DNA of 54,240 bases. Source: an uncultured Planctomyces sp. (GTDB taxonomy: Bacteria > Planctomycetota > Planctomycetia > Planctomycetales > Planctomycetaceae). A model generated the notes under the pieces. The model ran no database searches, had not been told where the DNA came from, and was given only the letters and a program-made list of their open reading frames with translations. Made by a program: the position numbers and the translations under genes. Positions 1-54,240 of this stretch are shown piece after piece (position 1 is the stretch's first letter; each line of letters begins with the position of its first letter). The stretch lies in the NCBI GenBank assembly GCA_937904325.1, contig CALGTK010000276.1:1-54240 (forward strand), given 5' to 3'.

Positions 1-429
1 ACGCCAAACGTTGTTGACCCTACAAGAATGACTAAACAGGGAGCTTCCTTGTCTGGCTATGGGGCATGCCGATTCGTTCGGACGTCACATCCCGGGCAGA
101 AGGTTCCCACCTAATAATGTCTCGGGTCTCAACAAATCGCGTTGTGCCATTTTCGGTGGGGGTATTTTTGTGCGCCCGCCAGGATTTGACTGTCAATCTC
201 CTGAAATCCGGCTGACGCAGCTACGCCAGTCGACTCGACAGCAGACAGATTGCATTAGCGGTAGGCAACGGGGCCATGCTTGAGATTGATCGCGGATACG
301 CTCAACGAACGCCGCGCGGCAATCGCTCGTTGTCAGGTTTGGCGTCGCGAGCAGACTGACTGCCCGGTATGCTGGTTTCCGCAGCTTTCCATATCCGTGT
401 ACCTCAAACTCCAGCTGATTTTCTGAAGT
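1..429. other. Upstream non-coding stretch
   Basis: No convincing gene is visible. The longest open frame here (74 codons on the plus strand) has no recognisable motif or ribosome-binding site. The stretch presumably holds the promoter of the kinase gene that starts at 430, but I could not pick out a reliable -35/-10 pair. Confidence 0.4.
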
Positions 430-2475
430 ATGTCTGGTACTGCCGTTGAGTCATTCATGTCGACTCTGCGTCGCAGCAATCTGCTCGCCCCGGAGCAGGT
501 AGCCGTTGCGTCGGCTCTCGCTGCAGATTCGGACGCGGTCAGCGTCGCACGCGAACTGATTAATCGCGAATGGCTGACTGAATGGCAGGCTCGTCAACTG
601 CTGGCTGGCAAAAGCAAACTGTACCTGGGCAAGTACAAACTGATGGACGTGCTCGGCCAAGGCGGTATGGGAGCTGTTCTTAAAGCTGAGAGTATCACGC
701 TGGGGCGGCAGGTTGCTCTCAAGGTAATGGCCACCAATCTTCACGATAATGGCGTTGCGCGAACCCGGTTCGAGCGTGAAATTGCCTTCTCGGCCAACCT
801 GAATCACCCAAACATAGTTCGAGCGATTGATGCTGACCAGATTGGCAAGCGTTTCTTCCTGGTCATGGAGTACTTCGCCGGCAAAGACTTGAAAGCTGTG
901 GTCAAGGAACGCGGACAGGTTTCCGTTGAGTTTGCCTGTGAATGTATCCGACAGACGGCCCTGGGCCTTCAGCACGCGTTTGAAAACGACATCGTCCACC
1001 GGGATATCAAGCCATCGAATTTGCTGGTCACGAAGGATCCCAGAACCGGACACCCTTTGATCAAGATTCTGGACCTGGGCCTTGCAAGAACATCCCGCCA
1101 GGCCGAAGTTGGTGCCGATGGACGTGCTGACTTCGAAGCAGTCGACGGCGGCTTGACACGGATCGGCCAGATCATGGGCTCACCCGATTACATGTCCCCC
1201 GAACAGGCCATGAGTTCCAACTCGGTCGATATCCGAGCCGACATTTACGGACTGGGCGTTACGCTTTTCCAATTGCTGTGCAACGAGTTGCCGTACACCG
1301 GCGACAACGTCATGGAAAAGCTGCTCGAACGGATCAACAAGGACGCTCCGCCAGTCAGTATTCACCGCCCGGAGATTCCGCCAGTCCTGGTTCATATCGT
1401 AGCGAAGATGCTGCACCGCGATCCGGCTCAGCGATTTCAGACTCCTGCCGAAGTCGCCGCCGTACTGGAAGCCTTCGTGGCAGCCCCGAACTCTCTGGAG
1501 GCGGAGCCTGCAGTTGAGACTGCTCCGCCGCCAGTTCCCGATCTTCCAACACTGGAAGCCCATGCGGATGAAACGTTGAACGTCTTCGTCGCTGACTTAA
1601 ACAGTGAAGCCGTCTTTGTCAGCGAACCGTTAGTCGCTTCCCGGCCGGTTTTCAAACGCCGCAAGAAAAATATCTGGCCCCTCGCGATCTCGGCCGGAAC
1701 GGCATTCGCTTTAATCGGCATCATTCTGCTTATCCTGTCGCAGGGTTCAGGGCCGCCAGATAAGAAGTTGTCTTCAAAATCGAAGACTTCAAAGAAAAAG
1801 GAATCGGCCGACGCCGACTTGAAAGCCACTGACGACTCAAGCAAATCAGAATCTGCAACCAGCGACCTGGTCGCTCTGCCTCCTTCATCAACATTCGGTA
1901 TCACCGGAGACGCCTTAACCGACTGGGCTCGCGGGACCGCGCAGGAGTTACGAATTGAAACCGCCGCCGGAGAGTCCGTCGTCAAAGCCGGCGATCCGTT
2001 TCCCGCTGGAAATCCGACCATCGTTGGTATCGACCTGAGCGGCGTACAGAGTCTTACAACCGACGACATTCGTACGCTTGTTACAGGAGAATCAATTCGG
2101 CACCTTAATGTGTCGGGAAGTCGACTGAATGATTTTCAACTGAGGCAGATTGCCCGCCTGAAAAAACTACGGTTCCTCGACATTACCAACACGATGGTAA
2201 CCGACGCAGGACTTGAATCATTGGACCAGTGCCACAATCTGACCAGCCTTCGGCTTGGTTACGCCTCGGTCGGCGACTCTGGGATCACGCACCTGACGAG
2301 CCAGGAATCTCTGTCCAGCCTGAATCTCGAAGGCACAGACGTTACAGACGCGGCCGTGGAATCACTGGCCTTGATCGAAAGCCTGACGCGGCTGAACCTC
2401 AAGTATACAGCCTTGTCAGAAAAAGCCGTCGAAGACCTTCGCAACCGCTTGCCCGACTGTGCGATCGATTATTAA
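430..2475 (+). CDS. Membrane Ser/Thr protein kinase with C-terminal leucine-rich repeats
   Basis: Hanks-type protein kinase of 681 residues that phosphorylates Ser/Thr on unknown targets. Visible in order: an N-terminal region (about 5-70) of the kind that precedes many planctomycete kinases; the glycine loop LGQGGMG (75-81); the ATP lysine in VALK (K98); the catalytic loop HRDIKPSN (190-197); DLG (215-217) in place of the common DFG; and SPEQ of the activation segment (256-259). A proline- and acid-rich linker follows, then one membrane helix near 417-437 preceded by a basic KRRKK stretch. After a Ser/Lys-rich spacer come several leucine-rich repeats (about 560-681), predicted to lie outside the cytoplasm. 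Catalytic residues are intact, so it should be active. ATG at 430 is used; a second in-frame ATG at 457 is a possible alternative. It stands alone, and the ligand sensed by the repeats is unknown. Confidence 0.93.
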   Translation: MSGTAVESFMSTLRRSNLLAPEQVAVASALAADSDAVSVARELINREWLTEWQARQLLAGKSKLYLGKYKLMDVLGQGGMGAVLKAESITLGRQVALKVMATNLHDNGVARTRFEREIAFSANLNHPNIVRAIDADQIGKRFFLVMEYFAGKDLKAVVKERGQVSVEFACECIRQTALGLQHAFENDIVHRDIKPSNLLVTKDPRTGHPLIKILDLGLARTSRQAEVGADGRADFEAVDGGLTRIGQIMGSPDYMSPEQAMSSNSVDIRADIYGLGVTLFQLLCNELPYTGDNVMEKLLERINKDAPPVSIHRPEIPPVLVHIVAKMLHRDPAQRFQTPAEVAAVLEAFVAAPNSLEAEPAVETAPPPVPDLPTLEAHADETLNVFVADLNSEAVFVSEPLVASRPVFKRRKKNIWPLAISAGTAFALIGIILLILSQGSGPPDKKLSSKSKTSKKKESADADLKATDDSSKSESATSDLVALPPSSTFGITGDALTDWARGTAQELRIETAAGESVVKAGDPFPAGNPTIVGIDLSGVQSLTTDDIRTLVTGESIRHLNVSGSRLNDFQLRQIARLKKLRFLDITNTMVTDAGLESLDQCHNLTSLRLGYASVGDSGITHLTSQESLSSLNLEGTDVTDAAVESLALIESLTRLNLKYTALSEKAVEDLRNRLPDCAIDY

Positions 2476-2640
2476 GGCACTGTCAGAACGTATCCCACCC
2501 GTGAGCCGTTGGCGATAGCCGCGGGCCTTCTAAGAGTCGGAGCGTTCTCGCAATACTCCACGTAGACGGCATTTTCTCCGTGATATTGCCGAATCGACGA
2601 CGCTGTCCTGCGAAGGTACCTTCAAATCAGGAGAGGCAGC

Positions 2641-4812
2641 ATGTCAAACCTGCACGACAATCCCGACGGATCAAGCCCCGAATCCGACGCTCTCGTTGCA
2701 GCACAGAACCTTGCCGCGACTTCGCAACTGATAGACCGACTGTATTCGGCAGGCGTTTTGAGTGGCACTGGCCGCGTCGCCGCCATGAACATCGTCAACG
2801 GTCCGCTCGCCTGGTGGCCGTGGGTTGAAAAAGCGTTGCTGTTCCTAGGTCTGGCTTTGACTCTTTCCGGAGTTGTCTGCTTCTTCGCCTGGAACTGGGA
2901 CGCGCTGCCAGGCCTGGCAAAACTGGCGATCGTTCAGGCCGGCATCGTCGGCTGTTGCGTGGTTGCCTGCCAGAAGAAGATCGCAACGCTTCCTGGCAAA
3001 GCAGCGATCACCGGAGCAGCGGTTCTCGTCGGAGTTTTCCTCGCCGTCTTCGGGCAGGTTTACCAGACCGGAGCAGACGCGTACCAATTATTCGTCGGAT
3101 GGGCTCTGCTGATTCTTCCCTGGGTGGTGATGAGTCGTTTCGCAGGGTTGTGGATTTTGTGGCTGGCGATTGTCAACGTCGGCGTCTCGCTCTTCTGGGA
3201 GCAACGCATCGACGCACGCGGTATCGATTCTGAATGGCTGCTTCTGATACTCGGGCTCCTGAACGGCCTCGCCGCCGCTTTTCGAGAAGTCGTCACTGAA
3301 CGAGGCTGCGTCTGGCTCCCGATCTGGTTCCGGCGAGTGACCGTCGCCGCTACGTTGGCGACCCTTGCCGCTCCGGCATTTTCGATCATCGCCGACTTCA
3401 GCCGCACAGGCTCCGCAGCGTGGGTTTGTGTCGTCGCGCTGCTGATCGCTCTGGCGATTCTGTACTGGCAGTTTCGACTCCGGACGCCCGATCTGTTCGT
3501 CCTGACAAGCGGAGCGACCACTGTCACCGTCCTCGCCTGTGCCGGCGTCATCCGAACTCTGATGGAAGTCGGTGACGAAGCCATCGTGTTCTTCGGTTCC
3601 GGACTGGCGATCCTGGGCATCGTCGCCGTGATGACTCGCTGGCTGATGTCTGTCGCTCGGAATATCCGCCAACAGTCGCCCGAAACACGCAAAGACTCAG
3701 GTGTCGATGACGAACCGTTTAACGCGTCGAGCGACTCGGCAACTCAGCAGGTCCCGCTCAAGGAACTCCTGTCTCAACTTTCCGTCGACGACGAATTGTC
3801 CGACCAGGAAATCGACTCTGCGTTAACCGTCGTGGTGACTCCGGAAGACCACGCACCGTGGTTTGTTCAAGCTCTCATCGGCTTCGGAGCGTGGCTGTCG
3901 TGCAGCCTCTTTCTGGGATCACTCGCCATCGCCGGACTGTTCGACGAAGGGATGGCTTCCGTTGCGGTTGGCGTCTGTCTTCTCGCCGCCGGAGCCGCGG
4001 TGGACCGATTCACCAATGGCTCATTCACGAGACAACTGGGGCTGGCTGCTGGCCTGACAGGTCTTGTCCTGACAGGAATCGGAATCATAGAAACCACTCA
4101 CGCCAACGAGGCTTCAGGCATCACGATCGCGATTGCCCTCGCCACGACCGTCTTTTACGTGCCGTACCGCAGCGAGCCATTTCGATTTCTTTCCTGTCTG
4201 ACCACCGTGACGGTCGCCACTGTCTGGGCTCTGGACAAACCATCCACGATGGGGGGCGACGAGATGTCGATCGCGTGGGGACTGTTCAGCCTGATCCTTG
4301 TCGAAACGCTTGGCGTCGGTCTCATTTTTACGAGATTCCAAAAGAGAATTCTCCAGCCAGCCGGATATGCAATGGCCGTTGGCCTGCTGGGAACACTTCT
4401 CGCCACACAGTTTCCGCACACGCCTCAGGCATGGCCATCAGTAATTCTGCTCGCGATGGCTCTGGTGTGGACTATCCGAAAAGCCTGGACTGCGGATTCA
4501 TCTCGCTGGAAGGAAGGACTCGCCGTGACCGTTGCCGGTACCGGACTGCTTGCCGCGCTGTCCGTACCCGGGATCATCGCCGCTGTCGGAACCATCCTGC
4601 TGGGACACCTCGAAAGAAACTCCGTTCTGAAACGGTTGGGAATTTTATTCCTGCCAGTTTTCATCGCTAGCTACTACTACAACCTCGACACCAGCCTGCT
4701 GCTCAAATCACTGGCCCTGATTGGCAGCGGCCTGATCCTGTGGGCCGCCCGCTGGTACTTCAAGCGGCACATTCAAAAAGCAGAACTCACGACGACGGAG
4801 GCACGACCATGA
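2641..4812 (+). CDS. DUF2157-type polytopic membrane protein
   Basis: Protein of 723 residues made mostly of hydrophobic helices, more than a dozen by eye, split by a hydrophilic Ser/Asp/Glu-rich segment around 350-410. The start (helix after WWPWVEKALLFLG, then FFAWNWDALP) resembles DUF2157. The second half looks like the DUF4401-type region often found with it. The function of these families is unknown. ATG at 2641 directly follows the purine-rich stretch GGAGAGGCAGC, which contains a Shine-Dalgarno-like core. The last codons overlap the next gene in an ATGA arrangement, so the two are very likely translationally coupled. This pairing with a GDYXXLXY protein is common in bacteria and suggests a joint membrane complex. 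Family assignment is from motif memory only. Confidence 0.8.
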   Translation: MSNLHDNPDGSSPESDALVAAQNLAATSQLIDRLYSAGVLSGTGRVAAMNIVNGPLAWWPWVEKALLFLGLALTLSGVVCFFAWNWDALPGLAKLAIVQAGIVGCCVVACQKKIATLPGKAAITGAAVLVGVFLAVFGQVYQTGADAYQLFVGWALLILPWVVMSRFAGLWILWLAIVNVGVSLFWEQRIDARGIDSEWLLLILGLLNGLAAAFREVVTERGCVWLPIWFRRVTVAATLATLAAPAFSIIADFSRTGSAAWVCVVALLIALAILYWQFRLRTPDLFVLTSGATTVTVLACAGVIRTLMEVGDEAIVFFGSGLAILGIVAVMTRWLMSVARNIRQQSPETRKDSGVDDEPFNASSDSATQQVPLKELLSQLSVDDELSDQEIDSALTVVVTPEDHAPWFVQALIGFGAWLSCSLFLGSLAIAGLFDEGMASVAVGVCLLAAGAAVDRFTNGSFTRQLGLAAGLTGLVLTGIGIIETTHANEASGITIAIALATTVFYVPYRSEPFRFLSCLTTVTVATVWALDKPSTMGGDEMSIAWGLFSLILVETLGVGLIFTRFQKRILQPAGYAMAVGLLGTLLATQFPHTPQAWPSVILLAMALVWTIRKAWTADSSRWKEGLAVTVAGTGLLAALSVPGIIAAVGTILLGHLERNSVLKRLGILFLPVFIASYYYNLDTSLLLKSLALIGSGLILWAARWYFKRHIQKAELTTTEARP

Positions 4813-5318
4813 AATCGAAAACCCTCATCGTGACGTCACTGTTCGTTCTGGGTTGCTTGAACTGGATGATCATTGCCAAAGAGCGACTCATCTATTCCGG
4901 CCGGACCGTGCTGTGCGAACTCGCCCCGCGCGATCCGCGATCGATCATGCAGGGTGACTACATGGTCCTCCGATACGCCGCCGCCGAAGAGGCTCGTGCT
5001 GCACTTTCCGCAGACACTTACGATGGCCGCCTAATCCTCAGCCTGAACCAGAATGATGTCGCTCGCTTCGAACGAATCGACGATGGGAGCCCACTCGCCG
5101 ATAACGAAGTTCGCATCCGATTCCGTCGGCGATACCAGAACACTCGACGAGGCATGATTCGAATCGGCGCCGAGTCCTACTTCTTCCAGGAAGGTCGAGC
5201 CGACGACTTCGACAAAGCAAAGTACGGAGAACTGAAAGTCGCTCCGAACGGCGCAAGTATCCTCGTCGGTTTGCGAAGCGTCGAACTGGATCCACTGCCG
5301 AGGCCAGACTCGAATTAG
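4809..5318 (+). CDS. GDYXXLXY domain protein
   Basis: Small protein of 169 residues beginning MKSKTLIV at the ATG whose last two bases lie in the stop codon of the upstream gene (ATGA overlap). One N-terminal hydrophobic segment (about 4-22) acts as a signal anchor. The signature GDYMVLRY, near residue 50, matches the name-giving motif of the GDYXXLXY family. The rest is a compact soluble domain, probably extracytoplasmic. Family function is unknown. Its overlap with the DUF2157 gene indicates a two-gene operon and probably a two-protein complex. An open frame reaches further upstream to 4740, but that would lie inside the DUF2157 gene and has no ribosome-binding site. Confidence 0.85.
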   Translation: MKSKTLIVTSLFVLGCLNWMIIAKERLIYSGRTVLCELAPRDPRSIMQGDYMVLRYAAAEEARAALSADTYDGRLILSLNQNDVARFERIDDGSPLADNEVRIRFRRRYQNTRRGMIRIGAESYFFQEGRADDFDKAKYGELKVAPNGASILVGLRSVELDPLPRPDSN

Positions 5319-5442
5319 GTGCCTTACCAAACCAGTCTCTCCACTACTTCCCGGACGTGACGGATTGGCAACAAAGACTCGCTGCAATAACCTCGCAGGC
5401 TGCATTCAGCACGGATCAGCCTGTTTCTGAAGAGGTTCAGCA

Positions 5443-6426
5443 ATGCTCGTCACTTTTCGCGCGATAGTTTGCGTACTGGTTGCGTTTGCCCTGGCCGCTG
5501 GCTCCGCGATTAACAGTCGAGCGTTCGCCGCTGATGATGTCGCCAAAGCGGACGCCGCCATCGAGGCTCGCCCCGCAGCTTCCGAAGCCGAGCTGAAATA
5601 CTGGCTCGAAAACATGGTTCGTTACCACGGCTTCTCTGTCGAAGAAACCGCCGCCGCGACCGGCCTTTCGTTGGGCGAAGTCCAGAAAAATCTCAAAGCC
5701 TTCACCATCCAACCGGAATCTCAGAAAGGCCGGGACTCTTTACTCTTGCTTCCCTGGCCGAGCGGTCGTCATCCTCGGATCGGTTTTCTCGAAGGAGCGA
5801 TCCTGCCGCAGCGAGAAACCAAAGTCAGTATTTTCACACCGTGGGGAGATCACGATTACGTCGTCGTCGACGTCCCCGAGGCCGTTTGGTCAAATCTCGG
5901 GCTGACCTACCTGGCTCACACGCACATCCCGACGGTCTTCGACAAGCAGGGCAAGACTCTGAAGAAACTCGAATGGAACCGGCATGCCGACGGTACGCTG
6001 GACATCGAACGAGTCCTCCCCAACGGCATCCGCTTTGGCGCCGTCGTACGCCCGAAGATAGATCACGTGCAGATGGAGCTCTGGCTGAAGAACGGAACGC
6101 CCGAATTGCTGACCGACCTCCGAGTCCAGAACTGCGTGATGCTGAAATCAGCTTCCGGCTTCAACGTTCAAACCAACGACAACAAACAGTCAGAAGGCCC
6201 GTACGCGATCGCCCGTTCCGCCAACGGCAACCGCTGGATCATCACCGCCTGGGAACCACTCCACAGAGCCTGGTACAACGATCGCTGCCCCTGCCTCCAC
6301 TCCGACCCAGAATTCCCCGACTGCAAACCCGGCCAGACCGTCCGTCTCAAAGGCTGGCTCTCGTTCTACGAAGGCAACGACATCGGCTCCGAATTAAAGC
6401 GAATTTCTGTGAGCAGATCTGAATGA
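5443..6426 (+). CDS. Secreted protein of unknown function
   Basis: Protein of 327 residues with a clear N-terminal signal peptide (hydrophobic core about 5-22, AFA-A cleavage region near 30). A short helical region follows (about 48-90; KYWLENMVRYHGFSVEETAA), which looks like a small helix-turn-helix-like bundle. The rest is a Trp-rich beta-type domain with LLLLPWPSGRHPRIGF and, near the C-terminus, the cysteine-containing stretch NDRCPCLHSDPEFPDCKPG. I do not recognise the family. The mature protein is probably periplasmic or extracellular. The downstream molybdoenzyme gene begins about 180 bases later in the same direction, but nothing ties the two together. ATG at 5443 follows AAGAGGTTCAGCA, a plausible ribosome-binding site. 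Confidence 0.75.
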   Translation: MLVTFRAIVCVLVAFALAAGSAINSRAFAADDVAKADAAIEARPAASEAELKYWLENMVRYHGFSVEETAAATGLSLGEVQKNLKAFTIQPESQKGRDSLLLLPWPSGRHPRIGFLEGAILPQRETKVSIFTPWGDHDYVVVDVPEAVWSNLGLTYLAHTHIPTVFDKQGKTLKKLEWNRHADGTLDIERVLPNGIRFGAVVRPKIDHVQMELWLKNGTPELLTDLRVQNCVMLKSASGFNVQTNDNKQSEGPYAIARSANGNRWIITAWEPLHRAWYNDRCPCLHSDPEFPDCKPGQTVRLKGWLSFYEGNDIGSELKRISVSRSE

Positions 6427-6602
6427 GTCAATTCCGGGAGATTGCAGATTCAGACGCAAGAAGGCACAGGAATCGCAAAACCTCAAGATAGTAGCGACGC
6501 TGATTTGTCTGTCGGCTCTTACGCTGCGGCGACTTGAACTGGTAGCTTTTGCGGTGTCTGCGACTTCTTGCGGAAAATCCTTTCGAAGAAAGACAATCAA
6601 CA

Positions 6603-7865
6603 ATGAACGATTCTGTCGAGCGTCTGATTCAAGATCACGCTGCGTTGTCGCGACGATACTTCCTCGGGCTTGGAGTTGCTGGTGCCGCGGCTTTGAATTC
6701 GCTGCCTTTGCAGGCTGAGGGTTTGGAAAGCTCGCCCGCGTTGCAGGAAGCGATCGCGAAACTGGAGTCGTGGCTGACGGCGATGGGTGACTTTCGAGAT
6801 GTGTCGCGAGGGAAGCCGATTCCGCATTCGCTCAGTGATGAGAAGAAGGCGGAAGTCGGGATGACTCGGGATACGTGGAAGCTTGAAGTGCTGAGCGATC
6901 CTGACAAGCCGGCGCGAGTTCGCAATGAGTTCAGGAAATCAGACAATACGGCGCTCGACTTTGCCGCGTTGATGGAGCTGGCGAAAACGAAGGCGGTGCG
7001 GTTTCCGAAAGTGATGACGTGCCTCAACATCGGCTGCCCACTCGGCATGGGCATCTGGGAAGGCGTACCGCTGCGAGAGGTGCTCTGGCTGGCTCAGCCG
7101 ACGGCCGACTTGCGACGAGTTTTTTATTACGGCTACCACAACGAAGAGCCGTCGCAGATGTTCCGCAGTTCGATGCCGGTCGGTCGAATTCTGGAAGACC
7201 CGTTCGATCTGCCGCCGGTCATCCTGTGTTACAAACTGAACGGGCAGTGGCTTTCCAGCGAACGTGGCGGACCGGTCCGTGTCGTCGTGCCGGAAGCTTA
7301 CGGCTTCAAGTCGATCAAGTGGCTGTCGCATCTTTACCTGTCGAACATCCACGGCGCCAACGACACGTACGCCGAAAAGAACAACGATGTCGACAGTCCT
7401 CTGAAAAGTTTCGCCGCGACTTTCGCCTTTCCAACCGTCGTCAAACCTGGGCAGCCGATTCCGATAACAGGTTACGCTCAGGCCGGTATTGCCAGCGTCG
7501 CGAAGGTGCAGGTGTTCGTTCAGAATAAGGCCGAAAACCTGCCGTCTGGCGACAAGTATTTCACGAAGGCTCCGTGGAAAGACGCCACCATTCTTCCTCC
7601 TCCAGCCGAATGGGGAGGCGACCTGCCAGACGGGAAGATTGTGAAGAACACACTCGGCTACGCCGCAACCGGCCAGCCGGAAACCTGGCCAATGCGGCTT
7701 TCGAAAGTCCACTGGGCAACGTTGCTGCCTGGCTTGCCCGAAGGAAAGTACACGCTCCGCTGCCGCACGATCGACGAAAAAGGCCAGGCACAACCCATGC
7801 CTCGCCCTTTCCGGAAATCCGGTCACGCCGCCATCGAGCAAGTCAGCATCGACGTTGAGGCTTGA
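6603..7865 (+). CDS. Tat-exported sulfite-oxidase-family molybdopterin oxidoreductase
   Basis: Protein of 420 residues in the sulfite oxidase superfamily. A twin-arginine leader (SRRYFLGLG, residues 16-24) followed by an Ala/Leu-rich core indicates export of a folded, cofactor-loaded enzyme. The molybdenum-binding domain contains MTCLNIGC, with Cys140 the likely Mo ligand, then WEGVPLREVL, the counterpart of the W.GV.L.dvL motif of sulfite oxidases. The region after about 290 fits the molybdenum cofactor oxidoreductase dimerisation domain. No cytochrome partner lies next to it, and the substrate cannot be told from sequence. ATG at 6603 is chosen because it puts the Tat motif close to the N-terminus; an upstream in-frame ATG at 6549 lacks support. 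It ends nine bases before the convergent PhoD-like gene. Confidence 0.85.
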   Translation: MNDSVERLIQDHAALSRRYFLGLGVAGAAALNSLPLQAEGLESSPALQEAIAKLESWLTAMGDFRDVSRGKPIPHSLSDEKKAEVGMTRDTWKLEVLSDPDKPARVRNEFRKSDNTALDFAALMELAKTKAVRFPKVMTCLNIGCPLGMGIWEGVPLREVLWLAQPTADLRRVFYYGYHNEEPSQMFRSSMPVGRILEDPFDLPPVILCYKLNGQWLSSERGGPVRVVVPEAYGFKSIKWLSHLYLSNIHGANDTYAEKNNDVDSPLKSFAATFAFPTVVKPGQPIPITGYAQAGIASVAKVQVFVQNKAENLPSGDKYFTKAPWKDATILPPPAEWGGDLPDGKIVKNTLGYAATGQPETWPMRLSKVHWATLLPGLPEGKYTLRCRTIDEKGQAQPMPRPFRKSGHAAIEQVSIDVEA

Positions 7866-7874
7866 CGAACTGGA

Positions 7875-9449
7875 TTACTCGCTTCGTGTGACCGTGCTGA
7901 GTTTCAGGTCGTGAGTGTGCAGAACTTCTCCGTCGATGGTGATGGCTTCGAAGCGGACAGTAGGGTCTTCTGCCTTTGTATTGAATTTCATCAGAGCGTA
8001 AGAGCACGTTTTGCTATGCCCCCAGATAAGGCCCGGCGTCTTCACCACCGGATGCGTATGCCGGTTCGTCAATTTTGAGCTTTCGAACTCGTACAAGTCG
8101 TAGCCGTTGGCTCGGCTTGTGATGCGCAGATCCGTGCGGTGCCGGTCAGCGGCGACCAGGAAAACTCCGTTGATCTTTTGATTTTCGATGTAAGAGAAAA
8201 TTTCTTCGCGTTCGTTTGCAAAACCGTCCCAGGGGTCCTTGCTACCCGGTTTGATCTTCTCGGTAAACGGCACGGGAGAGGCCAGCACTTTGAACGTGCC
8301 TTGTGAATTCTTCAACGTTTCCTTCAACCATTGCTTCTGCACCGGACCGAGCATGCTGGGTTCGGGCTTACGGCTTCGGTAGTAACGACCGTCGAGCATG
8401 ATGAAGTGAACATCGCCGATGTAGAAGTCGTACCAGCAGCCGGGCTGTTTTTCGCCGCCGCCGTATGCCGGGTTTACCCAGTTCTGGCGGAAGATATTCC
8501 AGACAGGGCGTTTCCAGGCAGGCTTGTCGATGTCCGGTCCCGGCACGCAGTCGTTCGTGCCGAAGTCATGGTCGTCGTAAATCGAGTAGATGCTTCGCGA
8601 AGAAACGAAGTTCCGCCACTCAGGCCGAGACTGACGCCGGTAGTAGCAGTACCTCATTGTGAGGTCGTGTTCCGGATCGTCGATGTAAACGTTGTCGCCA
8701 AGCATTAGAAATGCATGTGGATCGGCTTTGCCGATCGTGTCCCACATGTATTCCCACTCGGGCACGTAACCGGCTCCGCCTCCGAAGCCGACACTGAATT
8801 CTGCAGCGAGATGCTTCTTTGGTGACGTCCGGAAGGTTGGCTTGTTCATGATGTGAAGTGTGCTGTCGATTTCGATGGCGTACCGATACCGGATTCCCGG
8901 CTTAAGCCCCTCTACCACGGCAACACCGGTCAGATCGCTTGCGATTGTCGTCGTTGCCAGTTTGGAAATCGCGATCGGAATCGTGGCATTCACCGGGTAG
9001 ACGCGAACGACAAATTCCGACTCCTTTGCCGTTCGAATCCAGAACGAAGCCCCGGAGTCTGTGACAGATCCAACCATCGGCCCGTGAATCAACGCTCCAG
9101 TTTTATGCTGCTGCTTCCAGTTCGCAAATTCGTCGGACGCGTACAACGGCGACAGCACATCCTGAGGCCCAGCGATCAACCGTTCGAACAGCAGCCCCTT
9201 GTCGAGCGCCGTCTTCGCGTGGCCAACCGCCGCTTTTACCTGCCCCTGCCTGAGCGAACTCAACATTCGGACGAAGTGAGTTTCCGGTTCGTCCTCGTCC
9301 GCCTTCGCAAGTTCCTTGCCAACTTTGTCGAACTGCCCGGCAGCTACAAACCGAGTCGCATTTCTCTGAGGATCATGCTGCGCCGCACATTGATTTTCGA
9401 AAATCGCCAACAGACATAAAAGAGCAACGTGAGGCAGGAAACGGGGCAT
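7875..9449 (-). CDS. PhoD-like phosphatase (metallophosphoesterase)
   Basis: Secreted alkaline-phosphatase-D-like enzyme of 524 residues from the chosen start. The N-terminus MPRFLPHVALLCLLAIF ending in CAAQ is a signal peptide. A helical region with a TPR-like feel follows, then a fibronectin-like N-domain (SFWIRTAKESEFVVRVYP). The catalytic calcineurin-like domain shows LMLGDNVYIDD, IYDDHDFGTND and VAADRHRTDLR, which supply metal ligands. It should hydrolyse phosphomonoesters or diesters outside the cytoplasm. The frame stays open to 9665, and a start at 9476 (MFVSKNGCC...) is possible; 9449 gives the cleanest signal peptide. It converges with the molybdoenzyme gene with only nine bases between stops, and no terminator hairpin fits there. 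Confidence 0.87.
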   Translation of the reverse strand: MPRFLPHVALLCLLAIFENQCAAQHDPQRNATRFVAAGQFDKVGKELAKADEDEPETHFVRMLSSLRQGQVKAAVGHAKTALDKGLLFERLIAGPQDVLSPLYASDEFANWKQQHKTGALIHGPMVGSVTDSGASFWIRTAKESEFVVRVYPVNATIPIAISKLATTTIASDLTGVAVVEGLKPGIRYRYAIEIDSTLHIMNKPTFRTSPKKHLAAEFSVGFGGGAGYVPEWEYMWDTIGKADPHAFLMLGDNVYIDDPEHDLTMRYCYYRRQSRPEWRNFVSSRSIYSIYDDHDFGTNDCVPGPDIDKPAWKRPVWNIFRQNWVNPAYGGGEKQPGCWYDFYIGDVHFIMLDGRYYRSRKPEPSMLGPVQKQWLKETLKNSQGTFKVLASPVPFTEKIKPGSKDPWDGFANEREEIFSYIENQKINGVFLVAADRHRTDLRITSRANGYDLYEFESSKLTNRHTHPVVKTPGLIWGHSKTCSYALMKFNTKAEDPTVRFEAITIDGEVLHTHDLKLSTVTRSE

Positions 9450-9765
9450 GCAGCATCCATTCTTTGAAACAAACATGACTGCACAAGACATCAGGTAAGA
9501 TGAGAACCCTGCGCACGAACTGAGCCAGACAAGTCTAACCGCCCTCGCGCCGGCAGCCATTATCTGGTGAGAAACACCAGGCACAATCCACTTCATTCTG
9601 GAAACATTCTCAACTTCTTTCATCAACCGCGAGAGCCGTTGCCGGAAAGCAACGTTCGGATACACTCATGTCAGGTATCCACGAAAGGCCAGTCGGTGAC
9701 CGAGTCGTTATGGTGACTACGCAGAGTTTTTCGGCAGCTTCAGTAGAAATTTTGAGGCGTTTACG

Positions 9766-10419
9766 ATGGATAATTATGGGTTGATTGTCTTCCTGGCGGT
9801 TGCCCTCGGGACAGGACTTCTGATTTGTGAAGTCTTTATCCCTTCAGGCGGGATCCTCTCGATCGGATCGATACTCTGTTTCGCCGTCGCGACTTTCAGT
9901 GCGTGGCGAGGATGGTACCAGGCTGGCGACACAACCTGGTGGTGGAGTTACGTTTTCGGGATGATTCTGCTGCTCCCAACAACGATCTCAGGAGCCGTCT
10001 ACATCTTCCCCCGAACCACTTACGGAAAGGCTGTGCTGGCCATTCCGCAGTCGCTTGAAGAAGTTACCCCGTTTTTGAAAGAAGAGGCAAGACTGACAAG
10101 TCTCATCAATTCACACGGGCAGACTTCCACGATGTTTTCGCCCGGCGGTATGGTCCTGATTGGTCATGAGAAGTTCCACGCCGAGAGCGAGGGAGTCCTG
10201 ATCGACGCGGGGACGGATGTCGTCGTCGTTGGCGTGAGGGGAAACCGACTGATTGTAATGTCTGCCGAACTTCACGACAGCATTGCACAGTCGACGTCGA
10301 GTCCTAAGACTTCAGCAGTGAACAAAGTGCCAAATGTAGATTTAGACCAGAACATCACCTCGGCCAATGCCACATCTGGCGGCGATCCCTTTGATTTCGA
10401 TGTTCCCCAGAACGTTTAG
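9766..10419 (+). CDS. NfeD-family membrane protein
   Basis: Protein of 217 residues: two to three N-terminal membrane helices (about 5-85, beginning GLIVFLAVALGTGLLICEVF) and then a soluble C-terminal OB-fold-like domain (about 122-170). That domain carries the NfeD pattern GQTSTMFSPGGMVLIG and TDVVVVGVRGNRLIV. NfeD proteins are membrane partners of flotillin-like proteins. The FloA gene follows 59 bases downstream, which is the classic pairing. This is the short NfeD form without the protease domain. A hydrophilic tail of about 40 residues (Asn, Ser, Asp-rich) has no recognised motif. Confidence 0.9.
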   Translation: MDNYGLIVFLAVALGTGLLICEVFIPSGGILSIGSILCFAVATFSAWRGWYQAGDTTWWWSYVFGMILLLPTTISGAVYIFPRTTYGKAVLAIPQSLEEVTPFLKEEARLTSLINSHGQTSTMFSPGGMVLIGHEKFHAESEGVLIDAGTDVVVVGVRGNRLIVMSAELHDSIAQSTSSPKTSAVNKVPNVDLDQNITSANATSGGDPFDFDVPQNV

Positions 10420-10478
10420 ACCTGGACAAGTTCTGATTTTCAGACGACAGTGCCTGGAACTGGCAAAAAGGATGTTTA

Positions 10479-11573
10479 ATGTTTGATCCGACCTTGCTTC
10501 TGACTGTATGCAATCTTCTGGCCGCCGACGACGGCAAAAGCAGCACTTTGATGATCGGCTTCGGCATCTTCGTGATGGTCGTAGGGCTGGTTTTCACTGC
10601 CGTCTTTTTCCGCTACATCGGGCTCTGGATTCAGTGCAAGATGACGCGAGCTGGAGTTTCGTTTCCGAATCTGGTCATGATGTCGCTTCGGAAAGTTAAC
10701 CCGACGATCATCGTTCGCAGCAAGATCATGGCAGTCCAGGCGGGACTGCTTAGAGACTATCCGATCAGCACGCGGCAACTGGAAGCTCACTTTCTGGCCG
10801 GAGGGAACGTTCCAAACGTCATCCGAGCATTGATCGCGGCTCATCGAGCACGACTGGATATCGACTGGCAAACTGCTCAAGCCATCGACCTCGCCGGGCG
10901 AGATATTCTGGACGCAGTCAAGACCAGCGTTCATCCCAAAGTCATCGACTGTCCGGATCCGAACAAGAACGCCGGCACGCTGGACGCTGTCGCCGGTGAC
11001 GGAATTCAACTGAGAGCCCGCGCTCGCGTCACAGTCAGAACGAACCTCAAACAGTTGGTCGGTGGGGCAACCGAAGAAACCGTCATCGCCCGAGTGGGGC
11101 AGGGCATCGTCCAGGCAATCGGCTCAAACTCAAACTACGCTTCAGTGCTGGAAAACCCCGATGGGATTTCGAAGCTCGTGCTTTCGCAGGGCCTCGAAGC
11201 AAACACCGCCTTCGAGATTGTCTCGATCGACATCGCCGACATCGACGTCGGCGAGAACATCGGGGCCAGGCTGCAGGCCGACCAGGCAGAAGCGGACATG
11301 CGGGTCGCTCGAGCCAAAGCTGAAGAGCTTCGAGCAATGTCGACTGCACGCGAGCAGGAAATGATCGCTCGCGTTCAGGAGTCTCGCGCAAAGGTCGTGC
11401 TGGCCGAAACCGAAATTCCGATAGCGACAGCCGAAGCCTTCCGCAGTGGGAAGCTGGGATTACTCGACTACTACGATCTGAAAAACGTGCAGGCTGACAC
11501 GAAAATGCGAGAGTCCATTTCGATCACCGACAAAGCCGCATCTTCCAGGTCAGCGGTTGCGCCTAGTACCTGA
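10479..11573 (+). CDS. floA: Flotillin-like protein FloA
   Basis: Protein of 364 residues, slightly longer than typical FloA (about 330). A single N-terminal membrane segment ([20 protein letters not shown], about residues 24-43) is followed by [24 protein letters not shown], typical of the FloA (formerly UPF0365) family. Then comes an SPFH-like domain with [14 protein letters not shown]-type sequence, and a coiled, Ala/Glu-rich region ([28 protein letters not shown]) ending in a short tail. FloA scaffolds assemble membrane microdomains and affect signalling and secretion complexes. Gene order NfeD-FloA and the same strand support an operon with the third gene at 11662. Confidence 0.92.
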
Positions 11574-11661
11574 TTGCACTGGCAACTGATCGTGCACTTT
11601 CCGGCCATGTCGTCAACTTTCGCAAATTTCACTTGAGTCCTTGCAGCAGGGAACCTCAGCT

Positions 11662-12297
11662 ATGGCAACGACGGTGATTCTTGCCGCCCCGGGCGACTTC
11701 CTGCCGGTTCTATTTGTTCTGATTGCGATTGCCAGCGGGATAATCAACTTCGTCAAAGAGCGACGCGCAACCGCCGAACAAGGAGTTGGCAACGCTGGGC
11801 GAGGCAACGCTAACAACGAATTCCAGTCAGAAATCGACGCATTTCTGCAGGAAGTTTCCCCCGACGACTTAGAAGAATTGCCACCTTCGCAACAAAACCG
11901 TGCGGGGGAGCAACGCCGTGGCAAAAGGGCGAGTTCGGACGTGGAAGCCAAACGTCGACGACGAGTCCGAGCCCGGCGGGAGCACGAAAAACGCCAGGCT
12001 GCTGAGGACCAGAAACGGCAGGCAGTCAAGCAAAGGCATCTCGAAACAAGCGATCTCGGAGGCGTCAGCAACAGACACGAAGTTGCAAACCGTCACGTAG
12101 ACAGTTCGGTCGAGAACCGACATTTTGAGGACCACATTGACGGTCCATCTCAGGCTACTGCTCCTCGTGCTATGGGAGCAGCTGGAAATAGTTCGGTGGC
12201 CAACTTGCTGCAGCAGTCAAGCGGAATCCGCGACGCAATTATGCTCAACGAGATCTTAGGACCACCGGTCGCTAGACGCCTGGAACGAAAGCGATAA
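11662..12297 (+). CDS. Small membrane protein of unknown function, third gene of the NfeD-FloA operon
   Basis: Protein of 211 residues that I do not recognise. It begins MATTVILAAPGDFLPVLFV with one membrane helix (about 10-32). The remainder is strongly charged and rich in Arg, Glu, Gln and Ala, with a probable coiled coil (EAKRRRRVRARREHEKRQ). The C-terminal stretch (SVANLLQQSSGIRDAIML...ILGPPVARR) looks like a conserved short motif ending. An in-frame TTG lies 21 bases upstream, but ATG at 11662 gives the more natural membrane N-terminus. It follows floA by about 90 bases in the same direction, so it may be cotranscribed and act with the flotillin complex. That link rests on position only. 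Confidence 0.7.
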   Translation: MATTVILAAPGDFLPVLFVLIAIASGIINFVKERRATAEQGVGNAGRGNANNEFQSEIDAFLQEVSPDDLEELPPSQQNRAGEQRRGKRASSDVEAKRRRRVRARREHEKRQAAEDQKRQAVKQRHLETSDLGGVSNRHEVANRHVDSSVENRHFEDHIDGPSQATAPRAMGAAGNSSVANLLQQSSGIRDAIMLNEILGPPVARRLERKR

Positions 12298-12432
12298 GCC
12301 ACAAGCGAATATTGCTTGCTTACGACTCGGCCCACTTGGCAGTCATTCAGTAGACACCGCGATCTACCTGCCACGTATCGATCCAGGCATCTCCGGATGG
12401 TCACACAGAGAATCATCACGCCAAATTTCGAG

Positions 12433-14184
12433 TCAGGAATTCATTCCGCCTGACTCGCTCAGCCCATCGTCCTGAGCTTCGGCTTCTTTGATCGCATAAA
12501 GCGTCGTGTCCCCAAACTTGCCTTTGCACTTAGGGCACTTGGCCTTGGCAATACCCTTGCCCGCGGCGCCTCCGAGCTTTTCTTTCTTCCGACTGTCTTC
12601 GCTGACAACCAGCCCGCATCCCTGGCACTTTCGTCCGACCGTTTCCAGTTCGATGCCGGGATCTGCAGTGTGGAATTCAGTCGCTTCGACCGACTCGATT
12701 TTGCGATCACTGTAGTGACATTTGTAGCTCGACTTGCTGTCCTCAAGCGGAACGCCTTCGAGCTGCCCAAGATCTTTGACCTCGAACATCTCATCGAGAT
12801 GCTTAGCAAAGTCGCGAAAACCTGACAAACCGAACGAGACGAACAGGATGTCTTTGACGTCTTTATCCTGATCGGTAACCGGCAGCCTTACGGCGATGCG
12901 ACCCGTCCCGAAGACTGGAATGCCAGCGAACATGGATTCGTGAGCATAAGCTGCTGGCTGTACGACGGAGACCTTTTCCATGTCTTCCTTGCCGAACAGT
13001 CGATACCCCGCTGCGGGCAGGTCGAGGATTTCCTTTTCGAGCCGCAGGTGGTCCTGCATTTCGGCTCGAAGATCATCTTTCTTCTTCTTGTTTTTCTCAC
13101 CGACAAACAGACCAGCGCCCTGCTTTCCGTTGGTGGCAACGATGATCTGGTCAGCTGCGTATCCAAGATCGACTTCCTGAAAATCTTTTTCGAGACTTCC
13201 TGGTTTGAGTTTCAACTTTGTAGGGTCAACCTGGTGAAGCCGCATGTCGAGCATCCAGCCGGTGAACCGACTCTCTTTTTTCTTCTCCAGCTCTGCTTGC
13301 TCTTTCTTTCGTTTTTCGGCATCCCAGTCGATACCCGGCACATGGAAAAACGACTTACAGCGCGGACAACGTCCGGTTTGACCGCGATGGCGATCTTCCA
13401 CCTGAATGCGATGGCCGTTTGGGCAAAAGACGAAGACGAAGCCTGGCATCGCCTGCCGCTCGCCAGAGGCTCTTTTCTTTCTCCGGCCCTTTTGGCGCGC
13501 CTTCGCCTCGTTTTCTTCCTGCAGTGCAATATCCAGCAGCGGATCCCCAGTTGACTCTACCGGAGCAGGCTCTGTTTTCGCGGCGGCCGCAGGAGCACCG
13601 GAGGTCTTACTGGATTCAGGCGGCGGCTCTTTGTCAATTCCTGAATCAGCAGCGGTGGGCGTCTCTGGTCCTGCAGGAGCTTCCGGCTTCGTCTCTGCTT
13701 TTTGACTCTTCCTTTTAATTGAATAGATCTCGTCAGGAGTGCGTGCATCTGCAGCATCCGCCGCCTGCTGTGCCTGGATCTGCGAATGCTCTTCCTGAGT
13801 CAGGATATTCAGACCGTCTGCCAGCTCAAAGTCATCGTCCGTCGACTCAAGATGATCACTCGCCACATCAGGTAATGGGTCTTCCGGTGGAGCTGTTTCG
13901 CTTAGCGTCAGCTGTTGAGGCGCGTCCAGCATCTTCTGATACGACTCGGCGATCTCTTCTCGCAGAAATCCACCGCAACGCCAGCAACGCACAAGACCTT
14001 CACGAACTTTTTCTCCGCAATCGGGACACGGTACTTCGTCAGTTGCCCGTTCAACCGCCGGCAGGTCAGCAGCTACGTCTTCAGCGAGCTCTTCTTTCAT
14101 AATATGTTTACAGGTTGGACATCGGATCGTGTCGCTCAAAATGAGAGATTTACACGAAGGACACGAGATAATCGAGACGCTCAT
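12433..14184 (-). CDS. Multi-zinc-ribbon protein of unknown function
   Basis: Protein of 583 residues with at least four Cys-based metal sites. Two N-terminal ribbons are CPSC...CPTC (about 8-26) and CPDC...CWRC (about 53-71). A third has CPNGHRIQVEDRHRGQ then CPRCKSFFHVPG in the middle (about 250-285). A fourth is CQGCGLVVSE...CPKCKGKFG near the C-terminus. Between the second and third lies a long low-complexity region rich in Ala, Glu, Pro and Ser. The region after 300 (TGWMLDMRLHQVDPTKLKLK, then DLRAEMQDHLRLEKEIL) appears folded. No signal peptide or membrane helix is seen, so it is probably cytoplasmic. No function can be named. It is transcribed away from the corA-type gene and convergent with the FloA operon. 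Confidence 0.75.
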   Translation of the reverse strand: MSVSIISCPSCKSLILSDTIRCPTCKHIMKEELAEDVAADLPAVERATDEVPCPDCGEKVREGLVRCWRCGGFLREEIAESYQKMLDAPQQLTLSETAPPEDPLPDVASDHLESTDDDFELADGLNILTQEEHSQIQAQQAADAADARTPDEIYSIKRKSQKAETKPEAPAGPETPTAADSGIDKEPPPESSKTSGAPAAAAKTEPAPVESTGDPLLDIALQEENEAKARQKGRRKKRASGERQAMPGFVFVFCPNGHRIQVEDRHRGQTGRCPRCKSFFHVPGIDWDAEKRKKEQAELEKKKESRFTGWMLDMRLHQVDPTKLKLKPGSLEKDFQEVDLGYAADQIIVATNGKQGAGLFVGEKNKKKKDDLRAEMQDHLRLEKEILDLPAAGYRLFGKEDMEKVSVVQPAAYAHESMFAGIPVFGTGRIAVRLPVTDQDKDVKDILFVSFGLSGFRDFAKHLDEMFEVKDLGQLEGVPLEDSKSSYKCHYSDRKIESVEATEFHTADPGIELETVGRKCQGCGLVVSEDSRKKEKLGGAAGKGIAKAKCPKCKGKFGDTTLYAIKEAEAQDDGLSESGGMNS

Positions 14185-14627
14185 CGGAAGAGCTTCCTGA
14201 TGCGAGATGGGCTTGTGGAACTGTCAAAACGTCGATTCGGCTCGTTGATCGAAGAGTGGAGATGGGAATTCCCGATCGGAAGCAAAATCAATGGCAGCGT
14301 GAATTTGAACGAGAATTTCTAAAAGAGTCCGTCACTCTAACAGACGATTTCTCCGATTTCAGCCCGGAACCACATTCATCGCCAAGCAAGTTCAATGCCA
14401 CGGAAGACATTTCCTGACAAGCTGCCACAATACTTATGAAATTGCGTCGCCCCCCGTCGAGTCAAATCAGCCCGACGCTCGTTACAGACGGACGGTTGCA
14501 TGGTTGGCATTCTTCCAGAGAACACCCTGCTATCATGCCACTACTATATAATCTCCGTCGGCACTGCCGCGACGGCCGTTTTTCAGATTATGTCAGCCTG
14601 AACATCCCAACCGAGGACGCTCGCTTG
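14185..14627. other. Divergent intergenic region
   Basis: About 440 bases between the zinc-ribbon gene (minus) and the CorA-type gene (plus), so it should carry both promoters. A frame in phase with the CorA gene stays open back to 14436, but the added residues (MKLRRPPSSQISPT...) do not resemble CorA, and the chosen start at 14628 gives the usual length. I saw no hairpin resembling a magnesium riboswitch and no clear promoter pair. Confidence 0.4.
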
Positions 14628-15578
14628 ATGACTTCTGCGCTCGCTTTCAACTTTGAAAACCGCGTCGACCGGGAAATCGGCCTGGAAGAGGTTTCGGACG
14701 CTCTAAACAATGGCGAATTCTGCTGGGTGAATCTGACAGCAGACGATGTATCCAAGCAGGCAGAGTTTCTTGATCTTTTCGGCGTGACCGATGAAGAAAC
14801 TCAAACGCCTGGAACGATTCGGTTCATCGCTCAGAAAGACTGCATCCAGTTCACACTGATCGACACGAGCCTGGCAAATGACCAGTTCGTTAAATCGCCG
14901 GTAGCGATCTACTTCGGCCAGAAATTCATGCTGTCAGTTCACAAGAAACCTGCCGCGTTTGTTGCCGGCACCTTGATTTCGTGCCGCGAAAACTTCCGAA
15001 ATATAGCACTTTCACCGGGATTTCTGTTGTTCGAACTCGCCGATCATCTCGCGCAGAATTACACGAGTCTGGTCCAGTTGCTGGCGACGAAAACTCAGGA
15101 AATTGAGTCCGAACTCTTTAACGAGGACAATGACGATCGCATCTTCGCTGTTGTCGCCAGCCTGATTCGTTCGATTCTTGAGTTCTACAAGGTGATCGTG
15201 TCTTCACGCGAGGTGCTGCACGATCTGGCGACTCGGTTGTCACCGTTTATCCCCGAAACGACGCAGCCATATCTGGAAAAGAAAGCCGCACTGCTGGACC
15301 GGCTTAGCGTCGACGTCACGACCGAGCGTGAAATTCTGTCTGAATCTCTGCATCTATACATGGGGATTACCACCCACCGGACGAACGCACTGCTTTCACG
15401 TTTGACCGTGGTTGGAACTTTGTTTCTGCCGCTCACGTTCATCGCAGGAGTTTACGGGATGAATTTCCGAGTGATGCCGGAGCTTGACTGGAAGTACGGA
15501 TACCTGACATTCTGGGTTGTTGCGGGTTCGACGGTGATCGGCCTGATTGCCTACATGCAACGGAAAAAATGGCTTTGA
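14628..15578 (+). CDS. CorA-family divalent metal transporter
   Basis: Membrane channel/transporter of 316 residues, the same length as the classical CorA. A large N-terminal cytoplasmic domain is followed by a long helix region (LLATKTQEIESELFNEDNDD). Two C-terminal membrane helices come last. The first ends in the signature VYGMNF, and the loop that follows (VMPELDWKYGY) matches the periplasmic acidic loop. It is expected to move Mg2+, possibly also Co2+ or Ni2+. The start at 14628 is preceded by GAGGA about eleven bases upstream; a longer reading from 14436 adds 64 unlike residues. No regulatory leader was recognised. Confidence 0.88.
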   Translation: MTSALAFNFENRVDREIGLEEVSDALNNGEFCWVNLTADDVSKQAEFLDLFGVTDEETQTPGTIRFIAQKDCIQFTLIDTSLANDQFVKSPVAIYFGQKFMLSVHKKPAAFVAGTLISCRENFRNIALSPGFLLFELADHLAQNYTSLVQLLATKTQEIESELFNEDNDDRIFAVVASLIRSILEFYKVIVSSREVLHDLATRLSPFIPETTQPYLEKKAALLDRLSVDVTTEREILSESLHLYMGITTHRTNALLSRLTVVGTLFLPLTFIAGVYGMNFRVMPELDWKYGYLTFWVVAGSTVIGLIAYMQRKKWL

Positions 15579-15867
15579 TCGTCAAGGCGTGCCGATTATT
15601 TGGATGAAGACGGGTTTCGTCGAGAATCATCTCCAATCAAAGCGACGAACAGCGCTGCGGTAGGCCGAGACCGATTTTCGCCGTAAGTTACTTGCAGAAC
15701 ATATTTTGCAAGCGTAAAACTTATACTTCACATAGTCGCTTACCATCACTGGTCTGGCGACTGAAGCTTACCGAATGACGCATCCGCCACCGCACGCGTT
15801 GCGACAGATTTCAAACATGAATTGACGTTTGAAACTCTTTTCCAAGGCTGTGTCAGACAATTTTTTC

Positions 15868-15884
15868 TGGAGGAAACCACAATC
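15868..15884 (+). promoter_or_regulatory. Strong ribosome-binding site in front of an ATC start codon
   Basis: TGGAGGA (15868-15874) lies eight bases before ATC at 15882-15884. No ATG, GTG or TTG stands at a suitable distance in the infC frame. The nearest in-frame ATG is inside the conserved domain (NLPRMNDG), too far downstream to be the true start. This site therefore decides the start of infC. Confidence 0.75.
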
Positions 15885-16421
15885 AGAAGACCTCAGTTTG
15901 CTCAGCCCGTGCAGACAAATCTGCCACGGATGAATGATGGAATTCGGATCACGCCTATCCGCGTCGTCGATCAGGATGGCGAAATGCTTGGCGAAATGGA
16001 GACTCACAAAGCCAGGGAACTCGCGATTGATGCCGGGTTGGATCTTGTCGAAGTGAGCCCGGGGGTTCGTCCGCCGGTTTGCCGAATCATGGACTTCGGG
16101 AAGTCTCAGTACGAGAAGCAGAAGAAGCTTAAGAGCGGTGCCAAACAGCACTCCGTTCAGGTTAAGCAGATCCGTATGCGAGCGAAAACGGGCCAGCACG
16201 ACGTCGAAGTGAAGGTTCGGAAGGCTCGACAGTTTCTTGCCAAGAACGACAAGGTAAAGGTCAACGTTCTGTTCCGAGGGCGTGAAAATGCTCACCATGA
16301 TCGAGGCCGTGAATTGCTTCAGCAGTTCATCGATATGCTGGAAGGCGAAATTGTCGTCGAGCAGCCGCCACGAATGGAGAGTGGACGCGCCATGTCGACC
16401 ATCCTGGGACCTGCGACGTAA
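15882..16421 (+). CDS. infC: Translation initiation factor IF-3, with a probable AUC start codon
   Basis: IF-3 binds the 30S subunit, keeps it apart from 50S and checks the start codon. The N-domain contains [14 protein letters not shown] and the family signature [15 protein letters not shown]. The C-domain contains [18 protein letters not shown] and [12 protein letters not shown]. Reading from ATC at 15882 gives 179 residues, matching the 180 of the E. coli protein. In E. coli and several other bacteria infC starts with AUU, which lets IF-3 repress its own translation; AUC here would serve the same purpose. rpmI and rplT, the usual neighbours, do not follow; a convergent helicase gene does. 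A possible -10 (TATACT, 15722-15727) is visible but has no well-spaced -35. Confidence 0.95.
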
Positions 16422-16531
16422 CAGTCTGCAGCCGTCTTCTGAATTCAAGAAATCAACCCCGGGTCGCGTTGTGCGCCGACTTGGCCGCAGTTGAGCCCTG
16501 TCGGTTTGTACACAAGTCGTTGTGGACGTCT

Positions 16532-18406
16532 TCAGATGCGCTCTTCCCAGACCGTGTGGTACGCCCCGATAAACTCGAAATATTCGATCATCTTCGCGAA
16601 GAAATCGTTGCCGCCAACTGTCGCGCTGTCGCCGATGACGATGAGCTTTCGGCGGGCGCGAGTCAGCGCAACGTTCATCCGTCGTGCATCAGCAAGGAAT
16701 CCGATTTCGCCTTCCGGGTTCGAACGAACGAGTGAGATGATCACCGCTTCTTTCTCTCGTCCCTGAAACCCGTCGACCGTGTCGATCTCGACGCGTTCAT
16801 CCGGCGAGTTTTGCCGCAGCCATCGAACCTGTGCAGCGTATGGAGCGATGACCGCGATGTCCCGTCCTCGTAACCCCGCATCCTGCAACTCTGTAATCTT
16901 GCGAAGAACGAGCTCTGCTTCCTGGATGTTTCGCTTGCTGAGCCCGTCGGGTTCGAGTTCTTCGTCCCAGCCTGCACCGGCCGAATCGATAAAGGTGACC
17001 GGTTCGATCGTCACGAGTTGCTCATCGACATAATCCAGGTCGGTCAGAACGTGACCACTGACAGAACCATGCGACTGCAGAGTTCCGTCGTAAAACTGCT
17101 CCGAGGAAAAGTTCATGATCTGATCGTGCATCCGATACTGCATGTTGAGCCGTCGCGTCACTCGATCTCCGTAAACGCCGACCAGTCGCTCCAGCAAGCT
17201 GACTGCAAGCCCATCCTTTGCCGCCTGTTTCGAAAGAACGGTTGGTGGAAGCTGGCAGTGGTCACCGGCCAGGACCAGTCGATCAGCACGCAAAACCGGC
17301 ATCCAGCATCCGGGTTCTGTGCTCTGGCACGCTTCGTCGATCACGACGAGGTCGAAACGTCGATCACCCAGTAGTGACTCGTCAAGCGTCGTCGTAGCAC
17401 AAACAACGTTTGCGTTGTCGATGATCGAATCAATCGCCTGTTGCTCCAGCATTCGCACGTCAGCTTTCAACCGCTTCGCGTCCTGCCGCATTTCCCGTTT
17501 TGCACCGTGAACGGGTTTCGCACGAGTGAACTTGCCCGCCTGTCGAAACAGATTCTCCGCCTCACGCCGCATTTCGCGAATCAGGTCGGTCAATTCGTGA
17601 CGTGCAACTTGAGCATCAAGCGTGTGCTCGTGCAGTCGCTCGCTAACGCGTGCCGGGTGTCCCAGCCGCACAGCCTTCTGGCCAGCATCAACCAGCTTCT
17701 CAAGCAGATTATCGACTGCTGTGTTACTTGGTGCGCAAGCCAGAACTTTCTGCCTTTTAGAAATTGCCTGGCAGATCAGCTCGACGATGGTTGTCGTTTT
17801 TCCGGTTCCAGGCGGGCCATGAATGATCGCCACATCGGATGCCGACAATGCAAATCGGATTGCCGCCTGTTGCGACTCATTCAACTCGGTGTTGAACTGG
17901 CAATCTTCCTGATTCTTAAAAGACAGTTCCCGTTGTCCAAGCAGGATGTCGCGCAGTTCTTTCGTCCGGCCGCGCGCATCCTGAGCACGTTTGAGCGCGT
18001 TCAGCATTCGTTTTCGAGTGATCTCGTCGGGCGAAAGGTCGATCCGCAGGCGTTCGGCATCCGGATAGTCGTTCACCGCAACCTGAATCGACTTACGACT
18101 GATCGAGGTCACGACTCCCTGGCAGGCATCACCGGACAAATCATCATTCGGCGTCAAAATGACGGGCGATCCGACACGCAGCCGATTCCACGGCAACTGC
18201 AACGTTCGGTTTCGCTTCACAAGCGTGATGAGGTATCGCCCGCCCAGTCCGGCATCCTCATCGGTTACGACAAGATCCAGCAGAGTTTCCCCCGATTTCT
18301 CCGCGTCAGGACCTTTCTGCCGCTGCCGCCGCTCATTAAGTCGTTCGGCCTCAGCTACTGACTCCAGATCGATCCAATCAGCCAGCCGTTGAAAATGCTC
18401 ATCCAT
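16532..18406 (-). CDS. SF1 (Upf1/IGHMBP2-like) DNA/RNA helicase
   Basis: ATP-driven helicase of 624 residues. An N-terminal domain (about 1-170) carries a barrel-type region (GRYLITLVKRNRTLQLPW, SPVILTP). The first RecA-like domain has Walker A GPPGTGKTT (197-205) and Walker B VVIDEACQ (near 357), then LAGDHCQLPPTVLS. The second domain has NMQYRMHDQIMNF, EIDTVDGFQGREKEAV and the final motif MNVALTRARRKLIVIGD. This is the set of the Upf1/IGHMBP2/Dna2-like group of superfamily 1. The full motif set suggests an active enzyme for DNA or RNA metabolism; the substrate is unclear. No nuclease or other defence gene lies beside it. It converges with infC. Confidence 0.9.
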   Translation of the reverse strand: MDEHFQRLADWIDLESVAEAERLNERRQRQKGPDAEKSGETLLDLVVTDEDAGLGGRYLITLVKRNRTLQLPWNRLRVGSPVILTPNDDLSGDACQGVVTSISRKSIQVAVNDYPDAERLRIDLSPDEITRKRMLNALKRAQDARGRTKELRDILLGQRELSFKNQEDCQFNTELNESQQAAIRFALSASDVAIIHGPPGTGKTTTIVELICQAISKRQKVLACAPSNTAVDNLLEKLVDAGQKAVRLGHPARVSERLHEHTLDAQVARHELTDLIREMRREAENLFRQAGKFTRAKPVHGAKREMRQDAKRLKADVRMLEQQAIDSIIDNANVVCATTTLDESLLGDRRFDLVVIDEACQSTEPGCWMPVLRADRLVLAGDHCQLPPTVLSKQAAKDGLAVSLLERLVGVYGDRVTRRLNMQYRMHDQIMNFSSEQFYDGTLQSHGSVSGHVLTDLDYVDEQLVTIEPVTFIDSAGAGWDEELEPDGLSKRNIQEAELVLRKITELQDAGLRGRDIAVIAPYAAQVRWLRQNSPDERVEIDTVDGFQGREKEAVIISLVRSNPEGEIGFLADARRMNVALTRARRKLIVIGDSATVGGNDFFAKMIEYFEFIGAYHTVWEERI

Positions 18407-18748
18407 TGAAAGTTTAATTTTCTCTTGAAAGTTATCAGTGTGCCGCGTGAAGTTCGGAAATCACCAGCCCGGAAGAAAGGAACTCAACTCACTGTGAGGC
18501 CTCGGCGTTGAGCGAACTGCCTGAGGCAGTGTCTATCAGCGAAGATTAGCGTTCCTCGACATTTTGTCTGGTCTGGCGAGACCGCCGGCGATTTCACGGC
18601 TTGACCGACCCGGTTGAGTTGAATCAGAAGCAGCTTACCGCGTACACCTACACTATTAGATTCCCGCCTCGAGCGAGCCTGCCGCCTGGTGCAACGCGCA
18701 GACCGGGCATTCGCCATGTTGACTATCGCCAACCAAGGAAACCTTCTC
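18407..18748. other. Divergent promoter region
   Basis: About 340 bases between the helicase gene (minus) and the Gfo/Idh/MocA gene (plus). It must hold both promoters. An open reading frame extends into it from the oxidoreductase gene but has no family resemblance. No clear operator or hairpin was seen. Confidence 0.35.
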
Positions 18749-20257
<1,509 letters not shown>

Positions 20258-20294
20258 GCAATCAGCTGGCATTTTCTGCCAGAAGTTGGATCAC

Positions 20295-20344
20295 GGCAGC
20301 ACAATTCCAGGAAGGAAACTTCGTTTGGTTGTGCTGCCTTTTTT
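20295..20344 (+). terminator. Rho-independent terminator after the Gfo/Idh/MocA gene
   Basis: A perfect ten-base stem GGCAGCACAA / TTGTGCTGCC (20295-20304 with 20329-20338) encloses a 24-base loop that can pair further (AAAC with GTTT). It is directly followed by TTTTTT (20339-20344). The T-run is on the plus strand only. Confidence 0.9.
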
Positions 20345-20397
20345 CGTTGGCACCTGTGTGAATCTCGGTCGTTGCCTGAAATGAATTTCCGGCTCGA

Positions 20398-23300
20398 TTA
20401 TTCAGCAGGCCAATTGAGTGGACTCAGCTCGCGTGAGGAACCATCCTCAAGATTGACGACCCAGCCAGACTTTTTTCCTTCGGCAGACACTGCAGCCATT
20501 GCGCCATCAGCGGAAATGGCGAAACTGTTAATTGAGAGCTGGCGGGCGCAAACAGGCCACTGCTTAAATACTCCGGTCGTCGGATTGAATCGAACAATGG
20601 TGGATTCACAGGCCGAGAAGATTTCAGACGGATTCGGAAACTGTGCCAGTGAAGGATCAATCCTCTTGCGGAATTCGACAGTCAAGAGATCGTCCCCGGA
20701 AACTGTGCCGACAATGATATGATTAATTCGAAGCACGGCCAGGCTGTTACCGCTTGAGCTGAACAGCAGCTTCTTGAACACGCCGTTTTCTTGCGAGTTG
20801 CAGTTTCCCAATGCCCCGAACTTGCCGATTCGTTTTCCGGTACTGAGACTGACCAGGACGATGTTTCCCTCACCGTCGGCTCCAGCAACAATGCTTCCGT
20901 CAGAACTCAAGACTGGAAGTGGCTCTGGATTGAGATTTATATCGGAGATGTTTTTCCCCTCGATCGTATCCCAAATCCAAACTCGGCGGTCCGTATCGAG
21001 GTATGTCGCAAATTTTCCGTCGCCAGACATCGCGAAGTTGTCAGTTAATGGTAATTTTACAAGTCGAGAATCTGACTGATACCCATCTGGCACCCACGGG
21101 ACGAGTGTGTTTCCCTGTCTGGTTATCAAGCCGAAATTGGAACCACAATCGGTCATGATCGGAACGTTCACCTTGTCCTTAAAGTCGCCTGTCGTGGCGT
21201 TCCAAATGTCAGATTGCGAACCATCTCGGATCAGGATGATGTCGGTTTCGCCCGATAACCAGCCTGCCTGAAGCAGTGGCCTCGCCCTGGCGAGGGCGAT
21301 CGAATTGTCAATGCTTGCTCCCGCTCCAGGAACCAGAAACCAGCTTGCCACGCAAACGGTAATCAGCAGGACACTGCTGACAGACTTTGCATTTGCAGGG
21401 ATCACCGCCGCAATGCTGTCTGGAACCCAAAAGGAGGCCAGTCCAGCAACTTTACTGGACAAGGACACGGAATTAGTTTTGACGCCCAGTGACTGCAAAG
21501 CCGTCGCCGCACCAGTTCGGACCATCTCGTCCGTGTCGTTCAATAACTCCTCAATTACGTGCACCGCTTTGATTGCCTCGAGCCTGCCCAGTCCTTCCAC
21601 GGCGCGATACCGAACCTGTGGAACGGGATCCTTCAAATGTGCGATCAATGCCGGAATGGATGAGCGTTCGCCAAGACTTGCCAGGGAAGCGAGCGATGCA
21701 CATCGCACAGTCGGTTCATCCTGTAAGGCTTTTTCCAGTGCCGGAAAAAATTGCTTGTCACCAGACTTGCCGCAAGCTCGGGCAGCGGCAGCGCGAACGT
21801 CGGTGGATGAGTCGCTGAGCAGTTTTTGTTTGAGGACCTCGCTGGATTCACTATTTCCGGAGCTGGCTAGCGCTTCCAAAGCATGACGACGGATACTTGC
21901 CTCTTGATGGTCACATAGCAGAACCAGCTCGGGAACTTTGGCAGCAAGTGGATTCTTTCGAAGTCCAACTAACGCTTTTGAGATTACGGCCAGGCTATCA
22001 TCGTCAAGCATGGACACAAGTGTTTCAGCAGCATCGACAGATCGAACTCGGCCGAGTCCGTCAGCAATCGCTTTTTTTAATGCAGTGTCCGCCTCAGGCA
22101 GCAGGTTTTTCAGAATGGGGATACTCTTTTCACTTTCAGTTGCGGCGAGTGCAATCACAGACTGACGCCGCAACTCTACATTTTTTGTTCGACCAAGAAT
22201 CAGAATGAGTGGTTTCACGGCTCGCCGGTCAGGGATTCTTTGGACTGCTTTCACGGCACAAAGCTGCACGGATTGGTCTGAGTCGCTGAGCGATTCAACA
22301 ATCTTCGCGACCGCACTCCGATCACCGAGCATCCCAAGTGTTTCGACAACTCGTGGACGTAAACCGTCTTCCGCACGATTCAGTGTCATCAGTAGTGAAG
22401 GGACCGCACGCTTATCACCAATTCTGCCGAGCAAGATGACAGCGTCGATGTGTCCCAGATGAATTCGCGATTCAAGAATTTCGAGGAGTTCAGGGACGGC
22501 GCTGCTGCCCAATGCGAGAATCGCATTTACTGTCTGCACTTTCAATAGTGGTGCGTGTACACCCACCATCATAAGCGGCCGGATTGCGACCGGATCAGCC
22601 ACTTTCTTCAGAGCGGCAATCGACACACGGACGACATCTGAGTCGCTGTCACCAAGTAACCGTAACGCCAGTCGCAAGCCCTCCTGTCCACCCAGGTCGC
22701 CCGCCGCAGACGCAACGGCCTGGCGAATAACCTTCCACGCATCTGCCGCGAAAGGTTCGATCAATTTGAACGCCCGGCAATCGCGTGATCGGCCGAGCTG
22801 AAGGATTGCAAGTCGACGACGATCGACGCCGGATTGAAGTGTTGAATCTGCGCACTCCAACATGGTCGTGAGCTCGTTCAAGTGTTTTGTGGAGAGTGTT
22901 TTTCGTAATGCGGCCTGAATATTAGACTTCGAAGCAGACACTCGCAGTACAGCAGCCTGGATCGAATCTTTTAAGACGTCATGCATGTCTATAGCTGACG
23001 CCGCTTTTGCAACGTCACAACTACGCTCATCGGCAGGCAGAATAAGGGGTTGCCGACACTTTCTGCAGCGTCTTCGCATTCCGGCCATGTGCGGCGGATA
23101 CCGGAATCTCACTCCGCAGGGGCATTCACAGATTCGAGAAGTTGGGCTTGCATCAGCGTTTGCTGAAACGGTTCCATTGTTCACATTCGGCGCAGGAAAA
23201 TGCGTGGACTTTGTGTTGCTCCGATCAGTCAAAGATGTCGTCGCATGGGCGCCAATCTGACCCTTGCTCTGATTGTTTCGGATGCCTCGTTCCATGTCGT

Positions 23301-23535
23301 CACGTGAATGAGTTGTCGTTGACGAGGTCAGCCTCGTTTCAACTGGCTGACGCGGTAAAGTTGCAGTCACAGATTCCTTGTTTGGCCTGCTACTCTGACC
23401 GCCGGCCAAAGACTTCATTGAACGTTTGAGCGTACTTGCCGGCCTGAGGTTCAATCGCGTGCCACACGTCATACATTTCAGCATTGCTGGCTTTAGAGGT
23501 GAACCACAATTCTGACAGGATTGTTTATTCGGCAT
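20398..23535 (-). CDS. Zinc-ribbon / HEAT-repeat / beta-propeller membrane protein
   Basis: Large protein of about 1045 residues. The N-terminus MPNKQSCQNCGSPLKPAM with CMTCG is a zinc ribbon. A second Cys-rich module (CECPCGVRFRYPP...CRKCRQPL) lies near 140. A long array of HEAT/PBS-type helical repeats follows (for example DSDVVRVSIAALKKVADPVA, DRSAVAKIVESLSDSDQSVQ), covering about 210-690. One membrane helix (SVLLITVCVASWFLVPGAG, near 720) comes next, and then a C-terminal region of WD40-like beta-propeller blades (DGKFATYLDTDRRVWIWDT, SSDGSIVAGADGEGNIVLVS). The layout suggests a cytoplasmic scaffold tethered to the membrane with an exported propeller. Function is unknown. The frame continues 63 bases upstream of the chosen start (23535), but the zinc ribbon fits best at the terminus. 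Confidence 0.8.
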   Translation of the reverse strand: MPNKQSCQNCGSPLKPAMLKCMTCGTRLNLRPASTLKRSMKSLAGGQSSRPNKESVTATLPRQPVETRLTSSTTTHSRDDMERGIRNNQSKGQIGAHATTSLTDRSNTKSTHFPAPNVNNGTVSANADASPTSRICECPCGVRFRYPPHMAGMRRRCRKCRQPLILPADERSCDVAKAASAIDMHDVLKDSIQAAVLRVSASKSNIQAALRKTLSTKHLNELTTMLECADSTLQSGVDRRRLAILQLGRSRDCRAFKLIEPFAADAWKVIRQAVASAAGDLGGQEGLRLALRLLGDSDSDVVRVSIAALKKVADPVAIRPLMMVGVHAPLLKVQTVNAILALGSSAVPELLEILESRIHLGHIDAVILLGRIGDKRAVPSLLMTLNRAEDGLRPRVVETLGMLGDRSAVAKIVESLSDSDQSVQLCAVKAVQRIPDRRAVKPLILILGRTKNVELRRQSVIALAATESEKSIPILKNLLPEADTALKKAIADGLGRVRSVDAAETLVSMLDDDSLAVISKALVGLRKNPLAAKVPELVLLCDHQEASIRRHALEALASSGNSESSEVLKQKLLSDSSTDVRAAAARACGKSGDKQFFPALEKALQDEPTVRCASLASLASLGERSSIPALIAHLKDPVPQVRYRAVEGLGRLEAIKAVHVIEELLNDTDEMVRTGAATALQSLGVKTNSVSLSSKVAGLASFWVPDSIAAVIPANAKSVSSVLLITVCVASWFLVPGAGASIDNSIALARARPLLQAGWLSGETDIILIRDGSQSDIWNATTGDFKDKVNVPIMTDCGSNFGLITRQGNTLVPWVPDGYQSDSRLVKLPLTDNFAMSGDGKFATYLDTDRRVWIWDTIEGKNISDINLNPEPLPVLSSDGSIVAGADGEGNIVLVSLSTGKRIGKFGALGNCNSQENGVFKKLLFSSSGNSLAVLRINHIIVGTVSGDDLLTVEFRKRIDPSLAQFPNPSEIFSACESTIVRFNPTTGVFKQWPVCARQLSINSFAISADGAMAAVSAEGKKSGWVVNLEDGSSRELSPLNWPAE

Positions 23536-23756
23536 TGCAGAGAGTCCGTTAATTCGGGCACGAAATGGACGGGCTCGAAATGGAAGCCGCTGTATCAAGC
23601 AGCATGTTCAACAGAGAGCAGAAGATTAGTCTGCTCTGGTTAACTCCCCGTGAAGCAGATGTGTATATTGTCTGGACAGCCGGACAGTAACGCTGCAAGC
23701 AAAACGGTTCTGAACGTTTCGTTTCTGCCGGTTGGGCGGAATGAGTTTCCAGCAAC

Positions 23757-23790
23757 AAAAAAACCGAGCCGCTCGCGATGAGCGGCTCGG
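23757..23790 (-). terminator. Rho-independent terminator of the DUF1559 gene
   Basis: On the minus strand a perfect eleven-base stem CCGAGCCGCTC / GAGCGGCTCGG with a five-base loop is directly followed by seven T (plus-strand A run 23757-23763). It lies about 50 bases past the stop codon of the prepilin gene. Confidence 0.95.
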
Positions 23791-23842
23791 ACTGAACTCA
23801 TCCAAAGACTGCCGGATGGACCCGTTTACCGCCTGCGATCAA

Positions 23843-25165
23843 CTAGTCCTCGAAAGCACCTTTAGTAGCAGAGGTGCCGTTCAACATAATGCCATTGAAG
23901 ACCTCGAATGACGACATCTCAACAGTACCGTCGGTGTAACCAACAGTTGCTGCGAGTTCTGCTGTTGTTTTCGTTCCACCGCCGACAGGGAAACCAGGAT
24001 TCAGAAATCCGTCGCCATTCAAGTCAGTGACCGACTTGACGCTTCCATCGGCCATCAGGAGGTTCAACTGGCCGGCATGAACAGCAGCCCAGTCACGAGT
24101 GTCCTGTAGAACCATGCTGGCAGCATTTGTCAGTCCTGAAGCTGCCCTGGCGCGAGCCAGTGAAGCAGCACTTGTCTCAATTGCGCCAGTGTCAGGCCAG
24201 ACCTGGCCACCTGCCGTGTTAATCAGAGTTGCGTCGACAGGCAGGCCCTCTCCACTAGTGCCCAGTGAAGTTCGCGACGACTTGACCAGAACGACTGCTT
24301 CGCTGGTTGCATCCCAATAGGCAGGTCCGTCGTTGAAGGCTTCGGCAAGACGCGAACCGGCAGCCAGATCGGTCCCGAGCAGTGTGTCAGTTAAGAAGGC
24401 TTCGTCGGCGTCGCCAGGAGCAGCATCGCCCAGCATTGGTATATTGCTCGATGGGATGTCTCCGGCGGTCATTTGACGGATAGTCAGAGGGCCGAGCGTA
24501 TCCTGGTATTCTTTGAACCCTGAACTGGCATCAATGAATGCTCCGGCACTGATGTTAGCTGTCGCCTGAATTCTTGCCTGACCTCGAACCATGAACCAAC
24601 TGGACGCGTAGTTCGTATTGTATCCGTTTTTCACCATGTCAGCGACCACCGCCGTGCGAGCGGCACCGGTAACCTTGGGCGTTCCGCTGATTGGTGTGCC
24701 CTGATTCCAAATCTGACTGAACCATGGACCGTAATTCCCTGCGCGCTCAGTCGGCATTTTGCCCGTGCCAGAGGTGGGAGTCAGACCAATGAAGTCGTTG
24801 AGTTTTTCCGTTCCTCGAAGCTCATTCGTCGGACAGCGAAGGTCATTTGGAAAACCGGCTCCGAGCGAAATCATGTCTGCAACCCAACCATAGCGGTCAG
24901 GAGAACCGTCCCGATTTAGGTCAAATGCTCCAGTGCAGAAACGTCCGGCGGAATCCTTGTCGGCGTGCACGTTCAATGCGAGACCAATCTGTTTCAAGTT
25001 ACTCTTGCATTGCGTTCTGCGAGCTGCTTCACGAGCAGCCTGAACAGCGGGCAACAGCAGAGCCGCCAGAATCGCGATGATGGCGATCACCACGAGCAGC
25101 TCGATCAAGGTGAAACCACGGCGGGCTTCACGATTCACAGCAGGATATTCAGTAAACTTTTTCAT
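23843..25165 (-). CDS. DUF1559 prepilin-like protein
   Basis: Protein of 440 residues with a type IV prepilin / type II secretion pseudopilin N-terminus. A basic leader ends in [20 protein letters not shown] (about 15-34), with cleavage expected after the Gly and the conserved Glu at +5. Then comes the DUF1559 continuation [20 protein letters not shown] and [11 protein letters not shown]. The large exported domain is followed near the C-terminus by a variant of the family's H.G..N.L.ADGSV motif, here [17 protein letters not shown]. Planctomycetes carry many such genes and their role is largely unknown. A GAAGGA ribosome-binding site lies upstream of the ATG. A very strong terminator follows. 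It appears to be a monocistronic unit. Confidence 0.93.
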
Positions 25166-25742
25166 TCTTCTGAGTCCTTCGTATGTGTTTGTAAAAATAG
25201 AATTTTGCGGGAATCGTATTCAGCAATTTAGAAGTGATGTCTCATCAGCAAAGTGGGCGTACTTGCGAGTGAGTAAGCTTTGACGTTTGGGTAGACGCAC
25301 CTCCTTTCTGGTCGTATCAGGCGGCGATTCTTGCTGACGCTTCGTCTTCACCTTTGCCATCGAGCAGGTCGTGATCTCGATATGTGCGGAAACGTATTTT
25401 GCGAAAGCCAGGATGGAATGTGTCGGCTGTTAACTCCGCGTGAACTCACAGAATTGAGTCGCGTCTCCCACGCCCGCCGCCGTGGTAAAATTCGCCTCGG
25501 TAAAATTGCTTTAAGAGCAAGCATCCTGACTCGTCTGTCTGTTATGCAGCGAACTTTGATGGCAGACTGTGAATGTCAGATGAAGTGCCGATCAACTCTC
25601 GAAGAATCCAAAAATCGATCAGACCATCCTCATCCCGGTCAACTTCTGGTAGATTCACGGTCGGCTCGAAAACTCAATCGAGCTATTTGCCAAAGCGACT
25701 AACTTCGAGATCGTTTTTCGGAACGCGCAGGGTGTTGATGCC
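25166..25742. other. Divergent intergenic region, no gene seen
   Basis: About 580 bases between the prepilin gene (minus) and the DUF1501 gene (plus). A 123-codon open frame on the plus strand (25331-25702) is rich in Arg, Cys and Ser, lacks a ribosome-binding site and shows no family resemblance, so it is not called. The region should contain two promoters; no confident pair was found. Confidence 0.4.
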
Positions 25743-27296
25743 ATGAACACAAAGTCTGATCGAGAATTGTCAGCCTCCGTAAACCGGCGTGGTTTCATGG
25801 ACGACATGTCGCGAGGACTCAGCGGCATCGCGCTGGCCAGCCTGCTGGCTGGCGATGAGCTGCTGAGTGGGCAAGCTTCCGTAGCCGAATCATCGACGGC
25901 CAATTCACGTGCGACGGCCAATTCACGTGTGACGGACAGTGGCAAGGCACCGAGTCGACCAAAGATCGATCCTTCCCGGCCATTCGCCGCGCGGGATGCG
26001 CACTTCACGGCGCGAGCAAAGAACGTTGTCGTCATCTTCTGCTCTGGAGCCTGCAGTCATCTCGACACTTTTGATTACAAGCCCGAGTTGATCGCTCGAC
26101 ATGGTCAATCGATGCCTGGTGCCGATGGACTGATCACGTTTCAGGGTGAGCAAGGCAACCTGACAAAGAGTCCCTGGGAATTTCGACCGCGTGGCGAGAG
26201 CGGAAAAATGGTTTCCGATCTCGTGCCGCAACTGGGCAACCTCGCGGATGACATGTGCTTCTTCCACGCGCTGACCAGCAAGACAAATACGCACGGCCCT
26301 GGCGAGAACTTCATGTCGACCGGTGCGACGCTCGACGGGTTTCCGAGTATGGGAGCGTGGCTGACCTGGGCACTCGGCAGCGAAAGCGAAGAACTCCCCG
26401 CATACGTTGCGATTCCGGATCCTCGAGGCACTCCGCAATCGAGCGTTAACAACTGGGGGCCAGGCTTTCTCCCGGCAGCGTTCCAGGGAACGGACTTCAA
26501 CGCCTCGAAACCAATTCGAAACCTCGACCGACCGACCGGGCTATCAGCCAGCACGGATCGCAAGACGAGGGGCTTCCTGCAACGTCTGAATCGGTCACAC
26601 CTCAAACGGTTCCCTGGTGACACGGAACTTGCCGCAAGGATTTCGAGTTACGAACTCGCGGCACGAATGCAGCTAAGCGTTCCCGAAGTCAGCGACCTGT
26701 CGTCCGAGCCAGACCACATTGTGAAGATGTACGGAGCAGACGACACCGAGAATCCACTGAAGGCTGCCTACGCGAAGAATTGCATGCTTGCTAGAAAGCT
26801 TGTCGAGAAAGGCGTGCGATTCGTGCAGCTCTTCAACGGCGCTTACCAAACGGGGGGAGAAGGCGTCAGCAACTGGGACGGGCACAAGTCTCTCGAACCG
26901 CAGTACAAGAAGCACGGTCAGGTTCTCGACCAGCCAACCGCGGCGCTGCTGAAGGATCTGAAACAGCGCGGGCTTTTAAAAGACACGCTTGTCGTGTGGT
27001 GTACCGAATTCGGCCGCATGCCAACTTTCCAAAAGGGAGCCAGCGGTCGAGACCACAACCCATCAGGATTCACTGCCTGGTTGGCAGGAGCGGGTGTCAA
27101 AGCACCGTTCAGCTATGGAGCAACCGACGAATTCGGCTACAAGGCTCTTGAAAACGTCACGACCGTCTACGACTTCCACGCGACGATTCTGCATCTATCA
27201 GGACTCGACCACGAACGCCTGACTTTTTACCACAACGGCCTCGAACGCCGCCTGACCGACGTCCACGGTCACGTTATTAAAGACGTGCTCGCGTAG
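25743..27296 (+). CDS. DUF1501 domain protein (Tat-exported)
   Basis: Protein of 517 residues. The N-terminus has [20 protein letters not shown], a twin-arginine-like leader. The alkaline-phosphatase-fold family DUF1501 is recognised from [65 protein letters not shown] and the closing [13 protein letters not shown]...[12 protein letters not shown]. In planctomycetes such genes usually pair with DUF1549/DUF1553 cytochrome-like genes. None is beside it here, so this copy stands alone. It is probably exported; its biochemical role is unknown. ATG at 25743 is the natural start. A bidirectional terminator lies just past its end. Confidence 0.92.
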
Positions 27297-27333
27297 CCTG
27301 ATTCTGATTCGGTGTGTGGCAGGAGCTCTTCAT

Positions 27334-27378
27334 AAAAGAAAAGGCGACTCAGGCAAGTTGTCTGTGTCGCTTCTTTTC
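27334..27378. terminator. Bidirectional terminator between convergent genes
   Basis: A stem GCGAC-t-CAGGC, loop AAGTT, GTCTG-t-GTCGC (27344-27370) has one T/T mismatch and one G-T pair. An A-rich run (AAAAGAAAAG) lies on its left and TTCTTTTC on its right, so it can end transcription in both directions. It lies between the DUF1501 gene and the HTH gene, which point at each other. Confidence 0.75.
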
Positions 27379-27409
27379 ATGTGTATTGCAGAAGTCTTCG
27401 CAAGTTCAG

Positions 27410-27691
27410 TTATCCACGTTTGACGCGATACTTTTCCAGCCATTCGATGACTTCGGTTCGGCGGTAGCGATAGTCGCCGCCAATCTTGAACGCTGGCAGC
27501 TGCTCCTTGTTGACCAGCTCCCAAATCTTTGTCCGCGACAGGCTGAGAAATTCCATAAGCTGCCGAGTCGTCATCAACTCGTCATCCCAGTGAATCGTTC
27601 GCTTTGGCTTTTCTGGCTTAGGCGCGGCAGCCTTTTCGGCTTCTTCTGCTGCAATCTGCTCTGCAGCTTCTGCCAGCTTTTTGTCTGACAT
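27410..27691 (-). CDS. Small excisionase/MerR-type helix-turn-helix DNA-binding protein
   Basis: Protein of 93 residues. An Ala/Glu/Lys-rich N-terminal segment (about 1-33) is followed by a winged helix-turn-helix of the excisionase (helix_turn_helix_17) type. It begins MTTRQLMEFLSLSRTKIWEL and ends with the wing KIGGDYRYRRTEVIEWLEKY (about 40-90). Such domains bind DNA and can be phage excisionases or cellular regulators. No integrase, phage or repeat is near, so a chromosomal regulator is more likely. The ribosome-binding site is AAGGGGGTG just upstream. A six-base hairpin (CGGTGG/CCACCG) sits immediately before it in the leader. Confidence 0.85.
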   Translation of the reverse strand: MSDKKLAEAAEQIAAEEAEKAAAPKPEKPKRTIHWDDELMTTRQLMEFLSLSRTKIWELVNKEQLPAFKIGGDYRYRRTEVIEWLEKYRVKRG

Positions 27692-28276
27692 CTGTCACCC
27701 CCTTCGGTGGAAAACCACCGCTCCAAGAAAAATGGAGATGCTAACTTCACCAGTCGATTACAAATCCAGACACCTGAGCGAAGTCGCCCGATTTTCAATC
27801 TGGTTCCGACACATTTGTAATCGTACGACGGCAAAGCCACAAACGCGTACACTCACATGAATGCACTTGAATTAAGTCGATAAGTCTATCAACTGTGTTC
27901 GTATTTGAAAGCTGAATCTCTCATTAAACAACAGTCCTCATGATGTTTCCGAATTGCCCTTAATATGAAAATGGCGTTTCGTGATTGATCAGTTTTAGAA
28001 ATCCCAACACGTCCGGCACAAACACACCAACCATCAATTTTCATAGATTGAAGTCTGTTTTGGTTTCCATTTTTGATGACTGCTGGCCATCGCCGCAGCA
28101 AGTTGGACGCTACACTCTCGCCGCAAGCTGGGGCGATCATTATCCTGTAGAGCTGACAATTCAGGTCAGCAAAAGCAGCACACCTGCTAATTGGATTTGT
28201 CCATATTTGCGATGAAGAAGGACGCGTCGATGGCACAGAATGAATCCCCACCTCAAGCAACGGTGATAGTGCGAAC
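27692..28276. other. Divergent intergenic region with a leader hairpin
   Basis: About 585 bases between the HTH gene (minus) and the Xaa-Pro peptidase gene (plus). Next to the HTH gene is a perfect hairpin CGGTGG-AAAA-CCACCG (27705-27720). The rest is fairly AT-rich. A minus-strand open frame (27889-28344) runs across it but overlaps the peptidase start, has no ribosome-binding site and resembles nothing known, so it is not called. Confidence 0.4.
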
Positions 28277-29350
28277 ATGACAAACGTTGAACGATTGCAA
28301 GCGGCGTTAACCGAACGCGACATCCAGGCCGTGGTGATCAGCAACCTGCCCGCGATCTACTGGTTAACTGGTTTCAGCGGCAGCTTTGGGCTGGCCGTTG
28401 TGACTCGTGATTCGGGCGTTCTGCTAACCGATAGCCGTTACACAATCCAGGTGGCAGAGCAGTGCCGCGACATCCCCGTCGACTCGTTCAGAAGTCCTCA
28501 GAAGGCTGAAGAATTTCTCGCGGAACACATCGCGAGGCTGGGCGTTTCAAAACTGGCGTTTGATCGAAATCACGTCACGGTCGGGACACTTGAGAAGTGG
28601 CGTAAGTCGCTGGCTACGGTCGAACTGCTTCCGGCAGACGACCCGATCGACGATCTGCGGATGATTAAGTCAGCCGGGGAAGTTGCCAAAGTTCGACACT
28701 GTTGCAGCATCTCAGACAAGGCTCTTGAGATGTTGCTGACGATCGCTCGGCCGGGCGTTTCGGAACTGCAGCTATTCTGGGCTTTCGAAGACTTCCTGCG
28801 AGAGCATTCTGCGACGTCCGCGTTTGACCCGATCATGATCAGTGGGCATCGAACGGCTCGGCCTCATGGCAACCCCAGTGACAAGTTGCTCGAAAAAGGC
28901 GACCTGGTCACATTCGATCTTGGAGCCTCTGTCGATGGCTACAATAGTGACATCACCCGAACCGTTGTGCTCGGCCCTGCGTCAGACTGGCAACGTCAGA
29001 CTTACGAACAGCTTCTCAAAGCGCAATGTGCATGTGTCGAAGCGATGAAGCCGGGAGTGAACGGAAAAGACGTCGACGGTCTGGCTCGACAGATTCTCGA
29101 CGAGCAGGATCTTGCACAACACTTCGGTCATGGCCTCGGGCACGGACTGGGAGCACTGGTCCACGACACCGGGCGGCTTTCCCCGACAGTCGATCAGAGT
29201 ATCGAGGTCGGCCAGATCTGGACCATCGAACCGGGAGTCTACATTGAAGGCTCAGGCGGGATGAGAATTGAAGACGACATCGTGATTACGGAAAGCGGCT
29301 GCGACGTCCTGACCGCGTTTCCGAAACATCTCATAGAAATCGACTGCTGA
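28277..29350 (+). CDS. M24-family Xaa-Pro peptidase
   Basis: Metallopeptidase of 357 residues that removes residues next to proline. The N-terminal creatinase-like domain (IQAVVISNLPAIYWLTGFSG) spans about 1-130. The pita-bread catalytic domain follows. Metal ligands are visible: Asp214 in DLGASVDG, Asp225 in NSDITRT, His in HFGHGLGHGLG, Glu in IEPGVYIEG and Glu in GMRIEDD. The length and layout fit Xaa-Pro dipeptidase or aminopeptidase P-type enzymes; I cannot separate the two. It probably acts in the cytoplasm. ATG at 28277 begins MTNVERLQAALTERD, a typical start for this family. Confidence 0.92.
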   Translation: MTNVERLQAALTERDIQAVVISNLPAIYWLTGFSGSFGLAVVTRDSGVLLTDSRYTIQVAEQCRDIPVDSFRSPQKAEEFLAEHIARLGVSKLAFDRNHVTVGTLEKWRKSLATVELLPADDPIDDLRMIKSAGEVAKVRHCCSISDKALEMLLTIARPGVSELQLFWAFEDFLREHSATSAFDPIMISGHRTARPHGNPSDKLLEKGDLVTFDLGASVDGYNSDITRTVVLGPASDWQRQTYEQLLKAQCACVEAMKPGVNGKDVDGLARQILDEQDLAQHFGHGLGHGLGALVHDTGRLSPTVDQSIEVGQIWTIEPGVYIEGSGGMRIEDDIVITESGCDVLTAFPKHLIEIDC

Positions 29351-29487
29351 GAATTCCTCGTATCGCCATGAATCAGGAACACTATCTAAACGCTGGTCTC
29401 CACTAATTCATTCTTTTGATTAGCATGTAGATAAGTGCTTCTTAGCGTTCCGAAGTTTTGCTCTCCTTTTTGAATCATGTGATTGTC

Positions 29488-30204
29488 ATGCCTCGCCTCG
29501 GTGTAAACATCGACCACGTCGCCACCATTCGTCAGGCTCGGCAGACGGTTGAGCCCGATCCAGTCTGGGCAGCATCACTTGCAGAACTCGGCGGTGCTGA
29601 CGGCATCACGATTCATCTTCGTGAAGACCGTCGCCACATTCAGGATCGCGATGTCCGAGTGCTGCGCGACACCGTGCAGGTAAAGCTGAACCTTGAAATG
29701 GCAACCGCCGCAGAGATCGTCCAGATCGCTCTGAAGACGAAGCCCGAACAGGTCACTCTCGTGCCGGAGAAACGGCAGGAAATTACGACTGAAGGCGGCC
29801 TCGATGTGATCCGCAATCGCGAACGCGTCGGCGACGTTGTGAAACAGCTTCAGGATGCTGGTATCGAAATCAGCCTGTTCATTGATCCGGAGGCGGATCA
29901 GATCGAGGCTTCGCGAGAACTCGGCGTGTCAGCCATTGAGCTTCACACCGGTTGCTACGCCGATGCAACTTCTGACATGGCCCAGCTGAACGAACTGCGA
30001 AAGCTTGATGCAGCCGGAAAAGCAGCTCGCGAAGCCGGTCTGCTGCTCCACATGGGCCACGGTCTGACCTACCGCAACGTCATTCCAGTTGCCCGGATTG
30101 CGGAAACCTGCGAGCTGAACATCGGGCACAGCATCATCGCTCGAGCCGTGCTTGTGGGCCTGGAACCTGCAGTTCGAGAAATGAAGCAGTTGATCACCGT
30201 TTGA
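29488..30204 (+). CDS. pdxJ: Pyridoxine 5'-phosphate synthase
   Basis: PdxJ joins 3-amino-2-oxopropyl phosphate and 1-deoxy-xylulose 5-phosphate to form pyridoxine 5'-phosphate (DXP-dependent vitamin B6 route). The protein has 238 residues, close to the 243 of E. coli. Signatures: [75 protein letters not shown] and [11 protein letters not shown]. The start is set at 29488, since an in-frame ATG/GTG-type start at 29458 adds ten unlike residues. The gene follows the peptidase by about 140 bases on the same strand. pdxA is not in the window. Confidence 0.96.
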
Positions 30205-30524
30205 ATAATCGAGTTTTGAACCCAGGCGATCAGTTGCGAACCTCGGCTGGAAGGCATCCAGGCGAACTTCAACTGCCTGTTCTGGACCGTCTGACCGGCA
30301 CGGCCCGTCAGTGGTACACAGCGTAATTGCCTGGAACTGCTGTTTCGCTGTCGAAAAGGATTCTTCCCGTGATACTATCTTTTCGGACGTATCGTCGCGG
30401 ATTAGCCCGTTTCGTATCCAATTTCGCATTCAAACGACGCCCATTCTGGCTGTCGAGCGAATTGCTTTTGCAGCTCCGCGTTCTTATTTCGAGTCTTCAA
30501 AATTGATGCGTCGAGGATTCTCTG
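30205..30524. other. Intergenic region after pdxJ
   Basis: About 320 bases with no recognisable gene. It lies between pdxJ and the membrane-protein gene, both on the plus strand. I saw no terminator hairpin with a T-run and no clear promoter. A 76-codon plus-strand frame here has no support. Confidence 0.35.
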
Positions 30525-31235
30525 ATGTCACAGACAGTTGAACAAATGCCAGCAGAAACCAATCGGGTCAGTAACGAATTTGACTACCGTCCGGTGCCGC
30601 CGCTGGCCGCGGTAACTGCCGTTCTGGGGGTGATCTCCCTTCTGGCACTGATCACGGAATTCGCCTTGCCGTTCGCTCTGTTCGGTATCGTGCTGGGAAT
30701 CCTGGCGAAACGACAGATCTCTCGCTCCGACGGTGCATTCAGCGGGAACTGGCTGGTCCGAGGCGGCCTGGTGCTGTGCGCTCTGTGCCTGTGTGGCGGA
30801 TCGGCATTTCACGCCTATGTTTATGCGACGGAAGTTCCTGAGGGGTATAAGCGAGTCAGCTTCGTGACGGACATCTCGAAAAAAGGATTTTCGGAGATTG
30901 ACGGTCGAAAAGATTTCCACCCGGAGGTCAAGCCTCTTGACGGTAAGAAGCTCTTTCTTAAAGGATATATGTACCCCGACGGGCGTGCCGAAGGGCTGCG
31001 GCAATTCATCCTTTGTAAAGACAGCGGCGAGTGCTGCTTTGGTGGGAAGCCCGCTCTGACCGATATGATCTTTATCAATATTCCGGATGGAGTGCCACCT
31101 GCCACTTTTTATGATGGTCTGGTCGCTGTGGCTGGAAATTTTGCGCTCGCTCCGGACCTTCGACGAGCTGGTGAATTGAAGCCGGCATACAAGATCGATG
31201 CCTCACTCGTTGAGGCTGCCAGAAAGTTGTACTAA
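30525..31235 (+). CDS. Membrane protein with a cysteine-containing C-terminal domain (DUF3299-like)
   Basis: Protein of 236 residues. Two membrane helices (about 25-60 and 75-98) form a DUF4190-like N-terminal part: VLGVISLLALITEFALPFAL and VRGGLVLCALCLCGGSA. The exported C-terminal domain (about 140-236) has KLFLKGYMYPDG, LRQFILCKDSGECCFGGKP and TDMIFINIPDG. The next gene, three bases downstream, has the same pattern (RGFMFP, FTLARDNQICCFGRNP), so the two proteins share a domain. It resembles DUF3299 proteins. The GYM.P...CCFG pattern suggests metal or redox chemistry, but this is inference only. The pair is surely an operon. Confidence 0.78.
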   Translation: MSQTVEQMPAETNRVSNEFDYRPVPPLAAVTAVLGVISLLALITEFALPFALFGIVLGILAKRQISRSDGAFSGNWLVRGGLVLCALCLCGGSAFHAYVYATEVPEGYKRVSFVTDISKKGFSEIDGRKDFHPEVKPLDGKKLFLKGYMYPDGRAEGLRQFILCKDSGECCFGGKPALTDMIFINIPDGVPPATFYDGLVAVAGNFALAPDLRRAGELKPAYKIDASLVEAARKLY

Positions 31236-31238
31236 GCC

Positions 31239-32210
31239 ATGATGCAGACGCCTGTTCGGAATGGATGGCCGGTTGGATTTGAGCTGAGTTGGGCGGTCGT
31301 GTTAGTTTTATCGACTGCGTCCTTCGCGGTGACATTGACAGGCTGCGGGACGGGAGTCGACCCGGCCGAGTACGAGGAAATTCTTGACCTGCCTGAGACC
31401 TCGCCATCAGCCGACGCTGATACCGACAAAGCATCCATCCCGAATACCGACATCGCGTCTGGCAATCCCGATTCAGAGGCACCCGCCGCGTCACCGGGAG
31501 AAGTTGCTCTCGCTGGACAACCAACTGACCATGTCAACGCGGACGGTGCTGCTGCCTCGGATTCTCTGACGGCTGCACAAGACGATCCAGCAAGCGAGCC
31601 CGTTTCGGTCGAAACACCTGCAGAAGAGTCTGCCGAGAAAACCATCGCGGAAAATGATGGCTCTGCTGGTACGCCAGCAGAAGAGTCAGGCTCGCCGACG
31701 GCAAAATCCGGTGGCTCAGATCCTGAAACGGCGTCCCCCGAGGTGAAGGTTGTGGAAAAAAAGCAGCCTCGCGTCGTAACGCTGCTGATCCCCGACAAGA
31801 AATTCAAAGCCGAAGGCAAAGGTGACAAGAAAGCCTTGCGTGTCAGTTTTGACGACTTCGACCTGCTCAAAGTCCTCAACATGGAACCGGTGACGGAAGA
31901 CGCACCTTCCCGAATGCCGAAGTGGCTGAAGGATCTTGATGGGAAGCGGATCCGTGTTCGAGGCTTCATGTTCCCTCCGTTCGAAGAAGAGGACATCCCG
32001 GTTTTCACCCTGGCACGCGACAATCAGATTTGTTGCTTTGGCCGAAACCCGCTGGTGTACGACCTCGTCGACGTCTTCATGCGGAGAGGCGAAACGACTG
32101 ATTACATACAGAATCGACCGTTCGACGTAGTCGGCGTCTTCCACATTGGCGACTCGATCGTCCCTGGTGAGCTGTACTCGATGGACGACGCGGTCGTGAT
32201 TGACCGATAA
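31239..32210 (+). CDS. Lipoprotein with a DUF3299-like C-terminal domain
   Basis: Protein of 323 residues. The N-terminal hydrophobic segment ends in the lipobox LTGC (Cys36), so it should be a lipoprotein. A long low-complexity linker rich in Ala, Glu, Pro, Ser and Asp (about 40-175) bridges to a folded domain. That domain carries KRIRVRGFMFPPFEEEDIPV, LARDNQICCFGRNPLVYD and the closing VVGVFHIGDSI. The core is the same type as in the upstream gene. Only three bases separate the two genes, so translation is likely coupled. The conserved CCFG pair may bind a metal ion or form a disulfide. No enzymatic function is known to me. Confidence 0.8.
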   Translation: MMQTPVRNGWPVGFELSWAVVLVLSTASFAVTLTGCGTGVDPAEYEEILDLPETSPSADADTDKASIPNTDIASGNPDSEAPAASPGEVALAGQPTDHVNADGAAASDSLTAAQDDPASEPVSVETPAEESAEKTIAENDGSAGTPAEESGSPTAKSGGSDPETASPEVKVVEKKQPRVVTLLIPDKKFKAEGKGDKKALRVSFDDFDLLKVLNMEPVTEDAPSRMPKWLKDLDGKRIRVRGFMFPPFEEEDIPVFTLARDNQICCFGRNPLVYDLVDVFMRRGETTDYIQNRPFDVVGVFHIGDSIVPGELYSMDDAVVIDR

Positions 32211-32293
32211 TCTAAACCTGCTCATCCCCGAGAAAATCCTTCCGCTGCAACGCTGCCGGTAACGCACGGACAACTACCGAAAGAGACACCATC

Positions 32294-33643
32294 ATGCTCA
32301 GCGCATGCAAATCCTCAGCCGCAATTGCAACCGTAGCATTTTTAATGACGACCGTGGCCGTCTCAACCGCCCGGTGTTGCCCGTTCTGTTCTGCGCCGTC
32401 CCTGACGCTCGCCGAGCAAATGGCTCAGGCCGACGCCGCTGTACTGGTGCAATGGGTCGGCGGCAAGAAGGCGACTGACAAAACAGCCGGTGAAACGGTC
32501 TACGAGATCCGGCAGATCGTTCGCAATCATAAGAACGAACTGAAGGTCGAAGGCCGAGTGACGCTGCCTCGCTATCGCGAAAGCAAAGTCGGAGACCTGT
32601 TTCTGCTCGTCGGCAGCAAAGGTACGACGATCGAATGGGCGAGCCCCCTGGAAGTCACGGAAACTTCGTTCAACTACGTGGCCCAGGCACCGTCTCCGGA
32701 AATGCCGACAGCTAAGCGGCTCGCGTATTACGTGAAGTTTCTCGAATACCCGGACCAGATGATCTCGAACGATGCTTACGGGGAGTTCGCCAACGCCCCC
32801 TACGCAGACATTACCCAGCTCTCAGAAAAGCTGCCACGTGAAAAAATCCGAAGCTGGATCACCAGCAAAGATACCCCGGCAACTCGGATGGGCCTCTACG
32901 GGCTACTCATCGGACTCTCTGGAACAGACGAAGACGCGAAAACCCTCAAGAAGAAGATCCTTGAGAAAACCGAAGATTTCCGCCTGGGCATCGATGGACT
33001 GATGTCTGGTTATCTTCTGCTGACCGGTGAAAAAGGCCTGTCAGTTCTTGATGAGCACAAACTGAAGAACCGAGACGTTCCGTTCAGTGAAACTTACGCC
33101 GCGATGCAGGCTCTGAGATTCATGTGGAAGTACTCCGAAGGCCGCATCGAAAAGTCGCGACTTCGGGCGTCAATGAGGATTCTACTCGATCGTCCCGAAC
33201 TGGCCGATCTGGTCATCGCCGACCTGGCCCGCTGGAAAGACTGGGAAGTCCAGGACCGCCTGATGGCGCTCTACATTCAGGCCCTGGCCTCAGCCTCTGA
33301 GAAAGAAACACCGGCTGAAGAAACCGCCTCGAAAGATAAACCTGAAAAGACCGAAGACGCTTCGAAGAAAGATGTTTTCCAGACCGTCTGGAAGGAAGTA
33401 TTCGGCGATCAGAAGTGGGAAGGAGCCGGTTCTCAGGGCGACGCGTTCAACGTCCCGTCCATCAAGCGAGCCATCGTCCGCTACATGCTGGTCAGCACGA
33501 AAGACGTCCCTGATGAAGTGACCAGCGGTAAAGAAACAGTCCTTCCTGACCACGCAAAGAAGGGGCAAAAGTATGTCGGCATCCTTCGTAAACTGGACGA
33601 GAAAACGGTTGCCCAGGCTGAGCGGTTCTTCTTTCTGAAGTAG
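32294..33643 (+). CDS. Secreted protein of unknown function
   Basis: Protein of 449 residues with a signal peptide (about 1-27) followed at once by CCPFCSAP, a cysteine cluster right after the likely cleavage site. The rest is helical, Lys/Glu-rich and without recognised motifs; it includes VYEIRQIVRNHKNELKVEGR and, later, a hydrophilic Ala/Glu/Lys stretch (about 335-360). It begins 83 bases after the lipoprotein gene on the same strand, so it may belong to the same operon and act with the two cysteine-domain proteins. The exported CPFC-type pair could be a metal site, but this is only a suggestion. ATG at 32294 is preceded by a weak ribosome-binding site. Confidence 0.7.
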   Translation: MLSACKSSAAIATVAFLMTTVAVSTARCCPFCSAPSLTLAEQMAQADAAVLVQWVGGKKATDKTAGETVYEIRQIVRNHKNELKVEGRVTLPRYRESKVGDLFLLVGSKGTTIEWASPLEVTETSFNYVAQAPSPEMPTAKRLAYYVKFLEYPDQMISNDAYGEFANAPYADITQLSEKLPREKIRSWITSKDTPATRMGLYGLLIGLSGTDEDAKTLKKKILEKTEDFRLGIDGLMSGYLLLTGEKGLSVLDEHKLKNRDVPFSETYAAMQALRFMWKYSEGRIEKSRLRASMRILLDRPELADLVIADLARWKDWEVQDRLMALYIQALASASEKETPAEETASKDKPEKTEDASKKDVFQTVWKEVFGDQKWEGAGSQGDAFNVPSIKRAIVRYMLVSTKDVPDEVTSGKETVLPDHAKKGQKYVGILRKLDEKTVAQAERFFFLK

Positions 33644-33667
33644 CGTTCTTACCGGCACTCTTAGAAC

Positions 33668-33730
33668 AAGTCGGCGAGCAGGACCAGCGGGAAAGTCGCA
33701 CCTTCCACCACCGGACACACTCGCCGACTT
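33668..33730. repeat. Eleven-base perfect inverted repeat between convergent genes
   Basis: AAGTCGGCGAG (33668-33678) is the exact reverse complement of CTCGCCGACTT (33720-33730), with 41 bases between. It sits between the ends of the 32294 gene and the sulfatase gene. No T-run follows on either strand, so it is not a standard terminator, but a long-loop hairpin at mRNA ends is possible. Confidence 0.7.
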
Positions 33731-33745
33731 TCGGCTGAATTGCCA

Positions 33746-35281
33746 CTATTTTACGTTTCGCAGAAACGCTTCCCGCAGCTGCGACTCAAGAGTCCGCACG
33801 AGTTCCCGGTGCTCTTCTTTGCTGGCAAGGTTTACGGTTTCGTCCGGATCAGAATCGTGATCGTAAAGTTCTCGATGTACGGTCTCGCCACCCTTCTTCG
33901 CGTCCCAGACGACGAAGCGATATCGATCAGTTCGCAATGCTCGGCCAGTGTATTTCGTCCCGAACCTCGCGTACTGCGAAAGAGCAATCGAGTCGTTTGA
34001 TTCTTCTGGCTCTGTAAGAGCCGGGATCAGACTCTCTCCTTGAAGATGGTCGGGTTTTGCCACACCAGCCATATCGCAAATCGTCGGATAGAGATCGACC
34101 AACTCTGCGATTTTGCGTGTCCGTCCTGCTTCGAAGCCCGGTCCTGCAATGATCATTGGCACCCGAGTCGCGATCTCGAAGTTCGTCATCTTGCCCCATG
34201 CAGAATGCTCACCGAGATGCCAGCCGTGATCAGTGCAGAAAACAATCAGGGTACTGTTTAGTTTTTTTGTCGACTCCAGTTCATCGAGAATTCGACCAAC
34301 TTGCGCATCCACGTAGCTCACACACGCGGCGTAAGCCTGCAATAATCTGAGCTGAAGTGAAGTCTCAATCTGGCCATGATTGGGCACTCCCAGATAACTT
34401 CGCATTTCGTAACCGTTCCATTGGATCGCCTGCTCTCGATTCGGCGGACTCGGCATCGTCAGCCCGACGCGTCTGGCAGTGCCGACATAACCATCGGAAT
34501 TAAACCAGGCCATCACGGGAGAACCGGCAGCAGCAAGCGGGTTTCTCGCCAGCCATGTTTCGTCAGGGTGGTGCATATCGAAGTAGCGTTTCGGCGCGAC
34601 GAATGGCAAATGCGGCCTGCGGTAGCCAACCGCCAGAAACATCGGCTGCGTTGAGTCGCGATTCCTCAGATTATCAAGCACCTGCTGAGTCATCCGTCCG
34701 GCAAAGAGATGATCGTCCGGCACGTCCGGGCTCTGCATAACCGGACAAGCGATTCGATCCGCAATCAAAGTTGGCTTCGACACATCTTTACTGTCGACAA
34801 CTTCAAGCATCTCACCATCGCGTCCGGGTGCCGCTGGAACTGACCACTCGTCATCGACGTGCCAGCCATCGTGATCGATCTTGCCAAAACTCAGAGCGTA
34901 ATACCCGCGGCCTTTCAGCCATCGCGAAATCGAAACCGCATCCGGACGCCGTTTTCTGAAGTTGACCACATCCTTGTCACGATTGCTGAAGACACCGATT
35001 GAATCCGGCCTCAAGCCTGTCATCAACGAAAGTCGAGAAGTTCCACATTTCGCGTACTGGCAGTAAGCCCGCTCAAACAAAACTCCATGCCGCGCAAGCC
35101 GATCAATATTCGGTGTTCGGATCCGAGCATCGCCATAACACCCCAGCATCGGCCGCAGATCGTCGACGACAATCATCAGAATGTCTGGCCGTTCAGCGAT
35201 CGGTGCAGCGTCCGCGGAGTGCAAAACAGTCAACACCCCAATCCACATAACGTATAAAGAGAAATTCTGAAAAAGTCGCAT
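33746..35281 (-). CDS. Secreted sulfatase (iduronate-2-sulfatase-like), with a variant active-site motif
   Basis: Sulfatase of 511 residues that would release sulfate from sulfated sugars. A signal peptide (about 1-25) precedes RPDILMIVVDDLRPMLGCYG, where Asp40 and Asp41 bind calcium. The modified cysteine motif reads CGTSR (Cys79-Arg83). The usual form is C-x-P-x-R or C-x-A-x-R; here Thr stands where Pro or Ala is expected. The following LSLMTGLRPDS is normal. Later GYRRPHLPFVAPKRY and FCTDHGWHLGEHSAWGKM match iduronate-sulfatase-like enzymes. A second sulfatase lies 329 bases upstream in the same direction. Formylglycine formation could be affected by the Thr. Confidence 0.9.
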   Translation of the reverse strand: MRLFQNFSLYVMWIGVLTVLHSADAAPIAERPDILMIVVDDLRPMLGCYGDARIRTPNIDRLARHGVLFERAYCQYAKCGTSRLSLMTGLRPDSIGVFSNRDKDVVNFRKRRPDAVSISRWLKGRGYYALSFGKIDHDGWHVDDEWSVPAAPGRDGEMLEVVDSKDVSKPTLIADRIACPVMQSPDVPDDHLFAGRMTQQVLDNLRNRDSTQPMFLAVGYRRPHLPFVAPKRYFDMHHPDETWLARNPLAAAGSPVMAWFNSDGYVGTARRVGLTMPSPPNREQAIQWNGYEMRSYLGVPNHGQIETSLQLRLLQAYAACVSYVDAQVGRILDELESTKKLNSTLIVFCTDHGWHLGEHSAWGKMTNFEIATRVPMIIAGPGFEAGRTRKIAELVDLYPTICDMAGVAKPDHLQGESLIPALTEPEESNDSIALSQYARFGTKYTGRALRTDRYRFVVWDAKKGGETVHRELYDHDSDPDETVNLASKEEHRELVRTLESQLREAFLRNVK

Positions 35282-35610
35282 AGTTTGGTCTCAGATACGT
35301 GATGTTTGCCCGCAGAAGGCATCCACAATTAACGCGTCAGTATGTCCCGCAATGCGTAGATAGCGATGGCGGCTACAGTCCCGGATGCCGTCTGCGAATG
35401 CCGTCTGCGAATGCCGTTCCTTCTTACCATGAACACGAATCCGTTCGCTACGTTGGCGATTCGGCGTCGTCCACAGTCGATTGGCCGTCGCTTCCAGGCC
35501 AGGACCTACGTCCATCATCGAGCCCGCCTGTAAAAAATGCGAATCGATCAGGTGAAATGCGGTGGCCACATGACTTTATGGTTAATCGCCGAGTGATCTA
35601 TGAACAGCGA
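35282..35610. other. Spacer between the two sulfatase genes
   Basis: About 330 bases with a short tandem repeat (35385-35417) and no gene-like frame. Both sulfatases point leftward, so this gap may hold a promoter for the downstream one. No terminator hairpin was seen. Confidence 0.35.
35385..35417. repeat. Short tandem repeat, 13-base unit
   Basis: The unit ATGCCGTCTGCGA occurs twice (35385-35397 and 35398-35410) and a third partial copy ATGCCGT follows (35411-35417). It lies in the spacer between the sulfatases. It is too small to be a CRISPR or an obvious regulatory array. Confidence 0.8.
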
Positions 35611-37269
35611 CTATTTCTTCGTCGTTGTTGCCGGCTTTTTCTTTTTGATCGGCCAGGGTAGGACGCCGCTCTCTTTCGCCCAGGCATCCCATTTGGCGGT
35701 CAGGTCGCGGACTCGCTTTGGGTGTTGACCAGCTACATCGTTGAGCTCGGTGCGGTCGTTCGCGAGGTCGAATAATCGCCACGGTTTGTGATGTGATTTG
35801 ACAAGCTTCCAGTCGCTGACGCGGACGGCTTTGTTGCCCTGATGCTCCCAGAAAATGCCGTCACGGTCGATCGGCTCGCCCCGCAATGCGGGCACCAGAC
35901 TGCGGCCGGCGAGCGGTTTCAGTGTTTTACCTTTGGCTTCTTTCGGGTACGAAGCCTTGGCAAGAGTCAGGCAGGTTGGCATCAGATCCACGACGTGGCC
36001 GGGGGTTTGCTCAAAGTCGCCACGGCGTTTCAATCCACCTGGCCAGTGGACGATCAACGGCGTCGAGATGCCGCCTTCGTGAGTGCTCATCTTGAACTTC
36101 TGAAACGGCGTGTCGGACACATTTGCCCATTCCAGACCCGCACTGGCGTAGGTTGCTCCGGTGCCGATCGGTTTTGTCTTGTCGCCTCGTCGGAAGCCTC
36201 CCGGTCCGCCTTCGGCCGAGCAGCCGTTGTCTGACAGAAACATGATGATCGTGTTTTCGAACTTGCCGAGTTCTTTCAACTTCGTAGTCAGAAGGCCGAC
36301 GTTCTGATCGATCGAGTCGATCTGTGCGGCGTAGACTGACATTCGATGAGAAAGGTCGGCCTTCTTTTCGTCGGACATCTCGGACCACGGTTTCGCATCT
36401 TTGTGGCGAGGGCTGATCTTCCACTGACGATCGATCAGGCCTGACTTAAGCTGCCGTTCGTAACGAGCCGCACGGATCGCGTCCCAGCCTTCGTCGTACC
36501 GGCCTTTGTATTTGTCGATGTCTTCCTGCCTGGCCTGTAGCGGCCAGTGTGGCGCGATGTGTGCCAGATAGAGGAAGAACGGTTTATCTCCCTTTGCGAC
36601 TTCATCGACGAAGTTTATCGCATGTTCGGTAAACAGATCCGTGACGTAGCCATCGTCGGGGAACTCGACCTCTTCGTTGCCGAGAATCACGAACCGTTTC
36701 CGAAACTGAATCGCCTCTTTAAAATAGAAGCCGCCACCGGACGGAGTTCCGAAGTAACGATCAAATCCTCGATCAAGCGGCCAGTGACCTCGGTCCGATC
36801 CGACATGCCATTTTCCTGTCGCCAGAGTCATATAGCCGGCCGGCTTCAGAGCCTCGGCAATCGTCAGGCACTGATCGTTCAGCCGCCCCTGGTAAGAAGG
36901 CACGCCGTAGTCACCCACCATGTGACCGATACCCGCCTGATGCTGATACAGCCCCGTGAGCAACGCCGCCCGAGTCGGGCAGCATCTGGCCGTATTGTAA
37001 AACTGCGTAAACCGTACGCCGTTGGAAGCGAGATTGTCGATGTTGGGCGTCTCAATCTCTCCTCCATAGCAACCAAGATCTGAATACCCCATATCATCAG
37101 CCATGATGATCACAATGTTTGGCTGGGTCGATTCTATCGAATCTGCCTGACAATTCGTGGTTATTGAAAGGAGAATGATCAGTGCGACGAATGCTGCCCC
37201 GGAAATTTTGAGCGGGGCGCTGAGCAAACTCAGGTGAGGGCTGACTAATGCAGAAAAAAGAGCTGACAT
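35611..37269 (-). CDS. Secreted arylsulfatase
   Basis: Arylsulfatase-type enzyme of 552 residues. The N-terminal hydrophobic signal (about 24-40) is followed by PNIVIIMADDMGYSDLGCYG, where the Asp residues bind calcium. The formylglycine motif CCPTR (Cys96, Pro98, Arg100) has the standard C-x-P-x-R form and continues AALLTGLYQHQAG. MATGKWHVG-type sequence (TLATGKWHVGSDRGHWPL) and IIMFLSDNGCSAEGG complete the active site. It removes sulfate from sulfated polysaccharides or arylsulfates outside the cytoplasm. ATG at 37269 has a GAGGT ribosome-binding site six bases upstream; an upstream in-frame start at 37344 is less likely. The C-terminus is Lys/Thr-rich. Confidence 0.93.
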   Translation of the reverse strand: MSALFSALVSPHLSLLSAPLKISGAAFVALIILLSITTNCQADSIESTQPNIVIIMADDMGYSDLGCYGGEIETPNIDNLASNGVRFTQFYNTARCCPTRAALLTGLYQHQAGIGHMVGDYGVPSYQGRLNDQCLTIAEALKPAGYMTLATGKWHVGSDRGHWPLDRGFDRYFGTPSGGGFYFKEAIQFRKRFVILGNEEVEFPDDGYVTDLFTEHAINFVDEVAKGDKPFFLYLAHIAPHWPLQARQEDIDKYKGRYDEGWDAIRAARYERQLKSGLIDRQWKISPRHKDAKPWSEMSDEKKADLSHRMSVYAAQIDSIDQNVGLLTTKLKELGKFENTIIMFLSDNGCSAEGGPGGFRRGDKTKPIGTGATYASAGLEWANVSDTPFQKFKMSTHEGGISTPLIVHWPGGLKRRGDFEQTPGHVVDLMPTCLTLAKASYPKEAKGKTLKPLAGRSLVPALRGEPIDRDGIFWEHQGNKAVRVSDWKLVKSHHKPWRLFDLANDRTELNDVAGQHPKRVRDLTAKWDAWAKESGVLPWPIKKKKPATTTKK

Positions 37270-37416
37270 ATTAATACCTCGCCTGCACAGATTGAGGGAT
37301 CGGCCCATTAATCTTCCCAGTCGCCCTGCGAGATCGCCAGTCATCGCATCGGCGAAGCCTGGTCGGCCACCATCCGTAAAGATTCATAAAGATATGGGTA
37401 GCCTGTCGCACGCAGG

Positions 37417-37764
37417 TTACTCGTCGAATTTCCTCAGAAACTTCGGATTGATCGCTTTTAAGCTCAGGCGAGTTCCCGGATCGAGGCCGAATTCATCCGC
37501 CTGTGTTCGCAGAACAATGACCTCACGTTGAACCTTCAAGTTGAGTGCGCTGGTGTCGATCGAGAAATCGACCTGTTCGTCGACCGTGTAATCCAAGCTG
37601 ATCATGCCCAGTTGCGGGACAGACTTCACTCTCACGGTCGACAGGCACTCGAGTATCACCTTGTGGTAGACGAGACGTTTGATCAGCAAGGTTAACGACA
37701 TTGAAGGCGAGTAAATCGATTTGCGACAGCAAAAGCGAACAGCGGAAACCGCAACGTCTGTCAT
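37417..37764 (-). CDS. Small hypothetical protein
   Basis: Open frame of 115 residues. The C-terminal two thirds (VKSVPQLGMISLDYTVDEQV, VLRTQADEFGLDPGTRLSLK) read like a compact soluble domain. The N-terminal part may be hydrophobic (SLTLLIKRLVYHKVI). A GGA lies a few bases upstream of the ATG at 37764; an internal ATG at 37701 is an alternative start. It lies in the gap between the ThuA gene and the arylsulfatase gene, on the same strand as both. No family is recognised. It could be a chance frame. Confidence 0.4.
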   Translation of the reverse strand: MTDVAVSAVRFCCRKSIYSPSMSLTLLIKRLVYHKVILECLSTVRVKSVPQLGMISLDYTVDEQVDFSIDTSALNLKVQREVIVLRTQADEFGLDPGTRLSLKAINPKFLRKFDE

Positions 37765-37816
37765 AATTTCCGATGTGGACAGTCGGAAAAACGAATCGAT
37801 TCGCGATGCCGTAGAC

Positions 37817-38851
37817 CTACTCTTCTTTCGCCGGCTTCAGTATCGGAGTGTCCCAGCCTTCGATGTCGCCGGGTTTGGCGTCTGTGATGGACGGTTTGAA
37901 ACTGAAGGTTGTGGGGTTGTACGGGCCGACGAAGGAGATGTCGGCGTCGGCTTTGATGCTATCTTCCATCTTCATGCACCAGAGCGTCGCGTTAATGATC
38001 ATCCGGCGGACGCCTTCACTGAGGATGTCCTCGGAAGCGCCTTGAGTGCTGCAGAACGCTCGGCCTTCCTCGCCACCTTTGAACCGGTAGGTGCGAACCC
38101 AGGCTGCCGGTTGCGGTGCTTTGTCCTCGAGTGGCTTGGCACCAACTTCCATCGATTGCAGCACGCGGTTGGTTGCGAGGATCGTGGAGTTCGGCATCGG
38201 CCTGGCCGAGTAGGCTCCGGCCATGGCATGCATTTCCTTAACTCCTCGCATGACCGGATGCTCGTTCTGGCCGGGAACAGTGTGCATTGCCGTGGCGAAT
38301 TTGTGATTTCGTCCGTAGTGGCCGGCACCGAGGCCTGGATTCCAAGTTTCTCCCAGAACCTGGCGGCCGAATCCGCCGACAAAGTCATCGTCGCCGCCAT
38401 TATAGTTGTGATAGGCGTACTTGCCCTTGAGTCCGTTGAAAGCGTGCGTCGTCGTTCGCAGCCCGATGACTGGCCCACCGCGTTTCAGATACCCCTCAAA
38501 CTTTTCCATCCATGCATCTTCCGGATGAACGAAACGCAGGAACAGAAACAGCATGTCCGCTTTTTCGATTTCCTCGATACCTGGAATCAGACTGGAACCG
38601 GGTTTAATGAGTCCAGCTTCGGTCTGACCAAACAGAACGGTGCATTTAAAGCCGTAACGCTTTGCCATGATGCGCGCGATTGAGGGGCATGTTTCCTCGC
38701 CGCGGTATTCATGGTCGGACGCGATGAACAGAATGTGTTTGCCCTGTCCTGGCCCAGCGTCTCCTTTGTAGACAACGCGATCAGCGGCTGTCGCCTGTGC
38801 ACACAAGATGAAGAAGCTCGCTGTTGCGGTGAAAATATGCCGTGCGGTCAT
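37817..38851 (-). CDS. Secreted ThuA-domain protein
   Basis: Protein of 344 residues with a signal peptide (about 1-22, ending ATAAD). The ThuA (trehalose-utilisation-like, glutamine-amidotransferase fold) domain is recognised from GKHILFIASDHEYRGEETCP, IEEIEKADMLFLFLRF, GPVIGLRTTTHAFNG and the later HPVMRGVKEMHAMAGAYSA. Planctomycetes have many such exported proteins near sulfatases and oxidoreductases, often linked to polysaccharide breakdown. The exact substrate is unknown. It could work with the sulfatases nearby, but that is only a positional hint. Confidence 0.9.
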   Translation of the reverse strand: MTARHIFTATASFFILCAQATAADRVVYKGDAGPGQGKHILFIASDHEYRGEETCPSIARIMAKRYGFKCTVLFGQTEAGLIKPGSSLIPGIEEIEKADMLFLFLRFVHPEDAWMEKFEGYLKRGGPVIGLRTTTHAFNGLKGKYAYHNYNGGDDDFVGGFGRQVLGETWNPGLGAGHYGRNHKFATAMHTVPGQNEHPVMRGVKEMHAMAGAYSARPMPNSTILATNRVLQSMEVGAKPLEDKAPQPAAWVRTYRFKGGEEGRAFCSTQGASEDILSEGVRRMIINATLWCMKMEDSIKADADISFVGPYNPTTFSFKPSITDAKPGDIEGWDTPILKPAKEE

Positions 38852-39259
38852 TGTGTTGTCCTGTTTCAGTTCTGGAAGTTCACGGAAACAGCTTCTGGCA
38901 ATCTGCCTGTTCCGCCGATGTGTGAAAAAGACTCAGCATATCCTACGAGACTACAGATTCGTGACAACGCTTTCGTGACACCCGAGAGCAGGCTGTGCAG
39001 AGCGTTTCAGCGAGAGGTCCACCTCAACTCCAGCAATGCGTCCAATGTTCCGCTCCCGTTTGCGAGCCTGTCGTCTCTTTGGCAGACTACAACTACAACG
39101 ATAACCTGTCCGGACTCAACTCCGCGAATTCCCGTTTCTCACCTGTAGCCGGCTACGTCGACCTCTGTCTTTTGTCTTTAATCGTGAGCTTCAACTTTTT
39201 ACCAGTTTTCCCACCTCGTCGGCTGCAAACTCGCCAAAAACTCACAAAAGAAGATCGCT
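38852..39259. other. Divergent promoter region
   Basis: About 400 bases between the ThuA gene (minus) and the glycosyltransferase gene (plus), presumably with both promoters. Two plus-strand open frames cross it but lack ribosome-binding sites and family resemblance. No hairpin or clear operator was seen. Confidence 0.35.
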
Positions 39260-40240
39260 ATGAAACTTTCCGTGATTGTTCCTGTTTTGAACGAGTCCGA
39301 AAGTCTGCTGGAGTTGACTCAGGAAATTATTGCAACCTGCGAAAAGAATGAGATCTCATTCGAGATTATCTTTATCGATGACGGTTCGACGGATGGTTCG
39401 TGGGCGGTCATTAACACGGCTTCGAAGTCGGACGAGCGAATTTCCGGGGTCAAGTTTCGTCGCAACTTTGGAAAAGCAGCCGCTCTGACCAGCGGCATGC
39501 GAGCGGCCGACGGCGAGTACATCATGATGATGGACGCCGACCTGCAGGATGATCCGGCCGAGATCCCGAAGTTCATCGACAAACTGAAAGAGGGCTTTGA
39601 CGTTGTTAACGGATGGAAAGTGCGGCGGCTTGATCCGTGGCACAAGGTTTATCCGAGCAAAGTCTTTAACTGGATGATCGGACGTCTGACAGGGCTCTGG
39701 CTGCACGATCACAACTGCGGTCTGAAACTGTTTCGCCGCGAGGTCACTCACGAAATTCGGCTTTACGGCGAACTGCACCGGTTCATCCCCGTGCTGGCAC
39801 ACTCGCGAGGATTCAAAGTTTCGGAGCTGTCAGTCAATCATCGCGAGCGGCAGTTTGGCTATTCGAAGTACGGCGTGAAACGGTTTCTGCGAGGCTTCCT
39901 CGATCTGCTGACGGTGAAGTTTCTAACCGGCTACGGAACGCGGCCTCAGCACCTGATGGGCGGCATCGGGCTGACGCTGTTCGGTCTGGGATCACTCGGT
40001 CTGGGATGGCTGACCTGCGTGTGGCTCGTTGCTAATATCTTTGGTTCCGGCAGTGAGATCGGCACCCGGCCGCTGCTGCATTATTCGGTGGCGTCGTTAC
40101 TGCTGGGGGCTCAGGCGATTTCGCTGGGATTTGTCGCAGAACTGCTGATCTCGTACACCGGGCGAGACATCGACACTTACAGCATTGCCGAGCGGACCGA
40201 ACCCGGTTCTCGAAACCGCGAAACTGCCGAAGTGTCCTGA
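39260..40240 (+). CDS. GT2 glycosyltransferase, polyprenyl-phosphate type
   Basis: Membrane glycosyltransferase of 326 residues. The GT-A domain begins [19 protein letters not shown] and shows [13 protein letters not shown], then [16 protein letters not shown], whose Asp residues bind the metal and the nucleotide sugar. Two C-terminal membrane helices (about 238-262 and 276-298) anchor it. This layout matches DPM1/GtrB-like enzymes that load a sugar onto undecaprenyl or dolichyl phosphate. It would supply activated lipid-linked sugar for envelope glycans. The precise sugar cannot be read. It lies ahead of a small membrane protein gene on the same strand, 74 bases downstream. Confidence 0.92.
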
Positions 40241-40314
40241 CGCGACCGTTGGTCTTTGCTCGTCACGCCGTAACAATACACCGTACCGCTTAACAACTCT
40301 TCGGAATTGACATC

Positions 40315-40812
40315 ATGACTACTGCTGAACTGATCCTGAATACCGCGTCGCGAATCATCCACGTCGGAACGGCGATCACACTTGTCGGCGGCAGCGTCTT
40401 CATGGCGTTCGCATTGATGCCCGCGGCCGCGGCGAAACTCAGCGAAGAAGAACATGACCGATTGCGTGAGGGCGTGCTCGGTCGCTGGAAGAAATTTGTC
40501 GGACCGGGCATCGGCCTGTTCCTGATCAGCGGCATTTACAACTACATGCAAGCAATTCCGCTCCATAAGGGCGACGGTCTCTATCACGCTCTGGTCGGGA
40601 CAAAGATGATCCTCGCACTGGCCGTCTTCTTTCTCGCGTCGGCACTCGTTGGGAAGTCGAAAGCCCTGGAGGGAATCCGACAAAACCGGGCAAAGTGGTT
40701 GAAAGTGCTCATCCTGCTGGCGGCGATTATCGTATGTATTTCTGGCTTTGTTAAAGTCCGAAAGTTCACCGTACCGATGCCCTCAGCGACGGCGACTGCT
40801 GAAACTGCATAG
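40315..40812 (+). CDS. Small polytopic membrane protein (CopD-like)
   Basis: Protein of 165 residues with about four membrane helices: IIHVGTAITLVGGSVFMAFA, FVGPGIGLFLISGIYNYM, MILALAVFFLASALVGKS and LKVLILLAAIIVCISGF. The first carries a conserved-looking His in IIHVG. The layout resembles CopD-like or DUF2269-like membrane proteins of unknown role. It follows the glycosyltransferase gene on the same strand, but a functional link is not evident. Confidence 0.7.
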   Translation: MTTAELILNTASRIIHVGTAITLVGGSVFMAFALMPAAAAKLSEEEHDRLREGVLGRWKKFVGPGIGLFLISGIYNYMQAIPLHKGDGLYHALVGTKMILALAVFFLASALVGKSKALEGIRQNRAKWLKVLILLAAIIVCISGFVKVRKFTVPMPSATATAETA

Positions 40813-41056
40813 TAAGCGTGCAGTCTGGCACGAGCGCAGACTTCTCTGGCAAATTATCGAACGCATGTCGAAGCTGAACTGCGATCTTTCCGGCCTACGG
40901 TGGGTATCGCAAGAATGGGATTGATCGCGGCACCGCTGCTTGAGGAAGATTAGTAGATGTTCAATCGCTGAGTGGCTCAAAATGTTTCAGCGATGATTCG
41001 AGTTTTCCCCAGTTCGAGCTCATCACGTGCCTGGCACTCGATACCGCAACCCGGCA

Positions 41057-42703
41057 ATGAAGCAACTGGCCGACCAGCAGCTTCGATTCGCCCCCGTTTC
41101 AGTGCGTATGGAACAGGTTGGTCGCGCGGAAGAACTTGCCTTCACAGTCAACACGCGTCAGAACTACTCGTACCCCGATCTGTGCGAAAAACTGACGAAG
41201 TATCGCGCCGAGATGTACCCGAATCTCGAGGTCACTGGCGAAGACTTACTGCACGATCTTCGCCGCTTCATTGAAGATCTGTCAGACAGTGCGAACCTGA
41301 TCGCCGACGCTGCGCCAGAACCAGTCCTCACACTGCAGGATCTCAGTAAGCGATTCAACGTGTCTGAGAAGACGGTGAAGCGGTGGCGGGATCGAGGGTT
41401 AGCTGGTCGGCGATATCTGTTCGGCAAGCGAAAACGTGTCGGCTTCCTGACATCGCTCGTCGAGCAATTCGAGCAGCTCAACTCCGAGCTGATCAGCCGC
41501 AGTTCCAAATTCACCCAGGTAACCAACCCGGAACGGGAATTCATTGTCCGTCGAGCACGCAGACTTGCCCGGTACGGAGCATCCCCGACAGAAGTCACTC
41601 ACCGCCTCGCCAGGCGAACCGGTCGAGCCGTCGAAACGATTCGCTACACTTTGAAAGCGTTCGACGAAAAGTATTCCGACGCAAGAGTGTTCCCCAACGC
41701 TTCGCAGCCGCTGAGTGACGAGCATCGTCGGATGATCTTCAAGGCGGTCCGGAATGGCACTCCGATCCGACAGCTCGTTGAGAAATATGGCAGGACACGA
41801 TCGAGCATTCACCGGATCGTCAACGAGTACCGAGCCAAAGTGCTCATCGAACAGCCGATCGACTACATCCCCAGCGACGAATTCGTACTGCCGGATGTCG
41901 ATGAGTTGATTTCAGAACTGCCCGTCGAAGTCGGCGCACCCGAGCATGCACCAATCGATAGCCAAGGCGAACTGCCCGGCTATTTCGCAGATCTTTATGC
42001 ACTAGCCCTGCTGACTCGCGAGGAAGAACGGCAACTGTTTCGCCGCATGAATTATCTCAAGTTCAAGGCGAAGCAACTTCGAGACAATCTCGCCGCCAGC
42101 CAGGAGCGGATCGGCAACATGAACGAGATTGAGCGGTTACTGGAGAAAAGCCAGGCTATCAAAAACGTGTTGATCAGGTCAAACCTTCGGCTGGTGGTTT
42201 CGGTGGCGAGGAAGCATCGGAGGCAGCAGGCCGGTTTCTTCGAGATGATCAGCGACGGAAACATGACGCTCATTCGAGCCATCGAGAAGTTTGACTATTT
42301 GCGTGGGACAAAGTTTTCCACCTACGCAACATGGGCCATCATGCGTTCTTACGCTCGGTCAATACCTGCCGAAGGAACACAGCTTGAACGGTTCCGCACG
42401 GGCACAGAAGTTGTTCTGACAGACGAAGAAGACAGCCGCCCGGCAGCCTCGGCCGACGAGAAACTCGCGGCAGATAAGTACGAAACACTCGGGTCGATCC
42501 TCGGTCAACTCAATGAACGGGAGCAGGAGGCCATCAGCCTGAGATTCGCCCTGCACGGGCTCTCGAAACCGATGACACTCGAACAAATTGGCGACCGACT
42601 GGGGGTTTCAAAAGAGCGAACCCGGCAAATTATCAACACTGGTCTCGAAAAATTGAGGCAAATCGCTGGAGACATCGGTCTTGAACTTTCACTGGATGAC
42701 TGA
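41057..42703 (+). CDS. Sigma-70 family RNA polymerase sigma factor with extra N-terminal HTH modules
   Basis: Protein of 548 residues. A first HTH of the MerR/excisionase type lies at about 91-135 (LTLQDLSKRFNVSEKTVKRW). A second, Hin-like HTH lies at about 219-258 (RQLVEKYGRTRSSIHRIVNE). Sigma region 2 lies at about 317-436 (IRSNLRLVVSVARKH, MISDGNMTLIRAIEKFDYLR, FSTYATWAIMRSYARSIPAE). Region 4 lies at about 481-548 (LNEREQEAISLRF, MTLEQIGDRLGVSKERTRQI). The roughly 45 residues between regions 2 and 4 leave no room for a normal region 3. It should bind core RNA polymerase and direct it to a subset of promoters. The start is uncertain: GTG at 41027 and ATG at 41108 are also in frame. It lies just upstream of the tRNA-tuf-rpoBC cluster. 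Confidence 0.9.
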   Translation: MKQLADQQLRFAPVSVRMEQVGRAEELAFTVNTRQNYSYPDLCEKLTKYRAEMYPNLEVTGEDLLHDLRRFIEDLSDSANLIADAAPEPVLTLQDLSKRFNVSEKTVKRWRDRGLAGRRYLFGKRKRVGFLTSLVEQFEQLNSELISRSSKFTQVTNPEREFIVRRARRLARYGASPTEVTHRLARRTGRAVETIRYTLKAFDEKYSDARVFPNASQPLSDEHRRMIFKAVRNGTPIRQLVEKYGRTRSSIHRIVNEYRAKVLIEQPIDYIPSDEFVLPDVDELISELPVEVGAPEHAPIDSQGELPGYFADLYALALLTREEERQLFRRMNYLKFKAKQLRDNLAASQERIGNMNEIERLLEKSQAIKNVLIRSNLRLVVSVARKHRRQQAGFFEMISDGNMTLIRAIEKFDYLRGTKFSTYATWAIMRSYARSIPAEGTQLERFRTGTEVVLTDEEDSRPAASADEKLAADKYETLGSILGQLNEREQEAISLRFALHGLSKPMTLEQIGDRLGVSKERTRQIINTGLEKLRQIAGDIGLELSLDD

Positions 42704-42713
42704 AATTCAGTCA
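42697..42713. repeat. 17-base palindrome over the sigma-factor stop codon
   Basis: TGACTGAA-A-TTCAGTCA is a perfect palindrome around one central A. It includes the TGA stop codon of the sigma gene. No T-run follows, so it is not a normal terminator; it could be a protein-binding site or a chance feature. Confidence 0.7.
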
Positions 42714-43187
42714 CTCCCAGCCAGAAGCCCTTCGATGTAAGAAACTGTGACTTTCAAATGAGCCAGTTCCTCGCAAGCTCTTCCTGATGTGACTTTTCGA
42801 ACCCAAATCTGGAAAATGGTGTCGTAAGCCGGATTCCGAAAGAAACGAAGTCTCGACAATGCCGCGGAAGACCGATTAAGTCTCCGACTTCAATTAGGGA
42901 AACCTGGAATTAAAGCCACACAGGAGTTCACGGCTTACCTTGAATGCAACGACTTGCCTGATATCATCCCGCCGGTTTTGCACCGTTTGACTCGCTCTCA
43001 GATGGCGTTCAAACGTGCAAGTCGATGTGGCACCAAAGTTAACATGCTGAATTCGCAGCCGAATGTTGTCGATCGAGATGTTTAGAGAGTGCTGCAAACC
43101 GAAGCACGTTTTTCACTGCAAGGCCAGAATACGGTATTTTGAATTGATTCCTGAGTTTGAAGCCGGTTCAAAGCGACAAATTACGAC
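42714..43187. other. Intergenic region ahead of the tRNA cluster
   Basis: About 470 bases that should carry the promoter for the tRNA-tuf transcript. I looked for an rRNA/tRNA-type promoter; possible TTGAA-type boxes occur near 43138-43160, but no -10 box sits at the right distance. A 67-codon minus-strand frame (42894-43097) has no support. Confidence 0.35.
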
Positions 43188-43260
43188 GCCAGTGTAGCTC
43201 AATTGGCAGAGCAGCGGTTTTGTAAACCGCAGGTTGAGGGTTCGAGTCCCCCCGCTGGCT
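43188..43260 (+). tRNA. tRNA-Thr (anticodon TGT)
   Basis: 73 bases. The acceptor GCCAGTG pairs with CGCTGGC (one G-T). The anticodon stem GCGGT/ACCGC holds the loop TTTGTAA with anticodon TGT at 43221-43223. The T-arm GGTTCGAGTCC is canonical. CCA is not encoded. Confidence 0.97.
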
Positions 43261-43400
43261 TTTCTGCACTTAGATCAATTCCTGTTTACTTCACATTCGA
43301 TTTCGAAGTCGCTACAGTCCCGCGGCTTTCGAAAACTGCGAGTGCGGTGCGTCCACCGTCCATTGTGGTCGTGGAGTGATTTGAGTCGTGGTTAACCGGG

Positions 43401-43482
<82 letters not shown>

Positions 43483-43530
43483 TTACGTTTTGGTGATTGA
43501 TTTTTACGTTTACATTTGTTTGGATTTGTT

Positions 43531-43601
43531 GCGGGTGTAGCTCAACGGTAGAGCCCCAGCCTTCCAAGCTGGTTGTGAGGGTTCGATTCCCTTCACCCGC
43601 T
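43531..43601 (+). tRNA. tRNA-Gly (anticodon TCC)
   Basis: 71 bases. The acceptor GCGGGTG pairs with CACCCGC. The anticodon stem CCAGC/GCTGG holds loop CTTCCAA with anticodon TCC. The T-arm GGTTCGATTCC is canonical. CCA is not encoded. Confidence 0.97.
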
Positions 43602-43675
43602 CTCGGATTTTTGGGAATGTGGTTGGCAAGGCCACAAAGCTGAGGCTTGCCAAGCGGCCCATGACCTTGGGATTT

Positions 43676-43751
<76 letters not shown>

Positions 43752-43867
43752 GTGTAGGCAAAATTGCCTGCGGTGGTTTTTCTGGCAGGGCAGACTCACT
43801 GGGTTCAACAGTCCGTGCGGCCCGCGCTTCATGTACCTGGTTAAGTTAAGGACGGGAACTAGTTCCA

Positions 43868-45067
43868 ATGGCCAAAGACACTTTTAATCGTAAAGACAAG
43901 ACGCACGTCAACGTGGGGACGATTGGCCACATCGACCACGGTAAGACGACAACAACAGCCGCCCTGCTCGCTGTGCAAGGGGTCAAGGGACTCGCGGAAT
44001 TCAAGAGCTACGCCGATATTGCCAAGGGTGGTACCGTTCGCGATGACACCAAGACAGTTACTATTGCTGTGTCGCACGTCGAGTATGAATCAGAGACTCG
44101 CCACTACGCTCATATCGACTGTCCGGGGCATGCTGACTATATCAAGAACATGATTACTGGTGCTGCCCAGATGGATGGGGCGATCCTGGTTGTCTCCGCC
44201 GCTGACGGCCCGATGCCGCAGACTCGTGAGCACATTCTGCTCGCTCGTCAGGTGAATGTGCCGGAACTGGTTGTCTTTCTTAATAAGTGTGACCTCGTCG
44301 ACGACGAGGAGTTGCTTGAGCTGGTTGAGATGGAAGTTCGTGAACTTCTGTCCAACTACGGATTCGAAGGCGACGACATTCCACTCGTGAAGGGGAACGC
44401 TAAGGGTGCACTTGACAACCCGGACAAGGAAGAGTTCTCAAACTGTATCACAGAACTTGTCGCCACCCTGGATGCTCATATACCGGCCCCTGAACGTATG
44501 ACGGATCGTCCGTTCCAGATGGCTGTTGAAGATGTCTTCTCTATCGAAGGTCGCGGAACAGTCGCGACCGGCCGAATCGAGCAAGGCATCGTAACTGTTG
44601 GTGAGAAAATTCAGATCGTTGGTCTTGCCGACACACAGGAAACAACCGTCACTGGCGTTGAAATGTTCAATAAGACGCTCGATTCGGGCCAGGCAGGCGA
44701 TAACGTCGGCATCCTGCTTCGCGGAACCAAGAAGGACGACATTCAGCGAGGCCAGGTCCTTGCGGCACCGGGGACTATTAACCCGCACACGAAGTTTGAA
44801 TGCGAAGTTTACGTCCTGAGTAAGGAAGAAGGCGGCCGGCATACGCCGTTCTTTAGCGGCTATCGGCCACAGTTCTACTTCCGGACTACCGACGTAACCG
44901 GTTCTTCGAATCTCCTTGGTGGGGCAGAAATGTGCATGCCGGGAGACAATGTTAAGCTGGAAGTCGAACTGGGCAAGCCAATCGCCATAGAAGATAATAG
45001 CCGCTTCGCCATCCGTGAAGGCGGTCGAACTGTCGGCTCAGGCGTTGTCACAAAGATTATTGAGTAG
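43868..45067 (+). CDS. tuf: Elongation factor Tu
   Basis: EF-Tu, 399 residues, carries aminoacyl-tRNA to the ribosome as a GTP complex. The GTP-binding motifs are GHIDHGKT (G1), DCPGHADY (G3) and NKCDLVDD (G4). Domains 2 and 3 follow with [17 protein letters not shown] and the closing [15 protein letters not shown]. The G1 loop reads [13 protein letters not shown] rather than the commoner GHVDHGKTTLTAA, a mild variation. It is preceded by four tRNA genes and followed by a strong terminator at 45085-45120. ATG at 43868 begins [10 protein letters not shown], typical of the family. Confidence 0.98.
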
Positions 45068-45084
45068 TCATCAGTTAACCTCCG

Positions 45085-45120
45085 AGCCTGCAACGCCGTT
45101 GCAGGCTTAGTCTTTTTTAT
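45085..45120 (+). terminator. Rho-independent terminator after tuf
   Basis: A perfect ten-base stem AGCCTGCAAC / GTTGCAGGCT (45085-45094 with 45098-45107), a three-base loop GCC, then TAGTC and TTTTTT (45113-45118). It separates the tRNA-tuf transcript from rpmG and the genes that follow. Confidence 0.93.
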
Positions 45121-45161
45121 TGAGTGTCTCGGATTCATAGAGCTGGAAGCGAGATTTAGTA

Positions 45162-45314
45162 ATGCGAGAGTACGTCTGGCTTGAATGCACTGAAACTGGA
45201 CTCCGAAACTATCGGATTCAGAAAGAAACTCGCGGCACAGAGCGGTTGGAACTTAAAAAGTACTGCCCGAAGCTACGCCGCCATACGATTCACAAAGAGT
45301 CGCGCAAGAAGTAG
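45162..45314 (+). CDS. rpmG: 50S ribosomal protein L33
   Basis: Short protein of 50 residues: it begins MREYVWLECTETGLRNYRI, continues with QKETRGTERLELKKYCPKLR and ends RHTIHKESRKK. This is bacterial L33, a small large-subunit protein. Zinc-binding L33 has two CxxC pairs. Here only Cys9 (CTET) and Cys35 (CPKL) remain, one from each pair, so it probably does not bind zinc. The start has GGAAGCGAG upstream. It lies between the tuf terminator and tRNA-Trp, in the usual rpmG-secE position. Confidence 0.95.
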   Translation: MREYVWLECTETGLRNYRIQKETRGTERLELKKYCPKLRRHTIHKESRKK

Positions 45315-45338
45315 CGAAGTCGTGACGCCTGTGTGAGT

Positions 45339-45412
<74 letters not shown>

Positions 45413-45436
45413 TTTAGCGAGTACAGGACACCTGCT

Positions 45437-45910
45437 TTGGCTAGCCAAAGCTCAAGTAAGAATTGGAATTCCAGCGTGGCGCAGAATAGTGGCGGCACAT
45501 TCTTGTCTGAGTTGTTTAGTTTCGGGTTGTATAAACGCAGCCAGGGACGACTCGCACGGCGACTCTCGGGTGTCGCCGTTGCAGCTATCGCCATTCTGGG
45601 TGCTTGGTCGTTCCAGGTGACGTTTGCAGCAGAATGGTCAGCCCCTGTTAAGTACGGAGTCCCGGGTACAGTCGCCGTACTCGGGTGCTGGTTGGCTTTT
45701 CGCGTTATTCATTTTGAGAAATTTGCAGAGTTTTTGATTGCGACTGAAACCGAAGTCGAAAAGGTTCACTGGCCTGATCGCCAGCACGTGCAACGTGCGT
45801 CGGTAGTCGTTATCGTGACGATGCTTTTGATGGGGGGAATGTTGTTCCTCTTTGATATCGTTTGGCGTTTTGTGTTTTCATACATTGGCTTTCTTCAGCT
45901 TGTCGACTGA
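45437..45910 (+). CDS. secE: Preprotein translocase subunit SecE, N-terminally extended
   Basis: SecE stabilises SecY in the general secretion channel. The C-terminal part is the family core: FEKFAEFLIATETEVEKVHW followed by PDRQHV and one membrane helix (VVVIVTMLLMGGMLFLFDIV). Ahead of it are two additional membrane helices (VAVAAIAILGAWSFQVTF; GTVAVLGCWLAFRV), so the protein has three in all, like the longer proteobacterial form. TTG at 45437 is chosen: AGGA lies eight bases upstream and it begins MASQSSSKNWNSS. A GTG at 45476 is possible. Reading further upstream would run into tRNA-Trp. It is 157 residues from the TTG. Confidence 0.9.
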   Translation: MASQSSSKNWNSSVAQNSGGTFLSELFSFGLYKRSQGRLARRLSGVAVAAIAILGAWSFQVTFAAEWSAPVKYGVPGTVAVLGCWLAFRVIHFEKFAEFLIATETEVEKVHWPDRQHVQRASVVVIVTMLLMGGMLFLFDIVWRFVFSYIGFLQLVD

Positions 45911-45984
45911 CCCATTTATAATGGACAGGTCGGCTCCTCGAAGTAGTTCAGTCGGATTCGGTATTTTCGCAGGAGACCAGGTTC

Positions 45985-46554
45985 GTGGAGCCGAGCGAAG
46001 TTCAAAGTGTTGAAGCCGAACCAAAACTGATTTGGTATGTGCTGAAAGTTCAAACGAATCGAGAAAATTCGATTCGCAAGTCACTTGCGAGAAGAATTGC
46101 TCGCGAGGGCTTAGAGGAATACTTCGGCGAGATTATTATTCCAACAGAGCGAATTGTCGAAACTAAAGGCGGCAAGAAAAAAGTAAGAGAACAGAAGTTA
46201 TACCCCGGTTACGTCATGATTCAGATGATTCTGAATGACGAAACCTGGTATCTGGTACGGGACACATCCGGTGTCGGCGACTTCACTGGAGCAGCGGGTA
46301 AGCCGCATCCGATGGACGAGTCGGAAGTCGAGAGAATGCTCGGCCTCGAGCAACAAAAAGAAGATGAACCTACAAAGGTCAAAATTGAGTTTCGTGTCGG
46401 CGATGTCGTTAAAATTACGACTGGACCATTCGAAACCTTTGAAGGCGAAATTGACTCAATCGACGAAGCGACTGGCAAGATTTCAGTACTGATTGAAATC
46501 TTTGGACGTCCGACGCCAGTTGAACTTGAGTATCACGAAGTTGAACGTCCCTGA
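45985..46554 (+). CDS. nusG: Transcription termination/antitermination protein NusG
   Basis: NusG, 189 residues, binds RNA polymerase and Rho or S10. The NGN domain is recognised from [34 protein letters not shown] and [11 protein letters not shown]. The C-terminal KOW domain is [20 protein letters not shown] followed by [20 protein letters not shown]. The start is GTG at 45985, preceded by AGGAG at a good distance. It follows secE, as in most bacteria. Confidence 0.97.
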
Positions 46555-46620
46555 TCCGGGCGAAACTCAGACACAAGATTTTGATAACACATCCGCGATT
46601 TGCGGCTCAGGAAGACGACG

Positions 46621-47052
46621 ATGGCTAAACAGGTTACCGCACAGGTAAAGGTACAGATTCCTGCAGGGCAAGCAACGCCTGCGCCTCCAGTTGGTACCGC
46701 ACTGGGTCCTCACGGCGTGAATATCGGGCAGTTTGTCCAGGGGTTCAACGAGAAGACTCGTGAACTCAATGGGACAATTGTCCCCGTCGTCATCACAATC
46801 TTCAATGACCGGTCATTTGAATTCGAGGTCAAGAGCCCGCCCGCGGCTGTTCTGCTCAAGCAATACGCCCAGGTGGCAAAAGGCGCTGGCAACCCGCGAA
46901 CTGACCGCGTTGGGTCAGTTACGAAGGATCAGGTGCTTGAAATTGCTCGAACAAAGATGGCAGACCTGAACACCAGGAACGAAGGGCAGGCCTGCCGAAT
47001 CATCGAAGGAACGGCACGAAGCATGGGGATCGAAGTGACAACGAGCAGCTGA
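46621..47052 (+). CDS. rplK: 50S ribosomal protein L11
   Basis: L11, 143 residues, forms the GTPase-associated region with 23S rRNA. Signature parts: QVKVQIPAGQATPAPPVGTA, LGPHGVNIGQFVQGFN, SPPAAVLLKQYAQVAKGAG and the closing IIEGTARSMGIEV. ATG at 46621 gives the standard N-terminus; the frame is open seven codons further upstream. It lies 66 bases after nusG. Confidence 0.97.
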   Translation: MAKQVTAQVKVQIPAGQATPAPPVGTALGPHGVNIGQFVQGFNEKTRELNGTIVPVVITIFNDRSFEFEVKSPPAAVLLKQYAQVAKGAGNPRTDRVGSVTKDQVLEIARTKMADLNTRNEGQACRIIEGTARSMGIEVTTSS

Positions 47053-47172
47053 TTTATCTATCCCAGTGGTGGATGACATGTATAGCCAGCAATGAACTAA
47101 ACGGTCGGAGTGCGAACTGTTTGACCATCAACAGACGCTCTCTATTAATCTGATTTTAAAACTGCGATGGCA

Positions 47173-47191
47173 GACTGCCCTTGCGGCAGTC
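47173..47191 (+). promoter_or_regulatory. Hairpin in the rplA leader
   Basis: GACTGCC, loop CTTGC, GGCAGTC forms a perfect seven-base stem ending 15 bases before the rplA start. In E. coli L1 represses the rplKA operon through its leader, but whether this hairpin is such a site cannot be judged by eye. Confidence 0.4.
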
Positions 47192-47206
47192 GCTGAAAGA
47201 AAAATA

Positions 47207-47911
47207 ATGGCAAAACCGTCAAAACGCATGAAGCTCCTGCGCGAGTACGCAGAGGGCGTTGGGCCAGTCGCACTCGACGCTGCAGTTCGCGAACTCAAAG
47301 GCCTTGAGTCGAGGCTGCCGAAAGATGTCAAGCCTTGCCGCTTCGACCAGAGTGCTGAGCTTGCTGTACGATTGGGAGTTGACCCAAAGCAGTCTGACCA
47401 GTTGATTCGCGGCTCGATCGTTCTTCCGCACGGCATCGGCAAATCACAACGAGTAATTGTGTTCGCCCAGGGCGACAACGTCGCCGCCGCCCAGGAAGCC
47501 GGAGCTGACGAAGTTGGTGGCAAAGAACTCGCCGACAAAGTCAAAGGCGGCTGGCTCGACTTTGATGTCACGATCGCCAGTCCCGACATGATGGGCGTTG
47601 TCGGCCCTCTTGGGCGCGTACTTGGACCTCGCGGACTGATGCCTTCCCCGAAGGCAGGCACCGTCACTCAGGACGTCGGCAAGGCTGTTAAGGAATATAA
47701 GGCTGGTAAAGTGGAATTTCGAGTTGACGCCGGGGCGAATGTTCATTGCGTCGTTGGCAAGTTGTCTTTCTCGGAAGAGCAGTTGACCGAAAACGCCGCC
47801 GCCCTTCTTGACCTTGTCCTGTCGCTGAAGCCAACAACCGCCAAGGGCATTTATGTCCGCGGAGCGACACTGTCCGCAACAATGTCGCCAGGCATCTCCG
47901 TAACGATTTGA
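47207..47911 (+). CDS. rplA: 50S ribosomal protein L1
   Basis: L1, 234 residues, forms the mobile L1 stalk and, in many bacteria, represses its own operon. Recognised from [60 protein letters not shown] and [23 protein letters not shown] at 47207 is standard. The gap to rplK is about 150 bases. Confidence 0.97.
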
Positions 47912-47999
47912 TTCAAACTCCGAGCGACCGGCGGAACGACAAATTCAAGTCGAAGACGCTGGCTTAAGCTCCTAACGGCATTGTGGTGGGATAAATCCG

Positions 48000-48515
48000 A
48001 TGAGCAGGTTCATCAAAGAGCACATTATCACAGAACTCGAAGATCAATTACGTGATCGCGGCGAAGTTCTTGTGGTTGACTTGTCCAGGCTAACAGGTAC
48101 AGACGCAAACCGGCTTCGCGTCGAACTCGGACAGAACAACATCGAAACCCTTGGTGTCAAGAATTCACTTGCTCGCCTGGCAGCGAGCCGGGTTGGCCTT
48201 GAAGCTCTGAATTCAATCCTTGAAGGGCCTTCTACGCTGGTCTGGGGTGGCGAGGATATTGTTGCCCTCTCAAAGCAGATCACTGCATGGACTCAAGAGT
48301 TCGCAGAACTACAGATTAAAGGCGCAGCCGTTGAAGGCCAAACTCTGGATGCTGCTGGCGTCGAAAAACTAAGCAAGAGTCTTGGGCGACCAGAGCTACT
48401 GTCAAAAATTGCAGGCTTGATTTTGAGCCCTGCTGGAAATATCGCTGGAGCACTGCTTGGCACTGGCGGCACAGTTGTCGGCCAGGTCAAGAGCCACAGC
48501 GAACACGAAGAATAA
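48000..48515 (+). CDS. rplJ: 50S ribosomal protein L10
   Basis: L10, 171 residues, anchors the L7/L12 dimers on the ribosome. Recognised from VLVVDLSRLTGTDANRLRVE, NIETLGVKNSLARLA and PSTLVWGGEDIVALSKQI. ATG at 48000 is standard. An 88-base leader from rplA could fold as the L10 autoregulation site, but I did not find its typical structure by eye. Confidence 0.96.
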   Translation: MSRFIKEHIITELEDQLRDRGEVLVVDLSRLTGTDANRLRVELGQNNIETLGVKNSLARLAASRVGLEALNSILEGPSTLVWGGEDIVALSKQITAWTQEFAELQIKGAAVEGQTLDAAGVEKLSKSLGRPELLSKIAGLILSPAGNIAGALLGTGGTVVGQVKSHSEHEE

Positions 48516-48735
48516 GCCTGAATGGAAGTCTGTTCGAATCGATACTGAAATTTGAGACACGAGTCCGCGGCACGTGCCGCTTCTGTTATTTCCTTGCTAA
48601 GGCTGGAGTCTGACTCTTAGCAAGCCTGTTGAAGACCGTCTGCCTGCTGGGAGAAGACTCCCATTTCCACTACGGTGGTACCAGCAGCAGTCGGATATTC
48701 GAGACACAAGTTTTCGTTTTCTGGAGTTAAGAGTA
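48516..48735 (+). promoter_or_regulatory. Structured rplJ-rplL spacer
   Basis: 220 bases, long for this gap. Features in order: a 14-base perfect palindrome GCGGCACGTGCCGC (48567-48580); a stem CTTGCTAAG/CTTAGCAAG (48593-48601 with 48616-48624); the arms CTGCTGG (48644-48650) and CCAGCAG (48681-48687); and, overlapping the first of those arms, a competing stem GGGAG/CTCCC (48649-48662). The last two cannot form at once, which hints at alternative structures ahead of rplL. Confidence 0.55.
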
Positions 48736-49149
48736 ATGTCCGAAGAAGCAGCAGTTGCCGAATTCAGCGATGGCACAAAAGACCTGGGCGATAAGATCGT
48801 CGCGTTAACCCTCCTCGAAGCTAAATCACTGGCTGACTATCTCGAGCAGGTCCACGGAATCAAACCAGCCGGTGGTGCCGTCATGATGGGCGCTGCCCCG
48901 AGTGGCGACTCTGGAGACGGCGGCGGAGAAGCCGAAAAAACGGAATTTGATGTTGTCCTCACTGGCTTCGGCGACAACAAGATTGCCGTCATTAAAGTCG
49001 TCCGCGCGGCAACTGGCCTTGGCTTGAAAGAAGCCAAGGCAGTGGTCGAAGGAGCTCCGAAGGCACTGAAAGAAGGCGTCTCGAAAGAAGATGCCGAAAA
49101 ACTGAAAGAAGAAGTCGAAGGCGCAGGCGGTGCAGTCGAAATCAAGTAG
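48736..49149 (+). CDS. rplL: 50S ribosomal protein L7/L12
   Basis: L7/L12, 137 residues, forms the stalk that recruits translation GTPases. The N-terminal dimerisation helices ([19 protein letters not shown]) are followed by a Gly/Ala/Asp-rich hinge and the C-terminal domain [20 protein letters not shown], with [20 protein letters not shown]. It is preceded by AAGAGTA and a structured spacer. Confidence 0.97.
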
Positions 49150-49275
49150 GCACTGCTCAGCTGATGCTTGAAAGCTGATCGTTCATTGAGCAACTGGCTG
49201 CATTTATTGAACGTAGCGTCTTACTGACGGCGGCTTACTGCTTTGCAATTCGGTTGACTACCAGAAACGTCCAGC

Positions 49276-49330
49276 CAGATCAGGGTGCGTTATGCTTGCA
49301 TCCTGATCTGAGTGGTCTTGGTTTTTATTC
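49276..49330 (+). terminator. Possible attenuator between rplL and rpoB
   Basis: A 13-base stem CAGATCAGGGTGC (49276-49288) pairs with GCATCCTGATCTG (49298-49310) through one G-T, with a nine-base loop. A T-rich stretch (GGTTTTTATTC, about 49320-49330) starts some ten bases after the stem. That distance is longer than ideal, so partial termination is more likely than full. E. coli also has an attenuator in this gap. Confidence 0.6.
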
Positions 49331-49348
49331 TGGGTGAATTTCTTTGAA

Positions 49349-49366
49349 GGCGTATCATGATACGCC
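49349..49366. repeat. 18-base perfect palindrome in the rplL-rpoB gap
   Basis: GGCGTATCATGATACGCC is fully self-complementary (GGCGTATCA/TGATACGCC). It lies some 430 bases ahead of rpoB. A dyad of this length suggests a binding site for a dimeric regulator; no such regulator is known to me here. Confidence 0.8.
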
Positions 49367-49799
49367 ACGCAAAGACTCATCGACAGGTAGTCACACTGTT
49401 ACTTATCTAGTGAGTTTTATCGAGCGGGCTAATATTCGGCCCCGCAGGGGTGCAGATTCTGTTCCGATGGCGCATAATCTCTGCCCAACGTTGATCTCGC
49501 GGAGCCTTCACCAGCAGAATGCTCTCGTCATGGCTGTCTTTCAGTATCCAGCTACGAATGGATTCCCGCCGTGCTTAAGTGCCATTTGGCTCTGGCTTAC
49601 GAACTGATTTACGTTGTGTCCCGTTGTTGCGTCACGCTTTTGGAACTTCATACGGTGACCCCACTCCGAGCTTCCTTCGCTCCTGCCCTTATGGATGACA
49701 TGGCTCTGCGTGCTCGAAGTTTTCAGCCAGACTGCAGGTGTCGCTTCCGACCTGCATTGAATTGTGACCTCATCCTTTCATCTGACGGATAGTTGACAT

Positions 49800-52700
49800 A
49801 TGCCGATTCCTTCGAAGCGAACTGTTGCAGCTGACGACGTCCGGGTAATGGGGTCGCTTGAGTGTGCACAGCCTATCGAAACGCTGACTCAACTGCAGAA
49901 CGACTCGTATGATCGGTTTCTGCAAAAGAATCTCGCGTCGCGAGAACGCACCAGCGTCGGATTGGAATCAATCCTTCGCGAGATTTTCCCAATCGAGAGC
50001 TATGACGGGCAGTACTCATTGGAGTATGTCCGTTACGAACTCGGTAAGCCGCGATACACGCCGGTTGAATGCAGCCAGCTTCGTCTGACGTTCGGTCGTC
50101 CATTCCGCGTGCTGCTGCGTTTAAACAAAGAGCAACCGATCGAAGAAGAAGTCTACCTTGGTGACATGCCAATTATGCTTGGCGGCGGCGAGTTCATCAT
50201 CAACGGTGCTGAGCGTGTCGTTGTGAGCCAGTTGCACCGATCGCCTGGTGTCGACTTCGTTCTTGCTTCGGAACCAGGTGAACGCAAAGCCTACTCGTGC
50301 CGAGTAATTCCTGAACGCGGGAGCTGGATCGAGCTCAACCCAACGAAGAAAGACGGGCTGGCCGTTCGGATTGATCAAAGTGGTAAGTTCGCAGCCACTA
50401 CCCTTCTTCGAGCAATGGGACAGGAGTTCTCGTCCAATACTCAACTGGCAAATCTGTTCTACGATGTCCGAGACCAGAAAGTCAGCGAAAAGCTTGAGAA
50501 GAAAACCGTCGCCGCCGACGTGATCTTCCCTGGTGGTCACGAACAGTGCGGCGAGATCATCATTGAGTTTGGTGAAGTCCTGACCGCCGAACATATCGTC
50601 AAGATCAAAGATGCCAAGATTAAAACGATCAGCGTCATCGACGAAGTTAATGACCAGTTGATTCTGAACACGATCCGTGAAGACGTCACCTCCAGCCACG
50701 AAGAAGCGTTGCTCAGGATCTACCAGAGACTTCGGCCTGGCAATCCGCCAGCGCTTGATAAGGCCATTGATCTGTTCCGGGACAGATTCTTTGATCTTAA
50801 TCGTTATCGCCTTGGGACTGTCGGACGATTCAGAATCAATCGAAAATTCCAACAGGACGTTTCAGAAGACGAGATGACTCTCGCTTCAGAAGACTACGTC
50901 AATGCAGTGCGGTACTTGATCCGTCTTCGGACCAACGACCCGACGGCCTATGTCGACGATATTGACAACCTCGGCAACAGACGCCTGCGAACGATTGACG
51001 AATTGGCCGCCGATGAGATCCGTAAAGGCTTTCTGAAACTTCGTCGAACAGTCCAGGAAAGAATGAGCCTGAAGGACGTTGAAGAAATGACGCCCCGAAC
51101 GCTCGTTAACCCGAAGAGCGTTTCAGCAGCCATCGAATACTTCTTTGGAAGAAGCGAATTGTCTCAGGTTGTCGACCAGACAAATCCGCTGTCAATGCTG
51201 ACTCACGAACGCCGTCTGAGTGCACTGGGGCCAGGCGGCCTTAACCGTAAGCGTGCCGGCTTCGAAGTTCGTGACGTTCACATTTCCCACTATGGCCGAA
51301 TATGCCCGATCGAGACCCCCGAAGGTACGAACATCGGCCTGATCTCCAGCCTGGGTATCTTTTCGCAAGTTGACGACTACGGCTTTCTGATCACTCCATA
51401 TCGAAAGATCGTCAAAGGCAAGCTCAGTGACGAGATCGACTACCTGCGTGCCGACGAAGAATCTGAACACTTCGTCATCCCTGCCGACACACCGGTTAAG
51501 AAAGGAAAACTTGCTGAAGATCGAGTGCTTGCTCGACATCGCAACGACGTTAAGTGGGTCAGTGCAGCGCAGGCGGAATATATTGATGTTTCGCCTGCCC
51601 AGATGGTCGGTGTCTCTGCCTGTTTGATTCCGTTCCTTGAGCACGACGATGCGAACCGAGCTCTGATGGGCTCGAACATGCAACGACAGGCAGTCCCGTT
51701 GCTGATCGCAGAGAAACCAATTGTTGGCACCGGAATGGAACCCATCGTTGCCCGCCACTCAGGAATGCTTATCCAGGCTGAAAAGGCTGGAAAAGTCACT
51801 TACGTTGACGGAACGGTCGTCGAGGTTGATGGGAAGCGTTACCCGCTTCGCAAATTCACAGGGCTTAACGAGCGTACGTGCCTTAATCAGAAACCAATCG
51901 TCGGTATGGGCGACAAGGTTAAGAAAGGGCAACTGCTGGTTGACAGTGCAGCGACACAGGATGGTGAGCTTGCTCTTGGACGAAACGTGCTTGTCGGTTT
52001 TATGTCGTGGAATGGCTACAACTTTGAAGACGCGATCATTCTGTCAGAGCGTCTGGTTAAAGAAGATGTCTACACCTCGATCCACATCGATGAATTCGAC
52101 GTCGAAATTCGTGAAACTAAACTGGGACGTGAAGAGTTCACTCGCGACATCCCGAACGTGAGCGAGAAGGCGCTTCGAAACCTGGACGAAAGTGGTGTGG
52201 TCAGCATCGGAACGCGAGTTTCGCCCGGTGACGTCCTTGTCGGAAAGGTGTCTCCTAAAGCGAAGTCAGAACTCACGCCGGAAGAGAAGCTGCTCCACGC
52301 GATCTTTGGACGTGCCGGCGAAGATGTGAAGAACGAATCACTCGAAGTCCCCAGCGGCGTTGAAGGAATCGTGATTCACACCGAAAAGTTCTCACGCAAA
52401 ATGAGTCTGTCTGAGTCAGAGAAAAAACAGCTCGACGATCAGGTTACAGAAACTGAAAATGTCGGCAACGAGGCGGTCGCAACGGCCTTCCGGGGTTTCC
52501 TGAAAGATTTCGAAAAAGCTCTTGGTGAAGTTGTTAAGGGCGAAGAAGGTGTCGCCATCGCGAAGAGCTCTGACAATAGTCAGATCGCAGCCTTTGCTTC
52601 ACAGTTCATGAGTTGGTTTGACAAGCTGGAACTGCGTAGCCCTCAAAAACTTTCGGCGTGCCGTAAAGTCATCAAAGACTCTTTCGGTGCTGTGGAAGAG

Positions 52701-53501
52701 GCAATCGACACACGAGATCACGCGGTCAACAGCCTGAAGCGAGGCGATGAGCTTCAGAACGGCGTCCTGCAGATGATTAAGGTCTATGTCGCATCGAAAC
52801 GGCAGATTTCTGTAGGCGACAAAATGGCTGGTCGTCACGGAAACAAAGGGGTGATCTCGAAGGTCCTCCCCGTTGAAGACATGCCATACCTTGAGGACGG
52901 CACTCCTCTCGACATCCTGCTGAACCCGCTTGGTGTTCCGAGTCGTATGAACGTCGGACAGATCCTGGAAACACATCTCGGCTGGGCGGCGGCCAAATTG
53001 GGCTTCCGCTGCTACTGCCCGGTCTTCGACGGGCCAGAAGAGTCGTTGATTAACGGTCTCCTGAAAGAAGCTGGACTCCCGGAAGACGGCAAGGCTGTTC
53101 TGCACGACGGGCGAACTGGTGAACAACTTGAGCAGAAAGTAACCGTTGGCTACATCTACATGCTCAAGCTGCATCATCTTGTTGACGACAAGATTCACGC
53201 ACGGGCAACTGGACCATATTCTTTGATTACGCAACAGCCATTGGGTGGGAAAGCCCGCTTTGGTGGTCAGCGATTTGGAGAAATGGAAGTGTGGGCTCTT
53301 GAAGCTTACGGAGCGGCCTACATTCTCCAGGAATTGCTCACCGTCAAGAGTGACGATGTAGAAGGTCGAACCAAAATCTACGAATCGATGGTCAAAGGTG
53401 AAAACACGCTGGAAGCTGGAACTCCTGCCAGTTTCGACGTTTTGACAAACGAAATTCGCGGTCTGGCTTTGAACCTTACGCTCGAAAAGAACGCAGTCTG
53501 A
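49800..53501 (+). CDS. rpoB: DNA-directed RNA polymerase subunit beta
   Basis: RpoB, 1233 residues, is one half of the catalytic core. Recognised from [60 protein letters not shown] and [20 protein letters not shown] (rifampicin region), [20 protein letters not shown], and the closing [20 protein letters not shown]. In the rifampicin region the common SALG-PGGL-.R-RAG sequence is intact. ATG at 49800 is used, with only a weak ribosome-binding site. A long leader precedes it. rpoC follows 111 bases later. Confidence 0.98.
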
Positions 53502-53612
53502 CGAGGCTGCAAAATGGCGGACGCCCTCGCGCGTTTCGCCGGTCAGTCACGACTGGCTATCGAGCGAGGTTACTGATTCAAACTCCCAACTGCTTTCGAT
53601 ATGAGGTCTGGT

Positions 53613-54240
53613 ATGAGTACTGGCGAAGCCACCGGATACGAAAAAGTCAACGATTTTGGTGCAGTGCGTATCGCTTTGGCGAGTCCGCACGACATTCGCG
53701 GCTGGTCGTTCGGTGAAGTCAAAAAGCCGGAAACGATTAACTACCGAACATATCGACCAGAGCGGGACGGCCTGTTCTGCGAACGAATCTTCGGACCTGA
53801 GAAAGACTGGGAATGTGCCTGCGGAAAGTACCGCGGCATGAAGTACAAAGGAATGATCTGCGATCGTTGCGGCGTCAAAGTGACTCACAGCCGTGTCCGG
53901 CGAAAGCGAATGGGGCACATCGAGCTCGCCGCTCCAGTCGTCCATATCTGGTTCTTCAAAGCAATGCCGAGCCGTCTGGGCGCGTTGCTTAACATGAAGA
54001 CAACGAGTCTCGAAAAGGTGATCTATTTCCAGGATTACGTGGTTACAGATCCCGGCGACACGCCACTGCGTCCAGGACAACTGCTCACCGAAGACGAAGC
54101 TCGTGAGAAGCGACGCAAGTACGGCGCAGACAGCTTCGAGATCGAAATGGGAGCGGACGCAGTCAAGAATTTGCTGCTGCAACTTGACCTTGTCGATCTC
54201 TCGGTCAAGCTGAGAAAAGAGCTCGGCGAAACCGGCAGCC
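53613..54240 (+). CDS. rpoC: DNA-directed RNA polymerase subunit beta' (partial)
   Basis: The frame from 53613 stays open to the window edge, so only the first 209 residues are present. It reads [20 protein letters not shown], then [20 protein letters not shown], then the N-terminal zinc site (CACG and CDRC) and [20 protein letters not shown]. All are typical of the RpoC N-terminus. ATG at 53613 has AGGT about seven bases upstream; another ATG at 53601 is in frame. The 3' end lies beyond the window. Confidence 0.97.

Follow-up and report, generated by a model that had tools for sequence, protein, structure and literature searches.

The infC gene of this planctomycete raises two linked questions: at which codon the translation of IF-3 begins, and whether that codon allows IF-3 to limit its own synthesis. 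The window (the whole stretch of DNA that was analyzed, 54,240 nucleotides) is one contig of a 488-contig planctomycete draft genome, and the named assemblies closest to it belong to Planctomycetaceae, Fuerstiella being more distant. The product is confirmed as IF-3 by its match to the NCBIfam infC model TIGR00168 (174.4 bits, where the cut-off is 60, covering positions 3-168 of the 170 in the profile) and is unexceptional, with 44% identity to E. coli IF-3. The initial annotation placed its start at ATC 15882 behind a strong TGGAGGA site, giving a protein of 179 residues. Both elements are present, the 5′ sequence reading ...TTTTTTC TGGAGGA AACCACA ATC AGA AGA CCT CAG..., with 7 nt between TGGAGGA and ATC, or 8 nt when counted from the end of GGAGG. 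Pairing of GGAGG amounts to -12.2 kcal/mol in the anti-Shine-Dalgarno scoring done here, and the frame runs for 179 codons, ATC included, up to the stop codon at 16419-16421, yielding a product whose model match lies well above the cut-off.

Table 1. Features of the infC region of the window, with apparent ACG-starting infC loci of other planctomycete families
Feature	Position or loci	Strand	Remarks
Palindrome CTTGCA-N10-TGCAAG	15691..15712	.	Within 45 bases of the infC leader that are nearly invariant in five genus members
Leader hairpin TTTCAAAC-N10-GTTTGAAA	15809..15834	+	Genus relatives show G-C in place of A-U
Rejected start TTG	15822..15824	+	In frame, in loop of leader hairpin, without Shine-Dalgarno site; no coding constraint upstream of ATC
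Shine-Dalgarno TGGAGGA	15868..15874	+	GGAGG at 15869-15873; last G 8 nt from ATC
infC coding sequence	15882..16421	+	179 codons plus stop, ATC start; TIGR00168 174 bits, matches to PF00707 and PF05198
AUC start codon	15882..15884	+	ATC or ATT in 19/19 clade members; codons 2-16 change only synonymously in genus
Rejected start GTG	15909..15911	+	Codon 10, without Shine-Dalgarno site
Rejected start ATG	15930..15932	+	Codon 17, first IF3_N residue; Ile, Val or Leu in many relatives
Apparent ACG infC loci, family f43	L072, L100, L128, L161, L294		Conserved within family
Apparent ACG infC loci, family f24	L065, L083, L088		Conserved within family
Apparent ACG infC loci, family f63	L069, L186, L298, L299		Conserved within family
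Apparent ACG infC loci, family f16	L177, L194		Conserved within family

The accompanying claim that no ATG, GTG or TTG is in reach holds only in part. Three such codons are in frame: TTG 15822, 20 codons upstream of ATC 15882, at which the open reading frame finder begins, and GTG 15909 and ATG 15930, 9 and 16 codons downstream. A Shine-Dalgarno site was sought before each of the three and found at none, and in that sense the claim stands. The 5′ region of infC was then compared among five members of the genus by pairwise differences. Between ATC and ATG 15930 there are 20 synonymous and no non-synonymous differences, the portion ahead of GTG 15909 contributing 10 and 0, and in the same frame upstream of ATC the N/S ratio is 0.76, accompanied by indels. 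Read from these alignments, coding constraint starts at ATC or within about one codon of it, a substitution pattern that argues for translation beginning at ATC. A start at GTG 15909 or ATG 15930 would leave ATC untranslated and give an IF-3 of 170 or 163 residues from a canonical, in-frame codon, and members of the clade of the window often have Met as the first residue of the domain. We nonetheless regard it as very improbable, since neither codon follows a Shine-Dalgarno site, codons 2-9 and 10-16 undergo synonymous change only within the genus, and other planctomycetes have Ile, Val or Leu at the Met position, hence no start there, and retain the Shine-Dalgarno and ATH pattern. Initiation at TTG 15822 or farther upstream, which would make ATC an internal Ile codon, agrees with the finder's choice of first start codon and with a frame that is open for 55 codons ahead of the domain. 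That reading is barely credible given that the TTG lacks a Shine-Dalgarno site and sits in a hairpin loop, that the frame upstream of ATC has no coding constraint and carries indels in the genus, and that a close upstream in-frame stop in 50 relatives leaves no ATG, GTG or TTG to use.

Conservation of the start at ATC extends well beyond the genus. On the IF-3 tree the window falls in a clade of 19 members, of which 11 have ATC and 8 have ATT behind the Shine-Dalgarno site, and none ATG, GTG or TTG; the IF-3 domains of L013 and L018 are identical, yet the two genes start at ATC and ATT, respectively. A survey set of 186 distinct Planctomycetota infC 5′ ends was assembled in which each candidate codon was scored on 16S-tail pairing and spacing, and for about 40 loci the automatic call was overridden or left undecided by judgment from the printed codons. 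With these calls, 135 of the 176 callable starts are ATC (65), ATT (51), ATA (6), ACG (12) or CTG (1), and the remainder are TTG (20), ATG (13) and GTG (8), the other members of the 186 being undecided. Independent of the judged calls are 50 loci in which an in-frame stop close upstream leaves no ATG, GTG or TTG before the domain, so that these genes must start at another codon. As a frame control, near-cognate codons at the spacing expected of a Shine-Dalgarno site were counted in all three frames: 130 of 186 loci have one in the reading frame and 7 and 25 in the two others, more than chance would give. As a gene control, rplT starts at ATG in all 29 planctomycete genomes considered, among them that of the window and eight with an ACG infC; judged by this one control gene, the weak start is a property of infC that does not run through the genome. 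The conserved ATC, ATT or ATA that the initial annotation had proposed to look for by alignment is present as ATC or ATT throughout the clade, and ATH, ACG or CTG is found in about three quarters of the phylum. Genus substitutions, clade conservation, the phylum survey and the frame control lend strong support to a start at AUC, and this comparative sequence evidence confirms it as the codon at which translation of infC in the window would begin.

The trait is not universal. About one quarter of planctomycete infC genes apparently start at ATG, GTG or TTG, including, in a few genera of the same family, three at ATG (L033, L063, L112) and one at TTG (L045), and the weak start is therefore dispensable in some lineages. 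Entire clades with GTG, TTG or ATG starts occur in families f34, f15, f36, f64, f13 and f70, a distribution that suggests several losses of the weak start codon. On the IF-3 tree, built with FastTree on 166 columns and containing many weak branches, the start is counted to have crossed from one codon class to the other at least 13 times and to have changed codon at least 48 times.

How might a start at AUC serve regulation? The strong Shine-Dalgarno site would hold the ribosome on AUC, where the ordinary initiator tRNA, with anticodon CAU, would pair with two codon bases only. When IF-3 is abundant, the mismatched initiation complex would be ejected and infC poorly translated; when IF-3 is scarce, the AUC complex would survive and more IF-3 would be made. 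The initiator tRNA of the genome itself (L261) has the normal CAU anticodon, so that AUC, like AUU in E. coli, would mismatch it at the third position. A special initiator tRNA reading AUC is ruled out by the same observation. PMC5472188, citing Butler 1986/1987 and Sacerdot 1996, describes IF-3 as destabilizing initiation complexes unless the codon is AUG, GUG or UUG, a property that infC exploits for itself, and refers to work in which the feedback on E. coli infC was proven. Rejection of AUC by IF-3 with consequent self-limitation, drawn by analogy with E. coli and Streptomyces, is the best explanation of the start codon, and it agrees with the recurrent exchange of one IF-3-disfavored codon for another. 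We consider it highly likely that infC starts at AUC and that IF-3 limits its own synthesis by rejecting this weak start. An alternative is that the AUC start is real and merely keeps IF-3 synthesis low, with no IF-3-dependent feedback; a weak start alone could fix a low level, and the clades using ATG, GTG or TTG manage without such feedback. This appears improbable, for a weaker Shine-Dalgarno site would be a simpler route to low expression and yet the infC site is strong, the ongoing change among AUC, AUU, AUA, ACG and CUG suggests selection on rejection by IF-3 and not on a fixed strength, and in E. coli the feedback is established as noted above.

Several observations concern the tRNAs themselves. 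L261, on contig C78, has the anticodon stem CGAGG/CCTCG, in which A29-U41 stands where the first of three G-C pairs is usually found, and an apparent C1/C72 mismatch. The window carries a tRNA cluster at 43188-45412 comprising Thr(TGT), Tyr, Gly(TCC) and Thr(GGT), followed by Trp, and a tRNA-SeC (L270) is also encoded in the genome. Recurrent GGGCTGATAACCC sites in relatives were considered as tRNAs and ruled out.

Apparent starts at ACG extend the range of codons. ACG lies at the proper distance from a strong Shine-Dalgarno site in 5 of 6 genomes of family f43, all 3 with a match in f24, 4 of 4 in f63 and both loci read in f16, and the following codon is mostly GCN or one for Ser or Thr. At L072 and L194 in-frame stops leave no ATG, GTG or TTG. 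The start of L075 (family f21) is ambiguous between ATT and ACG, and that of L097 (family f61) is apparently CTG. By these sequence criteria five planctomycete families apparently start infC at ACG, which requires five changes on the IF-3 tree, an approximate count given its weak branches. To our knowledge ACG, a second-position mismatch, has not been described as a natural infC start. A literature search for ACG infC found no paper among open-licence papers, and as far as could be searched these starts are new. Model mRNAs with the infC context have been made with aug, auu and acg for E. coli in vitro work, in which an mRNA termed as being without initiation codon barely formed 70S complexes (PMC8266586). 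We read that mRNA as the acg version, in which case natural use of ACG would be surprising. On balance we find it fairly probable that the infC start of Planctomycetota is selected for rejection by IF-3, whichever codon provides it, with repeated moves among AUC, AUU, AUA and CUG and apparently to ACG in five separate places of the tree.

The leader upstream of the start contains two further elements. The palindrome overlaps a possible promoter, TTGCAG-N17-TAAAAC (15692-15720), which we infer from its sequence, and is probably a promoter or operator element; it occurs as a single copy in the genome, so that no regulon can be read from it. In the hairpin, compensatory changes affect 4 of 8 pairs, and 90% of cells are paired compared with 82% in shuffles, a comparison of only five sequences. 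Neither element was seen by eye in other genera, Rfam gave no match on the infC leader, and a scan of it for sigma-70 promoters and terminators returned nothing useful.

The neighbors of infC are a corA-like gene upstream and a convergent gene for an IGHMBP2-family helicase downstream. rpmI and rplT do not directly follow infC, and the sole rplT is on contig C376. Separation of infC from rpmI-rplT (window 14436-18406) is seen in the genus and also in G008 and G009, and rplT lies about 1 kb downstream of infC in other family members, for example G006, G012, G014 and G018. Linkage as thrS-infC-rpmI-rplT does not define the start-codon mechanism. The draft genome also holds a second IF-3 gene (L001 1255-1755, contig C172), which likewise starts at ATC, two codons after an in-frame TGA. 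Its product groups with family f5, with 72% identity to L103 and 50% to the IF-3 of the window, and each genus close to that of the window has a single IF-3 copy. A regulated paralogue was rejected on the grounds of this affinity and of the single copy in surrounding genera; contig C172 is probably contamination.

These results correct the start of an essential gene, and a gene finder restricted to ATG, GTG and TTG would misplace the infC start in most planctomycetes. They also indicate that the infC start-codon trick would reach through Planctomycetota, a phylum for which a literature search of open-licence papers found none that connects infC and its start codon. The exchange of AUC, AUU, AUA, ACG and CUG for one another amounts to a natural mutagenesis experiment on the codons that IF-3 tolerates, and the clades with ATG, GTG or TTG represent natural losses that invite the question of what has taken the place of the feedback.

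Among known systems, E. coli infC is alike in being the same gene, in its TTGGAGGAATAAGGT-ATT arrangement with GGAGG at 8 nt spacing, and in deviating from AUG at the third base. The codon is AUU there and AUC here, autogenous control by IF-3 is known there and would by analogy operate here, and the E. coli gene order thrS-infC-rpmI-rplT contrasts with an infC that stands alone in the window. The dsg gene (infC) of Myxococcus xanthus was reported in 1994 to start at AUC, and a 2020 arXiv survey by Gvozdjak and Samanta, cited in PMC9845219, is said to list infC among genes preferring non-AUG starts. The initial annotation had taken AUC for a different rare codon serving the same logic; it does differ from the AUU of E. 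coli, but it is not new, since Feeney et al. 2017 (PMC5472188) give ATC as the infC start of Streptomyces, next to the ATT of E. coli. Streptomyces thus offers the same gene with the same start codon in another phylum, where repression by IF-3 was measured on sigR (GTC) and not on infC (PMC5472188). In S. aureus infC starts at AUA, as seen by start-site ribosome profiling (PMC13009471), and in Listeria at ATT, reported as experimentally confirmed (PMC13068326); these are likewise AUH-type starts that differ in the codon used, with experimental support there and sequence comparison here. Seen beside these systems, the AUC-starting infC of planctomycetes is a further case of the known infC start-codon trick.
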